From a virus, in the IMG/VR virus record IMGVR_UViG_3300027976_000057, positions 1 through 48,258 of that record: a DNA stretch of 48,258 nucleotides. One strand, written 5' to 3'. The stretch's first letter is position 1, and each line of letters begins with the position of its first letter. Both the position numbers and the translations under genes were made by a program. The notes beneath the pieces were generated by a model that was given only the letters and a program-made list of their open reading frames with translations, was not told the DNA's origin and made no database searches. This document shows, piece by piece, positions 1 to 48,258 of this stretch.

Positions 1-834
1 AAATTAGCAAGTGCATTTTCGGGTTCACAAATTCAGGATTTAGGTCAAGCCCGTGCAGCTTTACGGGGTCTGGAGACAATTGACCCAGCGGCTATTGCAG
101 CGGCACCAGCACCGGCACCGGGAGCACCGGGAGCACCGGGAGCACCGGGAGCACCGGGAGCAGCGGGAGCACCGGGAACAGCGGGAGCAGCGGGAGCAGC
201 GGGAGCACCGGGAGCAGCGGGAGCACCAGCCGCTGGGTTATCAACGCTGGTAGCCTCCTTGACTCCTCGACCAAATTTGGAAAACGGCGCTCCTGATGCC
301 CGTGTGTTGATTGGTACGATTCTAGAAGACGCCGTTGCCAAAAGCACAATGACTCAAGCAGCGGCGCAAATGTACGTCAATTATATTCCCGCCCTTGACG
401 CCGTAATGACGCTACCAGCGACCAGAAGAGATATTGATGCTTTTAAGCTTAATATTGCCAGAGTCCCTGGTTTAGAAAACGCAGTTGCTGATTACTTGTT
501 GTCTGGCTGCAAAAACCACGCTTTGATTAAATTCAAAGCGAAACTTGTCCGCGTAGATGGAGTTTTCCCAAACGACTTTTTGCACGGTGCTCATGCTTTC
601 AGAATGTTCGATGATTTATTGGGTAAAATGGGGCCGCGCGCTGGCGCGGCCGGTGGATCATTGAAAATGGCGTTTGCGCCTTTGATGACTGCGGCTGGCT
701 ATACTGACGCAACGATGGTAGATGCTTTCTTCGGAGGCCCTGCTCAAACAGAATTGTTGGAAGCTAAATTAGCCAAAGAAATCAAATCCCACCAGATGCT
801 AAAAGCAAACTTCAAAAACATCATCAAAGTTTGA
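1..834 (+). CDS. collagen-like repeat protein, 5' truncated
   Basis: The frame is open from base 1, so this is the 3' part of a longer gene and the true start lies outside the window. About 40 residues of ordinary sequence precede twelve perfect Gly-X-Y triplets (mostly Gly-Ala-Pro and Gly-Ala-Ala, bases 121-228). A C-terminal domain of roughly 190 residues follows, with no motif I recognise and an Ala-rich, helical look. Collagen-like tracts are known in phage tail fibres and other virion proteins, so a structural role is plausible but inferred. An internal TTG at 259 could be mistaken for the start, but it has no ribosome site and would discard the in-frame repeat. The stop overlaps the end of the convergent gene by 11 bases, leaving no room for a separate terminator. 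Confidence 0.75.
   Translation, partial: KLASAFSGSQIQDLGQARAALRGLETIDPAAIAAAPAPAPGAPGAPGAPGAPGAAGAPGTAGAAGAAGAPGAAGAPAAGLSTLVASLTPRPNLENGAPDARVLIGTILEDAVAKSTMTQAAAQMYVNYIPALDAVMTLPATRRDIDAFKLNIARVPGLENAVADYLLSGCKNHALIKFKAKLVRVDGVFPNDFLHGAHAFRMFDDLLGKMGPRAGAAGGSLKMAFAPLMTAAGYTDATMVDAFFGGPAQTELLEAKLAKEIKSHQMLKANFKNIIKV
121..228 (+). repeat. Gly-X-Y (collagen-like) triplet repeat tract
   Basis: Twelve consecutive 9-base units of the form GGA-GCA-SCG encode Gly-Ala-Pro or Gly-Ala-Ala, with one Gly-Thr-Ala. The units are nearly identical in DNA as well as protein, which suggests recent expansion by slippage. The opposite strand is also open here because of the repeat composition, but those frames are shadows. 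Confidence 0.9.
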
Positions 835-1243
835 TTAACAAACCCCTGATTAATTCTTTCAAAATTTTCTTACTCTCTGCTGTTGGATCAAGTTTATTAA
901 TAGCTTGGTTCAAGACTTTTTCTACTCTGGCAGAAAAATCAAATGACAGTGGCTCTAAAAGCAATTTCACTTTTGCGGCTGAACCGTGTAAGCAATCGAT
1001 GCCGGAACCATGACCAATCCAAAGATCAGCAGGTTCGGGCGCGGTGCCAGGATCGCCGGGATCGCGCCTAACGCGCAACCCCTTAGAGCGCAGAATGTTT
1101 TCAATGCTGGTGTAAAATGCTTCTGCGCTTTCTGAATTTTGAGCGATTACAGAAGGATCATGCATTACGAGAATAGCAAGGGGTTTTAAATCTTCTTTTT
1201 GTTTTTTTAGAACGGCATTTGGGCTAAGGTTAACGTCACTCAT
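824..1243 (-). CDS. hypothetical protein (139 aa), last gene of the leftward groEL block
   Basis: A soluble 139-residue protein that I do not recognise. It has an alternating hydrophobic strand near residues 22-28 (LAILVMHD), a helix, and a second strand followed by a Gly-rich turn (LWIGHGSG, about residues 74-81), so a small alpha/beta fold is likely. The resemblance to a hydrolase 'GHSxG' elbow is superficial because no supporting catalytic residues are evident. It lies 22 bases downstream of groEL on the same strand and is probably co-transcribed with it. Its 3' end overlaps the convergent collagen-like gene. The purine-rich stretch before the ATG is only one base away from it, so the start is less certain than the frame. 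Confidence 0.7.
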   Translation of the reverse strand: MSDVNLSPNAVLKKQKEDLKPLAILVMHDPSVIAQNSESAEAFYTSIENILRSKGLRVRRDPGDPGTAPEPADLWIGHGSGIDCLHGSAAKVKLLLEPLSFDFSARVEKVLNQAINKLDPTAESKKILKELIRGLLIKL

Positions 1244-1265
1244 GCCCTTAAGTATGTCGCGTTTG

Positions 1266-2933
1266 TTAGGTTGGGTTGTCGTGGCTTAGAATAATACAAT
1301 CACTTGTTAGCATTAAACCAATGATGGAAGTAGCATGTTCCAAAGAACAACGTTCCACTTTGACCGGATCTATGATTCCTTTTTCGAGCATGTTGCATAC
1401 GACGTGACGTGCAGAATCGTAACCAAATTTCATTTCAAATGATTTTCGATCTTCTTCGCAAGAAAATAAAACTATTTCTGATTGATGTTTTGCAAAATCC
1501 CTAATTTTATCTGCAATTAATTCTGGATGTTTGTTGGCATTTCGTAAAATCTGGCTAAAAGGTTCTAGACATGCAAGTCGCACTACCTCAACCCCTGCAC
1601 GTTCATCATCAGTTAAATCGCACATTAAACCAGCGCTGATGAGATCTTGCAAGTGCAAGCTGGCATGGAACAAAGCTCCCCCGCCGCCAGGGACAATTCC
1701 CTCTTCTGCGGCAGCTACCGTGGCGTTCAGGGCATCTTCAACGCGATCTTTACGCTCCAGCATTTCTGGAACCGTGGCTCCGCCCACTTTAATAACAGCG
1801 ACCCCACCGGCTAATTTTGCAAGACGACCTTTAATTCGTGTTTTTTGTAAATCATCCAAAGTCGCGTCGCCGCTTAGAATGTTTCTTAAAGACTCAATAC
1901 GTTGTTGTAATTTTTCTTTAGAACCATCAGCAACGAAAGTTGTGTGATAGCGTGTAATTGTCACTTTTTTACAAAAAGTTCCAAGTTCATTCGCGGTAAT
2001 TGTTTTTAACGAAAAACCAGAAGAATTGCTGATAAACGTCGCCCCAAGAAGAATTGCAATGTCGGAAAGTAGTTCGTCTCTGTGATCTCCGTAGCTTGGA
2101 GCTTTGACGGCACATACATGCAAAGCGCCTCTTAGTTTATTGAGAACCATCGCCTGTAGAGCTTCGCCTTCAATATCTTCACCGATGACCAACAATGGAC
2201 GTTGGTGCTTGGACGCTAATTCCAATACCGGAAGAAGTTCTTGCATACTGTTAAGTTTTTTATTCGTAATAAGAACATAAGGGTTAATAAGTTCAACACT
2301 CATTTTTTCAGAGTTGGTCACGAAGAATGGGGAAACATAACCTCCATCCATTCTCATACCTTCGACTACTTCAAGAGTGGTGGCAAGGCTTTTGGCTTCT
2401 TCAATAGTAATAATACCATCTTTACCTACTTTTTCCATGGCATCAGCCAAAAGAGTTCCAATTTGTTCATCACCATTAGCAGAAATAGTTCCGATGTGCT
2501 TGATGTCATCAATATTTGAAACTGGTGTTGCTCGGGACTTTAAGAACTGGCTAACTTTAGAGGTTGCTAAATCCATTCCGCGCTTAAGCGCGGTAGAACT
2601 TCTGCCTGAAGAGATCATTTTTTCTCCCTGGCAAAGTAAGGCGTAAGCTAACACTGTTGCTGTTGTAGTTCCGTCGCCAGCTACGTCATTCGTTTTAGCG
2701 GCCACTTCTTTTAGAAGTTCCGCACCAATTGAATGAAGTCTGTTTTTTAGCTTAACAGCTTTAGCAACAGTTACGCCATCTTTGGTAATAACTGGAGTTC
2801 CTAAGCCGTAATCAATGATCACGTTGTGCCCTGATGGACCCATCGTAACCCTGACTGCATTTGCTAAAATGCTAGCTCCTTCAAGTAATTCTTTCCTGGC
2901 TTGGTGTTCGAAGACAACTTCTTGTTCATTCAT
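1266..2933 (-). CDS. groEL: GroEL-type group I chaperonin
   Basis: A complete 555-residue chaperonin aligning with bacterial GroEL from residue 1 almost without gaps. The equatorial ATP site is intact: TKDG with Asp52, GDGTTT with Asp87, and VEDAL with Asp400 (the Asp398 equivalent in E. coli). The apical positions that bind GroES and substrate in E. coli are also kept: Tyr199, aromatic 203 and 204, Leu234, Leu237, Leu259, Val263 and Leu264. The C-terminal Gly-Gly-Met tail of bacterial GroEL is absent; the protein ends in ordinary sequence. It should form an ATP-driven folding ring in the infected cell. Its start overlaps the upstream gene by 8 bases (ATGAATGA), implying translational coupling. 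No GroES is recognisable in this window, so it either uses host GroES, a phage co-chaperonin elsewhere, or none. Confidence 0.97.
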   Translation of the reverse strand: MNEQEVVFEHQARKELLEGASILANAVRVTMGPSGHNVIIDYGLGTPVITKDGVTVAKAVKLKNRLHSIGAELLKEVAAKTNDVAGDGTTTATVLAYALLCQGEKMISSGRSSTALKRGMDLATSKVSQFLKSRATPVSNIDDIKHIGTISANGDEQIGTLLADAMEKVGKDGIITIEEAKSLATTLEVVEGMRMDGGYVSPFFVTNSEKMSVELINPYVLITNKKLNSMQELLPVLELASKHQRPLLVIGEDIEGEALQAMVLNKLRGALHVCAVKAPSYGDHRDELLSDIAILLGATFISNSSGFSLKTITANELGTFCKKVTITRYHTTFVADGSKEKLQQRIESLRNILSGDATLDDLQKTRIKGRLAKLAGGVAVIKVGGATVPEMLERKDRVEDALNATVAAAEEGIVPGGGGALFHASLHLQDLISAGLMCDLTDDERAGVEVVRLACLEPFSQILRNANKHPELIADKIRDFAKHQSEIVLFSCEEDRKSFEMKFGYDSARHVVCNMLEKGIIDPVKVERCSLEHATSIIGLMLTSDCIILSHDNPT

Positions 2934-3399
2934 TGGGCATTTGTATCCTTACTCGCGCTTTTCTACCATCGGGCAGAGTGATGAAATCATATAACGCCTC
3001 CTCGGAATGCGCAATTGCAGGCTGCACAATGGGGGTTTTTAAAGAAGGCGTTGAAACTTCTTCCGAAGCAGGCAGTGGTTTTTTCGCCTCATCGACCAAA
3101 CTAGAAACCGATGTTTCTAGTTTTGAAATTGTTTCTTCGACCAAGCCAGTTACGCGTTTCAACAAAGTTGTTTTTAAATCTGTGACAGAAATGCAAATTT
3201 CACCAATATCATCTGTAAAGCGCGATAAGTCGATTATTTTGTTTCCTTTAGGGGTTTCCGCCAAGACTTGGTAGGAGATCGAATCACCGCTTAAGGTTTT
3301 CCGGGCTACCACTTCACAGACCACCGCAGGTATTACGCCTAGCACGCCTTTTTTAGAAAGGATGAAAATTGCCTGTCCTACTTCATAGGATTGGCTCAT
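2926..3399 (-). CDS. hypothetical protein (157 aa) directly upstream of groEL
   Basis: The N-terminal 80 residues look like a small beta-rich domain (strands around YEVGQAIFIL, VVCEVVARKT and YQVLAETPKG). A helical stretch with possible coiled coil follows at about 85-110, then a Pro/Ser-rich linker and a short C-terminal strand pair (LPDGRKARVRIQ). I cannot assign a family. Its place immediately before and overlapping groEL is where groES sits in bacterial operons, but the sequence lacks the GroES mobile loop and its conserved ends, so a co-chaperonin role is speculation. The ATG has a good AAAGGA site 5-6 bases upstream, which overlaps the stop of the preceding gene. Confidence 0.75.
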   Translation of the reverse strand: MSQSYEVGQAIFILSKKGVLGVIPAVVCEVVARKTLSGDSISYQVLAETPKGNKIIDLSRFTDDIGEICISVTDLKTTLLKRVTGLVEETISKLETSVSSLVDEAKKPLPASEEVSTPSLKTPIVQPAIAHSEEALYDFITLPDGRKARVRIQMPNE

Positions 3400-3408
3400 G
3401 AAATTCCT

Positions 3409-3636
3409 TTATTTAAAACCAGCTTCTTTAAGTTTTTCTTTGAAAGTATCAGTAGGAACAAGCACGCGGTTGATTAAAGAAGGATCACCCGAAGCACTTG
3501 CTGCCTCTTTATTTTGTTCATAGACGGTTAAATCTAATTTGGATAGAGAAACGCGAAGTTTTTCTTCGTTAGAGTGTCCTCCTAATGAAGAGAAAATGGT
3601 TAAAAGTTTTGCTACGGCTGTATCGTGTAATTTCAT
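3409..3636 (-). CDS. small hypothetical protein (75 aa)
   Basis: A 75-residue protein, probably mostly helical, with no recognised motif and no membrane segment. It starts with MKLHDTAVAKLL, an amphipathic helix. It is packed 9 bases from the next gene and 11 from the previous one in a leftward block, so it is probably co-transcribed. The start is preceded only by a weak AAGAAAG sequence. Confidence 0.65.
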   Translation of the reverse strand: MKLHDTAVAKLLTIFSSLGGHSNEEKLRVSLSKLDLTVYEQNKEAASASGDPSLINRVLVPTDTFKEKLKEAGFK

Positions 3637-3647
3637 AATTATCTTTC

Positions 3648-4067
3648 TTAGTTGGAGCGATTGATTGGACTAGAAGCTTCTTCTTTGGCGGAAGCCACAA
3701 CGCTTTGTAGTGTTTCGAGATTTTGCTTTACTTTTGCGGAGATAGCTGCACCGGCAATTTGTGCCTCCGCCAAAGGTTTCATGCCCAAAGAAACTCTAAT
3801 TTTATCTAGATCTTCTGGTGCTAGTTTTTGTTTCATGTGATGCATATCAACATAAAGATGCAAGTCGCGTTCAACAATTTCGATTTCTTGCCCGTGTTCA
3901 CCGGGTTCAAACTCGCCAGTCTTTCTGTGTTCCCACACTAAAAGACTGGCAGGCATCAAATACTCTTTAGGAACGTCAATAAGGGGAACGGTTTCTTGCT
4001 GGCCGTGCTCATTTTCTTCGTAGAAAATTTCTGGTGTCCATTTTTTAGGCTTCGGTTGTTGTTTCAC
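3648..4067 (-). CDS. hypothetical phage protein (139 aa), GTG start
   Basis: An acidic 139-residue protein with a beta-rich first half (residues 9-75, including VWEHRKTGEFEPG and DLHLYVDM) and a helical second half. The general pattern resembles a hypothetical protein I associate with marine T4-like phages, without known function; this is an impression from memory, not a search. No ATG lies in frame upstream, so it starts at GTG, with an AAGGA about 10 bases ahead. It sits in the middle of the leftward block upstream of groEL. Confidence 0.7.
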   Translation of the reverse strand: MKQQPKPKKWTPEIFYEENEHGQQETVPLIDVPKEYLMPASLLVWEHRKTGEFEPGEHGQEIEIVERDLHLYVDMHHMKQKLAPEDLDKIRVSLGMKPLAEAQIAGAAISAKVKQNLETLQSVVASAKEEASSPINRSN

Positions 4068-4147
4068 GATGATGTGTTTCCTTGTGGCGTATTCTAAATG
4101 CCATATCGGCTACAATAACATTTCAAACAACATTTGTAAATGGTAAA

Positions 4148-4426
4148 TCAACCAATAGTATCTAATACAGTCACTAATTCATCAAAAGTGTCTTTGTGCT
4201 TCACTTTTTTAGTGATATCGGCAACCCGCATTGCTGCTTTTAGGGTTTTCATGTCAAGTTTCGTCGAAAATTCTTCTACCAGAGCTTTCTCGTCTTCCTT
4301 CAAAAGCTCTTGCTCTTGCTTAATGGTATTGAAGCGTTTCATAAATTCTTCAACTACTTGTTTAAGTGCGCCAAGTTCCCGAGGTTGTTCTTCGCCATTA
4401 CCAATAGTATCATCAACAGTAGACAT
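4148..4426 (-). CDS. small helical protein, possible GapR/DsbA-like DNA-binding protein
   Basis: The frame is open for 106 residues, but the internal ATG (MSTVDD) is preceded by GGAAAG at 8 bases and the longer start has no ribosome site, so I take the 92-residue form. After a short acidic N-terminus it is a continuous charged helix (about residues 18-55), then the segment KLDMKTLKAAMRVADI and a last helix ending VLDTIG. This layout resembles the DUF2312/GapR family, where a long helix is followed by 'FDVKxLKKxxRxRK' and an 'LG' end, and small dsDNA-binding proteins of T4-like phages. If correct it would bind AT-rich or overtwisted DNA. The basic cluster is weaker than in GapR, so the call is tentative. 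Confidence 0.55.
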   Translation of the reverse strand: MSTVDDTIGNGEEQPRELGALKQVVEEFMKRFNTIKQEQELLKEDEKALVEEFSTKLDMKTLKAAMRVADITKKVKHKDTFDELVTVLDTIG

Positions 4427-4501
4427 GAGGTTTTCTTTCCACGAACTCCCTGTGAGTCGTGTTGTCATGCTATCTGAAATGTGGTGACTGTATTAAGCTT
4501 G

Positions 4502-5776
4502 TTAAATAGCGGGCGCAGATTTTTTTAAACTATTAAGCTGCTGGATGGCTCTATCATACAGAGCTACAGCTTCCGGGGTTGCTCTATAATGCTCTTTGAA
4601 TTTATTCAACAATGAAAGTTGGGCATTTTTATATTCATTCTGAATTGCAGATACCAAAGTTCCTTCGGCGGTAGCTAGTTCTTGTTTTTTTTGATCGTGA
4701 TCATTTCTTGAGAGTTCTTTGTCCTGCTCAAGAGATTGCTTCATTTTCTGTAGCTCTTTATATTCTTTCAATGATGAAAAACTAACATTTCCTTTCATCG
4801 CTTTAATGACTCTTTCTAAATCCGCCAGGGAGGTGGGGGTCGTGAAGGTTTTTACCCGGTTGACAATATCGTCTGTGGTGCCCTTTAGCACCGCCAAACC
4901 TTCCTGATGGCCAGCTTGCCAAAAAGCGCTTTGTTGCAGAGCTAACGTTAACTCTTTGATTTTTTCAGGAGTTAGTTGAGTTTGTGGCTGTGCCTGAGGC
5001 ACAGCCACTTGTTGTGTTACTTGTTGTGCGACATATTCACGCAAGGTGGACTCCCCCAGGTCACCGCCATAATAAGGCAGGCGAGTAGAGCGGGCTGTTG
5101 TTTTAGTGCCAGTAGTAGAAGCAACGAAATTGCGAATTCCGTCACCAACGCGCCGAATATCTGAATTAGCTCTTTGCCCCCTGATTCTCCCTCGTATTTC
5201 CTCCCCGTTTGGGCCTTCTGTGTTTGCCCCGCGAAGTCCCTGTGCCGTCATTTGTTCAATGCCACTCAGAGCCCCGTCAACAACAAGCGGGGTTGCATGT
5301 TTTGTGCTTAAAACACCCAAAGCCACGCTCGGATTGAGCAAGAAGGATAAAAGCCACATGTCATCAGTAAAAATAGCGTCACGATTTGCATCAAACACTT
5401 TTTGATATTTATCAACTATTTTTTTGGTTCTGGTTTTTTCTTGATCAAAAATATCTTTATAGTCCGTTTGAAAAAATGGAGTCAAAACCGTAAAAAAAGC
5501 TCTAATCATGAATTGCGTAACTAAAAAACCTTTACTTAGCATAATTTTAGTAACGCCGACAACGGTTTTTCCGAGGTTAACAAATGGGGTTACGAAAATT
5601 TTACCGAGTTCGCTGGTTTGACCCCCGCCCATGCCTCCGCCGCCTCCGCCGCCATAATCACCATATCCGTCAAATCCATAATCAGATCCTCCGCCATCAT
5701 CCTCGGTAAGCACCTTTCTTTTGGACTCGACGACCACGCGCTTAACATAATTTCTTAATAGTGTATTTTCTTTCAT
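4502..5776 (-). CDS. Gly-rich putative virion/internal head protein (424 aa)
   Basis: The N-terminus is a basic amphipathic helix (residues 1-22) followed by LTE at 23-25, the (L/I)-x-E form cut by T4-type prohead protease. A Gly/Asp/Tyr-rich low-complexity tract follows (about 27-54). Two moderately hydrophobic stretches (about 62-105 and 142-156) may be helical or membrane-active. The C-terminal 150 residues are Gln/Lys/Glu-rich and predicted coiled coil. The ATG at 5776 forms a TAATG overlap with the upstream stop and has GGAG 7 bases before it; a start two codons earlier would sit on top of that GGAG. Function is unknown; an ejected or head-packaged protein is inferred from the N-terminus shared with other genes here. 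Confidence 0.7.
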   Translation of the reverse strand: MKENTLLRNYVKRVVVESKRKVLTEDDGGGSDYGFDGYGDYGGGGGGGMGGGQTSELGKIFVTPFVNLGKTVVGVTKIMLSKGFLVTQFMIRAFFTVLTPFFQTDYKDIFDQEKTRTKKIVDKYQKVFDANRDAIFTDDMWLLSFLLNPSVALGVLSTKHATPLVVDGALSGIEQMTAQGLRGANTEGPNGEEIRGRIRGQRANSDIRRVGDGIRNFVASTTGTKTTARSTRLPYYGGDLGESTLREYVAQQVTQQVAVPQAQPQTQLTPEKIKELTLALQQSAFWQAGHQEGLAVLKGTTDDIVNRVKTFTTPTSLADLERVIKAMKGNVSFSSLKEYKELQKMKQSLEQDKELSRNDHDQKKQELATAEGTLVSAIQNEYKNAQLSLLNKFKEHYRATPEAVALYDRAIQQLNSLKKSAPAI

Positions 5777-6060
5777 TACCATTCTCCGTGGTGAATTTTC
5801 GTCTCATCTAAAATTAAATCAACACCAGTTAGCTCTTTCCAGCATTTTATTATTTCTTTATCAAAAAGATTTATCATATGTTTTTTAGAAATCGGATGGC
5901 GCTTCGACAGCCTCTCTCTTAAGTCCACAGGAAAAGCGTTGATTAACTGTCGCTTTATGATTAGCCAATCGTTTATAGCGCCTGTATATTCGTAAACAGC
6001 TTGAATGGTTGTTACAATTCTTGGTTTTTGTATCAAAAATGATTTAGTCGTAGCGTCCAT
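5776..6060 (-). CDS. hypothetical protein (94 aa), first gene of the leftward block
   Basis: A 94-residue basic, probably helical protein (TTIQAVYEYTGAINDWL and KKHMINLFDKEIIKCW segments) with no recognised family. Its stop overlaps the ATG of the next gene by one base (TAATG), so the two are translationally coupled. It is the promoter-proximal gene of the leftward block, and its start lies 56 bases from the divergent portal gene across a palindromic control region. Confidence 0.65.
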   Translation of the reverse strand: MDATTKSFLIQKPRIVTTIQAVYEYTGAINDWLIIKRQLINAFPVDLRERLSKRHPISKKHMINLFDKEIIKCWKELTGVDLILDETKIHHGEW

Positions 6061-6116
6061 AAACCCTGCTTTTATTCTTGTAAGTATTGAATACTTACCT
6101 TTGAAGGAGTTTTACT
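6061..6116. promoter_or_regulatory. divergent control region with a perfect 19-base palindrome
   Basis: This 56-base gap separates the leftward block from the rightward portal gene, so it must serve transcription in both directions unless both read in from elsewhere. Bases 6080-6098 form a perfect inverted repeat, GTAAGTATT-G-AATACTTAC. Its size and symmetry suit an operator for a dimeric repressor or activator, or a promoter element. The portal ribosome site AAGGAG (6104-6109) lies just downstream. I cannot identify -10/-35 boxes with confidence. Confidence 0.6.
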
Positions 6117-9100
6117 TTGGCCACCAATAAAAATGATGCGTTATTTAGTCGTCTCGTGGACTTATTTCAAAACGGAGTAGGAGTCGCTCGTAAGACAAAA
6201 GGCGCTTTAGATCACAAGCCCGGATACAACCCTCGTTATATGGGCATCGCAGGAAGCTCTGGTGTTGGGCATTTCAAAAATCATTCTTTAAAGAAAAACA
6301 CAAGAAACACATTTAATCATGTAATGAACCCCCATGCCGCGCACCGCCAAAGTCGTTATCATGAATACGAGCAAATGGAGGAGACGGCTGAAATCCACAC
6401 AGCCTTAAATGTCATGGCCTCGGAAGTAACAGCCACAGACGAGAAAGGTAAATGTTTTCACATCCAAACTGACAACGAGCGTATTAAAGAACTTTTAAGC
6501 AATCTTTTTTATGATGTTTTGAACATTGAGTTCAATCTTTATTGGTATGTTCGTTCTTTATGCAAATTTGGCGACTTTACTCTTTACAACAGAATTGATC
6601 CAAAAAGAGGGATTGTTGGCGTAACTCCTATTCCGATCAATGAAATTGATCGTGAAGAAGATTTCAACCTAGACGAGCCACAAATGGTTCAATTCCATTG
6701 GGCTGCCAAAGGAGGAGAAGCTCTCCATGCGTTTCAAGTTACTCACATGCGCTTAAATGGCAATGAGTCGTTTCAGCCTTTTGGTACAAGTATTCTGGAG
6801 GGTGCTCGTAAAACTTGGAGACAGCTTTGCCATAAAAAAGGAACACTGGTTTTAACCACAACTGGTCCTAAAAAAATTGAATGTGTTTGTGTCGGAGATG
6901 TCGTGTTGTCGCATGACCCAGATACTAAAAAAACAATTCGTGCCAAAGTTAAACATGTTTTGCCGATGGGCAAACAAAAATTAGTCAGAGTAAAAACGCT
7001 TCATCGACAAATTGATGTAACTCCAAATCATGGACTTTTGGTTAAAACACCAAAAGGAGAACTTCATTACAAAAAAGCTTCCGAAATTATTTGCACAACT
7101 AATTACGGCGTTAACAAACATCGAAATGCAGAATGTCTAGTCCTCCCGGCTTTTAATGGCGGGATAAAACGACATTCGGTTGTACTTGAAAATTTAAATT
7201 TTCACACATCTTCGGATTTTATGAAATTGTTTGGGTTTATGCATGGAAATGGTTGGGTGAACAATTCTCATTGTGGATTTGCTCTTGGCGTAAATGACAA
7301 CCAAAATCAATTATATATTGATATTTTTGAAAATCTTTTTAAGAAAAAAATGAGAATTTCTCCAAAAAGATGCCTCAAAGGAGATCAGGCAAGCATCGAT
7401 TCAAAAGAAGCTAGTCTAATATTTAAGGCTTTCGGTTTTCAATCAGGTTTTGCTAACAAGCGTGTTCCTTCGTGGGTGTACGAGATGGATCGTAATCTGA
7501 TTATTGATTTCCTACAAGGATTTCATGGCGCAAATGGGTGCGAAAAAGATGAAAAATTTTCATTCTCTAGCCAAAAATTCTTAGAAGACGTGCAAGCTCT
7601 CTGTCATATAAGCGGGGTTACTTGTGGCTCTGAAATAAATTTGGACCGGAATAGAAATACTGAATTCAGTTCATATTTCAACAAAATAGTAACCACCCAA
7701 AATAGCTTTAGATTGTATGTTGATTTAACCAATATTTCTAATGAGCCAGTTCAATATGAACCCGTTATCAGCATTACTGAAATTGAGCCAGATGAAACGT
7801 ATGATCTAGAAGTAGATCACGAGCTTCACAATTTTGTAGCCAATGGCATTGTCACTCATAACACTTTGGCAGAAGATGCCATGTTGGTTTATCGCGTTGT
7901 ACGTTCGGCGGAACGTAGAGTTTTTTATGTAGACACCGCCAACGTCCCCGCTGCCGACGTGGGACCATTTTTGGAGCAAATGAGAAATGCTCTCCGCAGT
8001 AGTCAGGTTGTTGATCAAACATCTGGGCGGGTAGACTTACGTTACAATCCATTTAGCCAAGAAGAAGATTATTTCATTCCCGTTAGGGGATCGGACTCGG
8101 GCACTAAGATTGACACTCTTTCGGGCGGGGCTAACACCACCGCTACTGAGGACGTTGAGTACATCCAAAAGAAACTCTTCTCGGCTTTGCAAGTACCGAA
8201 AGCATTTTTGGGCTTCGATGATTCCCTCTCAAGCAAAGCAACTCTCGCCATCGAAGACGTTCGCTTCGCCAAGACTGTCGGGAACATCCAAAAAGTTGTT
8301 CTGGCTGAATTAAACAAACTCGCATATATCCATTTGTTCATTCATGGATTTGATGGAGAGGATCTCGTTAATTTCGATCTTCAATTATCGAATCCATCCA
8401 CGATCGCTCAACAGCAAAAACTTGAACTTTTGCGGACTCGTCTGGAAATTGTCAAAAACAATTATGATCCAGAAATGCGTATGTTAAGCCGGGAATATTT
8501 CCAGCGCAACATTCTTCAGATGAGCGAAGGAGAAATCGAAGAAGAGCGTACTCGCATTGAGTACGATAAAAAATTTGATGCCCGTATTGATGCAATCGAA
8601 CAGAAAGCTGCGCGCTCCGGTCCCTATTCAGATGGCTTTGATGGGAAGACTTATGGATACGGCGAAGATGGCAAAAAGACAGATGAATCTGACAAGGCAC
8701 CAGAAGAAAAGGCCCCTGCCGATCCTCTCTCAAATATCAAGAAACCATCTAAAGAGGAAGATGGCGAGGACGGCTTTATCAGGCCACCACAAAGCCCTGT
8801 GAAGCCGGAAGATCGTGTTGCCTATAATCGCAATCGTCGTCACACGCACGGCCCGATGGCGTTAGCCCAACCAGATTTTCGTTCTATGTTGAGTGTCAAA
8901 AATTCGTCACTCAAAGATATTTACGACAAAGACTTTCTCGGCATAGGAAATCCCTTCCGCGAAGGCAAAGAAATGGACATGGAAAATATTTTTGAACCCG
9001 ATGGGATGCCAATAAAGACAGTTTCGTCTCCAACAATCACAAAAGAAATTGAAATAATGTTAAAAACGATGGACGAGCATCTAAATATTTCTAGACAATG

Positions 9101-9155
9101 GTCATCTGTCAGCAGCAATTTGTTGGCAGAGGGTAACACCAAAGAAGAAGTTTGA
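6117..9155 (+). CDS. gp20: portal vertex protein (gp20-like) interrupted by an intein
   Basis: The 1012-residue precursor is a T4-type portal: residues 1-237 and 583-1012 form the 667-residue mature protein, and residues 238-582 are an intein. Portal features include the helical clip region before the insertion (EYEQMEETAEIHTALNV, about 82-98) and the conserved block LAEDAMLVYRVVRSAERR straight after it. The C-terminus is acidic and Pro/Lys-rich. The portal forms the dodecameric ring at the head vertex and is the DNA channel. Translation starts at TTG (6117), supported by AAGGAG 7 bases upstream and by the absence of any earlier ATG; the next Met is over 40 residues in. It is the first gene of the rightward head module. 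Confidence 0.93.
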   Translation: MATNKNDALFSRLVDLFQNGVGVARKTKGALDHKPGYNPRYMGIAGSSGVGHFKNHSLKKNTRNTFNHVMNPHAAHRQSRYHEYEQMEETAEIHTALNVMASEVTATDEKGKCFHIQTDNERIKELLSNLFYDVLNIEFNLYWYVRSLCKFGDFTLYNRIDPKRGIVGVTPIPINEIDREEDFNLDEPQMVQFHWAAKGGEALHAFQVTHMRLNGNESFQPFGTSILEGARKTWRQLCHKKGTLVLTTTGPKKIECVCVGDVVLSHDPDTKKTIRAKVKHVLPMGKQKLVRVKTLHRQIDVTPNHGLLVKTPKGELHYKKASEIICTTNYGVNKHRNAECLVLPAFNGGIKRHSVVLENLNFHTSSDFMKLFGFMHGNGWVNNSHCGFALGVNDNQNQLYIDIFENLFKKKMRISPKRCLKGDQASIDSKEASLIFKAFGFQSGFANKRVPSWVYEMDRNLIIDFLQGFHGANGCEKDEKFSFSSQKFLEDVQALCHISGVTCGSEINLDRNRNTEFSSYFNKIVTTQNSFRLYVDLTNISNEPVQYEPVISITEIEPDETYDLEVDHELHNFVANGIVTHNTLAEDAMLVYRVVRSAERRVFYVDTANVPAADVGPFLEQMRNALRSSQVVDQTSGRVDLRYNPFSQEEDYFIPVRGSDSGTKIDTLSGGANTTATEDVEYIQKKLFSALQVPKAFLGFDDSLSSKATLAIEDVRFAKTVGNIQKVVLAELNKLAYIHLFIHGFDGEDLVNFDLQLSNPSTIAQQQKLELLRTRLEIVKNNYDPEMRMLSREYFQRNILQMSEGEIEEERTRIEYDKKFDARIDAIEQKAARSGPYSDGFDGKTYGYGEDGKKTDESDKAPEEKAPADPLSNIKKPSKEEDGEDGFIRPPQSPVKPEDRVAYNRNRRHTHGPMALAQPDFRSMLSVKNSSLKDIYDKDFLGIGNPFREGKEMDMENIFEPDGMPIKTVSSPTITKEIEIMLKTMDEHLNISRQWSSVSSNLLAEGNTKEEV
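6828..7862 (+). other. intein (345 aa) in the portal protein, with a degenerate LAGLIDADG domain
   Basis: Splicing motifs are complete: Cys1 and the block A pattern (C..kGT.....G.kki..v.vGD.V), block B T65-P-N-H68, block F (YDLEVDHELHNF) and block G ending His-Asn, with Thr as the +1 residue of the C-extein. The mature junction RQL/TLAEDAM restores a normal portal sequence. The central region has two LAGLIDADG-like helices, LFGFMHGNG and LQGFHGANG, in which the catalytic acidic residue of each is Asn. Splicing should work, whereas homing cleavage probably does not. A 60-base sample in the intein (7201-7260) has 22 G/C against 32 in a portal sample (8221-8280), consistent with separate origin. 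Confidence 0.93.
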
Positions 9156-9186
9156 GTTACCCCTCGCAGAAAGATGATTTTAACCC

Positions 9187-10053
9187 ATGCCCATCAAACA
9201 CAACAAAAAACGCAATGTTGGATTGATCCAAGAATTTCTTGCTCGTCATATGGCGATTTCGATGGTTGAAAACAAACCAGAGAAAAAAGATAAGGCTATC
9301 CAATTAGTTGGAAAGCATTTCAAGCTATCATCAGATCTTCATAAAGAATGGATGACGTTTCATTCTTTGGTCTCGACGCAAGTTAACAATAAAGAAGTGG
9401 CTCATTCTCTAATTTCCGAAGCCAAAAAACTTTGCCGTACTTTATCCGAAGCAGATTTGGAGCGCGCAAAAACTACATTAATTCATGATATCAATCACCA
9501 ACTCGGCGACGATAAATTCTGGGGTCGTGAGGTTAAAAATTATAAATTGTACGCGACTGTGCAAATTCTGATGAATGAGTGGAGGAACCCATCTGGTTCT
9601 TTAGGCGAGACAGCGGCGCTAGAAGACAAACTCATGGAGCATTTAACTCGTGTTGTCATCGCTACCGAAAAACCAATCCCCGTTGTTCGTGATGCAGATG
9701 CACCCCCGGACGTTTTAGTGATTAAATTGATGACAGAGAAGTTTAATTCGAAATACAGCAAAATATTAAATGAAAGGCAAAAAAAAATTGTCAGTCTTTA
9801 TTTGTGTGCTCAAGAGCTCGGATCTGATCCGAGCGAAAAAGAACTGCGAAGTTATTTGAAACAACTCGGTGAATCTGTTCTTTTTAAGATGGAAAAGTAT
9901 GCAGCTATTAATTCCCCTGATATTTATTTGCAAGATAAACTCAAAGAAACTCGTGAGTTTATCAAAACCACGTTAAATCTTGAGATTTTGACGGAAGATA
10001 TTCTTTCTGCATATCTCAATTTCGCAAAGCTTGAAGAGGAATTAATATGCTGA
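9187..10053 (+). CDS. hypothetical head-module protein (288 aa) between portal and protease
   Basis: An all-helical, Lys/Glu-rich 288-residue protein with no recognised motif. It lies between the portal and protease genes, where T4 carries the small prohead core genes 67 and 68, so a role in the prohead core is a reasonable guess from position. It is much longer than gp67 or gp68 and does not resemble them. Its end overlaps the protease start as ATGCTGA, which couples the two. No strong ribosome site precedes its ATG. Confidence 0.7.
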   Translation: MPIKHNKKRNVGLIQEFLARHMAISMVENKPEKKDKAIQLVGKHFKLSSDLHKEWMTFHSLVSTQVNNKEVAHSLISEAKKLCRTLSEADLERAKTTLIHDINHQLGDDKFWGREVKNYKLYATVQILMNEWRNPSGSLGETAALEDKLMEHLTRVVIATEKPIPVVRDADAPPDVLVIKLMTEKFNSKYSKILNERQKKIVSLYLCAQELGSDPSEKELRSYLKQLGESVLFKMEKYAAINSPDIYLQDKLKETREFIKTTLNLEILTEDILSAYLNFAKLEEELIC

Positions 10054-10649
10054 AACTTTTATCTGAGTACAATTTATTCGATTATAAACCCGAGGACGTA
10101 GAGAAGTCCATGGAAGACAACAATGGACATATTATCCTTTCTGGTGTTTTGCAAAAAGCTGATCTTTTAAACCAAAATGGCCGTGTTTACCCGAGAAACA
10201 TTTTGGAGCGCGAGATTAGAAACTACCAAAAATTCATTATCGAGTCTCGCGCCCTTGGCGAATTAGATCATCCTGACCATGCTGTAGTGGAACTGAAAAA
10301 TGTTTCTCACGCCATCATTGAAGCCCGAATGGAAGACGATGTAGTTTATGGACGTTTGAAAATCCTCAACACTTCTGCCGGTAAAGAATTGCAAGCCCTT
10401 GTCAAAGACGGCATCAAAATTGGCATTTCTTCTAGGGGAGTTGGATCTCTCAAAAAAGAAGGTGACCGTCATATCGTCCAAGACGATTTTCAGTTGATTT
10501 GTTGGGATGTTGTAAGTGAACCATCAACCCCTGGCGCATTCGTCATGAAAGAAGGCAGGGACATTTCTGAAAAAGAATTGAAAGCTGTTTTCAGTCAACA
10601 GGACAGAATCTCTCGCGTTCTTAATGATATCTTGATATTAAAGAAATAA
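10047..10649 (+). CDS. gp21: prohead core protease (gp21-like)
   Basis: A 200-residue serine protease of the T4 gp21 family (S80/U9), close to the usual size. Visible hallmarks are the opening region with NGRVYPRNI (44-52), the His motif ELDHPDH with His75, and the nucleophile motif GISSRGVGS (Ser128/Ser129, of which Ser129 precedes RG). The final third has the family's WDVVSEPSTPGA segment. It degrades the scaffold and trims capsid and internal proteins after (L/I)-x-E during head maturation. It overlaps the upstream gene by 7 bases. Substrate-like sites are visible in the capsid protein at residue 64 and in other head genes here. Confidence 0.93.
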   Translation: MLKLLSEYNLFDYKPEDVEKSMEDNNGHIILSGVLQKADLLNQNGRVYPRNILEREIRNYQKFIIESRALGELDHPDHAVVELKNVSHAIIEARMEDDVVYGRLKILNTSAGKELQALVKDGIKIGISSRGVGSLKKEGDRHIVQDDFQLICWDVVSEPSTPGAFVMKEGRDISEKELKAVFSQQDRISRVLNDILILKK

Positions 10650-10650
10650 C

Positions 10651-11040
10651 ATGACGCTAAATAATACGCCATCCCCAGGATACAATTTTCTTCCTTCATA
10701 TCAAATGTCGGGCATTCCTTATGTTACTTCTTCAGTAGCAACATCTGGCGTTACGCATTTAGCATTTGATCGAGTAACTCGTTTTATTACCGTCAAAAAT
10801 AACGACATCGGAACAACTCAAATCAACTTTGCGTTTACAGCTAACGGTCTCGGTACATACAATTTTTTTCAACTAAAAGATGGAGAGACTTTTCACGCTG
10901 AAGTTAGGATTAAAGATCTTTTTGTAACTTGCGTTTCTGGCACCACTGCCGAATATACCGTATTTGCTGGCATGACGACTATTAACTCCAGAGACTTTCC
11001 TATCTTATCCGGCTCTGGTGGCATCTCTGGAGTTGGTTAA
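10651..11040 (+). CDS. small beta-rich protein, probably a virion component (129 aa)
   Basis: A 129-residue protein with regular alternation of hydrophobic strands and turns (TRFITVKNN, INFAFTANGLG, FHAEVRIKDLFV, YTVFAGMTTI) and a Gly/Ser-rich tail ending GSGGISGVG. The pattern is that of a single beta-sandwich domain like capsid decoration or neck proteins. It starts one base after the protease stop and sits inside the head cluster, so a virion role is likely, but no family is named with confidence. Confidence 0.7.
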   Translation: MTLNNTPSPGYNFLPSYQMSGIPYVTSSVATSGVTHLAFDRVTRFITVKNNDIGTTQINFAFTANGLGTYNFFQLKDGETFHAEVRIKDLFVTCVSGTTAEYTVFAGMTTINSRDFPILSGSGGISGVG

Positions 11041-11096
11041 TTAAATTAGAAAAACAAGCCTAGCATCATAAGTAAGAAACAAGGTAGTATTAATTC

Positions 11097-11816
11097 ATGA
11101 AAATTAAAAAATCAGAGTTCAAGGCACTCATAAAAGAATGTCTCATCGAAATTCTCCAAGAAGGTCTTGGAGGGAATGCCCTCCCTGGCAACACTGCAAT
11201 TACTTCCAAAAAAAGTGGGTTCCCTTTTGGTGGCCAAGCAGGCCCAAAAAGGGTAGACGCTGACGAGTTTGAGTCATCGGAAGAAGACGAAGAAACCTCG
11301 GAAGAAGACGAAGAAACCTCGGAAGAAGACGAAGAAACCTCGGAAGAAGACGAAGAAACCTCGGAAGAAGACGAAGAAACCTCGGAAGAAGACGAAGAAA
11401 CCTCGGAAGAAGACGAAGAAACCGTCCAAGAGGCTCAATGGTTTTCTCGCAAGAAAAAACTTGTAAAAGAAAACTTTAGATTTGCTCCTCGCAAGCCTGC
11501 GCCCAAGCCTGCGCCCAAGGCGCCAGTTACCGTAAAACGTAATCAACGCCTAGAGGAGTTAACTCGGCAGGTTGCTGGTAGTATCAAGGGTAATGCCAAA
11601 ATGAAAACTATATTTGAAGATATTTTTCGCGACACGGCAAACACAACTCTTCACGAGCAAACACAGCGCGCCTCGGTTGCCAAAGCCCAAAGTGAGTATG
11701 GGATGCACAATGTCATTGATGCCAACCCGGAAGAAATTTTCGAAGGCGCAGATCGTTGGGCGACATTAGCTTTTAAGCCAGCGCATTCGTTCACAGGAAA
11801 AATAACCAACAAATAA
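11097..11816 (+). CDS. acidic-repeat internal head/scaffold-associated protein (239 aa)
   Basis: Three parts are visible. Residues 1-22 form a basic/amphipathic helix ending L-Q-E followed by Gly, a gp21-type cleavage site. Residues 61-109 are seven identical SEEDEET repeats, extremely acidic. The rest begins with a Pro/Lys/Arg-rich stretch (KPAPKPAPKAP) and becomes helical and basic. The combination of a targeting-like N-terminus, an acidic core and a position between protease and scaffold genes suggests a prohead core or packaged protein. The opposite-strand and +1 frames across the repeat are open only because of its composition. Confidence 0.75.
   Translation: MKIKKSEFKALIKECLIEILQEGLGGNALPGNTAITSKKSGFPFGGQAGPKRVDADEFESSEEDEETSEEDEETSEEDEETSEEDEETSEEDEETSEEDEETSEEDEETVQEAQWFSRKKKLVKENFRFAPRKPAPKPAPKAPVTVKRNQRLEELTRQVAGSIKGNAKMKTIFEDIFRDTANTTLHEQTQRASVAKAQSEYGMHNVIDANPEEIFEGADRWATLAFKPAHSFTGKITNK
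11277..11423 (+). repeat. seven perfect 21-base tandem repeats encoding SEEDEET
   Basis: Seven head-to-tail copies of TCGGAAGAAGACGAAGAAAC plus C are identical base for base, including at synonymous positions. Such identity means recent expansion or ongoing homogenisation, and the copy number is likely to vary between isolates. Confidence 0.95.
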
Positions 11817-11841
11817 TTAAAGTTTTCCCAGGAGGTTTATT

Positions 11842-12411
11842 ATGACACGATATGTACCGCTTCACCACCACAATACAACAGAACCATCAGATCGCGCCCA
11901 TAGTAGTGCCTTTGAAGTAAATGACTCGAATCGCCAAATCGTGCTTCGTGCTTCATACACGGGATCACCTCTTTTTAGAGATACCCCGGATGGCTACCGA
12001 GGAAATAACGCTCGCGCTATTTTCGAAGCCCTCGTGTTGACTCCATTCGAAGGTGGTAATGAAATGTTTGGAGATGTTTATCGAGATTATGGAGCAACCA
12101 ATCCCAACATTGCCCAACAAGCTCCTGATTTCGGCGCGATTCAAGCATTGATCGATAGCCGTGGCAATGGCGGGGGTTTCCCAACAACTCCATGGTCGCC
12201 AACAACAGCCTCCCCAACAGTTACTACAGGCGGTGCATTAGCAATTGCAGATAGTATTCCGGCAACACCAACACCAGTCCTTCGCGATGGAGGTTGGGGT
12301 CGCCGACGAAACGCAGGCCCAGCCGCGTTAAATCCCCGTACAACTGCGACGGAAATTCACAGGGATGTACTTGCGCGTCGTCCTTTGGGATCATCGAGAA
12401 ACTCAGGATAA
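11842..12411 (+). CDS. hypothetical head-module protein (189 aa)
   Basis: A 189-residue protein with a His/Asn-rich beginning, a central folded segment (about 32-75) and a Pro/Thr/Gly-rich low-complexity C-terminal half ending in an Arg-rich stretch. No family is recognised. AGGAGG lies 7 bases before the ATG, one of the strongest ribosome sites in the window, suggesting high expression. Position between the acidic-repeat gene and the scaffold suggests a head or core protein. Confidence 0.7.
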   Translation: MTRYVPLHHHNTTEPSDRAHSSAFEVNDSNRQIVLRASYTGSPLFRDTPDGYRGNNARAIFEALVLTPFEGGNEMFGDVYRDYGATNPNIAQQAPDFGAIQALIDSRGNGGGFPTTPWSPTTASPTVTTGGALAIADSIPATPTPVLRDGGWGRRRNAGPAALNPRTTATEIHRDVLARRPLGSSRNSG

Positions 12412-12425
12412 TCAGAAATTAAAAT

Positions 12426-14180
12426 ATGAGCACTTTATACAACGAAGTCTTAGCTGACGCCAAAAAAATTCGGGAAGTCGCAATTCAGGATGCTCGTAAC
12501 AGCATTATGGATGAGATCCTTCCTCTTGTCAACAAAATGATTGCCGAAGAAATCGCCAATCCTGATGGAATGCCCGGTTTCGAAGACACCGACGAAGACC
12601 CATTGGATCAAGTAAATACAGATCCTCTGCCTCCTGTTAACGGAGCTCCTGTAGTTCCTGCGGAATTGCCACCGGCAGCCCCTGTAGACGTTGCTTATGA
12701 CAGCGCCGGGGATTCCGCTATTCCTTTGGCCCCTGCGTCTACACCCGTTGGATTACTGAACTTAACTCCCGGCCCGGATGGAAAGGTAACAATAAGTCTT
12801 GACGATTTATTAAATTGCTTAAAAGACAAAACTTCGGAACCTGCAAGCACAACCCCTCCGGTAGATGCAATGCCGTCTGACGTTCCACCGCCTGTTGTTA
12901 GTCCGCCCCGTAGCGCTGGGGCAATGGAACCTCCTTTGCCACCACTTCCGCCACTTCCGATGGGCGAGAACAAGCAAGTAAAGCTTTTGAAAGTAGTTTC
13001 AGAGAAAGTTAATTCGCTTGAAGGATTGTTAGGCAACCTAACGGAAATTTCTTCGGCCCAAGAGGCAAAATCCATCAAAGATGGATTGTATGTGCTTTAT
13101 TGCCGCCTACAAGAAACCAAAACTATAGATCATGTTTCGGTTCGTGCAAAAACAATTCTAGAAGAAAAAATTGAAAAAATGTACGATTCCGTGGACGAAT
13201 TATTTGAATCAACTATTTATGAGAAAACAAGGGTTAGGAACACAACCATGAAACAAGGAAAAACTGCCACTCTAAAAAACCTTTTCGAAGATGTGAGTGA
13301 TGATTTGCTAGACGAAGAAGCTCAACTCTCTGGATTATTCGATGACGAAGAAGTCGATGAGTGCGGCGATGAACCTATGGGCCACGAACATGCCGAAGGC
13401 GAAGAAGATGACGGCTCTATGAGCGATCTTTTTGGTAGTTCTGACATGGACCCTGATGATGATGACATTGCAACGATTACCCTCGTTGATGATGATGAAG
13501 TAAATCCAACTGCCAGGATGGGTATGGGCGAAAGCCAAGACCTTGACGACGACATGATTGTCGAAATTTCAGAAACCGAATTGAAGGAAGCTCTTGCTTC
13601 ACTCAACGAAAGCGACGAAGAAGATTCTGGGCTAGTTGAATTCGAAAATGATGAAGAAATTGAAGACGAGGACGCCAATGAATCCGTAACTGGAGATATT
13701 TTTGGTGACCATGTTGGAGATGATGCCTCCGAAATGCCGACAGTTTCGTCGGTACGCAAACCCTCAGTAGCTACTACAGAATCGAAAGCTGCAAATATTC
13801 AACTCAAAGGAAAGTTGAATGAAGCAGATCGTAAGCTCAAGGCAGCGCACTCAAAACTTGTAGAGAGTAATTTGCTCAACGCAAAATTAATCTATGCAAC
13901 ACAATTTCTCAAACGTGGCGGTTTAACAAAGGTCCAAATGGACCGAGTTGTTGAATGTCTGGACGCAGCCGAGAACATTGTTGAAGCAAAAGTTATTTTC
14001 AACAAGTTAACCAAGAAACTCAATGAACGCAAAAGCGCCCCTGGAACTGAAACTCGCAAACCTCTTCGTGAGTCGCGTGAAATTTCACAACCAGTCGTTC
14101 TTGCAGAAGGTTTCGACCTTCCATTGGATGATTCTCGCTGGGAACAAATGGCCGGAATTCGACCACGCCGCAATGGATAA
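12426..14180 (+). CDS. gp22: prohead core scaffolding protein (gp22-like), enlarged
   Basis: A 584-residue, very acidic protein directly before the capsid gene, the position of T4 gene 22. The first 60 residues are helical, about 60-180 is Pro-rich linker, about 280-440 is strongly Asp/Glu-rich, and 450-540 is a coiled coil ending in the segment NLLNAKLIYATQFL...LTKVQMDRVVECLDAAENIVEAK, a pattern I associate with scaffold proteins of T4-like phages. T4 gp22 is only about 270 residues. Two protease-type sites lie near the C-terminus, LRE/S at 547-550 and LAE/G at 559-562. It should form the inner core that shapes the prohead and is then degraded. Confidence 0.82.
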   Translation: MSTLYNEVLADAKKIREVAIQDARNSIMDEILPLVNKMIAEEIANPDGMPGFEDTDEDPLDQVNTDPLPPVNGAPVVPAELPPAAPVDVAYDSAGDSAIPLAPASTPVGLLNLTPGPDGKVTISLDDLLNCLKDKTSEPASTTPPVDAMPSDVPPPVVSPPRSAGAMEPPLPPLPPLPMGENKQVKLLKVVSEKVNSLEGLLGNLTEISSAQEAKSIKDGLYVLYCRLQETKTIDHVSVRAKTILEEKIEKMYDSVDELFESTIYEKTRVRNTTMKQGKTATLKNLFEDVSDDLLDEEAQLSGLFDDEEVDECGDEPMGHEHAEGEEDDGSMSDLFGSSDMDPDDDDIATITLVDDDEVNPTARMGMGESQDLDDDMIVEISETELKEALASLNESDEEDSGLVEFENDEEIEDEDANESVTGDIFGDHVGDDASEMPTVSSVRKPSVATTESKAANIQLKGKLNEADRKLKAAHSKLVESNLLNAKLIYATQFLKRGGLTKVQMDRVVECLDAAENIVEAKVIFNKLTKKLNERKSAPGTETRKPLRESREISQPVVLAEGFDLPLDDSRWEQMAGIRPRRNG

Positions 14181-14248
14181 ATGCGCGTAACAAAATAGTT
14201 ATCTATAGAAAATTTGTAGTAGAAAAAATACTTTAAGGAGTTTTGATA

Positions 14249-16174
14249 ATGAGTACATCGAATAAACAATTTACGTTGAAACAATTAACTGAGGGCATTT
14301 CTAAACGAAATCTCACAGAAGAAAGCCGTCGCCTCGTTGAAAAATGGGCGCGAGTCGGCCTCTTAAAAGGTCTCGAAGGCGTCAACAAACAAAATATGGC
14401 CCGACTGCTTGAAAATCAAGCCGCTGAAATTCTTCGCGAGTCGAATTCAGTGTCTACAGGTGGCGGTGGTCTGACTTCTAGCGGGCAATTAGCCGGATTC
14501 GTTAATATCGCTTTCCCAATCGTTCGTAGAGTTTTCGGCTCATTGGTAGCAAACGAAATCGTTTCGATTCAACCAATGTCCCTCCCATCAGGCTTGCTTT
14601 TCTATCTTGATTACTCATATGGAAAAGATGTTGGCGGAGATGATTCCGTTGACGTTGGCGGTGGTGCAAATCAAACCTACAACAGAGGCGACTCTCTTTA
14701 TGGTTCACCAAATGGTCGCAGCATCCGTAACGGCGCGACAGGCGTTGGCGGAATGTACGATAACATCAACGTGGGTTATACCCGCGTTCACGCCCAAGGC
14801 AATGCCATCGCGGTAGCGGCATTCGGAGCATATGTTCTCACCGCTGGTGTTTGGACATGGACCGCTTCGGCAACCGTTAATTCAGCAGATCGCTTCGCAG
14901 ACAAAAATGCGCGGTTGGTTGGATATGATCCTCAACTAGAAGTTGATGTTCAAAGTAACGCCCTCGACTACTGCTTCGCGTTCGTAGCGACTGCGGCAAT
15001 TCTGGGCGCCACAGCAACAGGAGCAGGCCCCGGTCTGGCTAATGTTGATTTGATGTCACCAGAACAACTCGCTCTTACGGCTTTCGGTACTACAAACGGT
15101 GTAGTAGCTTGGGGTTCGGGTTACCAAGGTGGAACCGGGGTATTGGGCCTCCGTCGTCACACCCGCAGAGGTGATTGGGACGGGGCAACCTTTACTCCCA
15201 ATGCCAGCGGCGGAACCCATATCATGTTCGCAGTTCGCTTGTCGAACGGTGGAGCAGTACCAGCCGGGACAGTAACACTTTCAGGCGCTCTTATGGACGC
15301 ACTTGTCATGGGCTCAGGCGATGGCGTCGGCTCAGGCGCAACTCTCTCGCAATTTGAGTCGAATTTCGGGGCAACTCCTTCACCGGCAATCCCAGAAATC
15401 GACATCAAAATCGAGTCAATCGCTGTAACTGCAACCACTCGGAAATTACGCGCAAGATGGACACCAGAAATGGCCCAAGATTTGAACGCTTTCCATTCGA
15501 TGGATGTCGAAGTAGAGCTTACCCAAATCCTGTCAGAACAAATCACTCTCGAAATCGATCGCGAAATCTTGAATGATATTCTGATCCAAGCATCAGGTGC
15601 AAGCCTGTTCTGGAGCCGTGCTCCTGGCAAATTCGTCAACAAACTTACAGGTTCGCCAGTGAACTTGGAGAATTCGCTCTCAGCCGGTCCTCATTTCGCC
15701 GGAACTGTTCGTGAATGGTACGAGACCCTCATCGAGACAATCATCGATGTCGGTAACACCATCCACCGTAAGACTCTTCGTGGTTCTGCAAACTTCATCG
15801 TCACAAGCCCTGATGTATGCACAATCCTCGAAGCCTCGGTTTACTACAAACCAAGCATGGATTTGGACAAAAACGGTCAAATCGGATCTCCAATGACAAT
15901 CGGCTGCGAAGCTGTGGGTCAATTGTCGAATCGCTTCACGGTTTACAAAGATCCTTATTTCCCACGAAATAAGATTTTGGTAGGTTACAAAGGCGGGTCA
16001 TACCTCGAAAGCGGTTATATCTACGCTCCTTATGTACCCCTCATTATCACTCCGACAGTTTTTGCGCCAGAAGATTTCACTCCCCGCAAAGGTGTGATGA
16101 CTCGTTACGGCAAAAAAATGACTCGCTCTGACTTTTTTGGTGTCGTGACAGTAGTAGATCTGAATATCATTTAA
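14249..16174 (+). CDS. gp23: major capsid protein (gp23-like)
   Basis: Homology to T4 gp23 is clear in two blocks: AFPIVRRVFGSLVANEIVSI followed by QPMSLPSG and YGKD, and later RKLRARWTPEMAQDLNAFH with EVELTQILSEQI. The start is the ATG at 14249 with AAGGAG 8 bases upstream; a TTG two codons earlier is not favoured. ILRE/S at residues 61-65 puts the expected protease cut after Glu64, almost the same place as Glu65 in T4 gp23. At 641 residues it exceeds gp23 (521), and the extra length is mainly a Gly/Ala/Thr-rich insertion at about 160-380, which may form an added surface domain. A terminator-like hairpin follows. Confidence 0.95.
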   Translation: MSTSNKQFTLKQLTEGISKRNLTEESRRLVEKWARVGLLKGLEGVNKQNMARLLENQAAEILRESNSVSTGGGGLTSSGQLAGFVNIAFPIVRRVFGSLVANEIVSIQPMSLPSGLLFYLDYSYGKDVGGDDSVDVGGGANQTYNRGDSLYGSPNGRSIRNGATGVGGMYDNINVGYTRVHAQGNAIAVAAFGAYVLTAGVWTWTASATVNSADRFADKNARLVGYDPQLEVDVQSNALDYCFAFVATAAILGATATGAGPGLANVDLMSPEQLALTAFGTTNGVVAWGSGYQGGTGVLGLRRHTRRGDWDGATFTPNASGGTHIMFAVRLSNGGAVPAGTVTLSGALMDALVMGSGDGVGSGATLSQFESNFGATPSPAIPEIDIKIESIAVTATTRKLRARWTPEMAQDLNAFHSMDVEVELTQILSEQITLEIDREILNDILIQASGASLFWSRAPGKFVNKLTGSPVNLENSLSAGPHFAGTVREWYETLIETIIDVGNTIHRKTLRGSANFIVTSPDVCTILEASVYYKPSMDLDKNGQIGSPMTIGCEAVGQLSNRFTVYKDPYFPRNKILVGYKGGSYLESGYIYAPYVPLIITPTVFAPEDFTPRKGVMTRYGKKMTRSDFFGVVTVVDLNII

Positions 16175-16179
16175 AAGCA

Positions 16180-16260
16180 ACCGCCATGAATCGAAGGTGG
16201 CGGTAACCTTCCAATAGTAGACTAAGCCAGGACTAGAAATAGTTTCTGGCTTTTCTATTA
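16180..16260 (+). terminator. two hairpins after the capsid gene, the second a likely intrinsic terminator
   Basis: Hairpin 1 pairs ACCGCCA (16180-16186) with TGGCGGT (16198-16204). Hairpin 2 pairs AAGCCAG (16224-16230) with CTGGCTT (16246-16252) and has an inner ACTA-GAAA-TAGT helix capped by a GAAA loop. It is followed by TTCTATTA, making a T-rich tail. Together they probably end or stabilise the capsid transcript. Confidence 0.7.
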
Positions 16261-16321
16261 GGGATTTACTTGTGATAAACGGATTTAATATTAAGCATGT
16301 GTTGACGCCTATGTAAGCTAT

Positions 16322-16831
16322 ATGAAAACATCCACCAGCCATTCCTTCCGTCTTGTTATTCGCAGCCTTATCAAAGAACAATATGCTGAAATATTTCAAA
16401 ATGACGAAAATGCTGCTTTTCGTTTGGCTAGAGTTGTTTATGACCACTATGAAGAATCTGAGTCAAACGCGAAAACTTACCAAGAATTTGATCACATGAT
16501 GAGAAGTTGGTTAATGACTCAACCACGAATTTGGAATCGTCAAGACATCAACATTGTTCTTAAGCGTGTTTGGAAACTTGTTCATCGAGGAATTCAACAA
16601 TCGCAAATTAACCAACAGCCATATGAGCTTGAGTCAAGTGTTGCGGAATTAAGCGAACTCGCAAAAGAGATGATGGAATTTTACGAGAAGAACAGTGAAG
16701 ACATTGACTCTGTAGAAGATTTACAAAATTTATTTGAGAAGGATACGATTTGGGCAAGAGAAGAGGGGTCTGAACAACTCCGTTCTGCCGCAGAAGAAGT
16801 TTGGCAATTCGTTGCAGGCGTGAGTGCGTAA
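16322..16831 (+). CDS. hypothetical protein (169 aa) with capsid-targeting-like N-terminus
   Basis: A 169-residue, entirely helical, acidic protein with no recognised family. Its first 25 residues (MKTSTSHSFRLVIRSLIKEQ then YAEIF) resemble the basic amphipathic N-termini of several neighbours, and I-K-E at 17-19 is a possible protease site. The gene lies between the capsid terminator and further small genes, so it may be expressed separately. A packaged or assembly-related function is inference only. Confidence 0.7.
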   Translation: MKTSTSHSFRLVIRSLIKEQYAEIFQNDENAAFRLARVVYDHYEESESNAKTYQEFDHMMRSWLMTQPRIWNRQDINIVLKRVWKLVHRGIQQSQINQQPYELESSVAELSELAKEMMEFYEKNSEDIDSVEDLQNLFEKDTIWAREEGSEQLRSAAEEVWQFVAGVSA

Positions 16832-16876
16832 CTTAAACGCTTTAAACAACCGTGTGGAAGATCCTACGTTTGATTC

Positions 16877-17077
16877 ATGTTGACACCAGAACAAATTAAA
16901 TTCGAAAATGAGAAGGTAGTATGTGCTACTTTCAGGGCCTACTGTATTATAAACAACCTAGACCCAAGCAAGGAAGAAAGTTCTGACTTGTTTGGGGTAA
17001 AGTTTTCTAAACTTATGGTGATGTTCCACGACATGAATCAAGAGCTCTTTTCTCTTTTAAAAGAAAAGAAGCCATGA
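16877..17077 (+). CDS. small hypothetical protein (66 aa)
   Basis: A 66-residue soluble, helical protein (helices about 3-27 and 42-63) without recognised motifs. GGAAG lies upstream but at long spacing. It follows the 169-residue gene on the same strand by 45 bases. Codon use looks like the neighbours, and the coding call rests on that and on the close fit to the gap. Confidence 0.55.
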   Translation: MLTPEQIKFENEKVVCATFRAYCIINNLDPSKEESSDLFGVKFSKLMVMFHDMNQELFSLLKEKKP

Positions 17078-17079
17078 CT

Positions 17080-17181
17080 TTACTCTAAATTGAGCAAAAT
17101 CCAATTAATAGCTTCGGTTATAATTTGATTACAAAAGTTTTCTATTAATTCACAGCGTTTAATCAATGTTTTCATACACAT
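17080..17181 (-). CDS. possible 33-aa leftward micro-ORF
   Basis: On the minus strand the gap between two rightward genes holds a 33-codon frame (two alternative starts, MCMKTL or MKTL) that fills it almost exactly. The peptide would be an amphipathic helix with three Cys and a hydrophobic end (NWILLNLE). Only a weak ribosome site (AGAG) precedes it, and a hairpin lies just upstream. It may be real or chance. Confidence 0.25.
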   Translation of the reverse strand: MCMKTLIKRCELIENFCNQIITEAINWILLNLE

Positions 17182-17185
17182 AATT

Positions 17186-17208
17186 ATAGTCTCTATGATC
17201 GAGACTAT
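17186..17208. promoter_or_regulatory. perfect inverted repeat upstream of a small head-type gene
   Basis: ATAGTCTC (17186-17193) and GAGACTAT (17201-17208) are perfect arms around a 7-base loop. It lies 30 bases before the rightward gene at 17238 and 5 bases before the possible leftward micro-ORF. No T-run follows, so an operator or RNA hairpin is more likely than a terminator. Confidence 0.4.
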
Positions 17209-17237
17209 TTAAGCGCATTACACGGAGAAATATCACA

Positions 17238-17621
17238 ATGACAATCACCCCAAGAAAATTACGCCAAATCATTAAAGAAGAAATTTTGGCAGAGCTCGAA
17301 GAGATGCAAGCACCAGAAGATGTTGTTTTGGGTCAACCTATGGAGCCAGAGATGCCAAAAGCAACTTTGGGTCAATACAACCTTCTTGCCCAAGCCATTG
17401 TTAAGGCTTGTATGAAAACCGCAGACACGAAAGAAATTCATGCAGCTATCGCAGCTTTCATGAAAAGTCAAAATATTGGAATGATAGAATCTGGTGCGCT
17501 TGGAGACTGTATTAAAAATGCTTTTGAGCAAACCAAACATAAACTGAGCGAAGCAGAAATGACTTCGCGACACGCCATGGGCGTCATGATTCGAAGCCGC
17601 CTCATTAGCGCCGACAAATAA
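17238..17621 (+). CDS. hypothetical protein (127 aa) with capsid-targeting-like N-terminus
   Basis: The first 23 residues, MTITPRKLRQIIKEEILAEL plus EEM, form a basic-then-acidic amphipathic helix with (L/I)-x-E sites at 17-19 and 20-22. The remainder is a compact helical domain (about 45-125) of unknown family. CGGAGAAA lies before the ATG. Its stop abuts the end of the convergent leftward gene with no spacer. The N-terminus places it with the genes at 11097, 18520 and 29575 as a candidate packaged protein. Confidence 0.7.
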   Translation: MTITPRKLRQIIKEEILAELEEMQAPEDVVLGQPMEPEMPKATLGQYNLLAQAIVKACMKTADTKEIHAAIAAFMKSQNIGMIESGALGDCIKNAFEQTKHKLSEAEMTSRHAMGVMIRSRLISADK

Positions 17622-18434
17622 TCAGTTCGCTGCTTGTTTTCCGATTAAATCTAACCCACTCCAGAAATTTTTCATAGCGACCCCCACAGAGGGTGGAATT
17701 CTTTTACGCTCCTCTACAGGAATGACTCCAAACGCCTTGCGAAAGGCGTCCTTCACGTTCATGATGGCTTGTTCGATTGACTCTGGTTGAACGCTTGCTT
17801 GGGCGCTTTGTGGGGCAGAATTTTCGTCGTGATGCAATTGAGCAATCACGTCCATCCCATTTCTGATTTTAGAAACTTTGGAAGAAGAAATTGCAATTGG
17901 AGTGAGTTGACCAAAAGACATATTCAAATAATCAATAGCTATTTGGTCAGGAGTCATCGGTGGTTTGGTGGGCAAATTACCCACACTTGGCACTTTAGTT
18001 TTTAATACTTTCAAAAGATCCCAATGTTTCTGTCTGTCAACAATTTTCAAAAAAGGTAAATTAGTTTTCCCTTTTAAGTTTTCTAACCCAATCAAACTCA
18101 CAACCATTGCAAGAGTTTCACTACTATAGAGATCTAACAACTCTTTTGAGAATGCTTTAAATAAATCAGAAAGTTTCACTAAGCCTTCGTCTGTGAAAGT
18201 TGGGTCTTTAAGATAAGCAGTAATCAAGTCTGATAAATCACTGTTGATAAATTTTATCATTCGTGTAGAAACACCAGGGGTTTCATTGTTGAAAAAAGTC
18301 TTTGCGGGTACAATTAATCTAGATAACTGAATTAGGGCTTCGTCGATATCTGAAATTTGTTCTTCTAGTATTCTTCCCATCCAATAACGATGTTCAAAAA
18401 TAGCATATTCTTTCAATAAAATGTTAGGGGTCAT
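17622..18434 (-). CDS. hypothetical protein (270 aa), isolated leftward gene
   Basis: A 270-residue, mainly helical protein with no recognised motif. It has a Pro-rich break (about 152-165) and a Ser/Gln-rich linker (about 210-225) before a last helical domain. It is a single leftward gene within the rightward late region, ends exactly against the convergent gene, and begins in a divergent gap containing an inverted repeat. That arrangement suggests its own promoter and regulation. AAAGG lies about 11 bases before the ATG. Confidence 0.7.
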   Translation of the reverse strand: MTPNILLKEYAIFEHRYWMGRILEEQISDIDEALIQLSRLIVPAKTFFNNETPGVSTRMIKFINSDLSDLITAYLKDPTFTDEGLVKLSDLFKAFSKELLDLYSSETLAMVVSLIGLENLKGKTNLPFLKIVDRQKHWDLLKVLKTKVPSVGNLPTKPPMTPDQIAIDYLNMSFGQLTPIAISSSKVSKIRNGMDVIAQLHHDENSAPQSAQASVQPESIEQAIMNVKDAFRKAFGVIPVEERKRIPPSVGVAMKNFWSGLDLIGKQAAN

Positions 18435-18519
18435 AAAAAAAATTACCTTTGTATGGTAATTATTGGCGCATCTTCAATATCTAAAATATAACCACACTTT
18501 CAATGCAAAGGAACGCGCT
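18435..18519. promoter_or_regulatory. divergent intergenic region with inverted repeat
   Basis: AATTACC (18441-18447) and GGTAATT (18455-18461) are perfect arms around a 7-base spacer, 7 bases from the leftward start codon. It could be an operator for the divergent pair or a leader hairpin of the leftward mRNA. The left arm begins the 9-mer TTACCTTTG, which also occurs beside the palindrome at 6080. No promoter boxes are assigned. Confidence 0.5.
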
Positions 18520-18879
18520 ATGAAAATCACTCTCACAGAATTAAAAAGCATCATCGAAGAAGAACTTGAATTGTATCTTGCTGAAGTTAAGGCGAAAGTT
18601 CAGCGCTCTCCTGAAGCTGGCAAGCCAACCAACAAAAACGCCATGGGCACTGCTAGGCTCAAAGGCAAGCCTTTGAATAAAATTGACGACAAAGACGAAG
18701 GCAAGCTTGCCAATGTCGCTAAACCAAGCTCTGGCTTGGGTACTGGTTTTTCGAAAGTAGACGGCAAAGCAAAGCCAAGAGGCTTGGCAGCCGAGGATGG
18801 CAAACCCGGCAAACCCGGTAAATCTTCGCCCTCGACCGTCAAAAAAACCCCAGCCGGAACCGTCAGCAAAAAAAGATAA
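18520..18879 (+). CDS. small basic Lys/Gly/Pro-rich protein, candidate internal head protein
   Basis: A 119-residue protein starting at the ATG with AAGGA 7 bases upstream; a longer TTG start has no site. Residues 1-22 are a targeting-like helix ending L-A-E (20-22). Everything after is low complexity, rich in Lys, Gly, Pro, Ser and Thr, strongly basic and without predicted fold, ending SKKR. T4 packages small basic internal proteins bearing a cleaved N-terminal signal, so a DNA-associated internal head protein is the best guess. A terminator follows. Confidence 0.7.
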   Translation: MKITLTELKSIIEEELELYLAEVKAKVQRSPEAGKPTNKNAMGTARLKGKPLNKIDDKDEGKLANVAKPSSGLGTGFSKVDGKAKPRGLAAEDGKPGKPGKSSPSTVKKTPAGTVSKKR

Positions 18880-18900
18880 TTTTTTAAAGTCTGACTCCAG

Positions 18901-18935
18901 AAAGGCCAGATTCCATTAATTTGGATCTGGCCTTT
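18901..18935 (+). terminator. strong hairpin terminator
   Basis: AAAGGCCAGATTCC (18901-18914) pairs with GGATCTGGCCTTT (18923-18935) with one bulged base and an 8-base loop. The 3' arm ends in TTT and the following bases are CGCTATTT. It separates the small basic protein gene from the neck gene. Confidence 0.75.
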
Positions 18936-18960
18936 CGCTATTTAAAATTAGGTAAAATAT

Positions 18961-20130
18961 ATGGCAACTTTTCTACAAACCGTTCGTCCAACTCCGTGGT
19001 CATTTTATGACGCTGATGCTCAATTTCAAACTGATGCAGATTCCATGGTTGTTTATGTGAAAAGAATGCTTGGAGACGATATTCTGACAGTAGAACTGAC
19101 AAAAAAACAAATTTGGGAATGCTTCGAAGATGCCACAACAGAGTGGGGAAGTATCATAAATCAAATCCAACTAGAGTCTCAATTTGCGTCCATGCTTGGA
19201 ATGCCGACAGGAAGTGCCGAGAACGTTGCCAGTCTTTATTTACGCCAAAATGTAGAGTTCCTCCAAAGACAAGCCGAACCTTATGCCGGAGTTTTAGGAA
19301 TTGGAGGAAGCCAAAACACTCTCTCTGGTTCTATCTCGTTAACCGCTGGAAAAATGGATTACGACTTCTACACCGACCTGAAAGACCAAGCGGGCGTTCC
19401 GCTGAACAACCAACAGGTTTCGGGGAGTATAGGTAAAATTAGAATTCTAGATGTATATCATGAGGCTCCGAGCATTTACATGAATAATTCAAACCTCATG
19501 TCCAATAGACAGTCCGCAGGATTCATGGCTGAGTCGTTTATTGCCGATACGCGATTTTACGTTCTTCCGCTATTTGAAGATGTCCTAAGAGGGACGCAAC
19601 TAAAAACTGCCCAAAAAATTCGCAGATCTCACTACTCTTACGAAATTCATGGAACAAAAATTCGCATTTACCCAATGCCAGCAGAAACAACATACACCCA
19701 AAAACTTTGGATGCGGATTATGTTTAATCCCGACCCTACCAATCCTGATTTCGTGGATGAGACTATTCACGGCGTATCTAACGTAGGAAATGCCCCAGCG
19801 GACAACCCCATCTATTCCAACGTAAATTCTTATGGAAAGAATTGGATCAAAAAATACTGTCTAGCTCTTTCAAAAATGTTGCTTGGCAGAGTTCGTGGAA
19901 AAATTAAAGACATTCAAATGCCGGGTGGTTCCAATATCACTTTAGATGGAGATGATCTCAGGACCGAGGGCAAAGATGAAAAAGAGAAATTAGTCACTGA
20001 GGTCAAAGAATTTTTGAAAGAAATGACTTACGACAAAATTATGGAACGTGAATCCACAAAAGCAGAAAACCTTCAAAAACAACTTCGCTATGTTCCAATG
20101 CCGCCAAAATATATTATTATGAGAGGTTAA
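18961..20130 (+). CDS. gp13: neck protein, gp13-like
   Basis: A 389-residue protein matching T4 gp13 at both ends. Near the N-terminus is VKRMLGDDILTVELTKKQIW, equivalent to the gp13 segment LGAPIINVELTPDQIYDC. Near the C-terminus is NWIKKYCLALSKMLLGRVRG followed by MPGG and TLDGDDL, equivalent to the gp13 segment with WVKDYATALAKE and LPGGVTIDGQ. gp13 joins the portal to the tail after packaging. The protein is longer than T4 gp13 (309), with extra sequence in the middle. The ATG lies just after a terminator, and no strong ribosome site is seen. Confidence 0.82.
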   Translation: MATFLQTVRPTPWSFYDADAQFQTDADSMVVYVKRMLGDDILTVELTKKQIWECFEDATTEWGSIINQIQLESQFASMLGMPTGSAENVASLYLRQNVEFLQRQAEPYAGVLGIGGSQNTLSGSISLTAGKMDYDFYTDLKDQAGVPLNNQQVSGSIGKIRILDVYHEAPSIYMNNSNLMSNRQSAGFMAESFIADTRFYVLPLFEDVLRGTQLKTAQKIRRSHYSYEIHGTKIRIYPMPAETTYTQKLWMRIMFNPDPTNPDFVDETIHGVSNVGNAPADNPIYSNVNSYGKNWIKKYCLALSKMLLGRVRGKIKDIQMPGGSNITLDGDDLRTEGKDEKEKLVTEVKEFLKEMTYDKIMERESTKAENLQKQLRYVPMPPKYIIMRG

Positions 20131-20300
20131 GTAATAAATATGACCTGTAAAAAAGTGAGTAAATTTACTCCTCAATTTCTTTTCACGTCTTAAAAAAGAC
20201 AGCGCCAACAAAAGCGACCAAATTAAGAAGCAAAATCATACAATCAATTCTCTGCAAAATGTTTGCACAATAATTTTTGCTCCGATAATTAAAGCTCAGT
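20131..20300. other. 170-base gap with a 14-base palindrome
   Basis: No convincing gene is present. GAGTAAATTTACTC (20157-20170) is a perfect palindrome, followed by a short A/T-loop hairpin GTCTT-AAAA-AAGAC. The frame starting at 20140 codes only 17 residues. The region may carry a promoter for the gp14/gp15 genes. Confidence 0.45.
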
Positions 20301-20981
20301 ATGCCAAGATTATTCATAGGACCACGAGAGATATCGTTTGTTAACGATCTCGTCAAAGAATATATCAAAGATATTATTGGACAAACGGTTCTTTACTACC
20401 CTGTCTCTATTTTAAAAACAAAAGTCCACGATGTTTACTCTGAGGCTTTCCAAAAAATCTATGAGAACCCAATTTCTCTGGATTGTTTAGTAAGTGATAA
20501 TAAATGGGAGACAAAAGAGATGACGTTTGGCTCCGAAAGAACCAACAGTATCGAAGTTTTTGTTCACGCTCGCGATCTTTTGGATAAAAATATCATTTTG
20601 ATTGCAGGTGACTTTTTTGAATATGATGGCGAAGGTTATGAAATCACAAGCGTCGTAGAAGAAAAAAACATGTATAATCAAGCCGAGTATAACATTGGCT
20701 ACAAAATGACTGGTAAGTTGGCCAGAATCACACAATTTACCGCGCCAGTTACTATTCCAAATACTGATTCGGCTGATGACTTTGTGGATAAAAACGGCGT
20801 GCAAAAAACATTCGTACAACAACGTGGCTTTGCAACTGACGCCGAAGGAAACTCCACAGGGGACGTTCGCGAACTTCGCGAAAGAGGGATTGTGGATGAA
20901 CCTCTTACTGGGCCGAAAGAGATATCTCCGCGCGGAGATGCCACGGGAGAAGCCTCCAGTTTTTATGATGAGGATGATTAA
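20301..20981 (+). CDS. gp14: neck protein, gp14-like
   Basis: A 226-residue protein whose middle parallels T4 gp14: LVKEYIKDIIGQTVLYYPV, then AGDFFEYDGEGYEITSV, then MYNQAEYNIGYKMTGKL, like the gp14 segments GVECYYVPREY, EGDLIYFP...FEINWV and FYQLGQNA...ITAGKF. The tail is acidic, ending YDEDD, as gp14 ends in an acidic stretch. It would complete the neck with gp13. It follows gp13 and precedes gp15, the T4 order. No ribosome site is obvious before the ATG. Confidence 0.78.
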   Translation: MPRLFIGPREISFVNDLVKEYIKDIIGQTVLYYPVSILKTKVHDVYSEAFQKIYENPISLDCLVSDNKWETKEMTFGSERTNSIEVFVHARDLLDKNIILIAGDFFEYDGEGYEITSVVEEKNMYNQAEYNIGYKMTGKLARITQFTAPVTIPNTDSADDFVDKNGVQKTFVQQRGFATDAEGNSTGDVRELRERGIVDEPLTGPKEISPRGDATGEASSFYDEDD

Positions 20982-20983
20982 TC

Positions 20984-22141
20984 ATGAGAACCAGACAAGA
21001 ATTAGAATTCAAGCCCGGAATTGATCACGTTCCATCAGGACACGAAGGAACAAATTTAGCAGACGATTTCACGATGCCAAGTTGCGATCTTGTTGACGTT
21101 GATCGTTCCGTGAAAGACCTTTTTAAAAAAGGCATCAAATATAATACAGGCAGAGCGGAAGGAAGTCCAAGTAACGATCCTCGCGATCCTTCTTCGGCTG
21201 CTTCTGAAATTAAAGTCAAAGTACGTTTCGTATCTGGCGAGCGTTTTGCAATTAATCAGAATGAGCTCCATGACAAAAACGGCCAAATCAAACTTCCGAT
21301 GATTTCTATCAAGCGCGGTAGCATCGAGCAGAGTGTAGAAGACATGACTGGTCGCGGAATCAACCAACAAACTGGTCAGTTGGTCATCAAAAAAAAATTG
21401 TCTGATAAAGATAAAAATTACCAAAATCTCATCAACAAACTTGGGTTAAAAAACAATATTGCCGTTGCTTCTCGACGTACTCAGGCAGCTTTGAAAAATA
21501 ATGGCCGCATCACGCAGGGCGGTTTGTTGGATTCTCAAATAAAAGATAACATTTTTGAGATTATTACTATGCCCGCGCCGCAATTCATTGCAGTGAATTA
21601 CGAAGTGGCATTTTGGGCACAACACTTTGATCACATGAATATGATGATTCAAAGAACGATCCAATCTTATCTCACACAAGGCAAAACATTCAGATTGACC
21701 ACACCCAAAGGCTATTGGTTCATCGCAACTACTGATGATTCTTTTGAAACAAAAGACAACTACGAAGATTACGCTGATCAAGAAATCATTAGAAAATACA
21801 CTTTCAACATAAAAGTGAAAGCGTATTTGATTGATGGAGCTTCCCCTGCCAATCCAAATCCTTTTAGGCGTTATATCTCTGCTCCGTTCTTGTCTTTTGG
21901 AATCACAGAAGCTCCGGGCAAAGTTTTCAGTAAATCACAAATTAAATCCGAGAAAAACAAATTTGATTTGGCCCCTTTGGATGAAAATGAACGCCAGGAG
22001 CTTACCGAAAACGAAAAAATCGTTGTCGAAAAAACAAATCCATTTTTGGAATATTTACATATACTCTCAACTAATCAAAAGTCCGGCGAAACAATATTTC
22101 AAGTCTCCAACCCAGCCGCTTTCGATATTTTCATAAAATGA
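20984..22141 (+). CDS. gp15: tail terminator / sheath stabiliser, gp15-like
   Basis: A 385-residue protein with the gp15 core: LPMISIKRGSI, then APQFIAVNYEVAFWAQHFDH and MIQRTIQSYL, then IIRKYTFNIKVKAYLIDG. These match the T4 gp15 run LPRI..., PIKMIYELSIFTRYEDD, EQILPYF and RIEWSLTFEVNGWMYPP. gp15 caps the finished tail and docks it to the neck. The protein is about 110 residues longer than T4 gp15, mostly at the N-terminus and in the C-terminal 70 residues. It starts 2 bases after gp14. Confidence 0.8.
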   Translation: MRTRQELEFKPGIDHVPSGHEGTNLADDFTMPSCDLVDVDRSVKDLFKKGIKYNTGRAEGSPSNDPRDPSSAASEIKVKVRFVSGERFAINQNELHDKNGQIKLPMISIKRGSIEQSVEDMTGRGINQQTGQLVIKKKLSDKDKNYQNLINKLGLKNNIAVASRRTQAALKNNGRITQGGLLDSQIKDNIFEIITMPAPQFIAVNYEVAFWAQHFDHMNMMIQRTIQSYLTQGKTFRLTTPKGYWFIATTDDSFETKDNYEDYADQEIIRKYTFNIKVKAYLIDGASPANPNPFRRYISAPFLSFGITEAPGKVFSKSQIKSEKNKFDLAPLDENERQELTENEKIVVEKTNPFLEYLHILSTNQKSGETIFQVSNPAAFDIFIK

Positions 22142-22266
22142 AATAATTTCTCGTTATTATTGTTCAATAAAAAAACGTTTAGATGTAAACCGCTTGGTGG
22201 AGAATAGTTATCGCCAACGATGTTTTCATTTTTTTTAAACCAACACGAACGAGAGGTTAATCAGTT

Positions 22267-25200
22267 ATGACTGAACAATCCTTTAAAGTACCCGGATTTT
22301 ATGCAATCGAAACGGACCTTTCTGCTCCTGTAAAAGTACAACCTTCTGGTGTACCCGCGGCAGTGGTTGGAACCTCACTGAGAGGCCCTGCTTTCGTTCC
22401 TGTAACTGTGTCAAATTTTCCTGAATTTGCTGCACAATTTGGACCTTTAGATCCAAAACGTTACGGACCTTACTCGATGAATGAGTTTTTAAAAAACCGA
22501 AGTTCAGCCACGTTCGTTCGTGTGCTTGGCGCAGGTTCGAATGAAACATCAGCCGACATTTCGGAAACAGAAGCCACTGGTCGCGTGAAAAACGCTGGTA
22601 CTAAAATTATGGGTGGTATTGTTGAACCAAGTGCCGACCCAACAACTGATCCTGTCGATTTTAGACACTCTGGCACTGTTCAATTTATTGCCGCCAAGCA
22701 CGAAGTTTCAACTTATGAAGCTTTCGGTTTGCCGATGTTCACGAACAACAACAGCTTTGGGATAACAGGCCCAGGCCAAGATGCTTATTTGCTTCGTGCA
22801 ATGGTGTGGCTGGCTTCAGACGCGCGCATGATGGTCCTAAATGGTGGCGAAACTCCATCTCCTACGACTTTCTTGCCTGCCATCACATCATCCATTCCAA
22901 GCCCGGATGATGTTGCTAGTTTAAATGACGGCTTGTTCAAACTCGTGATTTCATCTTCGGCTGGCGCTAGTTTTGCAACAACTGATGGCCTTGCTGGTAT
23001 TCGTATTTTCTCGGCCTCATTTGATCCGACGAGCGTAAATTATGTAGGAAAAATTCTCAATACAGACCCTACAAAATTTGGAACAGAAAAACATTATCTT
23101 CATTTAGATTTTGCAGTTGACGCCGAAATTGCTGCTGTATCGGCCGATACTGGTTCTATCGCCATTCTTTCGGGATCAGCCGATACTGTTCCATCGGGAG
23201 ACGCAACAATCAACTTCCGTAATGCTTTTGGTTTATTTGACACTCGTTTCAAAACACCAAAAACTTCTTGGTTCATTTCGCAACCTTTCGGAAGAACAGA
23301 AAATGATTTGTTCTATGTTGAGGCCCTTGACGATGGCGAATTTGCGAACAACAAATTCAAAATCTCGATTTCTGGCTTAAAAATGTCGGTTGATCCAACG
23401 TATTTATACGGGACTTTTACACTTTCAGTTCGTCTATTCAGTGATACCGACTTGAATCAACAAATTGTAGAATCATTCTCTAATTTGAGCCTAGATCCAA
23501 GTTCTGCAAACTATATTGCTAAGAAAATTGGAGATATCAAATATCGTTACAACTTTGATTCAAATAACGAAGATGAACGTCGCGTCATGCAAGATGGAAA
23601 AAATGCAAATCAATCACGTTTGATCCGCGTGGTTATGCACGAAAATGTAGAGAATAAATTGACTTCTCCATTGTGTCTTCCATTCGGATTCCGTGGTGTT
23701 CAAATTCTAAAATCAAACGTTCAACGCAGTGCCAATGGTGTTATTTCTGATCTTGCGCCTTTGGGGGAGAAACGTTTAGGCGGAACGGCATCGGGTATCG
23801 ATACCCGATTACTAGGTTCTTTGGTTCCTCCAATGCCGTACCGATTCAAAATAACTCGCGGCCCCGTAGAAACCTCCCCGCCTGCGGCTAATGCTTTTGC
23901 TGGGTATCCTGGCATTAATGAAATCGTTGATTCAAGGCTTCATTGGGGTGTCAAATTTGAACGCAACAACATTGTATTAAACCCAAACACAATTCAAGAA
24001 ACCAACCCCCTTATTGCGCAAATGTCAAAATTTATGGGCTTAAAAAACCTTGATCTTTTAGTGACTGGCTCAGATGCCGACTCAATTTGTGACAATAAAT
24101 TCACTCTGGCCAAAGTAGCATTATCGAATACCAGTATTGATGATATCACTGGAAGTGTTGATGTTCACATGAAGGAAGCCGCTTACATGCGGGACGCTAC
24201 TTTGGCGCTTAACGATTACCGAATCATTGATTCAGGACCAACCTCGCCCATCTCTCGCGTAACAATGGCAACCCTGTTTCTTGAGGGGTCAAGGTCTTTC
24301 AATAAATTCAGCGATTATTTGAAATTCAGCACTGTTATGTACGGTGGTTTTGATGGTGTGAATATTTTGGATAAAGAAACTTTCTACCTTACCGATAAAG
24401 CTGCGTCAACAGCCGAAGGCGGCGGAGCGTATACAGGATTCACTTCTCCAGGGTTCGCCTCAAGTATGGCCGGAATAGGAAGTGTCAATAGCACAGTTGG
24501 TTCTTACCGAGTAGGCGCAAAAATCGCAACTGATCCTACATTCGCCAGCATCAATAAAACCGTTCCTAGCGCAAACGTTATTAGCGTACCGGGCATTCGT
24601 GACCCGTATGTCACTGATTATGTTATGGATCGTGTTAGAGAATATGGCTTAGGCATTTATCTGATGGATATTCCATCTTACGATGATGACGGAGTAATTA
24701 TTTTTGATGGTGATGCAAGCAGTTATCCAAATGTCGATCAAACCATTGAACAACTTGATAGACGAGCAATCGATAATAACGCCGTTGCAGTTTATTATCC
24801 TGATGTAACAATTCGCGATAATTTTAATTCAAGATTGATCAGCGTGCCACCTTCTATTGCCGCAATATCGGCTATCGGCTTTAATGATCGAGTTGGATAC
24901 CCATGGTATGTGCCAGCAGGAACAAACCGCGCGTCGCTCGATTTTGTTTCGTCAGTCGCGGTTCGGCTTGACACAAAAGATCAAGCCAAATTGCAAGATT
25001 CTCGTATTAATCCGATTGTGAAAATGCCAACTGAAAACAACCAAACTTTCTATGCCATCATGGGCCAAAAGAACATGAAGCAATCAAAAAGTGCTCTCGA
25101 TCGAGTCAATGTTGTAAGAATGTTGTTAGAAGTAAAACGTGTCGTTGTTGATATCACTCAAAGATTGATTTTCAACAACGACATCCCAGCACAACGAAAA

Positions 25201-25413
25201 CAATTTGTTGCGCTGGTGACGCCAGTGCTAAGTTCGATTCAAACTCGCCAAGGTATTGATAAATTCGTTGTGATCTGCGACGAGCGCAACAATGGCGATG
25301 CAGATGTTTTGAATCAAAAATTCAGAGCTACAATTAAATTAGTCCCAACTCGCGCAATCGAATATGCTGAGATTAATTTCATTATCACCAACGGTAACGT
25401 TGAATTTGTTTGA
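22267..25413 (+). CDS. gp18: tail sheath protein, copy 1 (gp18-like)
   Basis: A 1048-residue contractile sheath protein. The N-terminus (FKVPGFYAIETDLS then PSGVPAAVVGTSLRGPAFVP) and the C-terminal domain (DRVNVVRMLLEVKRVVVDIT, IQTRQGIDKFVV, PTRAIEYAEINFII) are typical of sheath families. T4 gp18 has 659 residues; the extra length lies in the middle (about 90-650), where outer-surface domains occur. The sheath surrounds the tube and contracts to drive it through the envelope. A paralogue follows directly. A GAGAGG lies 10 bases before the ATG. Confidence 0.93.
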   Translation: MTEQSFKVPGFYAIETDLSAPVKVQPSGVPAAVVGTSLRGPAFVPVTVSNFPEFAAQFGPLDPKRYGPYSMNEFLKNRSSATFVRVLGAGSNETSADISETEATGRVKNAGTKIMGGIVEPSADPTTDPVDFRHSGTVQFIAAKHEVSTYEAFGLPMFTNNNSFGITGPGQDAYLLRAMVWLASDARMMVLNGGETPSPTTFLPAITSSIPSPDDVASLNDGLFKLVISSSAGASFATTDGLAGIRIFSASFDPTSVNYVGKILNTDPTKFGTEKHYLHLDFAVDAEIAAVSADTGSIAILSGSADTVPSGDATINFRNAFGLFDTRFKTPKTSWFISQPFGRTENDLFYVEALDDGEFANNKFKISISGLKMSVDPTYLYGTFTLSVRLFSDTDLNQQIVESFSNLSLDPSSANYIAKKIGDIKYRYNFDSNNEDERRVMQDGKNANQSRLIRVVMHENVENKLTSPLCLPFGFRGVQILKSNVQRSANGVISDLAPLGEKRLGGTASGIDTRLLGSLVPPMPYRFKITRGPVETSPPAANAFAGYPGINEIVDSRLHWGVKFERNNIVLNPNTIQETNPLIAQMSKFMGLKNLDLLVTGSDADSICDNKFTLAKVALSNTSIDDITGSVDVHMKEAAYMRDATLALNDYRIIDSGPTSPISRVTMATLFLEGSRSFNKFSDYLKFSTVMYGGFDGVNILDKETFYLTDKAASTAEGGGAYTGFTSPGFASSMAGIGSVNSTVGSYRVGAKIATDPTFASINKTVPSANVISVPGIRDPYVTDYVMDRVREYGLGIYLMDIPSYDDDGVIIFDGDASSYPNVDQTIEQLDRRAIDNNAVAVYYPDVTIRDNFNSRLISVPPSIAAISAIGFNDRVGYPWYVPAGTNRASLDFVSSVAVRLDTKDQAKLQDSRINPIVKMPTENNQTFYAIMGQKNMKQSKSALDRVNVVRMLLEVKRVVVDITQRLIFNNDIPAQRKQFVALVTPVLSSIQTRQGIDKFVVICDERNNGDADVLNQKFRATIKLVPTRAIEYAEINFIITNGNVEFV

Positions 25414-25508
25414 GTTAAAATATGTTGAGACACATTACTTATGCAAAAGCGTTCTTGATTGAATGAGATTTACCAACATTTTAGAAAATAAGAAAACGAG
25501 AAAATAAA

Positions 25509-28500
25509 ATGGCCGAAACAGTCTATCAAAGTGCCGGAGTTAATACTCGTATTATCGATTTATCGAATCCGCAAAACGTGGTTCCATCAGGTGTTCCGGC
25601 AGCAATTGTGGGAACAAGTCAAAAGGGTCAAGCTTTCGTGCCTACGACTGTTGCCAACATCAGCGAATACACAAGCCTTTTTGGCTTGCCAACATTTGAT
25701 CACGTTAATGGCCCTTTGGCAACGATCGAATGGCTAAGAAATGCACAAGCCGCGACCTATACTCGCATTCTAGGCGTGGGTACAGGTTTGGCTCGTACTG
25801 ACTCAGGCAAAGTAGCTGCCGCTGGTTTCGTTGTTGGTTCAAGACAACCTGACTCAGCCGGGGCATTAGCTGTAAATCCCTATGCAGTAACCCTTGGTGT
25901 TCCTGGCCGAGTCCATTTTCTCGGAGCATTAATGTCCGCCACAGCAGGTTCGGCTATTTTTAGCGACGCAGGCTTGCAGCCAAACGAAACAGCAGTACCA
26001 ATTGTTCGCGGAGTTTTATTTGCAGCAAGTGGTGTTGTGCCGATGTTGTCAGCTTCGTGGGGGCCAGTGGGTTTTAGCGCACGACCATCTCCAACTGTTG
26101 CAGCCTCCTTTGCTGCATTCAGTGGATCAATTTCTGGGTCTGTAGACCTTACTGATGGCAAGCAAGAATTCGTTCTTCTTCTAAATGGCCACAAAGGCAC
26201 GCTTGAACAATATCCAAATTTAATTACCGCTTCTTTCGATTCAAGCGCAAGTAATTATTTCGGAGACGTGTTAAATCGCGATCCTTACAAGCTTCAAGAA
26301 GCCGGGTATGTTCTATACACAGCATATGATGTGAACACTAATTTTGCGGTTGTCACAGGGACGGGATTGCTTTCGGACAATTACAGTGCTGGCGATGCGT
26401 CAAACACCGTAGCAGCAGGAAAAGAACCGTCTGCGTTCTTAACTTACGGTGCGTCTTCTTACAACTCTGGGTCTACAACTATTCCTTGCTTCGAGAGTTT
26501 TGAAGATCGTTTTCAAGCTGCTCGCACTCCATGGGTTGTGTCTCAAAAATTTGGTGGAAGCCCAGTTAATCTTTTCCAAATCGAGCTGATCGACGACGGC
26601 GAAGAACCAACAGCAAAAGTTAAATTCTCTATCGAGAACCTGACTCGCTCACCTTCCCCAACATACAAATACGGCACGTTCGATTTAATCGTTCGTAAAT
26701 TTGATGACAACGACTCTAATAAAATTGCTTATGAGCAATATCGCGGCTTGAATCTTGACCCGAACTCTCCTCGCTACATTGCTAAAATTGTTGGCGACAA
26801 AAAAATATTTTTCAACTTTGACGTGAACGAAAGTGCGCAAAGAATGGTTGAAGACGGAGAATACCTTGGACCATCGGCTTACATTCGCGTAAAAATGGCA
26901 GAAGATGTTAAAAACAAAAATGTAAATGCCGAAGCACTCCCTGTTGGGTTCCGCGGAATCTCGCATTTGGTGACTTCAGGTACGGCACCATTAACGAACA
27001 TCACGGGACCGGGCTACAACGTTGCAACAATCTTAAATAAAGCTGTTCAACCACCCATACAAATGAGATTGAATATTGCTCGTGGCTCTGTTCCGACGCA
27101 ATCTGTTAATCGTTCTTTGTATTGGGGTGTTCAGTTTGAGTACCAAAGCGACATCGGGGAAATTAATTCGGATCTTTCTGTAGAGCCGTCTATTGCCGAA
27201 TACACAAAATTCTTTCCAACTTTCCAAGAGCAATGGATGAATGCCTATGCCGGTGAAAACGAAGGCGCCACCGACACTGCTGCAAACGGCATTGTCGATG
27301 CAGATCGTTTCTGCCATAACGCTTTCTCTCTTGAGAAAATCAAAATCAGATACAACTCGTCCACTAGTATTGCAGATCCGTCAACGGCTGCATCATGGGT
27401 ATATGTTCGTAATGGTATCATCGTTCCCGATGGCGGTACGTTTACACGGGCTTTCACTGTCGGGGATTTAGATGACCCAAGCGTCCGTGCAATGGCTAAA
27501 TTTAGCTTCTTTGCTCAAAGCGGGTTTGATGGTTCAAATATTTTCAACAAAAAAGCCAAATTTTTTCAAAACCAAGCAGTTATCGAAGAAGTTAATAACT
27601 CCTCGCGTGGACTCACCAACGGACCAACCGTTAAAGCTTATAGCAAAGCTTTGGATATCATGTCAAATACAACTGATGTGTTTTTCAAAATTTTGTCTGT
27701 CCCTGGGATTCGGGCAGCTTATATCACTGACAAAGCGATTCAAACCATTCAAGAAAGCAGGTTAGACTCTGTCTTTATTCTTGACGTGGAGGAATACGAC
27801 ACCAATGCATCTCTGGTAACTGGTTCTTCTCAAATAGTCAGTGTTTCTAATACTGCTGACAACTTTAGAAACCGTGGCTTAGACACAAGTTATGCGGCTG
27901 CTTACTTCCCTGACGTGAACATGCGCCATCCATTTAATCAAACAATTGTGCGCGTACCTCCATCGGTCGCAGTGCTAGGGGCTATTGCCCGCAGCGATGC
28001 CATGTCGCATGAGTGGTTTGCTGTTGCCGGTTACGAACGCGGACCTTTGGTAAATGCAGATTCAGCCAATACTTCGCTGAATTTGAACAACAGAAATTAT
28101 TTGCAAAGTGCAAATATTAATCCGATTTTGTCCTTCCCTGGAAGTGGCGGTCTGATTATTTGGGGACAGAAGACCCTTCAAGCAAATGCTTCTAGCACAG
28201 ATCGCTTGAGTGTACGTCGGCTCTTAATCGAGATTCGTCGTCGTGTCAAAAACGTTTCCACGCAAATCATTTTTGAGCCAAACCGCGCAGCTACGTTGCA
28301 AAAATTTGAGAAATTGGTTGCTCCGATTTTAAGCGCTATTCAGTCTCAACAAGGTATTGACCGTTTTGGTATCAAAATTGACGCAGATACAACCACACAG
28401 GCTGATATCGAGAACAACACCATTCGCGGGAAAATCATGGTTCGACCAACCCGAACTTTGGAATTTGCAGAAATTGATTTCTCAGTAAATAATGCAGGAG

Positions 28501-28511
28501 TCAATCTGTGA
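25509..28511 (+). CDS. gp18: tail sheath protein, copy 2 (gp18-like paralogue)
   Basis: A 1000-residue sheath protein built like copy 1: N-terminal VYQSAGVNTRIIDLS and PSGVPAAIVGTSQKGQAFVP, and C-terminal DRLSVRRLLIEIRRRVKNVS, IQSQQGIDRFGI and PTRTLEFAEIDFSV. Internal blocks also correspond (for example SPTYKYGTFDLIVRKF against DPTYLYGTFTLSVRLF), so the genes arose by duplication, but identity looks moderate, implying an old event and separate roles. Both reading frames and both ends are intact, so neither is a pseudogene. Its stop overlaps the next start as GTGA. Confidence 0.93.
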   Translation: MAETVYQSAGVNTRIIDLSNPQNVVPSGVPAAIVGTSQKGQAFVPTTVANISEYTSLFGLPTFDHVNGPLATIEWLRNAQAATYTRILGVGTGLARTDSGKVAAAGFVVGSRQPDSAGALAVNPYAVTLGVPGRVHFLGALMSATAGSAIFSDAGLQPNETAVPIVRGVLFAASGVVPMLSASWGPVGFSARPSPTVAASFAAFSGSISGSVDLTDGKQEFVLLLNGHKGTLEQYPNLITASFDSSASNYFGDVLNRDPYKLQEAGYVLYTAYDVNTNFAVVTGTGLLSDNYSAGDASNTVAAGKEPSAFLTYGASSYNSGSTTIPCFESFEDRFQAARTPWVVSQKFGGSPVNLFQIELIDDGEEPTAKVKFSIENLTRSPSPTYKYGTFDLIVRKFDDNDSNKIAYEQYRGLNLDPNSPRYIAKIVGDKKIFFNFDVNESAQRMVEDGEYLGPSAYIRVKMAEDVKNKNVNAEALPVGFRGISHLVTSGTAPLTNITGPGYNVATILNKAVQPPIQMRLNIARGSVPTQSVNRSLYWGVQFEYQSDIGEINSDLSVEPSIAEYTKFFPTFQEQWMNAYAGENEGATDTAANGIVDADRFCHNAFSLEKIKIRYNSSTSIADPSTAASWVYVRNGIIVPDGGTFTRAFTVGDLDDPSVRAMAKFSFFAQSGFDGSNIFNKKAKFFQNQAVIEEVNNSSRGLTNGPTVKAYSKALDIMSNTTDVFFKILSVPGIRAAYITDKAIQTIQESRLDSVFILDVEEYDTNASLVTGSSQIVSVSNTADNFRNRGLDTSYAAAYFPDVNMRHPFNQTIVRVPPSVAVLGAIARSDAMSHEWFAVAGYERGPLVNADSANTSLNLNNRNYLQSANINPILSFPGSGGLIIWGQKTLQANASSTDRLSVRRLLIEIRRRVKNVSTQIIFEPNRAATLQKFEKLVAPILSAIQSQQGIDRFGIKIDADTTTQADIENNTIRGKIMVRPTRTLEFAEIDFSVNNAGVNL

Positions 28512-28867
28512 AACCCAACATCCAGAATCATCGTCTACATGAGGATGCTTTTATTGCACCTCATGATTCTCCTCATGGTTTACAAAGTTTTGAAAAACTT
28601 CAAGATGCGTTGCTCAATGTTGGTGAAATTGATCTTGTTAGTGTTGAAAATGCCAGAGATATTTTAGGCGACATTTTAGGAGAACCCCTCCCAGAACAAC
28701 TTCGTATGGAGTTGGTCAGCATGATTAATCAATTAAAAGTTTTAACCAAAACAATCTTTGAAGTCAGAACAAGCTCAAACAGAATTATAAATCTTTATAA
28801 AAAAGAAAAATCTCATCGCGATCGTACCATTGTTCCTAGTAACAAAAAGCGATCACCAACCAAGTAA
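28508..28867 (+). CDS. hypothetical protein (119 aa) between sheath and tube
   Basis: A 119-residue protein, acidic and helical through residue 95 and then very basic (KKEKSHRDRT...NKKRSPTK). It starts with GTG in a GTGA overlap with the second sheath gene, so it is translationally coupled to it. No counterpart exists at this place in T4. The location suggests tail assembly, but no motif supports a specific role. Confidence 0.7.
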   Translation: MKPNIQNHRLHEDAFIAPHDSPHGLQSFEKLQDALLNVGEIDLVSVENARDILGDILGEPLPEQLRMELVSMINQLKVLTKTIFEVRTSSNRIINLYKKEKSHRDRTIVPSNKKRSPTK

Positions 28868-28942
28868 AATTACGTCTAAAATTTTCACAATAATCTATTT
28901 ACAATTACAAGCACTTTTTTTGCTCTTTAAGGAGAACCTATA

Positions 28943-29431
28943 ATGACTGAAATTTTAGACGTTGCTGATATGCAACCAGAAAACTTTCAACCAAAGATGA
29001 AATTTCAATTTCTTCTTGCGATTGAAGGAATTGATTCGTTTTTAGTAAAGAGCAGTGCTCTTCCCGAGATTACTTTTGAGGAAATTGAAATTCCTTGGAT
29101 GAATAACACTCGTTATATCGCCGGTAAAGGAAAATTCAATGAAATTACCATTACCCTACATGACCCAATTGCTCCATCAGGCGCGCAACAGGTTATGGAA
29201 TGGGTACGACTCCAATGGGAATCAGTGTCAGGTCGTGCAGGTTATGCCGACTACTACAAACGCGATATTATGTTGAAACAATGTGATCCTATTGGCGCCG
29301 TTATTTCAGTGTGGGATATCAAAGGCGCTTTCGTAAAAGTATCAAATTTTGGTGAATTCAATTACTCAACAAGTGAAGCTATAGAGTTATCCATCACGGT
29401 TCGTTACGATAATGCTGTTTTGTTATGGTAA
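28943..29431 (+). CDS. gp19: tail tube protein (gp19-like)
   Basis: A 162-residue protein of the size of T4 gp19 (163). The pattern is that of tube proteins: FQFLLAIEGIDSFLVKSSAL, PEITFEEIEIPWMNNTRYIAG, KFNEITITLHD, a central helix MEWVRLQWESVS, DIMLKQCDPIGAVISVWDIKG and the closing strand EAIELSITVRYDNAVL. It stacks as hexamer rings to form the inner tube. AAGGAG lies 9 bases before the ATG, fitting high expression. It follows the sheaths as in T4. Confidence 0.93.
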   Translation: MTEILDVADMQPENFQPKMKFQFLLAIEGIDSFLVKSSALPEITFEEIEIPWMNNTRYIAGKGKFNEITITLHDPIAPSGAQQVMEWVRLQWESVSGRAGYADYYKRDIMLKQCDPIGAVISVWDIKGAFVKVSNFGEFNYSTSEAIELSITVRYDNAVLLW

Positions 29432-29574
29432 GACTCGTTTGCAATTACGCACTGCACGAAAAAAAATCGATGTGTTGAGTTCTCTTCCGAGGATGGCGAA
29501 ATGCAATTCAGTTTTCTCTTCGTTGCCACAGTTTTGATAAACTCCCAACTTAACAATTAAGGATAGAATTTTTC

Positions 29575-30438
29575 ATGAATGCATTACTTCGTGAATTTAT
29601 TAAACGCAGTATCCTCCTGCGTGAATCAACAATAAGCACCAATATTCAAGAACTTGAACATTTTGTTTTTGATCTCGCGGCACGTTCGGCTATTAAGCCA
29701 GATGAATACCAGTCTTATGTCGATTCAATGAAAGAGATGTACGCAGAAGATGGCGACGAATGGACACCTGACCTAGAAAAACAATATCTGGAAGCTCTCG
29801 GAACCAACGAAATTGATACCAAAACAAAGATGCTTGGGAGATTTAATATCTTCCTTGCTCTTATCACCGAAAGAATTCAGATTGCTATTAAATTAATCGA
29901 TCCTTGGTTCAATACCAATATCCAAATAACGATTAACACACACGACATGAGAACGCAATATGAATTCGAAAAAACTGAACTAACCGCTAGTGTAGCTCTT
30001 GATGGGGATGAAGATTTTGAGTTCTACATCGACCAGAACCTTCAGGCAGAAATGAATGAAATTTACGAAGCCTCCCTAGAAGAAGAAGACACTATCAAAG
30101 ACCCGCGGAAGATTAGTGATTTCTACAATCTTTATAAAAAATTTACCAACCCAACTCAGACATCCCCTAAGGCATTGGTGCTATATACTGCTCGTCCGAT
30201 TAAAGATCGCCATGTATATTCAACAACAGCCGAAATTCCTAATTACATTTGGCTAACAAACAGACATCAATATGCTTTAGCGCTAGCAAATGATTTTGGC
30301 GGCGAACGTGATGTCTACAGAGTTAAAATTCTAGACAAATATGTTGTCAAGCGTTTGGACGATGGCTCCGAGAGGCACTTTCAGGTAATTACGAATAACC
30401 CAACAGCTCCTGTTATTGGCATCCAGAGAATAGAGTGA
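29575..30438 (+). CDS. putative packaged protein (287 aa) with capsid-targeting-like N-terminus
   Basis: The N-terminus is a short basic helix, MNALLREFIKRSILLRES, whose LRE/S at 15-18 repeats exactly the predicted capsid protein cut. Residues 20-195 are helical and acidic. The C-terminal 85 residues look alpha/beta (LVLYTARP at 201, STTAE at 216, YIWLTNRHQYALALAND, DVYRVKILDKYVV, SERHF at 265). Their order loosely recalls an R-S-E ADP-ribosyltransferase, as in T4 Alt, which is also packaged through a cleaved N-terminus, but the second Glu of an ExE motif is missing. I regard that as a hypothesis. AAGGA lies 12 bases before the ATG. Confidence 0.7.
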   Translation: MNALLREFIKRSILLRESTISTNIQELEHFVFDLAARSAIKPDEYQSYVDSMKEMYAEDGDEWTPDLEKQYLEALGTNEIDTKTKMLGRFNIFLALITERIQIAIKLIDPWFNTNIQITINTHDMRTQYEFEKTELTASVALDGDEDFEFYIDQNLQAEMNEIYEASLEEEDTIKDPRKISDFYNLYKKFTNPTQTSPKALVLYTARPIKDRHVYSTTAEIPNYIWLTNRHQYALALANDFGGERDVYRVKILDKYVVKRLDDGSERHFQVITNNPTAPVIGIQRIE

Positions 30439-31010
30439 TATTTAACCATATGAAATCCTTAAATGAAATTAGTGTTGGCTTTTCAAGTGATCCGCAACTA
30501 GGGAAACTAAAAAACGAAATAGAAATCAACAAAATTTTTATTCGCCATATTGGAATAAAACCAATTCAGCATTTTGCTTCATATTTTTCATATGCTTTGG
30601 CGACGATCGCGAAAGGCATCCATGAACCAACCCAGGAGCGTCCATTTAGAAATTTACAAATTCATGCCTCCAACTTATCAAAGCAAACAAGCCAAATCGA
30701 AAACGTGTTAACACGTTTCAAGGGTGATAAATTCGCTCAAGATCTTAAACGCGATCAAACATATTATATTAAAGCTTTAGAGCTTGTCGATAAATACCAA
30801 ATTCTTCATTCGACTTTGGAATTATTTTTACACGAGAGCTCTAGAATGACTTTTGAGGTTTTAAAAACACACATAAAAGAAATCGTCGAACTCTTTTTTA
30901 AATGCTTGGTTCTACAGAACGACCTTGGCGGGTTTGAAGGTTTGGCTTTGATGGTAGTTCATGTTCGCGGAATGCAAAAAGACCTAAAAGGTCTAGAAAG
31001 TCTAGAATAA
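30435..31010 (+). CDS. hypothetical protein (191 aa)
   Basis: A 191-residue all-helical basic protein without recognised motif; long helices at about 60-110 and 120-185 suggest a bundle or coiled coil. It begins at a GTG in a GTGA overlap with the previous gene, or less likely at an ATG five codons in, which also lacks a ribosome site. It is coupled to the putative packaged protein and may act with it. Confidence 0.65.
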   Translation: MIFNHMKSLNEISVGFSSDPQLGKLKNEIEINKIFIRHIGIKPIQHFASYFSYALATIAKGIHEPTQERPFRNLQIHASNLSKQTSQIENVLTRFKGDKFAQDLKRDQTYYIKALELVDKYQILHSTLELFLHESSRMTFEVLKTHIKEIVELFFKCLVLQNDLGGFEGLALMVVHVRGMQKDLKGLESLE

Positions 31011-31091
31011 AAATTCGGTAGCGGCATAATTGTACAATAAGGCTTAGTTTTTGTATCTTTCAAAAAAGATGTCTTTTTGGAGAATTAAACC

Positions 31092-31946
31092 ATGGTCGAA
31101 CAAACACCTCGCACGCAACTCTTTGGCGCATCAGAAACCGTGATACCAAACCCAATTCAAGGTATCATCGGAGATGTACCTGTTGAATCCATTCCTTTGC
31201 CATCCAGAGGAAAACTCTATCCCCCAACCTCAGCGGCCCACAATGTCGAAACTGTGGAAATCCGCCCAATGACGGCCCACGATGAAGATATTTTAACTTC
31301 TCCTGCTTTACAGAAAAGAGGTACAGTCGTTACTGAGCTTCTACAAGGTTGTCTTTACGCCGACCCCGGAGTGAAAAAAATCAACGTTCGCGAACTCGTC
31401 TCTGGCGATCGTGATGCTTTGATGATTGCAATTCGCAGTATCAGTTATGGATCTGACTATAACGCCGAAACACACTGTCCACAATGTGACAATAAAGAAA
31501 AGCATGTGTTTAGCCTAAAACTTCCTATGAAGCGTTTAGAAATCGACCCGATCGCTCCCGGACTTAACGCCTTCCCTTACACTCTTCCTATTAGCAAACG
31601 AAATGTGATTTTCCGTTTTTTGACAGTTGCAGACGAAGAAGAGATTATGCTTACCCAAGAGCGCATGAAAAAATCAACGAATCGTCAAACAAATAATCTT
31701 GTGACAACTCGTTTACAATATTCGCTTCTTTCAGTTGATGGCGTTGATGACAAAAACAAAATTGCCCAGTTCGTCAAAACCATGTTGGCCGGAGACTCGT
31801 TAGCATTCCGTCGCTATGCCGACAAACACACTCCAGGCGTCCAGATGAAACAAAAAATTGTTTGTGGTGCCTGTTCTGAGGAAAGTGAGGTAATTCTTCC
31901 GTTGACATCGGAATTCTTTTATCCCACAAACGACGACGAGGTTTGA
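31092..31946 (+). CDS. gp26: baseplate hub assembly protein, gp26-like, with zinc ribbon
   Basis: A 284-residue protein with the layout of the T4-phage base plate protein family (gp26): an early LPSRGKLYP motif (about 36-44), a central helical domain, and an FFYPTNDDEV end. C-P-Q-C at 129-132 and C-G-A-C at 258-261 make a split four-cysteine zinc ribbon. In T4, gp26 assists assembly of the central hub rather than forming part of it in quantity. The gene precedes a short gp51-like partner candidate. GGAG lies 9 bases before the ATG. Confidence 0.62.
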   Translation: MVEQTPRTQLFGASETVIPNPIQGIIGDVPVESIPLPSRGKLYPPTSAAHNVETVEIRPMTAHDEDILTSPALQKRGTVVTELLQGCLYADPGVKKINVRELVSGDRDALMIAIRSISYGSDYNAETHCPQCDNKEKHVFSLKLPMKRLEIDPIAPGLNAFPYTLPISKRNVIFRFLTVADEEEIMLTQERMKKSTNRQTNNLVTTRLQYSLLSVDGVDDKNKIAQFVKTMLAGDSLAFRRYADKHTPGVQMKQKIVCGACSEESEVILPLTSEFFYPTNDDEV

Positions 31947-31989
31947 GTTATTTCTTGAACACTTTTTCATCCTGGGGTATTATTTCGGG

Positions 31990-32187
31990 ATGTCGTGGTC
32001 TGAGTTTTATCACTTTCCAGTTCCTTACAGATTATGGCTTATCAAGCGAATCAATCAGGAATTAGATAGAACAAAACAAGCGGGCCAAGTTCAATCTAAA
32101 GCCCTTCATGATAACACGCCCGACATACGCTCTATGCTAGGTCGCCAACGAACCGAAGTTCCTTCCCGTCACATCAAATTCACATAA
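31990..32187 (+). CDS. small baseplate/tail assembly protein candidate (65 aa)
   Basis: A 65-residue basic protein starting MSWSEFYHFPVPYRLWLIKR, then a charged helix, and ending in a disordered Arg-rich tail (EVPSRHIKFT). Short proteins with this 'F..fP..yR.wLi.RI' start follow gp26-type genes in T4-like phages and are thought to be assembly chaperones; I recall this without being able to check it. Not overlapping gp26, so no frameshift product is indicated. Confidence 0.6.
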   Translation: MSWSEFYHFPVPYRLWLIKRINQELDRTKQAGQVQSKALHDNTPDIRSMLGRQRTEVPSRHIKFT

Positions 32188-32241
32188 AGTTTAAACCAAA
32201 ACCTTTCCATCTCTTATTATCCTTCGAAGAAGGAAGTGGTA

Positions 32242-32853
32242 ATGAGCAAAGGAAATTTAACTTGTATTTGTGGCGGAATGTTTGCTGGCAAGACAGAGGA
32301 GATGATTCGCAGAATAAAAGGAGCAGTTTTTGCTAGAGAAAAAATTGTAGTTTTTACCCCTAGCATCGATAATCGCAGAGGCGTCGGAAATATCATCTCT
32401 CATGGTAATATCGACTTACATAAAACGACCGGGATTGTCCCTTTGGTTTTGAAGGTAAATGCTACTGCTGAAGAATTTAGAGAACTCAGAATCCGTTTGG
32501 TGGATGATGAAGTTGATCTTGTGGCGATCGATGAAATTCAATTCTTCGAAAAAACAATCATTGATTTTGTGACTGAGTTAATTTGCTCTGATGTTAAGGT
32601 GATTGTAGCCGGGTTGGACCTAACTGCGAATGGCAAACCTTTTGGACCCATCCCAGAGCTTCTAGCCCTATCCGAAGAGCCCGTAAAGCTAAGATCGATC
32701 TGTTCTTGTTGCCACAAAGCAGCAACAAGAACATTTTTTAGAAACGGTACTTTAAAACAAGAAATAATTGTTGGCGGAAATGATTTGTTCGAACCTAGAT
32801 GCTTAAAATGTTGGGTCGAAGGCCAAACATCAAACCAACCAAGCGATTCCTGA
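32242..32853 (+). CDS. tdk: thymidine kinase (type II)
   Basis: A 203-residue thymidine kinase phosphorylating thymidine to dTMP with ATP. Visible are the P-loop GGMFAGKT (11-18), the VAIDEIQFF Mg/catalytic motif (about 94-102), the AGLDL segment, the zinc-binding lasso (CSCC, then CLKC), and the GGND substrate-loop segment. Size and order match bacterial enzymes. The ATG at 32242 has AAGGAAG about 5 bases upstream; an in-frame GTG two codons earlier overlaps that site. It is a nucleotide metabolism gene inserted among tail genes. Its 3' end overlaps the convergent 86-residue gene by 24 bases. Confidence 0.93.
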   Translation: MSKGNLTCICGGMFAGKTEEMIRRIKGAVFAREKIVVFTPSIDNRRGVGNIISHGNIDLHKTTGIVPLVLKVNATAEEFRELRIRLVDDEVDLVAIDEIQFFEKTIIDFVTELICSDVKVIVAGLDLTANGKPFGPIPELLALSEEPVKLRSICSCCHKAATRTFFRNGTLKQEIIVGGNDLFEPRCLKCWVEGQTSNQPSDS

Positions 32854-33090
32854 TATTTTCTCGAAATCACGCCCTTTTACTAACTTTTCTTTTTGGGCTT
32901 GTGCTATTGATTCCACAGTCGCATAGGGATCTTTCAAGAGATATTGATAATCTTTGGTGGCTTTTAACGCTTCAATAAATGCGATTAGCATTTCAGGAGT
33001 TCCTGAAATATTTGCGTTCGTTAGTCCGCCTGTTTCTAGCGCACACCCCAAAAGTGCAAATAATAATTTACCAGAAAGATTTGTATCCAT
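32830..33090 (-). CDS. small leftward protein (86 aa) within the tail gene cluster
   Basis: An 86-residue protein, helical, ending EKISGIAWLV, with no known family. I accept it as real because its start has GGAG 9 bases upstream on the minus strand, composition is protein-like, and no rightward frame uses this stretch beyond the end of the kinase gene. It overlaps the kinase 3' end tail to tail by 24 bases and diverges from the tape measure gene. Confidence 0.65.
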   Translation of the reverse strand: MDTNLSGKLLFALLGCALETGGLTNANISGTPEMLIAFIEALKATKDYQYLLKDPYATVESIAQAQKEKLVKGRDFEKISGIAWLV

Positions 33091-33136
33091 TTAAAACTTC
33101 TCCAAACCTGTAATTAGAGATGGAGAATATTAATCC

Positions 33137-36100
33137 ATGGCAGGTAGAGACGACGGCGAAGACACGCTCAAATATCAGCAACAACAAATGCAATTTCAAA
33201 AATTGCTTGTAAAAATGGCTGAAGACAGAGCCAAAGCAGCAGAACGCGAAACCCAATACATGGAGCAAGTTGCTCGTTTAACCGGCAATGCCACAAGAAG
33301 CACGAGTGACACAACACAGCGCATTCGTGAATTGAATGACGGGATCAGCCAAGGCTCGCAAAGAATTCGTGACACCAATGATGCTTGGGGTGCCATGGGA
33401 AACATTTTTGGCAAGATAGGCAAAACCGCCAAAGACATTTGGGGCAATATAGGCAACAAAATGAAGGAGATGGGCAAACAAGGTGTTCTAGTGACCGCCG
33501 TCAGGGAAGGCTTTAGTGGACTAGCCTCTTCTTTTACTACGCTTTGGTCTTTAGCCAAAGTAGGGACAAATGTTCTCGGGGGTGTTATAGGTAGTATTTG
33601 GGAGTTAGGAAAAAGCATTCTTGCAATTCCTATTAGTATTTTTACAGGCTTAGTAGACATGGCCTCTCAAATGGGAGGGGATAACGCACTTGCCCAAGCC
33701 TTCGAAGACCTCAGAAAAGAAATGGGCGCATTCAACCAACGCGAAGCTCGTGATGTTATTGTATCTTTCCGCTCGATGCGTGGCCAATTAGCAGAAACAG
33801 GGTTAAGCGTTTATCGTGTTTTTGGAAGTATGGCCGAACGTTTAAAAGAGGTTACCAAACTTGCTACGGACATGGGCGCTGTGTGGCATGTTCAGGGAGA
33901 TAACATTGCTCGCAATGCGGAACGAGTTATGGCCTTCCAGAAGGGTCTAGGGCTCACAGGCGAGGCCATGAAAGCTATTGGCGCCAGGGCAGCCGCAGCC
34001 GGAACAGATATTTCAGATAACCTCCGTCAAATGGCTACGATGTCACTGCAAATGGGGCGTTCGTTTGGAATGAGTTCTAAACTTATTTCAAGAGACGTTG
34101 GTGAAATGACTAAAGACGTTGCTAATTTCTCAAGTGTTGGTATTAGCGCCATGACTTCGCTGTCCGTTTACGCGCGTAAATTAGGCGTTGAATTCAAGTC
34201 ACTTTTGGGTGTCGTGGACAAATTTGACAATTTTGAAGATGCTGCAACGAATGCCGCAAAACTCTCGCAGGCTTTCGGGTTAAATGTAGATGCCATGAAG
34301 CTGATGAGGGAGCAAGACCCCGGAGCCCGTGTTGAAATGCTCAGAAAGAGTTTCTATGCCACAGGGCGAAGCGTCGAGGGAATGACGCGCCAAAGTCTGA
34401 AGTTATTGGCAGCAACCTCTGGTATTTCCGAAGAAGCAGCAAAACAAGTGTTCGCTTTGAAAAATCAAGGCGTGTCATATACGGATATTCAGAGAAAGGC
34501 TGCCGTCGCCGAAACTAGACAGCTATCGCAAGCAGAGGCAATGAAGCAACTGGCTTCTTCTATTGAAAGATTGACTCAATCTGGAAGTATGTCCAAAGGA
34601 GGATTCTGGCATCAATTCGTAGAAGGTCTGGGTGCTGGGATAAAACGTTCTAGAGATTTCCGTGTTTTAATGAGAACTCTCCATCGAGATTTGCGTGAAA
34701 CTTGGAGGGCCGGAAGGGACGTTGGTCGTGCTTTCGTCGAGGCTTTCCCTGGTGTCAAAACATTTTTTCAGGGCATAACTAAAATGTTTGAACGCGGACG
34801 ATTCCGAGGAATGATTCGCGGGGTTGTCAGCGAATTTAGAACATTTTTCAAAGCCGTTCAAACTGATCCAAAAACCGGGTTGATTAATCTACTAGAGGGC
34901 TTAAAAAAGAATTTCTTTAATTGGTTTTCTCCGACTTCGAGCGCAGGCAGTGGTGTTTTAGCGGGCTTTAAATCATTCTTCAAAACTCTTGGTGGAATAG
35001 CTGGCTCTTTATTGGAACAAGCCCTCAAAGGCGTGGCAACGGGCATTAGATACGTTACGGAATTCTTGCGCAACCCTAGTGCTTTCATGAATTCAGCCAT
35101 GGCAGGAGGAAGTGGCATCCTATCATTCGTTGGCGAAGTTTTAAAACCAATTTGGGAGGCAATCAAAAATTCCTGGCCTGACCTTAGAGATGCTTTCGAG
35201 AGATTGTTTATAACTGCTTGGGAGAAAATCGAAGAAGGCTGGGCTGCGCTAAAACCTCTTGTTTTAGCGCAAGCTAAAAAGTATTGGAAAGAAATTGCTG
35301 CTTATTTTTTGATTCCGTTATTGTCTCGTTCGCTATTGGGCGGAGTTTTTGCGGCCATTGGAAAAACTTTTTGGGATCAAGCCGCAGGAGCCATTTTCAG
35401 TAATGCCGCTTCTCGCACGTCAATGAATACCGCCGCTAGAACAGGAACTAGCGGAATTCAAGCTGCCGCGGAAGCTGCACGCACGCAGGCTGCAAACGTA
35501 GGCGCTGCGACAGCCGGTGCGACGCCACCGGGGCCAGCAACAGGTAGAAGCTTAGGAGGGTTTGTTGAGTCATTCCGGGGTGTTGAGTATGGCGATATCG
35601 CAAAAATGACCGCGACACTTTTGGGTATTGCTGTTGCTTTGGCCGGTGGTGGTATTTTGATGGCCTACTCAATCGTTGCTGTGGACAAAATTTTTAAATC
35701 AAACAGCACGACAGTTGAAGGCATAGCAGTTTCCCTTGGAGCATTAGCCGGTGCAGCCATCGCGATGATTCCGGTTATTTATGCCACTAAATTAGTTCAA
35801 GGTGCCGGTGGCGGACCCGAGATAGCCAAAGGAATGTTTATTATTGGTGCTTCTATTTTGGCAATGGGAGTAACTCTTGGCTTGATTACAAAAGGCTTCG
35901 AAATGGCCAAAATAACCCCAAGCCAAGCTCAGGGCATGGCTCTTTCCATGGGCGCCATGGGCCTTGTGTTTATTGAAGCTGGTGTGGTTGTCGCAGTTGC
36001 AGGGGCAGTTGGCGCTGCCATTATGGCTAATGCGTTATTGGTGGGTGGTTCGATTGCGGTAGGCTTAGGGGTTCTTAGCACGGTTGTCGGAGGAATGGCG

Positions 36101-37972
36101 GCTGTCACAATACAAATAATTTCGGCTATCAACACTCTGCCAAACGACACAAATTTCCCAGAAAAAGTAAGAGTGTTCACTGGCTTGATGAACAGTATTG
36201 CTATGATTGCCGGTAAGCTTTCTGGGTTTATCGAGATTGTAACTCCAACTTTCTCAGAATTGCTTTTAACCAGAACCACATTTGCTACAAAAATCGCCGG
36301 AGTAAATCAATTCATCCGTGAAATTATTGGAACACCAACGACAGGGATTTTGGGTATAATTTTTTCAATCAAGCAAACATTGATAGAGCTTGGCTCAACA
36401 CCCAATTTGGCGCAAGGTGCTCAAGTTCTAGGGTCGGTAATGTCTGGCGTGACTTCGGCTTTGCAGGCCATGTTGCCGCCGCCTGAGTTTTGGAGAACTA
36501 CCGCTTCGTGGTCGGTACAAGCTGGGTCAGGAGATCATGCCGCTAATTTAGGCCAGCTTCGTGTTTACATTCACACCATCTCAGCAGCTATCAGCGAATT
36601 TATTCGCGAAGTGAAAGGTTCTATTACGGATTTAGCTGGGTTGACTATTTCTCAAAATCAGATCAAAGCCGTGGGGGCTATTGGCCCAATACTCGCGGGT
36701 GTTGGTGGAATTGTTCAAGCAATTAATCCGCCACCAGCTTTTTGGGAAGCAGTTTCGAGAGTTACAAATGGCGCCGGAACTACGCTTAGAGTAACTCTCG
36801 ATGCCCTCGGCGGGTATTTCCGGGCTGTTTTACCGCAAGTAAAAGTCTTAATAGACAACGCAAGAGATGCAATCATACAACTACTACCAGCTTTATCAAC
36901 ACTAAATCCGGGTAGTATCAAATCTCTTGAGGTGGTTGGGCCATTATTGTCGTCTATTGTATCTTTCGTTCAATCGATTATGACAATAGCGCAAGGTTCG
37001 CAGAGTGGAGCAGGAGCAAACTCGCAGCAAATTACAGATGCCATACAACGGCGCGTTGTCCACTTGCAAGGATTTATGTTGTTTTTGGCCGATATCTTAC
37101 CAGCCATGATGGGAAGTATCGGAAGTAGTCTTAGATTGCTTGTCCAAGGCGACAGGGCTGCCAGTGTGTCTCCGTCTCAAATAAAAGGCAAAATTGACAC
37201 CATTAAATCTACATTCGATTTAATGGCAATGATTCCATCTCTTTTCTCTGGGTTGAGTGGCGGAAGCAATGGGGCGCCGATCAATGCGCGAGCAGTTCTG
37301 ATCATGACAACAAATTTAAGAGTTTTGATAGGCCAATTATTTGAAGGTGGCTCGAATGGGATATTAAATAAACTTGCTGTTGGTATGGCTGGGATTCCTA
37401 ATGGAATCAATACAGATTCCATAAGCAAAATTAAATCAATCGCCGCAGGGGCAACCAGCCTCGCCAGTGCCATGACTTCATTCAAAAACATCAAAGATGC
37501 TATGCCGAGCGTCAATGGGCTTAGTGCGGCAGATTTTTCTTGTGGCATTACAAAAATTACTTCCATTATTGATACTTTTAACGGTGGCAGTGGAACAGCT
37601 ACGGGGCCAATAACTGGAACAGAACAATTTTTGGTAAACGCCAACGCCCTTAAAGGCTTCGCTCGCCAAGTCGAAAGAATACGGTTTGAACATATTAGTG
37701 AAGTTATTTCCACCATGGTCACTCAAATGAATTCTCTTTCTGCATCTCTGAGTGCCAGCCTGTCTCCTTCAATCAACATCGAAGCGCATTTGCAAACTCT
37801 CGCTCACAATATTGGTTTAGGCAATTCGCAGGATTATACAATTAATCATCGCAATTTTACCATCAACATGAAAGTTGACGTTCACATCGACACAGTAGAT
37901 TTGAAAAAAGTCCTTCTCGGCAACCCAAATTTGGAATTCCAAGCCCAAAGTCACGCAACAGGCCCACAATGA
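33137..37972 (+). CDS. tail tape measure protein
   Basis: At 1611 residues this is the longest gene here. It has a coiled N-terminus (residues 10-75), a helical domain with repeated Gly-Ala segments, hydrophobic helices at about 160-176 and a cluster at about 823-1000 (ALAGGGILMAYSIVAV, ALAGAAIAMIPVIYAT, and VVVAVAGAVGAAIMANALLV), then Gly/Ser/Thr-rich helical repeats, and a C-terminal beta part. This is typical of tape measures, which set tail length and are ejected to help DNA cross the membrane. At about 0.15 nm per residue the tail would be roughly 240 nm. Its end overlaps the next gene as ATGA. Confidence 0.9.
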   Translation: MAGRDDGEDTLKYQQQQMQFQKLLVKMAEDRAKAAERETQYMEQVARLTGNATRSTSDTTQRIRELNDGISQGSQRIRDTNDAWGAMGNIFGKIGKTAKDIWGNIGNKMKEMGKQGVLVTAVREGFSGLASSFTTLWSLAKVGTNVLGGVIGSIWELGKSILAIPISIFTGLVDMASQMGGDNALAQAFEDLRKEMGAFNQREARDVIVSFRSMRGQLAETGLSVYRVFGSMAERLKEVTKLATDMGAVWHVQGDNIARNAERVMAFQKGLGLTGEAMKAIGARAAAAGTDISDNLRQMATMSLQMGRSFGMSSKLISRDVGEMTKDVANFSSVGISAMTSLSVYARKLGVEFKSLLGVVDKFDNFEDAATNAAKLSQAFGLNVDAMKLMREQDPGARVEMLRKSFYATGRSVEGMTRQSLKLLAATSGISEEAAKQVFALKNQGVSYTDIQRKAAVAETRQLSQAEAMKQLASSIERLTQSGSMSKGGFWHQFVEGLGAGIKRSRDFRVLMRTLHRDLRETWRAGRDVGRAFVEAFPGVKTFFQGITKMFERGRFRGMIRGVVSEFRTFFKAVQTDPKTGLINLLEGLKKNFFNWFSPTSSAGSGVLAGFKSFFKTLGGIAGSLLEQALKGVATGIRYVTEFLRNPSAFMNSAMAGGSGILSFVGEVLKPIWEAIKNSWPDLRDAFERLFITAWEKIEEGWAALKPLVLAQAKKYWKEIAAYFLIPLLSRSLLGGVFAAIGKTFWDQAAGAIFSNAASRTSMNTAARTGTSGIQAAAEAARTQAANVGAATAGATPPGPATGRSLGGFVESFRGVEYGDIAKMTATLLGIAVALAGGGILMAYSIVAVDKIFKSNSTTVEGIAVSLGALAGAAIAMIPVIYATKLVQGAGGGPEIAKGMFIIGASILAMGVTLGLITKGFEMAKITPSQAQGMALSMGAMGLVFIEAGVVVAVAGAVGAAIMANALLVGGSIAVGLGVLSTVVGGMAAVTIQIISAINTLPNDTNFPEKVRVFTGLMNSIAMIAGKLSGFIEIVTPTFSELLLTRTTFATKIAGVNQFIREIIGTPTTGILGIIFSIKQTLIELGSTPNLAQGAQVLGSVMSGVTSALQAMLPPPEFWRTTASWSVQAGSGDHAANLGQLRVYIHTISAAISEFIREVKGSITDLAGLTISQNQIKAVGAIGPILAGVGGIVQAINPPPAFWEAVSRVTNGAGTTLRVTLDALGGYFRAVLPQVKVLIDNARDAIIQLLPALSTLNPGSIKSLEVVGPLLSSIVSFVQSIMTIAQGSQSGAGANSQQITDAIQRRVVHLQGFMLFLADILPAMMGSIGSSLRLLVQGDRAASVSPSQIKGKIDTIKSTFDLMAMIPSLFSGLSGGSNGAPINARAVLIMTTNLRVLIGQLFEGGSNGILNKLAVGMAGIPNGINTDSISKIKSIAAGATSLASAMTSFKNIKDAMPSVNGLSAADFSCGITKITSIIDTFNGGSGTATGPITGTEQFLVNANALKGFARQVERIRFEHISEVISTMVTQMNSLSASLSASLSPSINIEAHLQTLAHNIGLGNSQDYTINHRNFTINMKVDVHIDTVDLKKVLLGNPNLEFQAQSHATGPQ

Positions 37973-38124
37973 ACCCCAAAGAACAACTTAGCGCTTTTTT
38001 TGAGACGCTCAATCCAGAAGACAGGGAAATGGTAGAGGACGAACTTGAAAAAACATTTGGGGATTTAGAGAAACAGCTAAAATCAATCACAGAAGTTTTG
38101 GAGTCAGCATTATCTAATACTTGA
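37969..38124 (+). CDS. small acidic helical protein (51 aa) between tape measure and baseplate genes
   Basis: A 51-codon gene linked on both sides by overlaps: its ATG overlaps the tape measure stop (ATGA), and its TGA overlaps the ATG of the following gene (TGATG). The protein opens MNPKEQLSAFFETLNPEDRE and continues as an acidic helix (VEDELEKTFGDLEKQLKSI), so a coiled coil is likely. It has no family that I know. The strict coupling argues that it is translated. It could be an assembly factor for the tape measure or the baseplate. Confidence 0.75.
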   Translation: MNPKEQLSAFFETLNPEDREMVEDELEKTFGDLEKQLKSITEVLESALSNT

Positions 38125-41100
38125 TGCCACCGCTTATTCTAACAAATTCACAAACCCAAGAACTCCCTGTATCTACGATTTTGGATAGCGGGCCAGTTTC
38201 TTACATTATTGACGGCACTGGCCCCGATGGCTCCCCTGTGGCCAAAAATGGCCAAGGCGGTAGAAATGATGATTTATTGACCAGTGTGAAAAGACGCATG
38301 GTAAGTCATACTGTTGCCATCACCAATGATCCGGCAACAGGGAATGATTTCCCCCTAATGCGACCAGCCTCGCTGAACTCTTTTTCTATCCGTGACTCCA
38401 ACGGAAGGCCGCCAGAGAGATTACAACAGCCAGCAAATCAACCAACTTTTTTAAATCAAGATTTGATTGATCAAGAGGCGGTCAATAGATTAACCAACAG
38501 AAATTTAACAGAACGAGTTCCTAGGATTTCTTTAGAAAATATTCATCGTGGTCGTTCTAGTGCTCCCGGCATAAATGGCAATCAGCTATTGTCACAAAAT
38601 CAAAGTCAATTATTACTCAATGTAGCTCCCAAGGTTTCCAGTGTTTTAAAGCACAATCGTTTCAACGAAGAAAAAACATATCTTTCGTTGTTCGAAAATG
38701 GGGATGATGACAATGTTGCTCTAGCCGGTTACCAACCCGACCAAGGCAAGTATGTCGCTCACGAGACTAATGAAAATCCTGAGATTACTTTGAAGGATCT
38801 AAAAAAAGTTGGGTTCATTATGTTGATGGAGGCTTGTGGCAAACCTGAATTTCTTAGTAGAGATTTAGAAAGTGGCGCCAACAAAGAAGCCATGAGACTA
38901 ACACCCGGTCAAGCCGAAATTGGCATTCCTATTGATTTTGACCAAATGGCTGCCACAGAAGCATTGCATAAAATCAAAGAAAAATACAAGAAAAAAGCAA
39001 ACTCAAATAGGTTTTTTACAAATGCTCGCTCCGTTAAATCCTATGGAAGTGTCAACAATCAAGAAAATCATTTTTCTGGATTGTCTTCCTATGGATCTAT
39101 TATTTTGGCGGGTGCTATGATAACCACTTTAAAAGGTCTCGTTACTGGCATTTCTCTGATCATGGATCTGGTTGTAAAAACTAAGCCTGGGGGCGATTTC
39201 ATTAGCGGAGTATCTGGTTTAATAAACCCACCAAGCACCACCCGCCATGGTGTAAGTGATGCTACAGAAAATTTTGGGTCCAATTTTTTTACTTATGTAA
39301 ATAAAGGATTAGATATTTTTTTTGCTTGGGATGGGCGAAGTTACATGAGAGTGGTTTTAAACCCTGGCTATTATTTAACCTTGGTTCGAAGTATTGTTCG
39401 AAGTGAAGCTGCTGCTATTTTAAAATTTACTAAACTTGATTCCTTGACTGATGCGCTTCTCGCAGTAGAAGATCTCGCTAACTCAAAACTATTTTCATTC
39501 ATGCGTGTAATGGCTCAAATAGGGCAGGTAAATGAGTTTTGGGAACAATCACAAGCAAGCTCCCGCGGAACGGCTTATTACGTCGATACGGACAACACAC
39601 CGGCTATGATGAACATCCCAGGAGCAACGAGTGATTCGACAAGACTAGAAAATCCTTTCGCCCACGTTGTTAAAAGCAGAATTGACAACAAAACTGCCTG
39701 GAGGAATGATGCCACTGCATCTGCCTATCTTTTCCCTGAATCGATTATAGATGCAAGCAGAAAATATCATAATGCTGATTTTACGTTTGGCAGCGCCATC
39801 AATCGCCATACAAAGTTGACAGGTAGCAGCACTCGAATTTCACAAGAAGATCGCAAAAAAATAGAACAAATTCTTGACGCAGAGTATGTCCCTTTTTACT
39901 TTCATGATTTAAGAACGAATGAAATTATTTCTTTCCATGCTTTTTTGGAGAGCATGACTGACAACTATCAAGCCGAATATGAGTCATCCTCTGGATATGG
40001 GCGTGGTGGTAAAGTAAGTATTTACAAAAATACCAATAGAACCATCGGGATGAGTTTTTCCGCAGTAGCAACAAGTGAAAATGATTTTGACTTGATGTAC
40101 CTAAAAATTAACAAATTGCTGACGATGGTTTATCCACAATGGACCGAAGGTAGAACCGTTAAGATAGGCACAAGAAAATTCACTCAGCCATTTTCACAAA
40201 CCCCAGGCGCTTCACCTTTGATTCGTTTGCGTTTAGGCGATGTATTCAAGTCAAATTATAGCAAATTTTCCGCAGCGCGTTTGTTTGGCTTGGGCGATCG
40301 TTCTTTCACAATGAATACAAATAGCCAACAGGTTGCTGCTCGCTCCACATTGGACGAAGAAAAACAGCAAGCCAGAACACGCTTGCGGGAAGAGACATAT
40401 ATTTTCGAAAACAGTGAAGAAGTCACGATAAATGGCGGTGCGGTACGAACGATCTACCACTCGGAAGGAAATAATTTCGTTCCGAGTGCTGGGGCATTAT
40501 CTCGTGCAAACTTAGCCGTCGTTGTAACCGGCCGCATCGTTGGCTCTGTCGTGGATCGCTCTGGTACTTTATTATATATTGTAGATGCACAAATCCCGGC
40601 AAACTCAATCGGAGCCAATAGCAGAAGCCGTGGGCGCGCTTCTCGCTCACGCGCACCAAGTCCAACCGCTGTGCCATCTACCACCGATGGAAGAAGCGTA
40701 TTGATTGGCGTACCCCTTCAGGATTTGACATTGAGTGCCGCGGAAATAGAGCGCAAAATAAATAGGCAATTTGCCTCTCAGGAAGCAACATCTGGTGATC
40801 CTTCAATTTCGCAAGAACGACAAGGTATTCAGGAATTTTTCTCAAATGACAATCCCGTTATAAGATCTTTTGCTTCAACTGAAGGAAAGGGTTTAGCTGG
40901 CTTTATTACGTCCATTAATTTTAATTGGAAAGATGGCCCTTGGGAAACAACTAGATTCAATTCAATTGCCCCTCAAATGTGTAAAATTGAATTTAATTTC
41001 GAACCTGTATTCGACATTGCTCCCGGCTTGGACCACAATGGGTTTAATCGGGCTCCTGTTTACAATATTGGAGAAGCCATGGAGAATCTCTCTAAAGACA

Positions 41101-41174
41101 ACGAAGAAGACCCAGGTAAAGAAATGTTTAATAAATCTCGGCTAGCTTTAACCAGAGGATCTAGAGGAAGGTAA
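38124..41174 (+). CDS. large baseplate/tail structural protein (1016 aa)
   Basis: The ATG at 38124 overlaps the stop of the preceding short gene. The 1016-residue product has a long low-complexity Asn/Pro/Arg-rich N-terminus (to about 190), helical regions with weakly hydrophobic segments near 330-350, and a beta-rich part at about 600-700 (VPFYFHDLRTNEIISFHAFL, GKVSIYKNTNRTIGMSFSAV, DFDLMYLKINKLLTMVYP). An Arg/Ser-rich linker and a closing beta domain end the protein. The position between tape measure and the LysM-like/hub genes fits a baseplate component. No named family is assigned. Confidence 0.75.
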   Translation: MPPLILTNSQTQELPVSTILDSGPVSYIIDGTGPDGSPVAKNGQGGRNDDLLTSVKRRMVSHTVAITNDPATGNDFPLMRPASLNSFSIRDSNGRPPERLQQPANQPTFLNQDLIDQEAVNRLTNRNLTERVPRISLENIHRGRSSAPGINGNQLLSQNQSQLLLNVAPKVSSVLKHNRFNEEKTYLSLFENGDDDNVALAGYQPDQGKYVAHETNENPEITLKDLKKVGFIMLMEACGKPEFLSRDLESGANKEAMRLTPGQAEIGIPIDFDQMAATEALHKIKEKYKKKANSNRFFTNARSVKSYGSVNNQENHFSGLSSYGSIILAGAMITTLKGLVTGISLIMDLVVKTKPGGDFISGVSGLINPPSTTRHGVSDATENFGSNFFTYVNKGLDIFFAWDGRSYMRVVLNPGYYLTLVRSIVRSEAAAILKFTKLDSLTDALLAVEDLANSKLFSFMRVMAQIGQVNEFWEQSQASSRGTAYYVDTDNTPAMMNIPGATSDSTRLENPFAHVVKSRIDNKTAWRNDATASAYLFPESIIDASRKYHNADFTFGSAINRHTKLTGSSTRISQEDRKKIEQILDAEYVPFYFHDLRTNEIISFHAFLESMTDNYQAEYESSSGYGRGGKVSIYKNTNRTIGMSFSAVATSENDFDLMYLKINKLLTMVYPQWTEGRTVKIGTRKFTQPFSQTPGASPLIRLRLGDVFKSNYSKFSAARLFGLGDRSFTMNTNSQQVAARSTLDEEKQQARTRLREETYIFENSEEVTINGGAVRTIYHSEGNNFVPSAGALSRANLAVVVTGRIVGSVVDRSGTLLYIVDAQIPANSIGANSRSRGRASRSRAPSPTAVPSTTDGRSVLIGVPLQDLTLSAAEIERKINRQFASQEATSGDPSISQERQGIQEFFSNDNPVIRSFASTEGKGLAGFITSINFNWKDGPWETTRFNSIAPQMCKIEFNFEPVFDIAPGLDHNGFNRAPVYNIGEAMENLSKDNEEDPGKEMFNKSRLALTRGSRGR

Positions 41175-41180
41175 CGATTT

Positions 41181-41459
41181 ATGCGACGATATGACAATGT
41201 TGAGGTGCTTGGTTTTCACTATGCTACTTCTGACAAAATTTCTAGGCTCCGCGAAAATATCAAGAATGGCAACATTACATGCGCCCAAATTATTCTTCAA
41301 GAAGGCGTAAGGCTGGATAACTTAGCTGGCAAATATTACGGTGATGGAAAATTGTATTGGATTATCGCAGCCGCTTCCGGCATCGGGTTTTGTTTACAAA
41401 CGCCACCCGGAACCGTTATTATGATCCCTAAATTAAGTGATGTAGGAAAATACGCTTAA
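41181..41459 (+). CDS. LysM-like baseplate protein (gpX/gp53-type, 92 aa)
   Basis: A 92-residue protein whose last 55 residues form a LysM-like module: VRLDNLAGKYYGDGKLYWII, then AAASGIGF and TPPGTVIMIPKL. This matches the tail LysM pattern (D.lA.kyYGd..lWwvIa...gl..pG..l.IP) found in P2 gpX and in baseplate wedge proteins such as T4 gp53. It probably clips together hub and wedge proteins. GGAAGG lies about 9 bases before the ATG. It sits between two large baseplate genes. Confidence 0.75.
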   Translation: MRRYDNVEVLGFHYATSDKISRLRENIKNGNITCAQIILQEGVRLDNLAGKYYGDGKLYWIIAAASGIGFCLQTPPGTVIMIPKLSDVGKYA

Positions 41460-41518
41460 TTTTAAAAATGAACCCCTAGCCTCTAGTTGAAAAGTGCGCT
41501 CGGCGACTATTTCTATAC

Positions 41519-44467
41519 ATGGGTTATAAAGAAAATCTAGCTAGAGGGCTTCGTAATTTTTCTCCTTATTTTGGTTTAAAAACAGCATCAGACTTAATTA
41601 CAGCCAACCAACTTCAAAATGTGACTGGCGAACGTGGTGTAGAAAACCGTTCAGTTTTAGCTCCTTCTGCTATTTCGGGAAGAGTCATTGAGCTTTTAAT
41701 TGATACTTCTACAGGGGCCTTAACGACTCCTGAGTTGATCAGGGCGATCAACAATGTTACTCAAACGACCAGAACCGACTCAGGAACTACCGCTTCCGAT
41801 GAAATAAATCAAAGAGTAAAAATTGTCTACTCCAATGATTTATCTTTGCGGTTATCTAACAGTCCCAATGTCGTTAGTGGACTAGAGGGATTTTTGAGCA
41901 ACCAAGGAATGAACCGCTCCCCCGCAAACCCCACCAAACAACAACCTTCAATGTCGGCAATTCAGTTGTTTGATTCCAGAATCAGTCCGTGCATCAAAAA
42001 TTCTAATGCACTCATCATGTTCATGAATTTCGTTCCACTGGTAGAGTTAGTCAGATGCACACCTTTTTTGGACATTCAATTTATTACACCACGGAATCCC
42101 TTAGATGCAAACAAGCGCCTACAAACAACATCTTTAAATAAGTTTTTGCTAGGGGCAAAACAAATTTTATCAGAAAGCAGTGTTGAATACGACACAACTT
42201 TTGCAAACACAATCACCAATTCCGATGGAAGTATATCATCTGTTACCGGGATGGAGTTATTTACTACCCCCCAAACATTACAAAATCTTGGCGATACCAA
42301 TGTTTTCGACGCTTCTCTAAGAGCAAACCCAATTCGAGATAAAATGCGTCCTTTCATGACAATCGAAAGTCTTGTTATTGATATTGCTCCCTCCGGTGGG
42401 ATGAGTTGTTACAAAACCGCCAAACTCGCTGTAATTTTACACGATTCTTCAAGGTTGTCCGAAATTGCAGAAATGGTAAAACCAGATATGTATGGTCAAT
42501 CAGAAATTTTGCTTGACTACGGATGGCAACACCCCGATGACAGTACACGCAATAATCCTTACGGAGATTTAATGAATGGAATGCGTTGTAAAGAAAAATA
42601 TGCCATTGTTAATTCCACATTTGCTTTTGATGAAGTAGGACAAGTAAAACTCACGCTTCAATTAGCAATGAGATGTGCGACCGATTTAAATAATTTATCT
42701 ATTGCCTCTAGCGAGAGCGCCCGATCTGCTCAAGAAACCGTTGAGCGTATTTCTAGAGTCGTGGGTGAATTAAGAACCCACATGCGCTCAAACCCGTATC
42801 CCGGCACAGCCGAAATCCGAGGTTCACAAATTATCGACGCGGCCGAGGATGTTCGCAACCAAAGCCAATTCACCCCAGCCCTACGCACCGCTTTAAATGA
42901 ATTAGCGCAAACTGCTTCTAGGAGGTCTTCGCGAGGTCGCCAAGGCCACCAAACACAGAGCAGAACTGATTTACAACAAATTCTCTCGCAAGTTAGGAAT
43001 TTGTATGAAGGATCTAATTCTGCAATCTCTACGCTTCGAACGAGTATTGCTACAGAGATCGCAAGAAAAATGCAGCAAATGGCCAGATCATATGATCCGT
43101 TTCTCGAACCTTTGACGACGGAGGCAAGAGTTATCTCGGATTACCAAGAAAGGCCACGCCGTGCTGCCCGAGTTCGCGGCGCCAACATCAGGACTGATAG
43201 TTTCAATTCAACAGATATCGGTTCTAGTGCTAGTCGTGTATCGTTAGGAAAGCTTCTTCTGGAATTTGTTGGCGTCCCTTTGCTTTCAACTGGAAAATAT
43301 GATGACATCCAATGGATTTTCCATAAATTTAATTCTCATGCTTCCGACGCATCCAAGAAAAACATAGCAGGTTTCGATGTTGACATTGCTTGGTTTCAAG
43401 AGCAATTTATTGGTTTAAGAATGCAGAATATCGGTAGAACAGCTAACATGCCCGTGTCAGAGTTTATCTCATTTGTTACACACAATATCATTGAAGATTT
43501 TGCTGCAATTGATTATGGTTTAAGCGCAGTCTACCGCCATGAGAGAGACGAGGAAGGGCGCCCTGTAGTGCGCCCTGTGCGAGTAAACAATAGCTCCGAT
43601 ACTCGTATTGGGGGTGCTGAAATTGCTAACAACCTTGATGCCATCATGAGAACAAAAGTTGCTGATGGGGTTTTTAAAATGCCCTTAGTGGACATGTATT
43701 TTGAGAGTCTAGCCGGAGCCTCCATTGCAGACCCTGATTCTCGCGACCCCAATGGAAAAACCATTTTAAGAATTCATGTTTTTGATCGCCAAGCTTCTCC
43801 CTACGAAACTTACGGCTCTTTACTGGCTGCCTCCAGGGATGAGACAATGCTTTCTATCGGCAGGCTAGTCAACCAAGCACCACCTTCACTTGTTGAGCAA
43901 AACAACTTAGCACTCCAGAGTGCTATTCTAGGTGCCGCTCAGAGCGAGGCTGGATTGATTGTTGAAGATCCTCCTGGGTCACACATTTATAGAATCAATA
44001 AATCCCATAGAGAACTAAAAGAATTTGTGATGCAAACTGTTCCTTACATTGTTTATGGGACAAATGGGACAGCAATAAAAACAGCAAGCGTTCAAACTCT
44101 TCAAGACGCGGCGTTGACCACAGTCAACATGCTTAGAAGCGCCAGGACAGGAGCTCCTTTGGCCAGCGGAGAAGATGTTGGCGGCTTACCTTTAAGAGTG
44201 ACACCAACTGAAATGAGTATTTCTAGCTTCGGCTGCCCTTTGATTGATTTTGGACAACAATTTTTCTGTGATTTCAATACAGGAACGACTATTGATAACC
44301 TTTACGGGGTTGTTGGCTATTCTCACAGCTTTGCTCAAGGAAAGTTTGACACTGAAATCAAACTATCCCCGTTGGATGCTTATGGGTCTTATCAGTCTCT
44401 TCAGGCTGTCGTAGAGAATGCAGCCAGAGTCATCGGATCACAGACAGAAAATAACGGAACAACATGA
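41519..44467 (+). CDS. baseplate hub-type structural protein (982 aa)
   Basis: A 982-residue protein with several beta-rich regions (about 160-220, 280-340, 560-720 and 880-960) separated by a helical Arg/Ser/Gln-rich stretch (about 390-520). The C-terminal segment QQFFCDFNTGTTIDNLYGVV then GYSHSFAQGKFDTEIKLSPL resembles the ends of hub proteins of contractile tails, where a beta domain reads 'yrVtgvsHsi..G.f.T...l.p'. The place right after a LysM protein is where hub genes of Mu-, P2- and T4-like phages lie. No strong ribosome site precedes the ATG. A hairpin-rich gap follows. Confidence 0.72.
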   Translation: MGYKENLARGLRNFSPYFGLKTASDLITANQLQNVTGERGVENRSVLAPSAISGRVIELLIDTSTGALTTPELIRAINNVTQTTRTDSGTTASDEINQRVKIVYSNDLSLRLSNSPNVVSGLEGFLSNQGMNRSPANPTKQQPSMSAIQLFDSRISPCIKNSNALIMFMNFVPLVELVRCTPFLDIQFITPRNPLDANKRLQTTSLNKFLLGAKQILSESSVEYDTTFANTITNSDGSISSVTGMELFTTPQTLQNLGDTNVFDASLRANPIRDKMRPFMTIESLVIDIAPSGGMSCYKTAKLAVILHDSSRLSEIAEMVKPDMYGQSEILLDYGWQHPDDSTRNNPYGDLMNGMRCKEKYAIVNSTFAFDEVGQVKLTLQLAMRCATDLNNLSIASSESARSAQETVERISRVVGELRTHMRSNPYPGTAEIRGSQIIDAAEDVRNQSQFTPALRTALNELAQTASRRSSRGRQGHQTQSRTDLQQILSQVRNLYEGSNSAISTLRTSIATEIARKMQQMARSYDPFLEPLTTEARVISDYQERPRRAARVRGANIRTDSFNSTDIGSSASRVSLGKLLLEFVGVPLLSTGKYDDIQWIFHKFNSHASDASKKNIAGFDVDIAWFQEQFIGLRMQNIGRTANMPVSEFISFVTHNIIEDFAAIDYGLSAVYRHERDEEGRPVVRPVRVNNSSDTRIGGAEIANNLDAIMRTKVADGVFKMPLVDMYFESLAGASIADPDSRDPNGKTILRIHVFDRQASPYETYGSLLAASRDETMLSIGRLVNQAPPSLVEQNNLALQSAILGAAQSEAGLIVEDPPGSHIYRINKSHRELKEFVMQTVPYIVYGTNGTAIKTASVQTLQDAALTTVNMLRSARTGAPLASGEDVGGLPLRVTPTEMSISSFGCPLIDFGQQFFCDFNTGTTIDNLYGVVGYSHSFAQGKFDTEIKLSPLDAYGSYQSLQAVVENAARVIGSQTENNGTT

Positions 44468-44469
44468 CT

Positions 44470-44594
44470 TGAGAGGAGGGAATTCGAGATCCCTCAATCT
44501 GCTCAAGTGGCTAGCCACTGAGACAAGGAAAGCATATCCTTATCTCTTGTTTCTTTCTTTTTCTATCTCTTGGCGTCACCCCAGATCAGAGATA
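44470..44594 (+). terminator. cluster of hairpins including a likely terminator
   Basis: Four inverted repeats occur in 125 bases: GAGGGA/TCCCTC near 44475-44496, the perfect palindrome AGTGGCTAGCCACT (44506-44519), GAGACAAGGA/TCCTTATCTC (44520-44529 with 44537-44546, one mismatch) followed by TTGTTTCTTTCTTTTTC, and TATCTCT/AGAGATA (44564-44570 with 44588-44594). The third has the hairpin-plus-T-tract form of an intrinsic terminator. It marks the boundary between baseplate genes and DNA metabolism genes. Confidence 0.65.
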
Positions 44595-44626
44595 GCAAAC
44601 CGGGATGAAATGTATAGCAAAATAAA

Positions 44627-45919
44627 ATGACAGACAATATTATTAATATTCGCTTGATAGGCAACTCAATTGGCTCTTTTTATGAAGATCTTTTGGTTAA
44701 GTATCAAAATAATACATACCAATTTTCATGGATAAATCCCTCAAAAGATATTGATAAATCTTGGCTAGTCTATGGCGGAACAGAGTCACAATACCCAGGA
44801 CGGTGCATCGAGGAATTTTTGGAATTGCATGGCAAGGTTATTACCACAGCCATAAATAAAAAACCTCTACAGGAGTTTCGGGTTGTCGCCCACGCCTTGC
44901 CACCCTCTGAAATTCCGTGGCGCTACGCTCTTCCCAAAATAGACTACGCAACGTATATTAAATCACTAATAGAAGAAATCCTAGGTTGTTTGTTTCCTAT
45001 TTGGAATAACTTAGAAGGGGAATATTACAGAACAACATATTCACAAACTACAAAAGCTTGCGGGTATTTCCAGCCTGCCAAAATTAACGTTTCTTATTTC
45101 AGCGAACAAAAAAACAATTTCAATAATTCTTTAACTTCCGTTTTCGACTCATTCAAGCCAAATGAGGAAGGGTTCTCTAGGGCTCCCACCTACTCTAAAT
45201 CTAAAAGCAGGACTGGTAGGTTGATTACCACAAGCGGAGCGAATATGCTTTTGCTTGAAAAGAAACACAGGTCTAAAATTCTGGAATCTAGGTTCGGCAA
45301 GGACGGGCAAATCATTCAGCTTGATTACAAATCCTTGGAGCCGCGAGTTCTTTTGGGCTATCTCAACAAGAAAGAGGAAGCCGCACAACTCGACATCTAT
45401 GCTGACGCAGCCAAGAAATTTTCACTGACCATCCCAAGAAGCACGGTGAAAGATATCGTTCTATCAAAGCTCTATGGGGCTGGCAAGGAAAAGATTTTAA
45501 GCCTCCTTGGGGAGAATCCAGAATATGTGATGAATTGTATTAACGAGCATTTCTCTTTTAGGGAAATGACAAATATGTTGCAAGCGCAACATGATGAGTC
45601 TGGTAGAAAGATGATTCGAAATGCCTATGGACGTTGCATCAAAACAGACGACGTACAATCGAGAGTTTTTCTGAATTATTTTTGTCAATCAAGCGCTGTT
45701 GATGTGGCATTATTGGGATTCCATCAAATTTTGCTTTATTTAGAGAAATACCAGCTACTATCTTTAATAGTACCAATATTTTTTCTTCATGATGCCGTGC
45801 TGTTAGATGTTCACAAAGATGCGATGCCTGAAATATCGTTTCTAAAAATTATTGGGAGTCAAAACATCATGAAATTTGAAGACATCCAATTTTACTTAGA
45901 AGATAGCAATGTAACATGA
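44627..45919 (+). CDS. compact family A DNA polymerase-like protein (polymerase domain only)
   Basis: This 430-residue protein carries the palm and fingers motifs of DNA polymerase I in order: TGRL (196-199), motif A LDYKSLEPR with Asp233, O-helix-like R271...K275...Y283-G284, a GR motif (335-336), the helix NYFCQSSAVDVALLGF (350-365, like the 'N.P.QgtaaD' signature), and motif C LHDAVLLDV with His388-Asp389. The 190 residues before these are not recognisable and are too short for a 3'-5' exonuclease plus thumb. It may be a true minimal polymerase, one half of a split enzyme, or a specialised nucleotidyltransferase. The catalytic Asp residues are kept, so activity is expected. Its stop overlaps the next gene as ATGA. 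Confidence 0.8.
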   Translation: MTDNIINIRLIGNSIGSFYEDLLVKYQNNTYQFSWINPSKDIDKSWLVYGGTESQYPGRCIEEFLELHGKVITTAINKKPLQEFRVVAHALPPSEIPWRYALPKIDYATYIKSLIEEILGCLFPIWNNLEGEYYRTTYSQTTKACGYFQPAKINVSYFSEQKNNFNNSLTSVFDSFKPNEEGFSRAPTYSKSKSRTGRLITTSGANMLLLEKKHRSKILESRFGKDGQIIQLDYKSLEPRVLLGYLNKKEEAAQLDIYADAAKKFSLTIPRSTVKDIVLSKLYGAGKEKILSLLGENPEYVMNCINEHFSFREMTNMLQAQHDESGRKMIRNAYGRCIKTDDVQSRVFLNYFCQSSAVDVALLGFHQILLYLEKYQLLSLIVPIFFLHDAVLLDVHKDAMPEISFLKIIGSQNIMKFEDIQFYLEDSNVT

Positions 45920-46158
45920 AAGAAAAAATCAAAATATCAATCAAAAATGCACACTTAAAAGTGAAAGAATCTAAAAAACCATTTTTTGATCTAGCAATTT
46001 TTGTTTTTAGTGATTCCGAGCCAAAAATCATTACCATGCGAAGATATTTGCAAATTACTTTAGATCCATTTCACGCATTTTGGATTGGCAACAAAATCGA
46101 AGAGCCACTTCGCACTTATCTTTTAGCTTATTTCAACACTGCCAAACTTCCATTATAA
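45916..46158 (+). CDS. small hypothetical protein (80 aa) coupled to the polymerase-like gene
   Basis: An 80-residue basic protein with beta-type alternation (KIKISIKNAHLKV, FFDLAIFVF) and a helical end. The ATG overlaps the stop of the polymerase-like gene (ATGA), so the two are translated together. No family is recognised. The coupling suggests a role in the same process, such as an accessory factor. Confidence 0.65.
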   Translation: MKEKIKISIKNAHLKVKESKKPFFDLAIFVFSDSEPKIITMRRYLQITLDPFHAFWIGNKIEEPLRTYLLAYFNTAKLPL

Positions 46159-46204
46159 ATTTCCTACTCGGCATCGTAGGTCATCTTTCCAAAAGGACGC
46201 ACCT

Positions 46205-46819
46205 ATGACACCCCCCCAAGAAGATTCACTTGAAAAAATTACAAATAATTGGCAGCGATATCAAACATTTAGTAGAAAAACCGGCGCCACTCGACTCGAA
46301 GGAGTAAACAAGCTTCTAGAACATTTCGAAAATCGCCTCGCTGTAACTCCGTGTTCAGTTCGTAAAGAATATCACGGATCGTATATTGGTGGCTTGGTTG
46401 ATCACTCGCTACGATTAACTTCAAATATTGTTAATTTTAACAAGGTCTACAGCCTGACCGTTCCGATTGAAACTATGTTGTTTGTCGGTTTGTTTCACGG
46501 CCTTGGCAAAGTAGGAGATTTAGAAAAAGACTGTTTTCTAGAGCATCAATCAGATTGGCATGTTAAACAAGGAATTTTTTACGAGTTCAATAAAGAATTG
46601 TCATTTATGACGGTTCCTCATCGCACTTTATTTTTACTCCAACATTTCGGAATTACTCTTTCCGAAGAAGAATATACAACTATTTTGTTATCTGGCGATG
46701 TGAGCTCAGGGGAAGAATCCAAATACCTTCTGCAAGAGCCTCCATTGACCATGCTTTTCCAAGCAGCGGCACGTTTTACGATCAACCAAACCAAACAAAA
46801 ATCGTCCGTGTGTGGTTAA
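46205..46819 (+). CDS. HD-domain-like protein with an altered HD motif
   Basis: A 204-residue protein with the order of an HD phosphohydrolase: YIGGLVDHSLRLTSNI with His67, then LFVGLFHGLGKVGD, where the usual His-Asp pair reads His98-Gly99, then further His residues (H114, H119) and HRTLFLLQHFG. Phage HD proteins of this size often act on nucleotides. Loss of the metal-binding Asp suggests reduced or changed activity, unless other residues compensate. AAGGA lies 7 bases before the ATG. It lies between the polymerase-like operon and the SSB gene. Confidence 0.72.
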   Translation: MTPPQEDSLEKITNNWQRYQTFSRKTGATRLEGVNKLLEHFENRLAVTPCSVRKEYHGSYIGGLVDHSLRLTSNIVNFNKVYSLTVPIETMLFVGLFHGLGKVGDLEKDCFLEHQSDWHVKQGIFYEFNKELSFMTVPHRTLFLLQHFGITLSEEEYTTILLSGDVSSGEESKYLLQEPPLTMLFQAAARFTINQTKQKSSVCG

Positions 46820-47036
46820 AAAAATCATATACAGCCCAGAAAAAAGCAATATAACATACTAATTAAAGGCAAGGACACGATGCCTTATCGTTCGAAACAA
46901 ACGATTACAGACCCTTGAATCTACCAAGTGGTTTAAAATTCTGATCAGTCAGAAACTTGAAGAGCAATTCAACAAGTAGTTCATTTAACAATTCGGTTTG
47001 GGTGGCGACCCTAAAGACGCAACGGAGAATATAAAC
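46820..47036 (+). promoter_or_regulatory. 217-base structured leader of the SSB gene
   Basis: The gap before the gp32-like gene holds four small hairpins: AAGGC/GCCTT (46866-46870 with 46882-46886), ATCGTT/AACGAT (46887-46892 with 46900-46905), TTCTGA/TCAGAA (46939-46944 with 46949-46954) and TTGAA/TTCAA (46957-46961 with 46968-46972). It also holds a 12-codon frame (MPYRSKQTITDP) with AAGGA just upstream. T4 gene 32 mRNA is self-regulated through a leader pseudoknot, so a similar control is plausible. No tRNA fits here. Confidence 0.45.
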
Positions 47037-47891
47037 ATGGCAATCGATCTAGAAGCAATCAAACGTAAAATCGCACAACTTGAAGGCAAAACCAAGGGTA
47101 ACAGCAAATATCAGAAAAAAGTTTGGTTCAAACCCAAAGCCGGAAACGAATATTGCGTGCGAATCCTCCCCTTTGAAGGTACTGATGGGCAACCATTCAA
47201 AGAGATTTGGAGCTATCAAAACATTGGCGAGCATTTTTCGCTCCCAACTCTTCGCCAATACAAAGAACGCGATCCATTCGCGGAATTAATTGACACTCTG
47301 CGAGAAGAAAATACGCCAGAAAGTTTGGAAATGGCGAAGAAACTCTATCCGAAAATGCGTGCTTTCGCAGCCGTCATCATTCGTGGTGAAGAGGACAAGG
47401 GGCCGCAAGTTTGGGGTTTTGGCAAAACAATGTATCAAGCTATTCTTGAAAAAATGATGGATTCGGATTTCGGAGATGTAACAGACGTTGAAAAAGGTTT
47501 CGATCTTAAAGTAACCGTAAAACAAGTACAAGGAAAATCTGCACCAGACTACACTCTCTGTGCTTATCCTACAGATAAAAAAGCACAACCATCACCTCTG
47601 TCTACCAACAAAGCCAAAGCCGATAGCTGGTTGGCTTCTGTGCCGGACTTGAATGATCTCTTCAAAAAAAGAGATTATGACGAAATGAAAGGCATTCTTG
47701 AGGGTTGGCTAGGTGGTAGCGACGAAAAAACCGACAAAAAAGCAACGGGCAGCGTTGGTCTAGAAAAAACGAAAGCTCCTGCTCCAAGCGCGGGCATTAA
47801 AAAGCCTGCAACCGCCTCCCCAGCCCCCGCTGTTGATGATGTAGGACTTGACAGCATCGAAGACGCCTTGGCTGGTTTGAGCGACGACTGA
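47037..47891 (+). CDS. gp32: single-stranded DNA-binding protein (gp32-like)
   Basis: A 284-residue SSB of T4 gp32 type. A basic N-terminal helix (AIKRKIAQLEGK, about 6-17), the role of the cooperativity domain, leads into an OB-fold core beginning VWFKPKAGNEYCVRILPF. The C-terminus is a flexible Lys/Ala/Pro linker plus an acidic tip (VGLDSIEDALAGLSDD), which recruits partner proteins in gp32. The zinc-binding His-Cys3 set of T4 gp32 is absent; only two Cys are present. The start is the ATG with GGAG 9 bases upstream; a frame 13 codons longer has none. A strong terminator follows, then the recombinase gene. Confidence 0.88.
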   Translation: MAIDLEAIKRKIAQLEGKTKGNSKYQKKVWFKPKAGNEYCVRILPFEGTDGQPFKEIWSYQNIGEHFSLPTLRQYKERDPFAELIDTLREENTPESLEMAKKLYPKMRAFAAVIIRGEEDKGPQVWGFGKTMYQAILEKMMDSDFGDVTDVEKGFDLKVTVKQVQGKSAPDYTLCAYPTDKKAQPSPLSTNKAKADSWLASVPDLNDLFKKRDYDEMKGILEGWLGGSDEKTDKKATGSVGLEKTKAPAPSAGIKKPATASPAPAVDDVGLDSIEDALAGLSDD

Positions 47892-47941
47892 TAAAATCTC
47901 TTAGCTTCCTTATTTCTTAGCTTGTAACATTGATGTACGAC

Positions 47942-47976
47942 CACAAAAGGGCTCCTTAAACAAGAGCCCTTTTGTG
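47942..47976. terminator. strong bidirectional-type intrinsic terminator
   Basis: CACAAAAGGGCTC (47942-47954) pairs perfectly over 13 bases with GAGCCCTTTTGTG (47964-47976) around a 9-base loop. The stem carries A and T runs at its base, so each strand has an A-rich side before and a T-rich side after the GC core. It separates the SSB gene from the recombinase gene. Confidence 0.85.
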
Positions 47977-47994
47977 CATGAAAGGCTTATTTCC

Positions 47995-48258
47995 ATGGCT
48001 CCTCCGAAAAAAAATGCTCAACCCGCTGCTGCAAAAAACACTGATGACAATTCACTTTCCTCAGTAGATAATTTCGTTAACGATCTCGTGAAAGATCTAA
48101 ACAAGGAACATGGCGAAAGAATTGCTTACAATTTGGGCACAGATATGTCGCCAACCCATGTAGAACGCTGGATTTCTACGGGGTCTCGCCAATTGGATTA
48201 CATCATTTCGAACAAGCGAAATGGTGGAGTTCCCGAAGGACGCATCATCGAAATCTTC
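47995..48258 (+). CDS. uvsX: UvsX/RecA-like recombinase, 3' truncated by window end
   Basis: The first 88 residues are present. After a 20-residue Lys/Ala/Asn-rich lead comes a helix (VDNFVNDLVKDLNKEHG), then WISTGSRQLDYIISNKRNGG and VPEGRIIEIF, the signature preceding the Walker A loop in RecA/UvsX ('lsTGs..LD..i....GGiP.GRi.Ei.G'). The ATP site lies beyond the window. The ATG is preceded by AAAGG at about 9 bases. Adjacent to an SSB gene, it should form the presynaptic filament for recombination-dependent replication. UvsX is preferred over bacterial RecA from context only. Confidence 0.88.
   Translation, partial: MAPPKKNAQPAAAKNTDDNSLSSVDNFVNDLVKDLNKEHGERIAYNLGTDMSPTHVERWISTGSRQLDYIISNKRNGGVPEGRIIEIF

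Follow-up and report, generated by a model that had tools for sequence, protein, structure and literature searches.

Why does an intein stay in the portal gene of an uncultured T4-type phage when the endonuclease nested in it can probably no longer cut DNA? The question is raised by a 345-residue insert in a virus record of 48,258 bases (IMG/VR IMGVR_UViG_3300027976_000057), the whole of which was analysed and is called the window below. It is highly probable, in our judgement, that the insert is an intein at the portal position that we call site b, that it carries a probably dead endonuclease, and that it is inherited vertically at a decay stage of the homing cycle. Its features are collected in Table 1.

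The host gene is an open reading frame for 1012 residues on the forward strand (6117-9155), which begins with TTG and encodes a T4-type portal protein. The product matches the Pfam family Portal_T4 (PF07230, 1.4e-64) and the portal family of PHROG (6e-62). It is homologous to T4 gp20 and is encoded within a cluster of head genes, with genes for a prohead protease, a major head protein and further T4-type head components lying downstream. Upstream of the portal, the reverse strand carries a gene for a GroEL-type chaperonin (1266-2933; phrog_5725, 5.9e-145; Pfam Cpn60, 2.9e-63). The insert occupies residues 238-582 of the portal frame. Without it, a portal of 667 residues is left, reading RKTWRQL before the junction and TLAEDAM after it, and when this joined protein is aligned to the portal of Microcystis phage Mel-JY01, which has no intein, no gap opens at the junction. 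It also aligns to two intein-free IMG/VR portals (L005 and L006). The insert is thus in frame, and taking it out of the sequence leaves a conserved host protein intact. Searching IMG/VR with single sequences, either the whole portal or the intein alone, returned no matches, and alignments were required.

The splicing residues are complete and are those of a class 1 intein: Cys1, the block B motif TxxH (T65-P66-N67-H68), D326, and the terminal pair H344-N345 followed by Thr+1. The AlphaFold model of the intein (mean pLDDT 92.4, pTM 0.90) combines a Hint fold with a two-motif LAGLIDADG endonuclease. Judging from the conserved motifs and the fold, the intein is expected to splice, and it would excise itself after translation to give the 667-residue portal and a free intein of 345 residues. 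In an alignment to T4 gp20, the residues flanking site b correspond to 264 and 265. The stem of gp20 comprises residues 255-278 and 359-377 (PMC4493910), and site b falls inside stem helix alpha5. An unspliced precursor would be expected to disrupt the stem, so splicing would be effectively essential for the portal.

Table 1. Features of the portal gene and its intein in the window (positions in the window; residues numbered from Cys1 of the intein)
Feature	Position	Strand	Evidence or detail
N-extein of T4-type portal	6117..6827	+	237 aa, TTG start; Pfam PF07230, portal alignment
Intein, Cys1 to His344-Asn345	6828..7862	+	Pfam Intein_splicing (5.9e-15), extein junction, AlphaFold model
N-terminal segment of the Hint splicing domain (residues 1-107), with Cys1 of block A	6828..7148	+	
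Block B, T65-P66-N67-H68	7020..7031	+	H68 invariant in 42 portal inteins
23-residue linker replacing the ~100-residue subdomain of other long same-site alleles	7149..7217	+	Alignments, L086 model
LAGLIDADG endonuclease domain predicted to be inactive, residues 131-305	7218..7742	+	Catalytic columns, fold
First motif LFGFMHGNG, residues 134-142	7227..7253	+	N141 (AAT, 7248-7250) replaces catalytic Asp
K211, conserved block D lysine, retained	7458..7460	+	Alignment
Second motif LQGFHGANG, residues 229-237	7512..7538	+	N236 (AAT, 7533-7535) replaces catalytic Asp
C-terminal segment of the Hint domain, containing blocks F and G (D326, H344, N345)	7743..7862	+	Alignment, predicted fold
C-extein of portal, first residue Thr+1	7863..9155	+	Pfam, portal alignments

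No Pfam LAGLIDADG model matches the window intein itself, so the endonuclease is identified from alignments of relatives and from the predicted fold. In the model, two LAGLIDADG helices (residues 129-141 and 222-235) lie in a pseudo-symmetric endonuclease fold, with N141 and N236 at their C-terminal ends. The best PDB matches of the model are the HEN-bearing inteins TliVMA, PhoVMA, PI-SceI and PI-PfuI (E 8e-20 to 5e-13), and I-DmoI is also among the structural matches. Active LAGLIDADG enzymes close each motif with an acidic residue. At the columns where relatives carry GDG and DADG, the window intein has asparagine in both motifs. Of the 59 other long portal inteins collected, none carries Asn at the two columns and 53 carry Asp at each, although the loci L189-L225 in this set were collected with patterns including FGFM[LH]G[ND] and are biased toward intact first motifs; in the set collected without that bias, Asp/Asp is found in 26 of 32 relatives. 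The window intein is alone in being Asn/Asn. The codons of N141 and N236 are both AAT, and L086, the closest relative by its Hint domain, has GAT twice; the two G-to-A changes are known from a single metagenomic contig.

A deletion lies next to these substitutions. From the N-terminal part of the Hint domain to the first LAGLIDADG helix there are 23 residues in the window, versus 104-109 in the other long site b alleles measured (about 100 in later alignments), which means that about 80 residues have been deleted in frame. In the model of L086, an intact allele, the accessory region consists of strands and three short helices, and the region is present in L226 as well. Accessory domains at the equivalent junction are known in other HEN inteins, where they influence site recognition (PMC8966425), and the subdomain missing from the window is presumed to have recognised DNA. 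The nested endonuclease would formerly have spread the intein to portal genes that lacked it, and it has probably lost cutting through the replacement of both metal-binding Asp residues and the removal of the flanking subdomain. The first-pass annotation of this DNA had called a portal intein from Cys1, TPNH, His-Asn and Thr+1, had read the two motifs as LFGFMHGNG and LQGFHGANG, and had taken their asparagines as a sign of a dead nuclease. All of these motifs were found where it placed them, the alignment with relatives confirms the register of the catalytic positions, and death of the endonuclease is very likely because both catalytic Asp are Asn and the accessory subdomain is absent.

The mechanism is a known decay stage of inteins. 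The closest described case is PhoVMA of Pyrococcus horikoshii (PDB 7QST), which ranks second among the structural matches of the window intein. Both consist of a Hint domain and a LAGLIDADG domain from which the two active-site acidic residues are gone; PhoVMA was described as inactive, was classed as a degenerated homing-cycle stage, and gained cutting after active-site residues were grafted onto it (PMC8966425). PhoVMA resides in an archaeal V-ATPase, whereas the host here is a phage portal, and its second motif lost a helix turn, whereas in the window two point substitutions removed the Asp residues and the accessory subdomain was deleted. In the VMA inteins of yeasts, both Asp are present in the active endonucleases, and at least one of them is missing from nearly all inactive ones, with splicing retained (PMC1508164). 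Those inteins belong to nuclear yeast genes, and many strains were tested in vitro. Portal inteins (PORT) are also listed for mycobacteriophages of cluster C1, a different phage group (PMC5050341). The inteins of L086, L114, L226 and L002 share both the host gene and the insertion site and are recognisable relatives.

Site b holds 14 long alleles besides that of the window, some of which are shifted by one or two residues. Thirteen of them (L086, L089, L090, L186, L189, L190, L192, L194, L195, L198, L199, L213 and L226), and thus 13 of the 15 long alleles, have Asp at both catalytic columns. The remaining one, L114, has Asn/Ala and keeps the accessory region; the identity of the window intein to its relatives reaches 46%, with L114. 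A mini-intein of 141 residues lies at exactly site b in the huge-phage record LR756508.1 (L002), and the portals of Mel-JY01, L005 and L006 are intein-free at that point. L226 lies on a 158-kb contig (VFKM01000012.1) that was binned as a Flavobacteriales MAG and may come from a large phage. The homing-cycle model predicts such a mix of allele states (PMC8966425), and the array at site b is, as read from these sequences, a homing cycle of invasion, fixation, decay and loss. Since intact, degenerate, mini and empty alleles all occur there, the intein is dispensable in this portal gene family. The window intein would persist by vertical inheritance while it moves along the cycle toward a mini-intein, its removal being disfavoured since an inexact deletion would disrupt an essential gene.

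The dead domain has eroded little. Of the strongly conserved endonuclease columns, 27 of 36 are kept in the window and 31 of 36 in L114, and the intact alleles keep 26-36 of 37-40. The ratio of endonuclease to Hint branch length is 2.06 for the window and 0.77-2.36 for Asp/Asp alleles; a relative-rate test showed no acceleration in the window, and the net charge of the domain did not separate dead from intact alleles. Fourfold sites are close to saturation between the window and its relatives, which makes dN/dS unusable; between the endonuclease regions of the window and L114 they are saturated (0.23 identical, 0.28 expected by chance), yet 42% of the residues are identical. Prolonged neutral decay would have been expected to leave more erosion. 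As the dead domain shows no excess drift, either its death is recent or it is still constrained and may help splicing.

The second of these readings, in which cutting was lost but the endonuclease was kept as a splicing scaffold, is the best of the alternatives, and we consider it unlikely. A similar mutualism of Hint and HEN has been proposed for TliVMA and MvuTFIIB (PMC8966425). The identity that the two dead domains retain despite saturated fourfold sites, together with their surviving conserved columns, speaks for such a constraint. So does a tree of the endonuclease only, which joins the window with L114 (91/91) and needs one change at residue 141; N141 and H233 are common to the two. The tree of the portal extein, however, places L114 with L086 and L226 (100/98) and rejects a grouping of the window with L114 (AU p 0.005), and two recent independent losses fit equally well. 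It also counts against a scaffold that the window intein has lost about 80 residues of the insert, and that L002 is expected to splice with no endonuclease at all. A shared ancestral loss with L114 is backed by the endonuclease tree and contradicted by the portal tree. On these trees, one old loss followed by transfer of the intein and two separate losses are both possible. That a dead lineage marked by N141, as in L114, was passed between portal genes under constraint for splicing or another non-cutting role appears improbable, and more so than the scaffold.

It is very improbable that the endonuclease still cuts or nicks DNA with asparagine or nearby acidic residues standing in for Asp. The fold is intact in the model, the block D lysine, invariant among the aligned inteins, is kept, and Glu239 and Asp241 lie just after the second motif; but Asp/Asp is the state of 53 of 59 relatives, the accessory subdomain is gone, and inteins that lack these residues are inactive in the systems studied (PMC8966425, PMC1508164). 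Persistence had been ascribed in the first-pass annotation either to fixation, which fits the homing cycle, or to splicing having been co-opted to control how the portal assembles, which we find barely credible: its sole point is that an unspliced 345-residue insert in alpha5 would probably block formation of the portal ring, whereas related portals are empty, mini or endonuclease-intact at the same site, no regulatory feature or sign of conditional splicing was seen, and several sites of the portal gene have been invaded independently, as by a parasite.

A portal had also been thought an uncommon place for an intein, and this did not hold. Two scans yielded more than 50 T4-type portal inteins from uncultured viral contigs, in addition to the published mycobacteriophage ones (PMC5050341). 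They cluster in the stem helix, at its borders and in the tunnel loop. In T4 gp20 numbering, site a is near 251 and 252 (extrapolated just beyond the aligned stretch), sites c and c2 lie between 276 and 277 and between 278 and 279, at the border of stem and clip, and an intein of L002 is near 393 and 394, in the tunnel loop. In uncultured phages, T4-type portal genes stand out as hosts heavily invaded by inteins, at a frequency well above what had been assumed; the literature searched, with incomplete coverage, held no description of an intein hotspot in T4-type portals.

Several portal frames carry more than one intein. For example, IMGVR_UViG_3300033407_000015 (L109:4116-11549) encodes 2478 residues in a single T4-type portal frame; six stretches of it match Pfam Intein_splicing (1.2e-79), and the portal part amounts to only some 518 residues, near the length of T4 gp20. 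The maximum usually given for a single protein is about four inteins. Five intein regions are present in L114:2595-9692, four each in L213:2982-9899 and L130:3129-8684, and three in L002:1864-6024. In the latter phage (LR756508.1, 484 kb), the gene adjoining the portal (L002:1-1782) contains an intein as well, with the LAGLIDADG-like motifs LLGDG and IMGDG. Substitutions at the catalytic columns occur in other portal inteins (L095 D/N, L093 G/D, L120 R/C, L138 V/-, L139 E/F), and endonuclease decay has therefore occurred several times in the portal family.

Taken alone, the window intein is one more example of homing-cycle degeneration. Its site matters more widely: intact, dead, endonuclease-free and empty alleles are found at site b within one phage gene family, which makes the homing-cycle model directly testable, and the same series of alleles allows testing whether a dead endonuclease still supports splicing.
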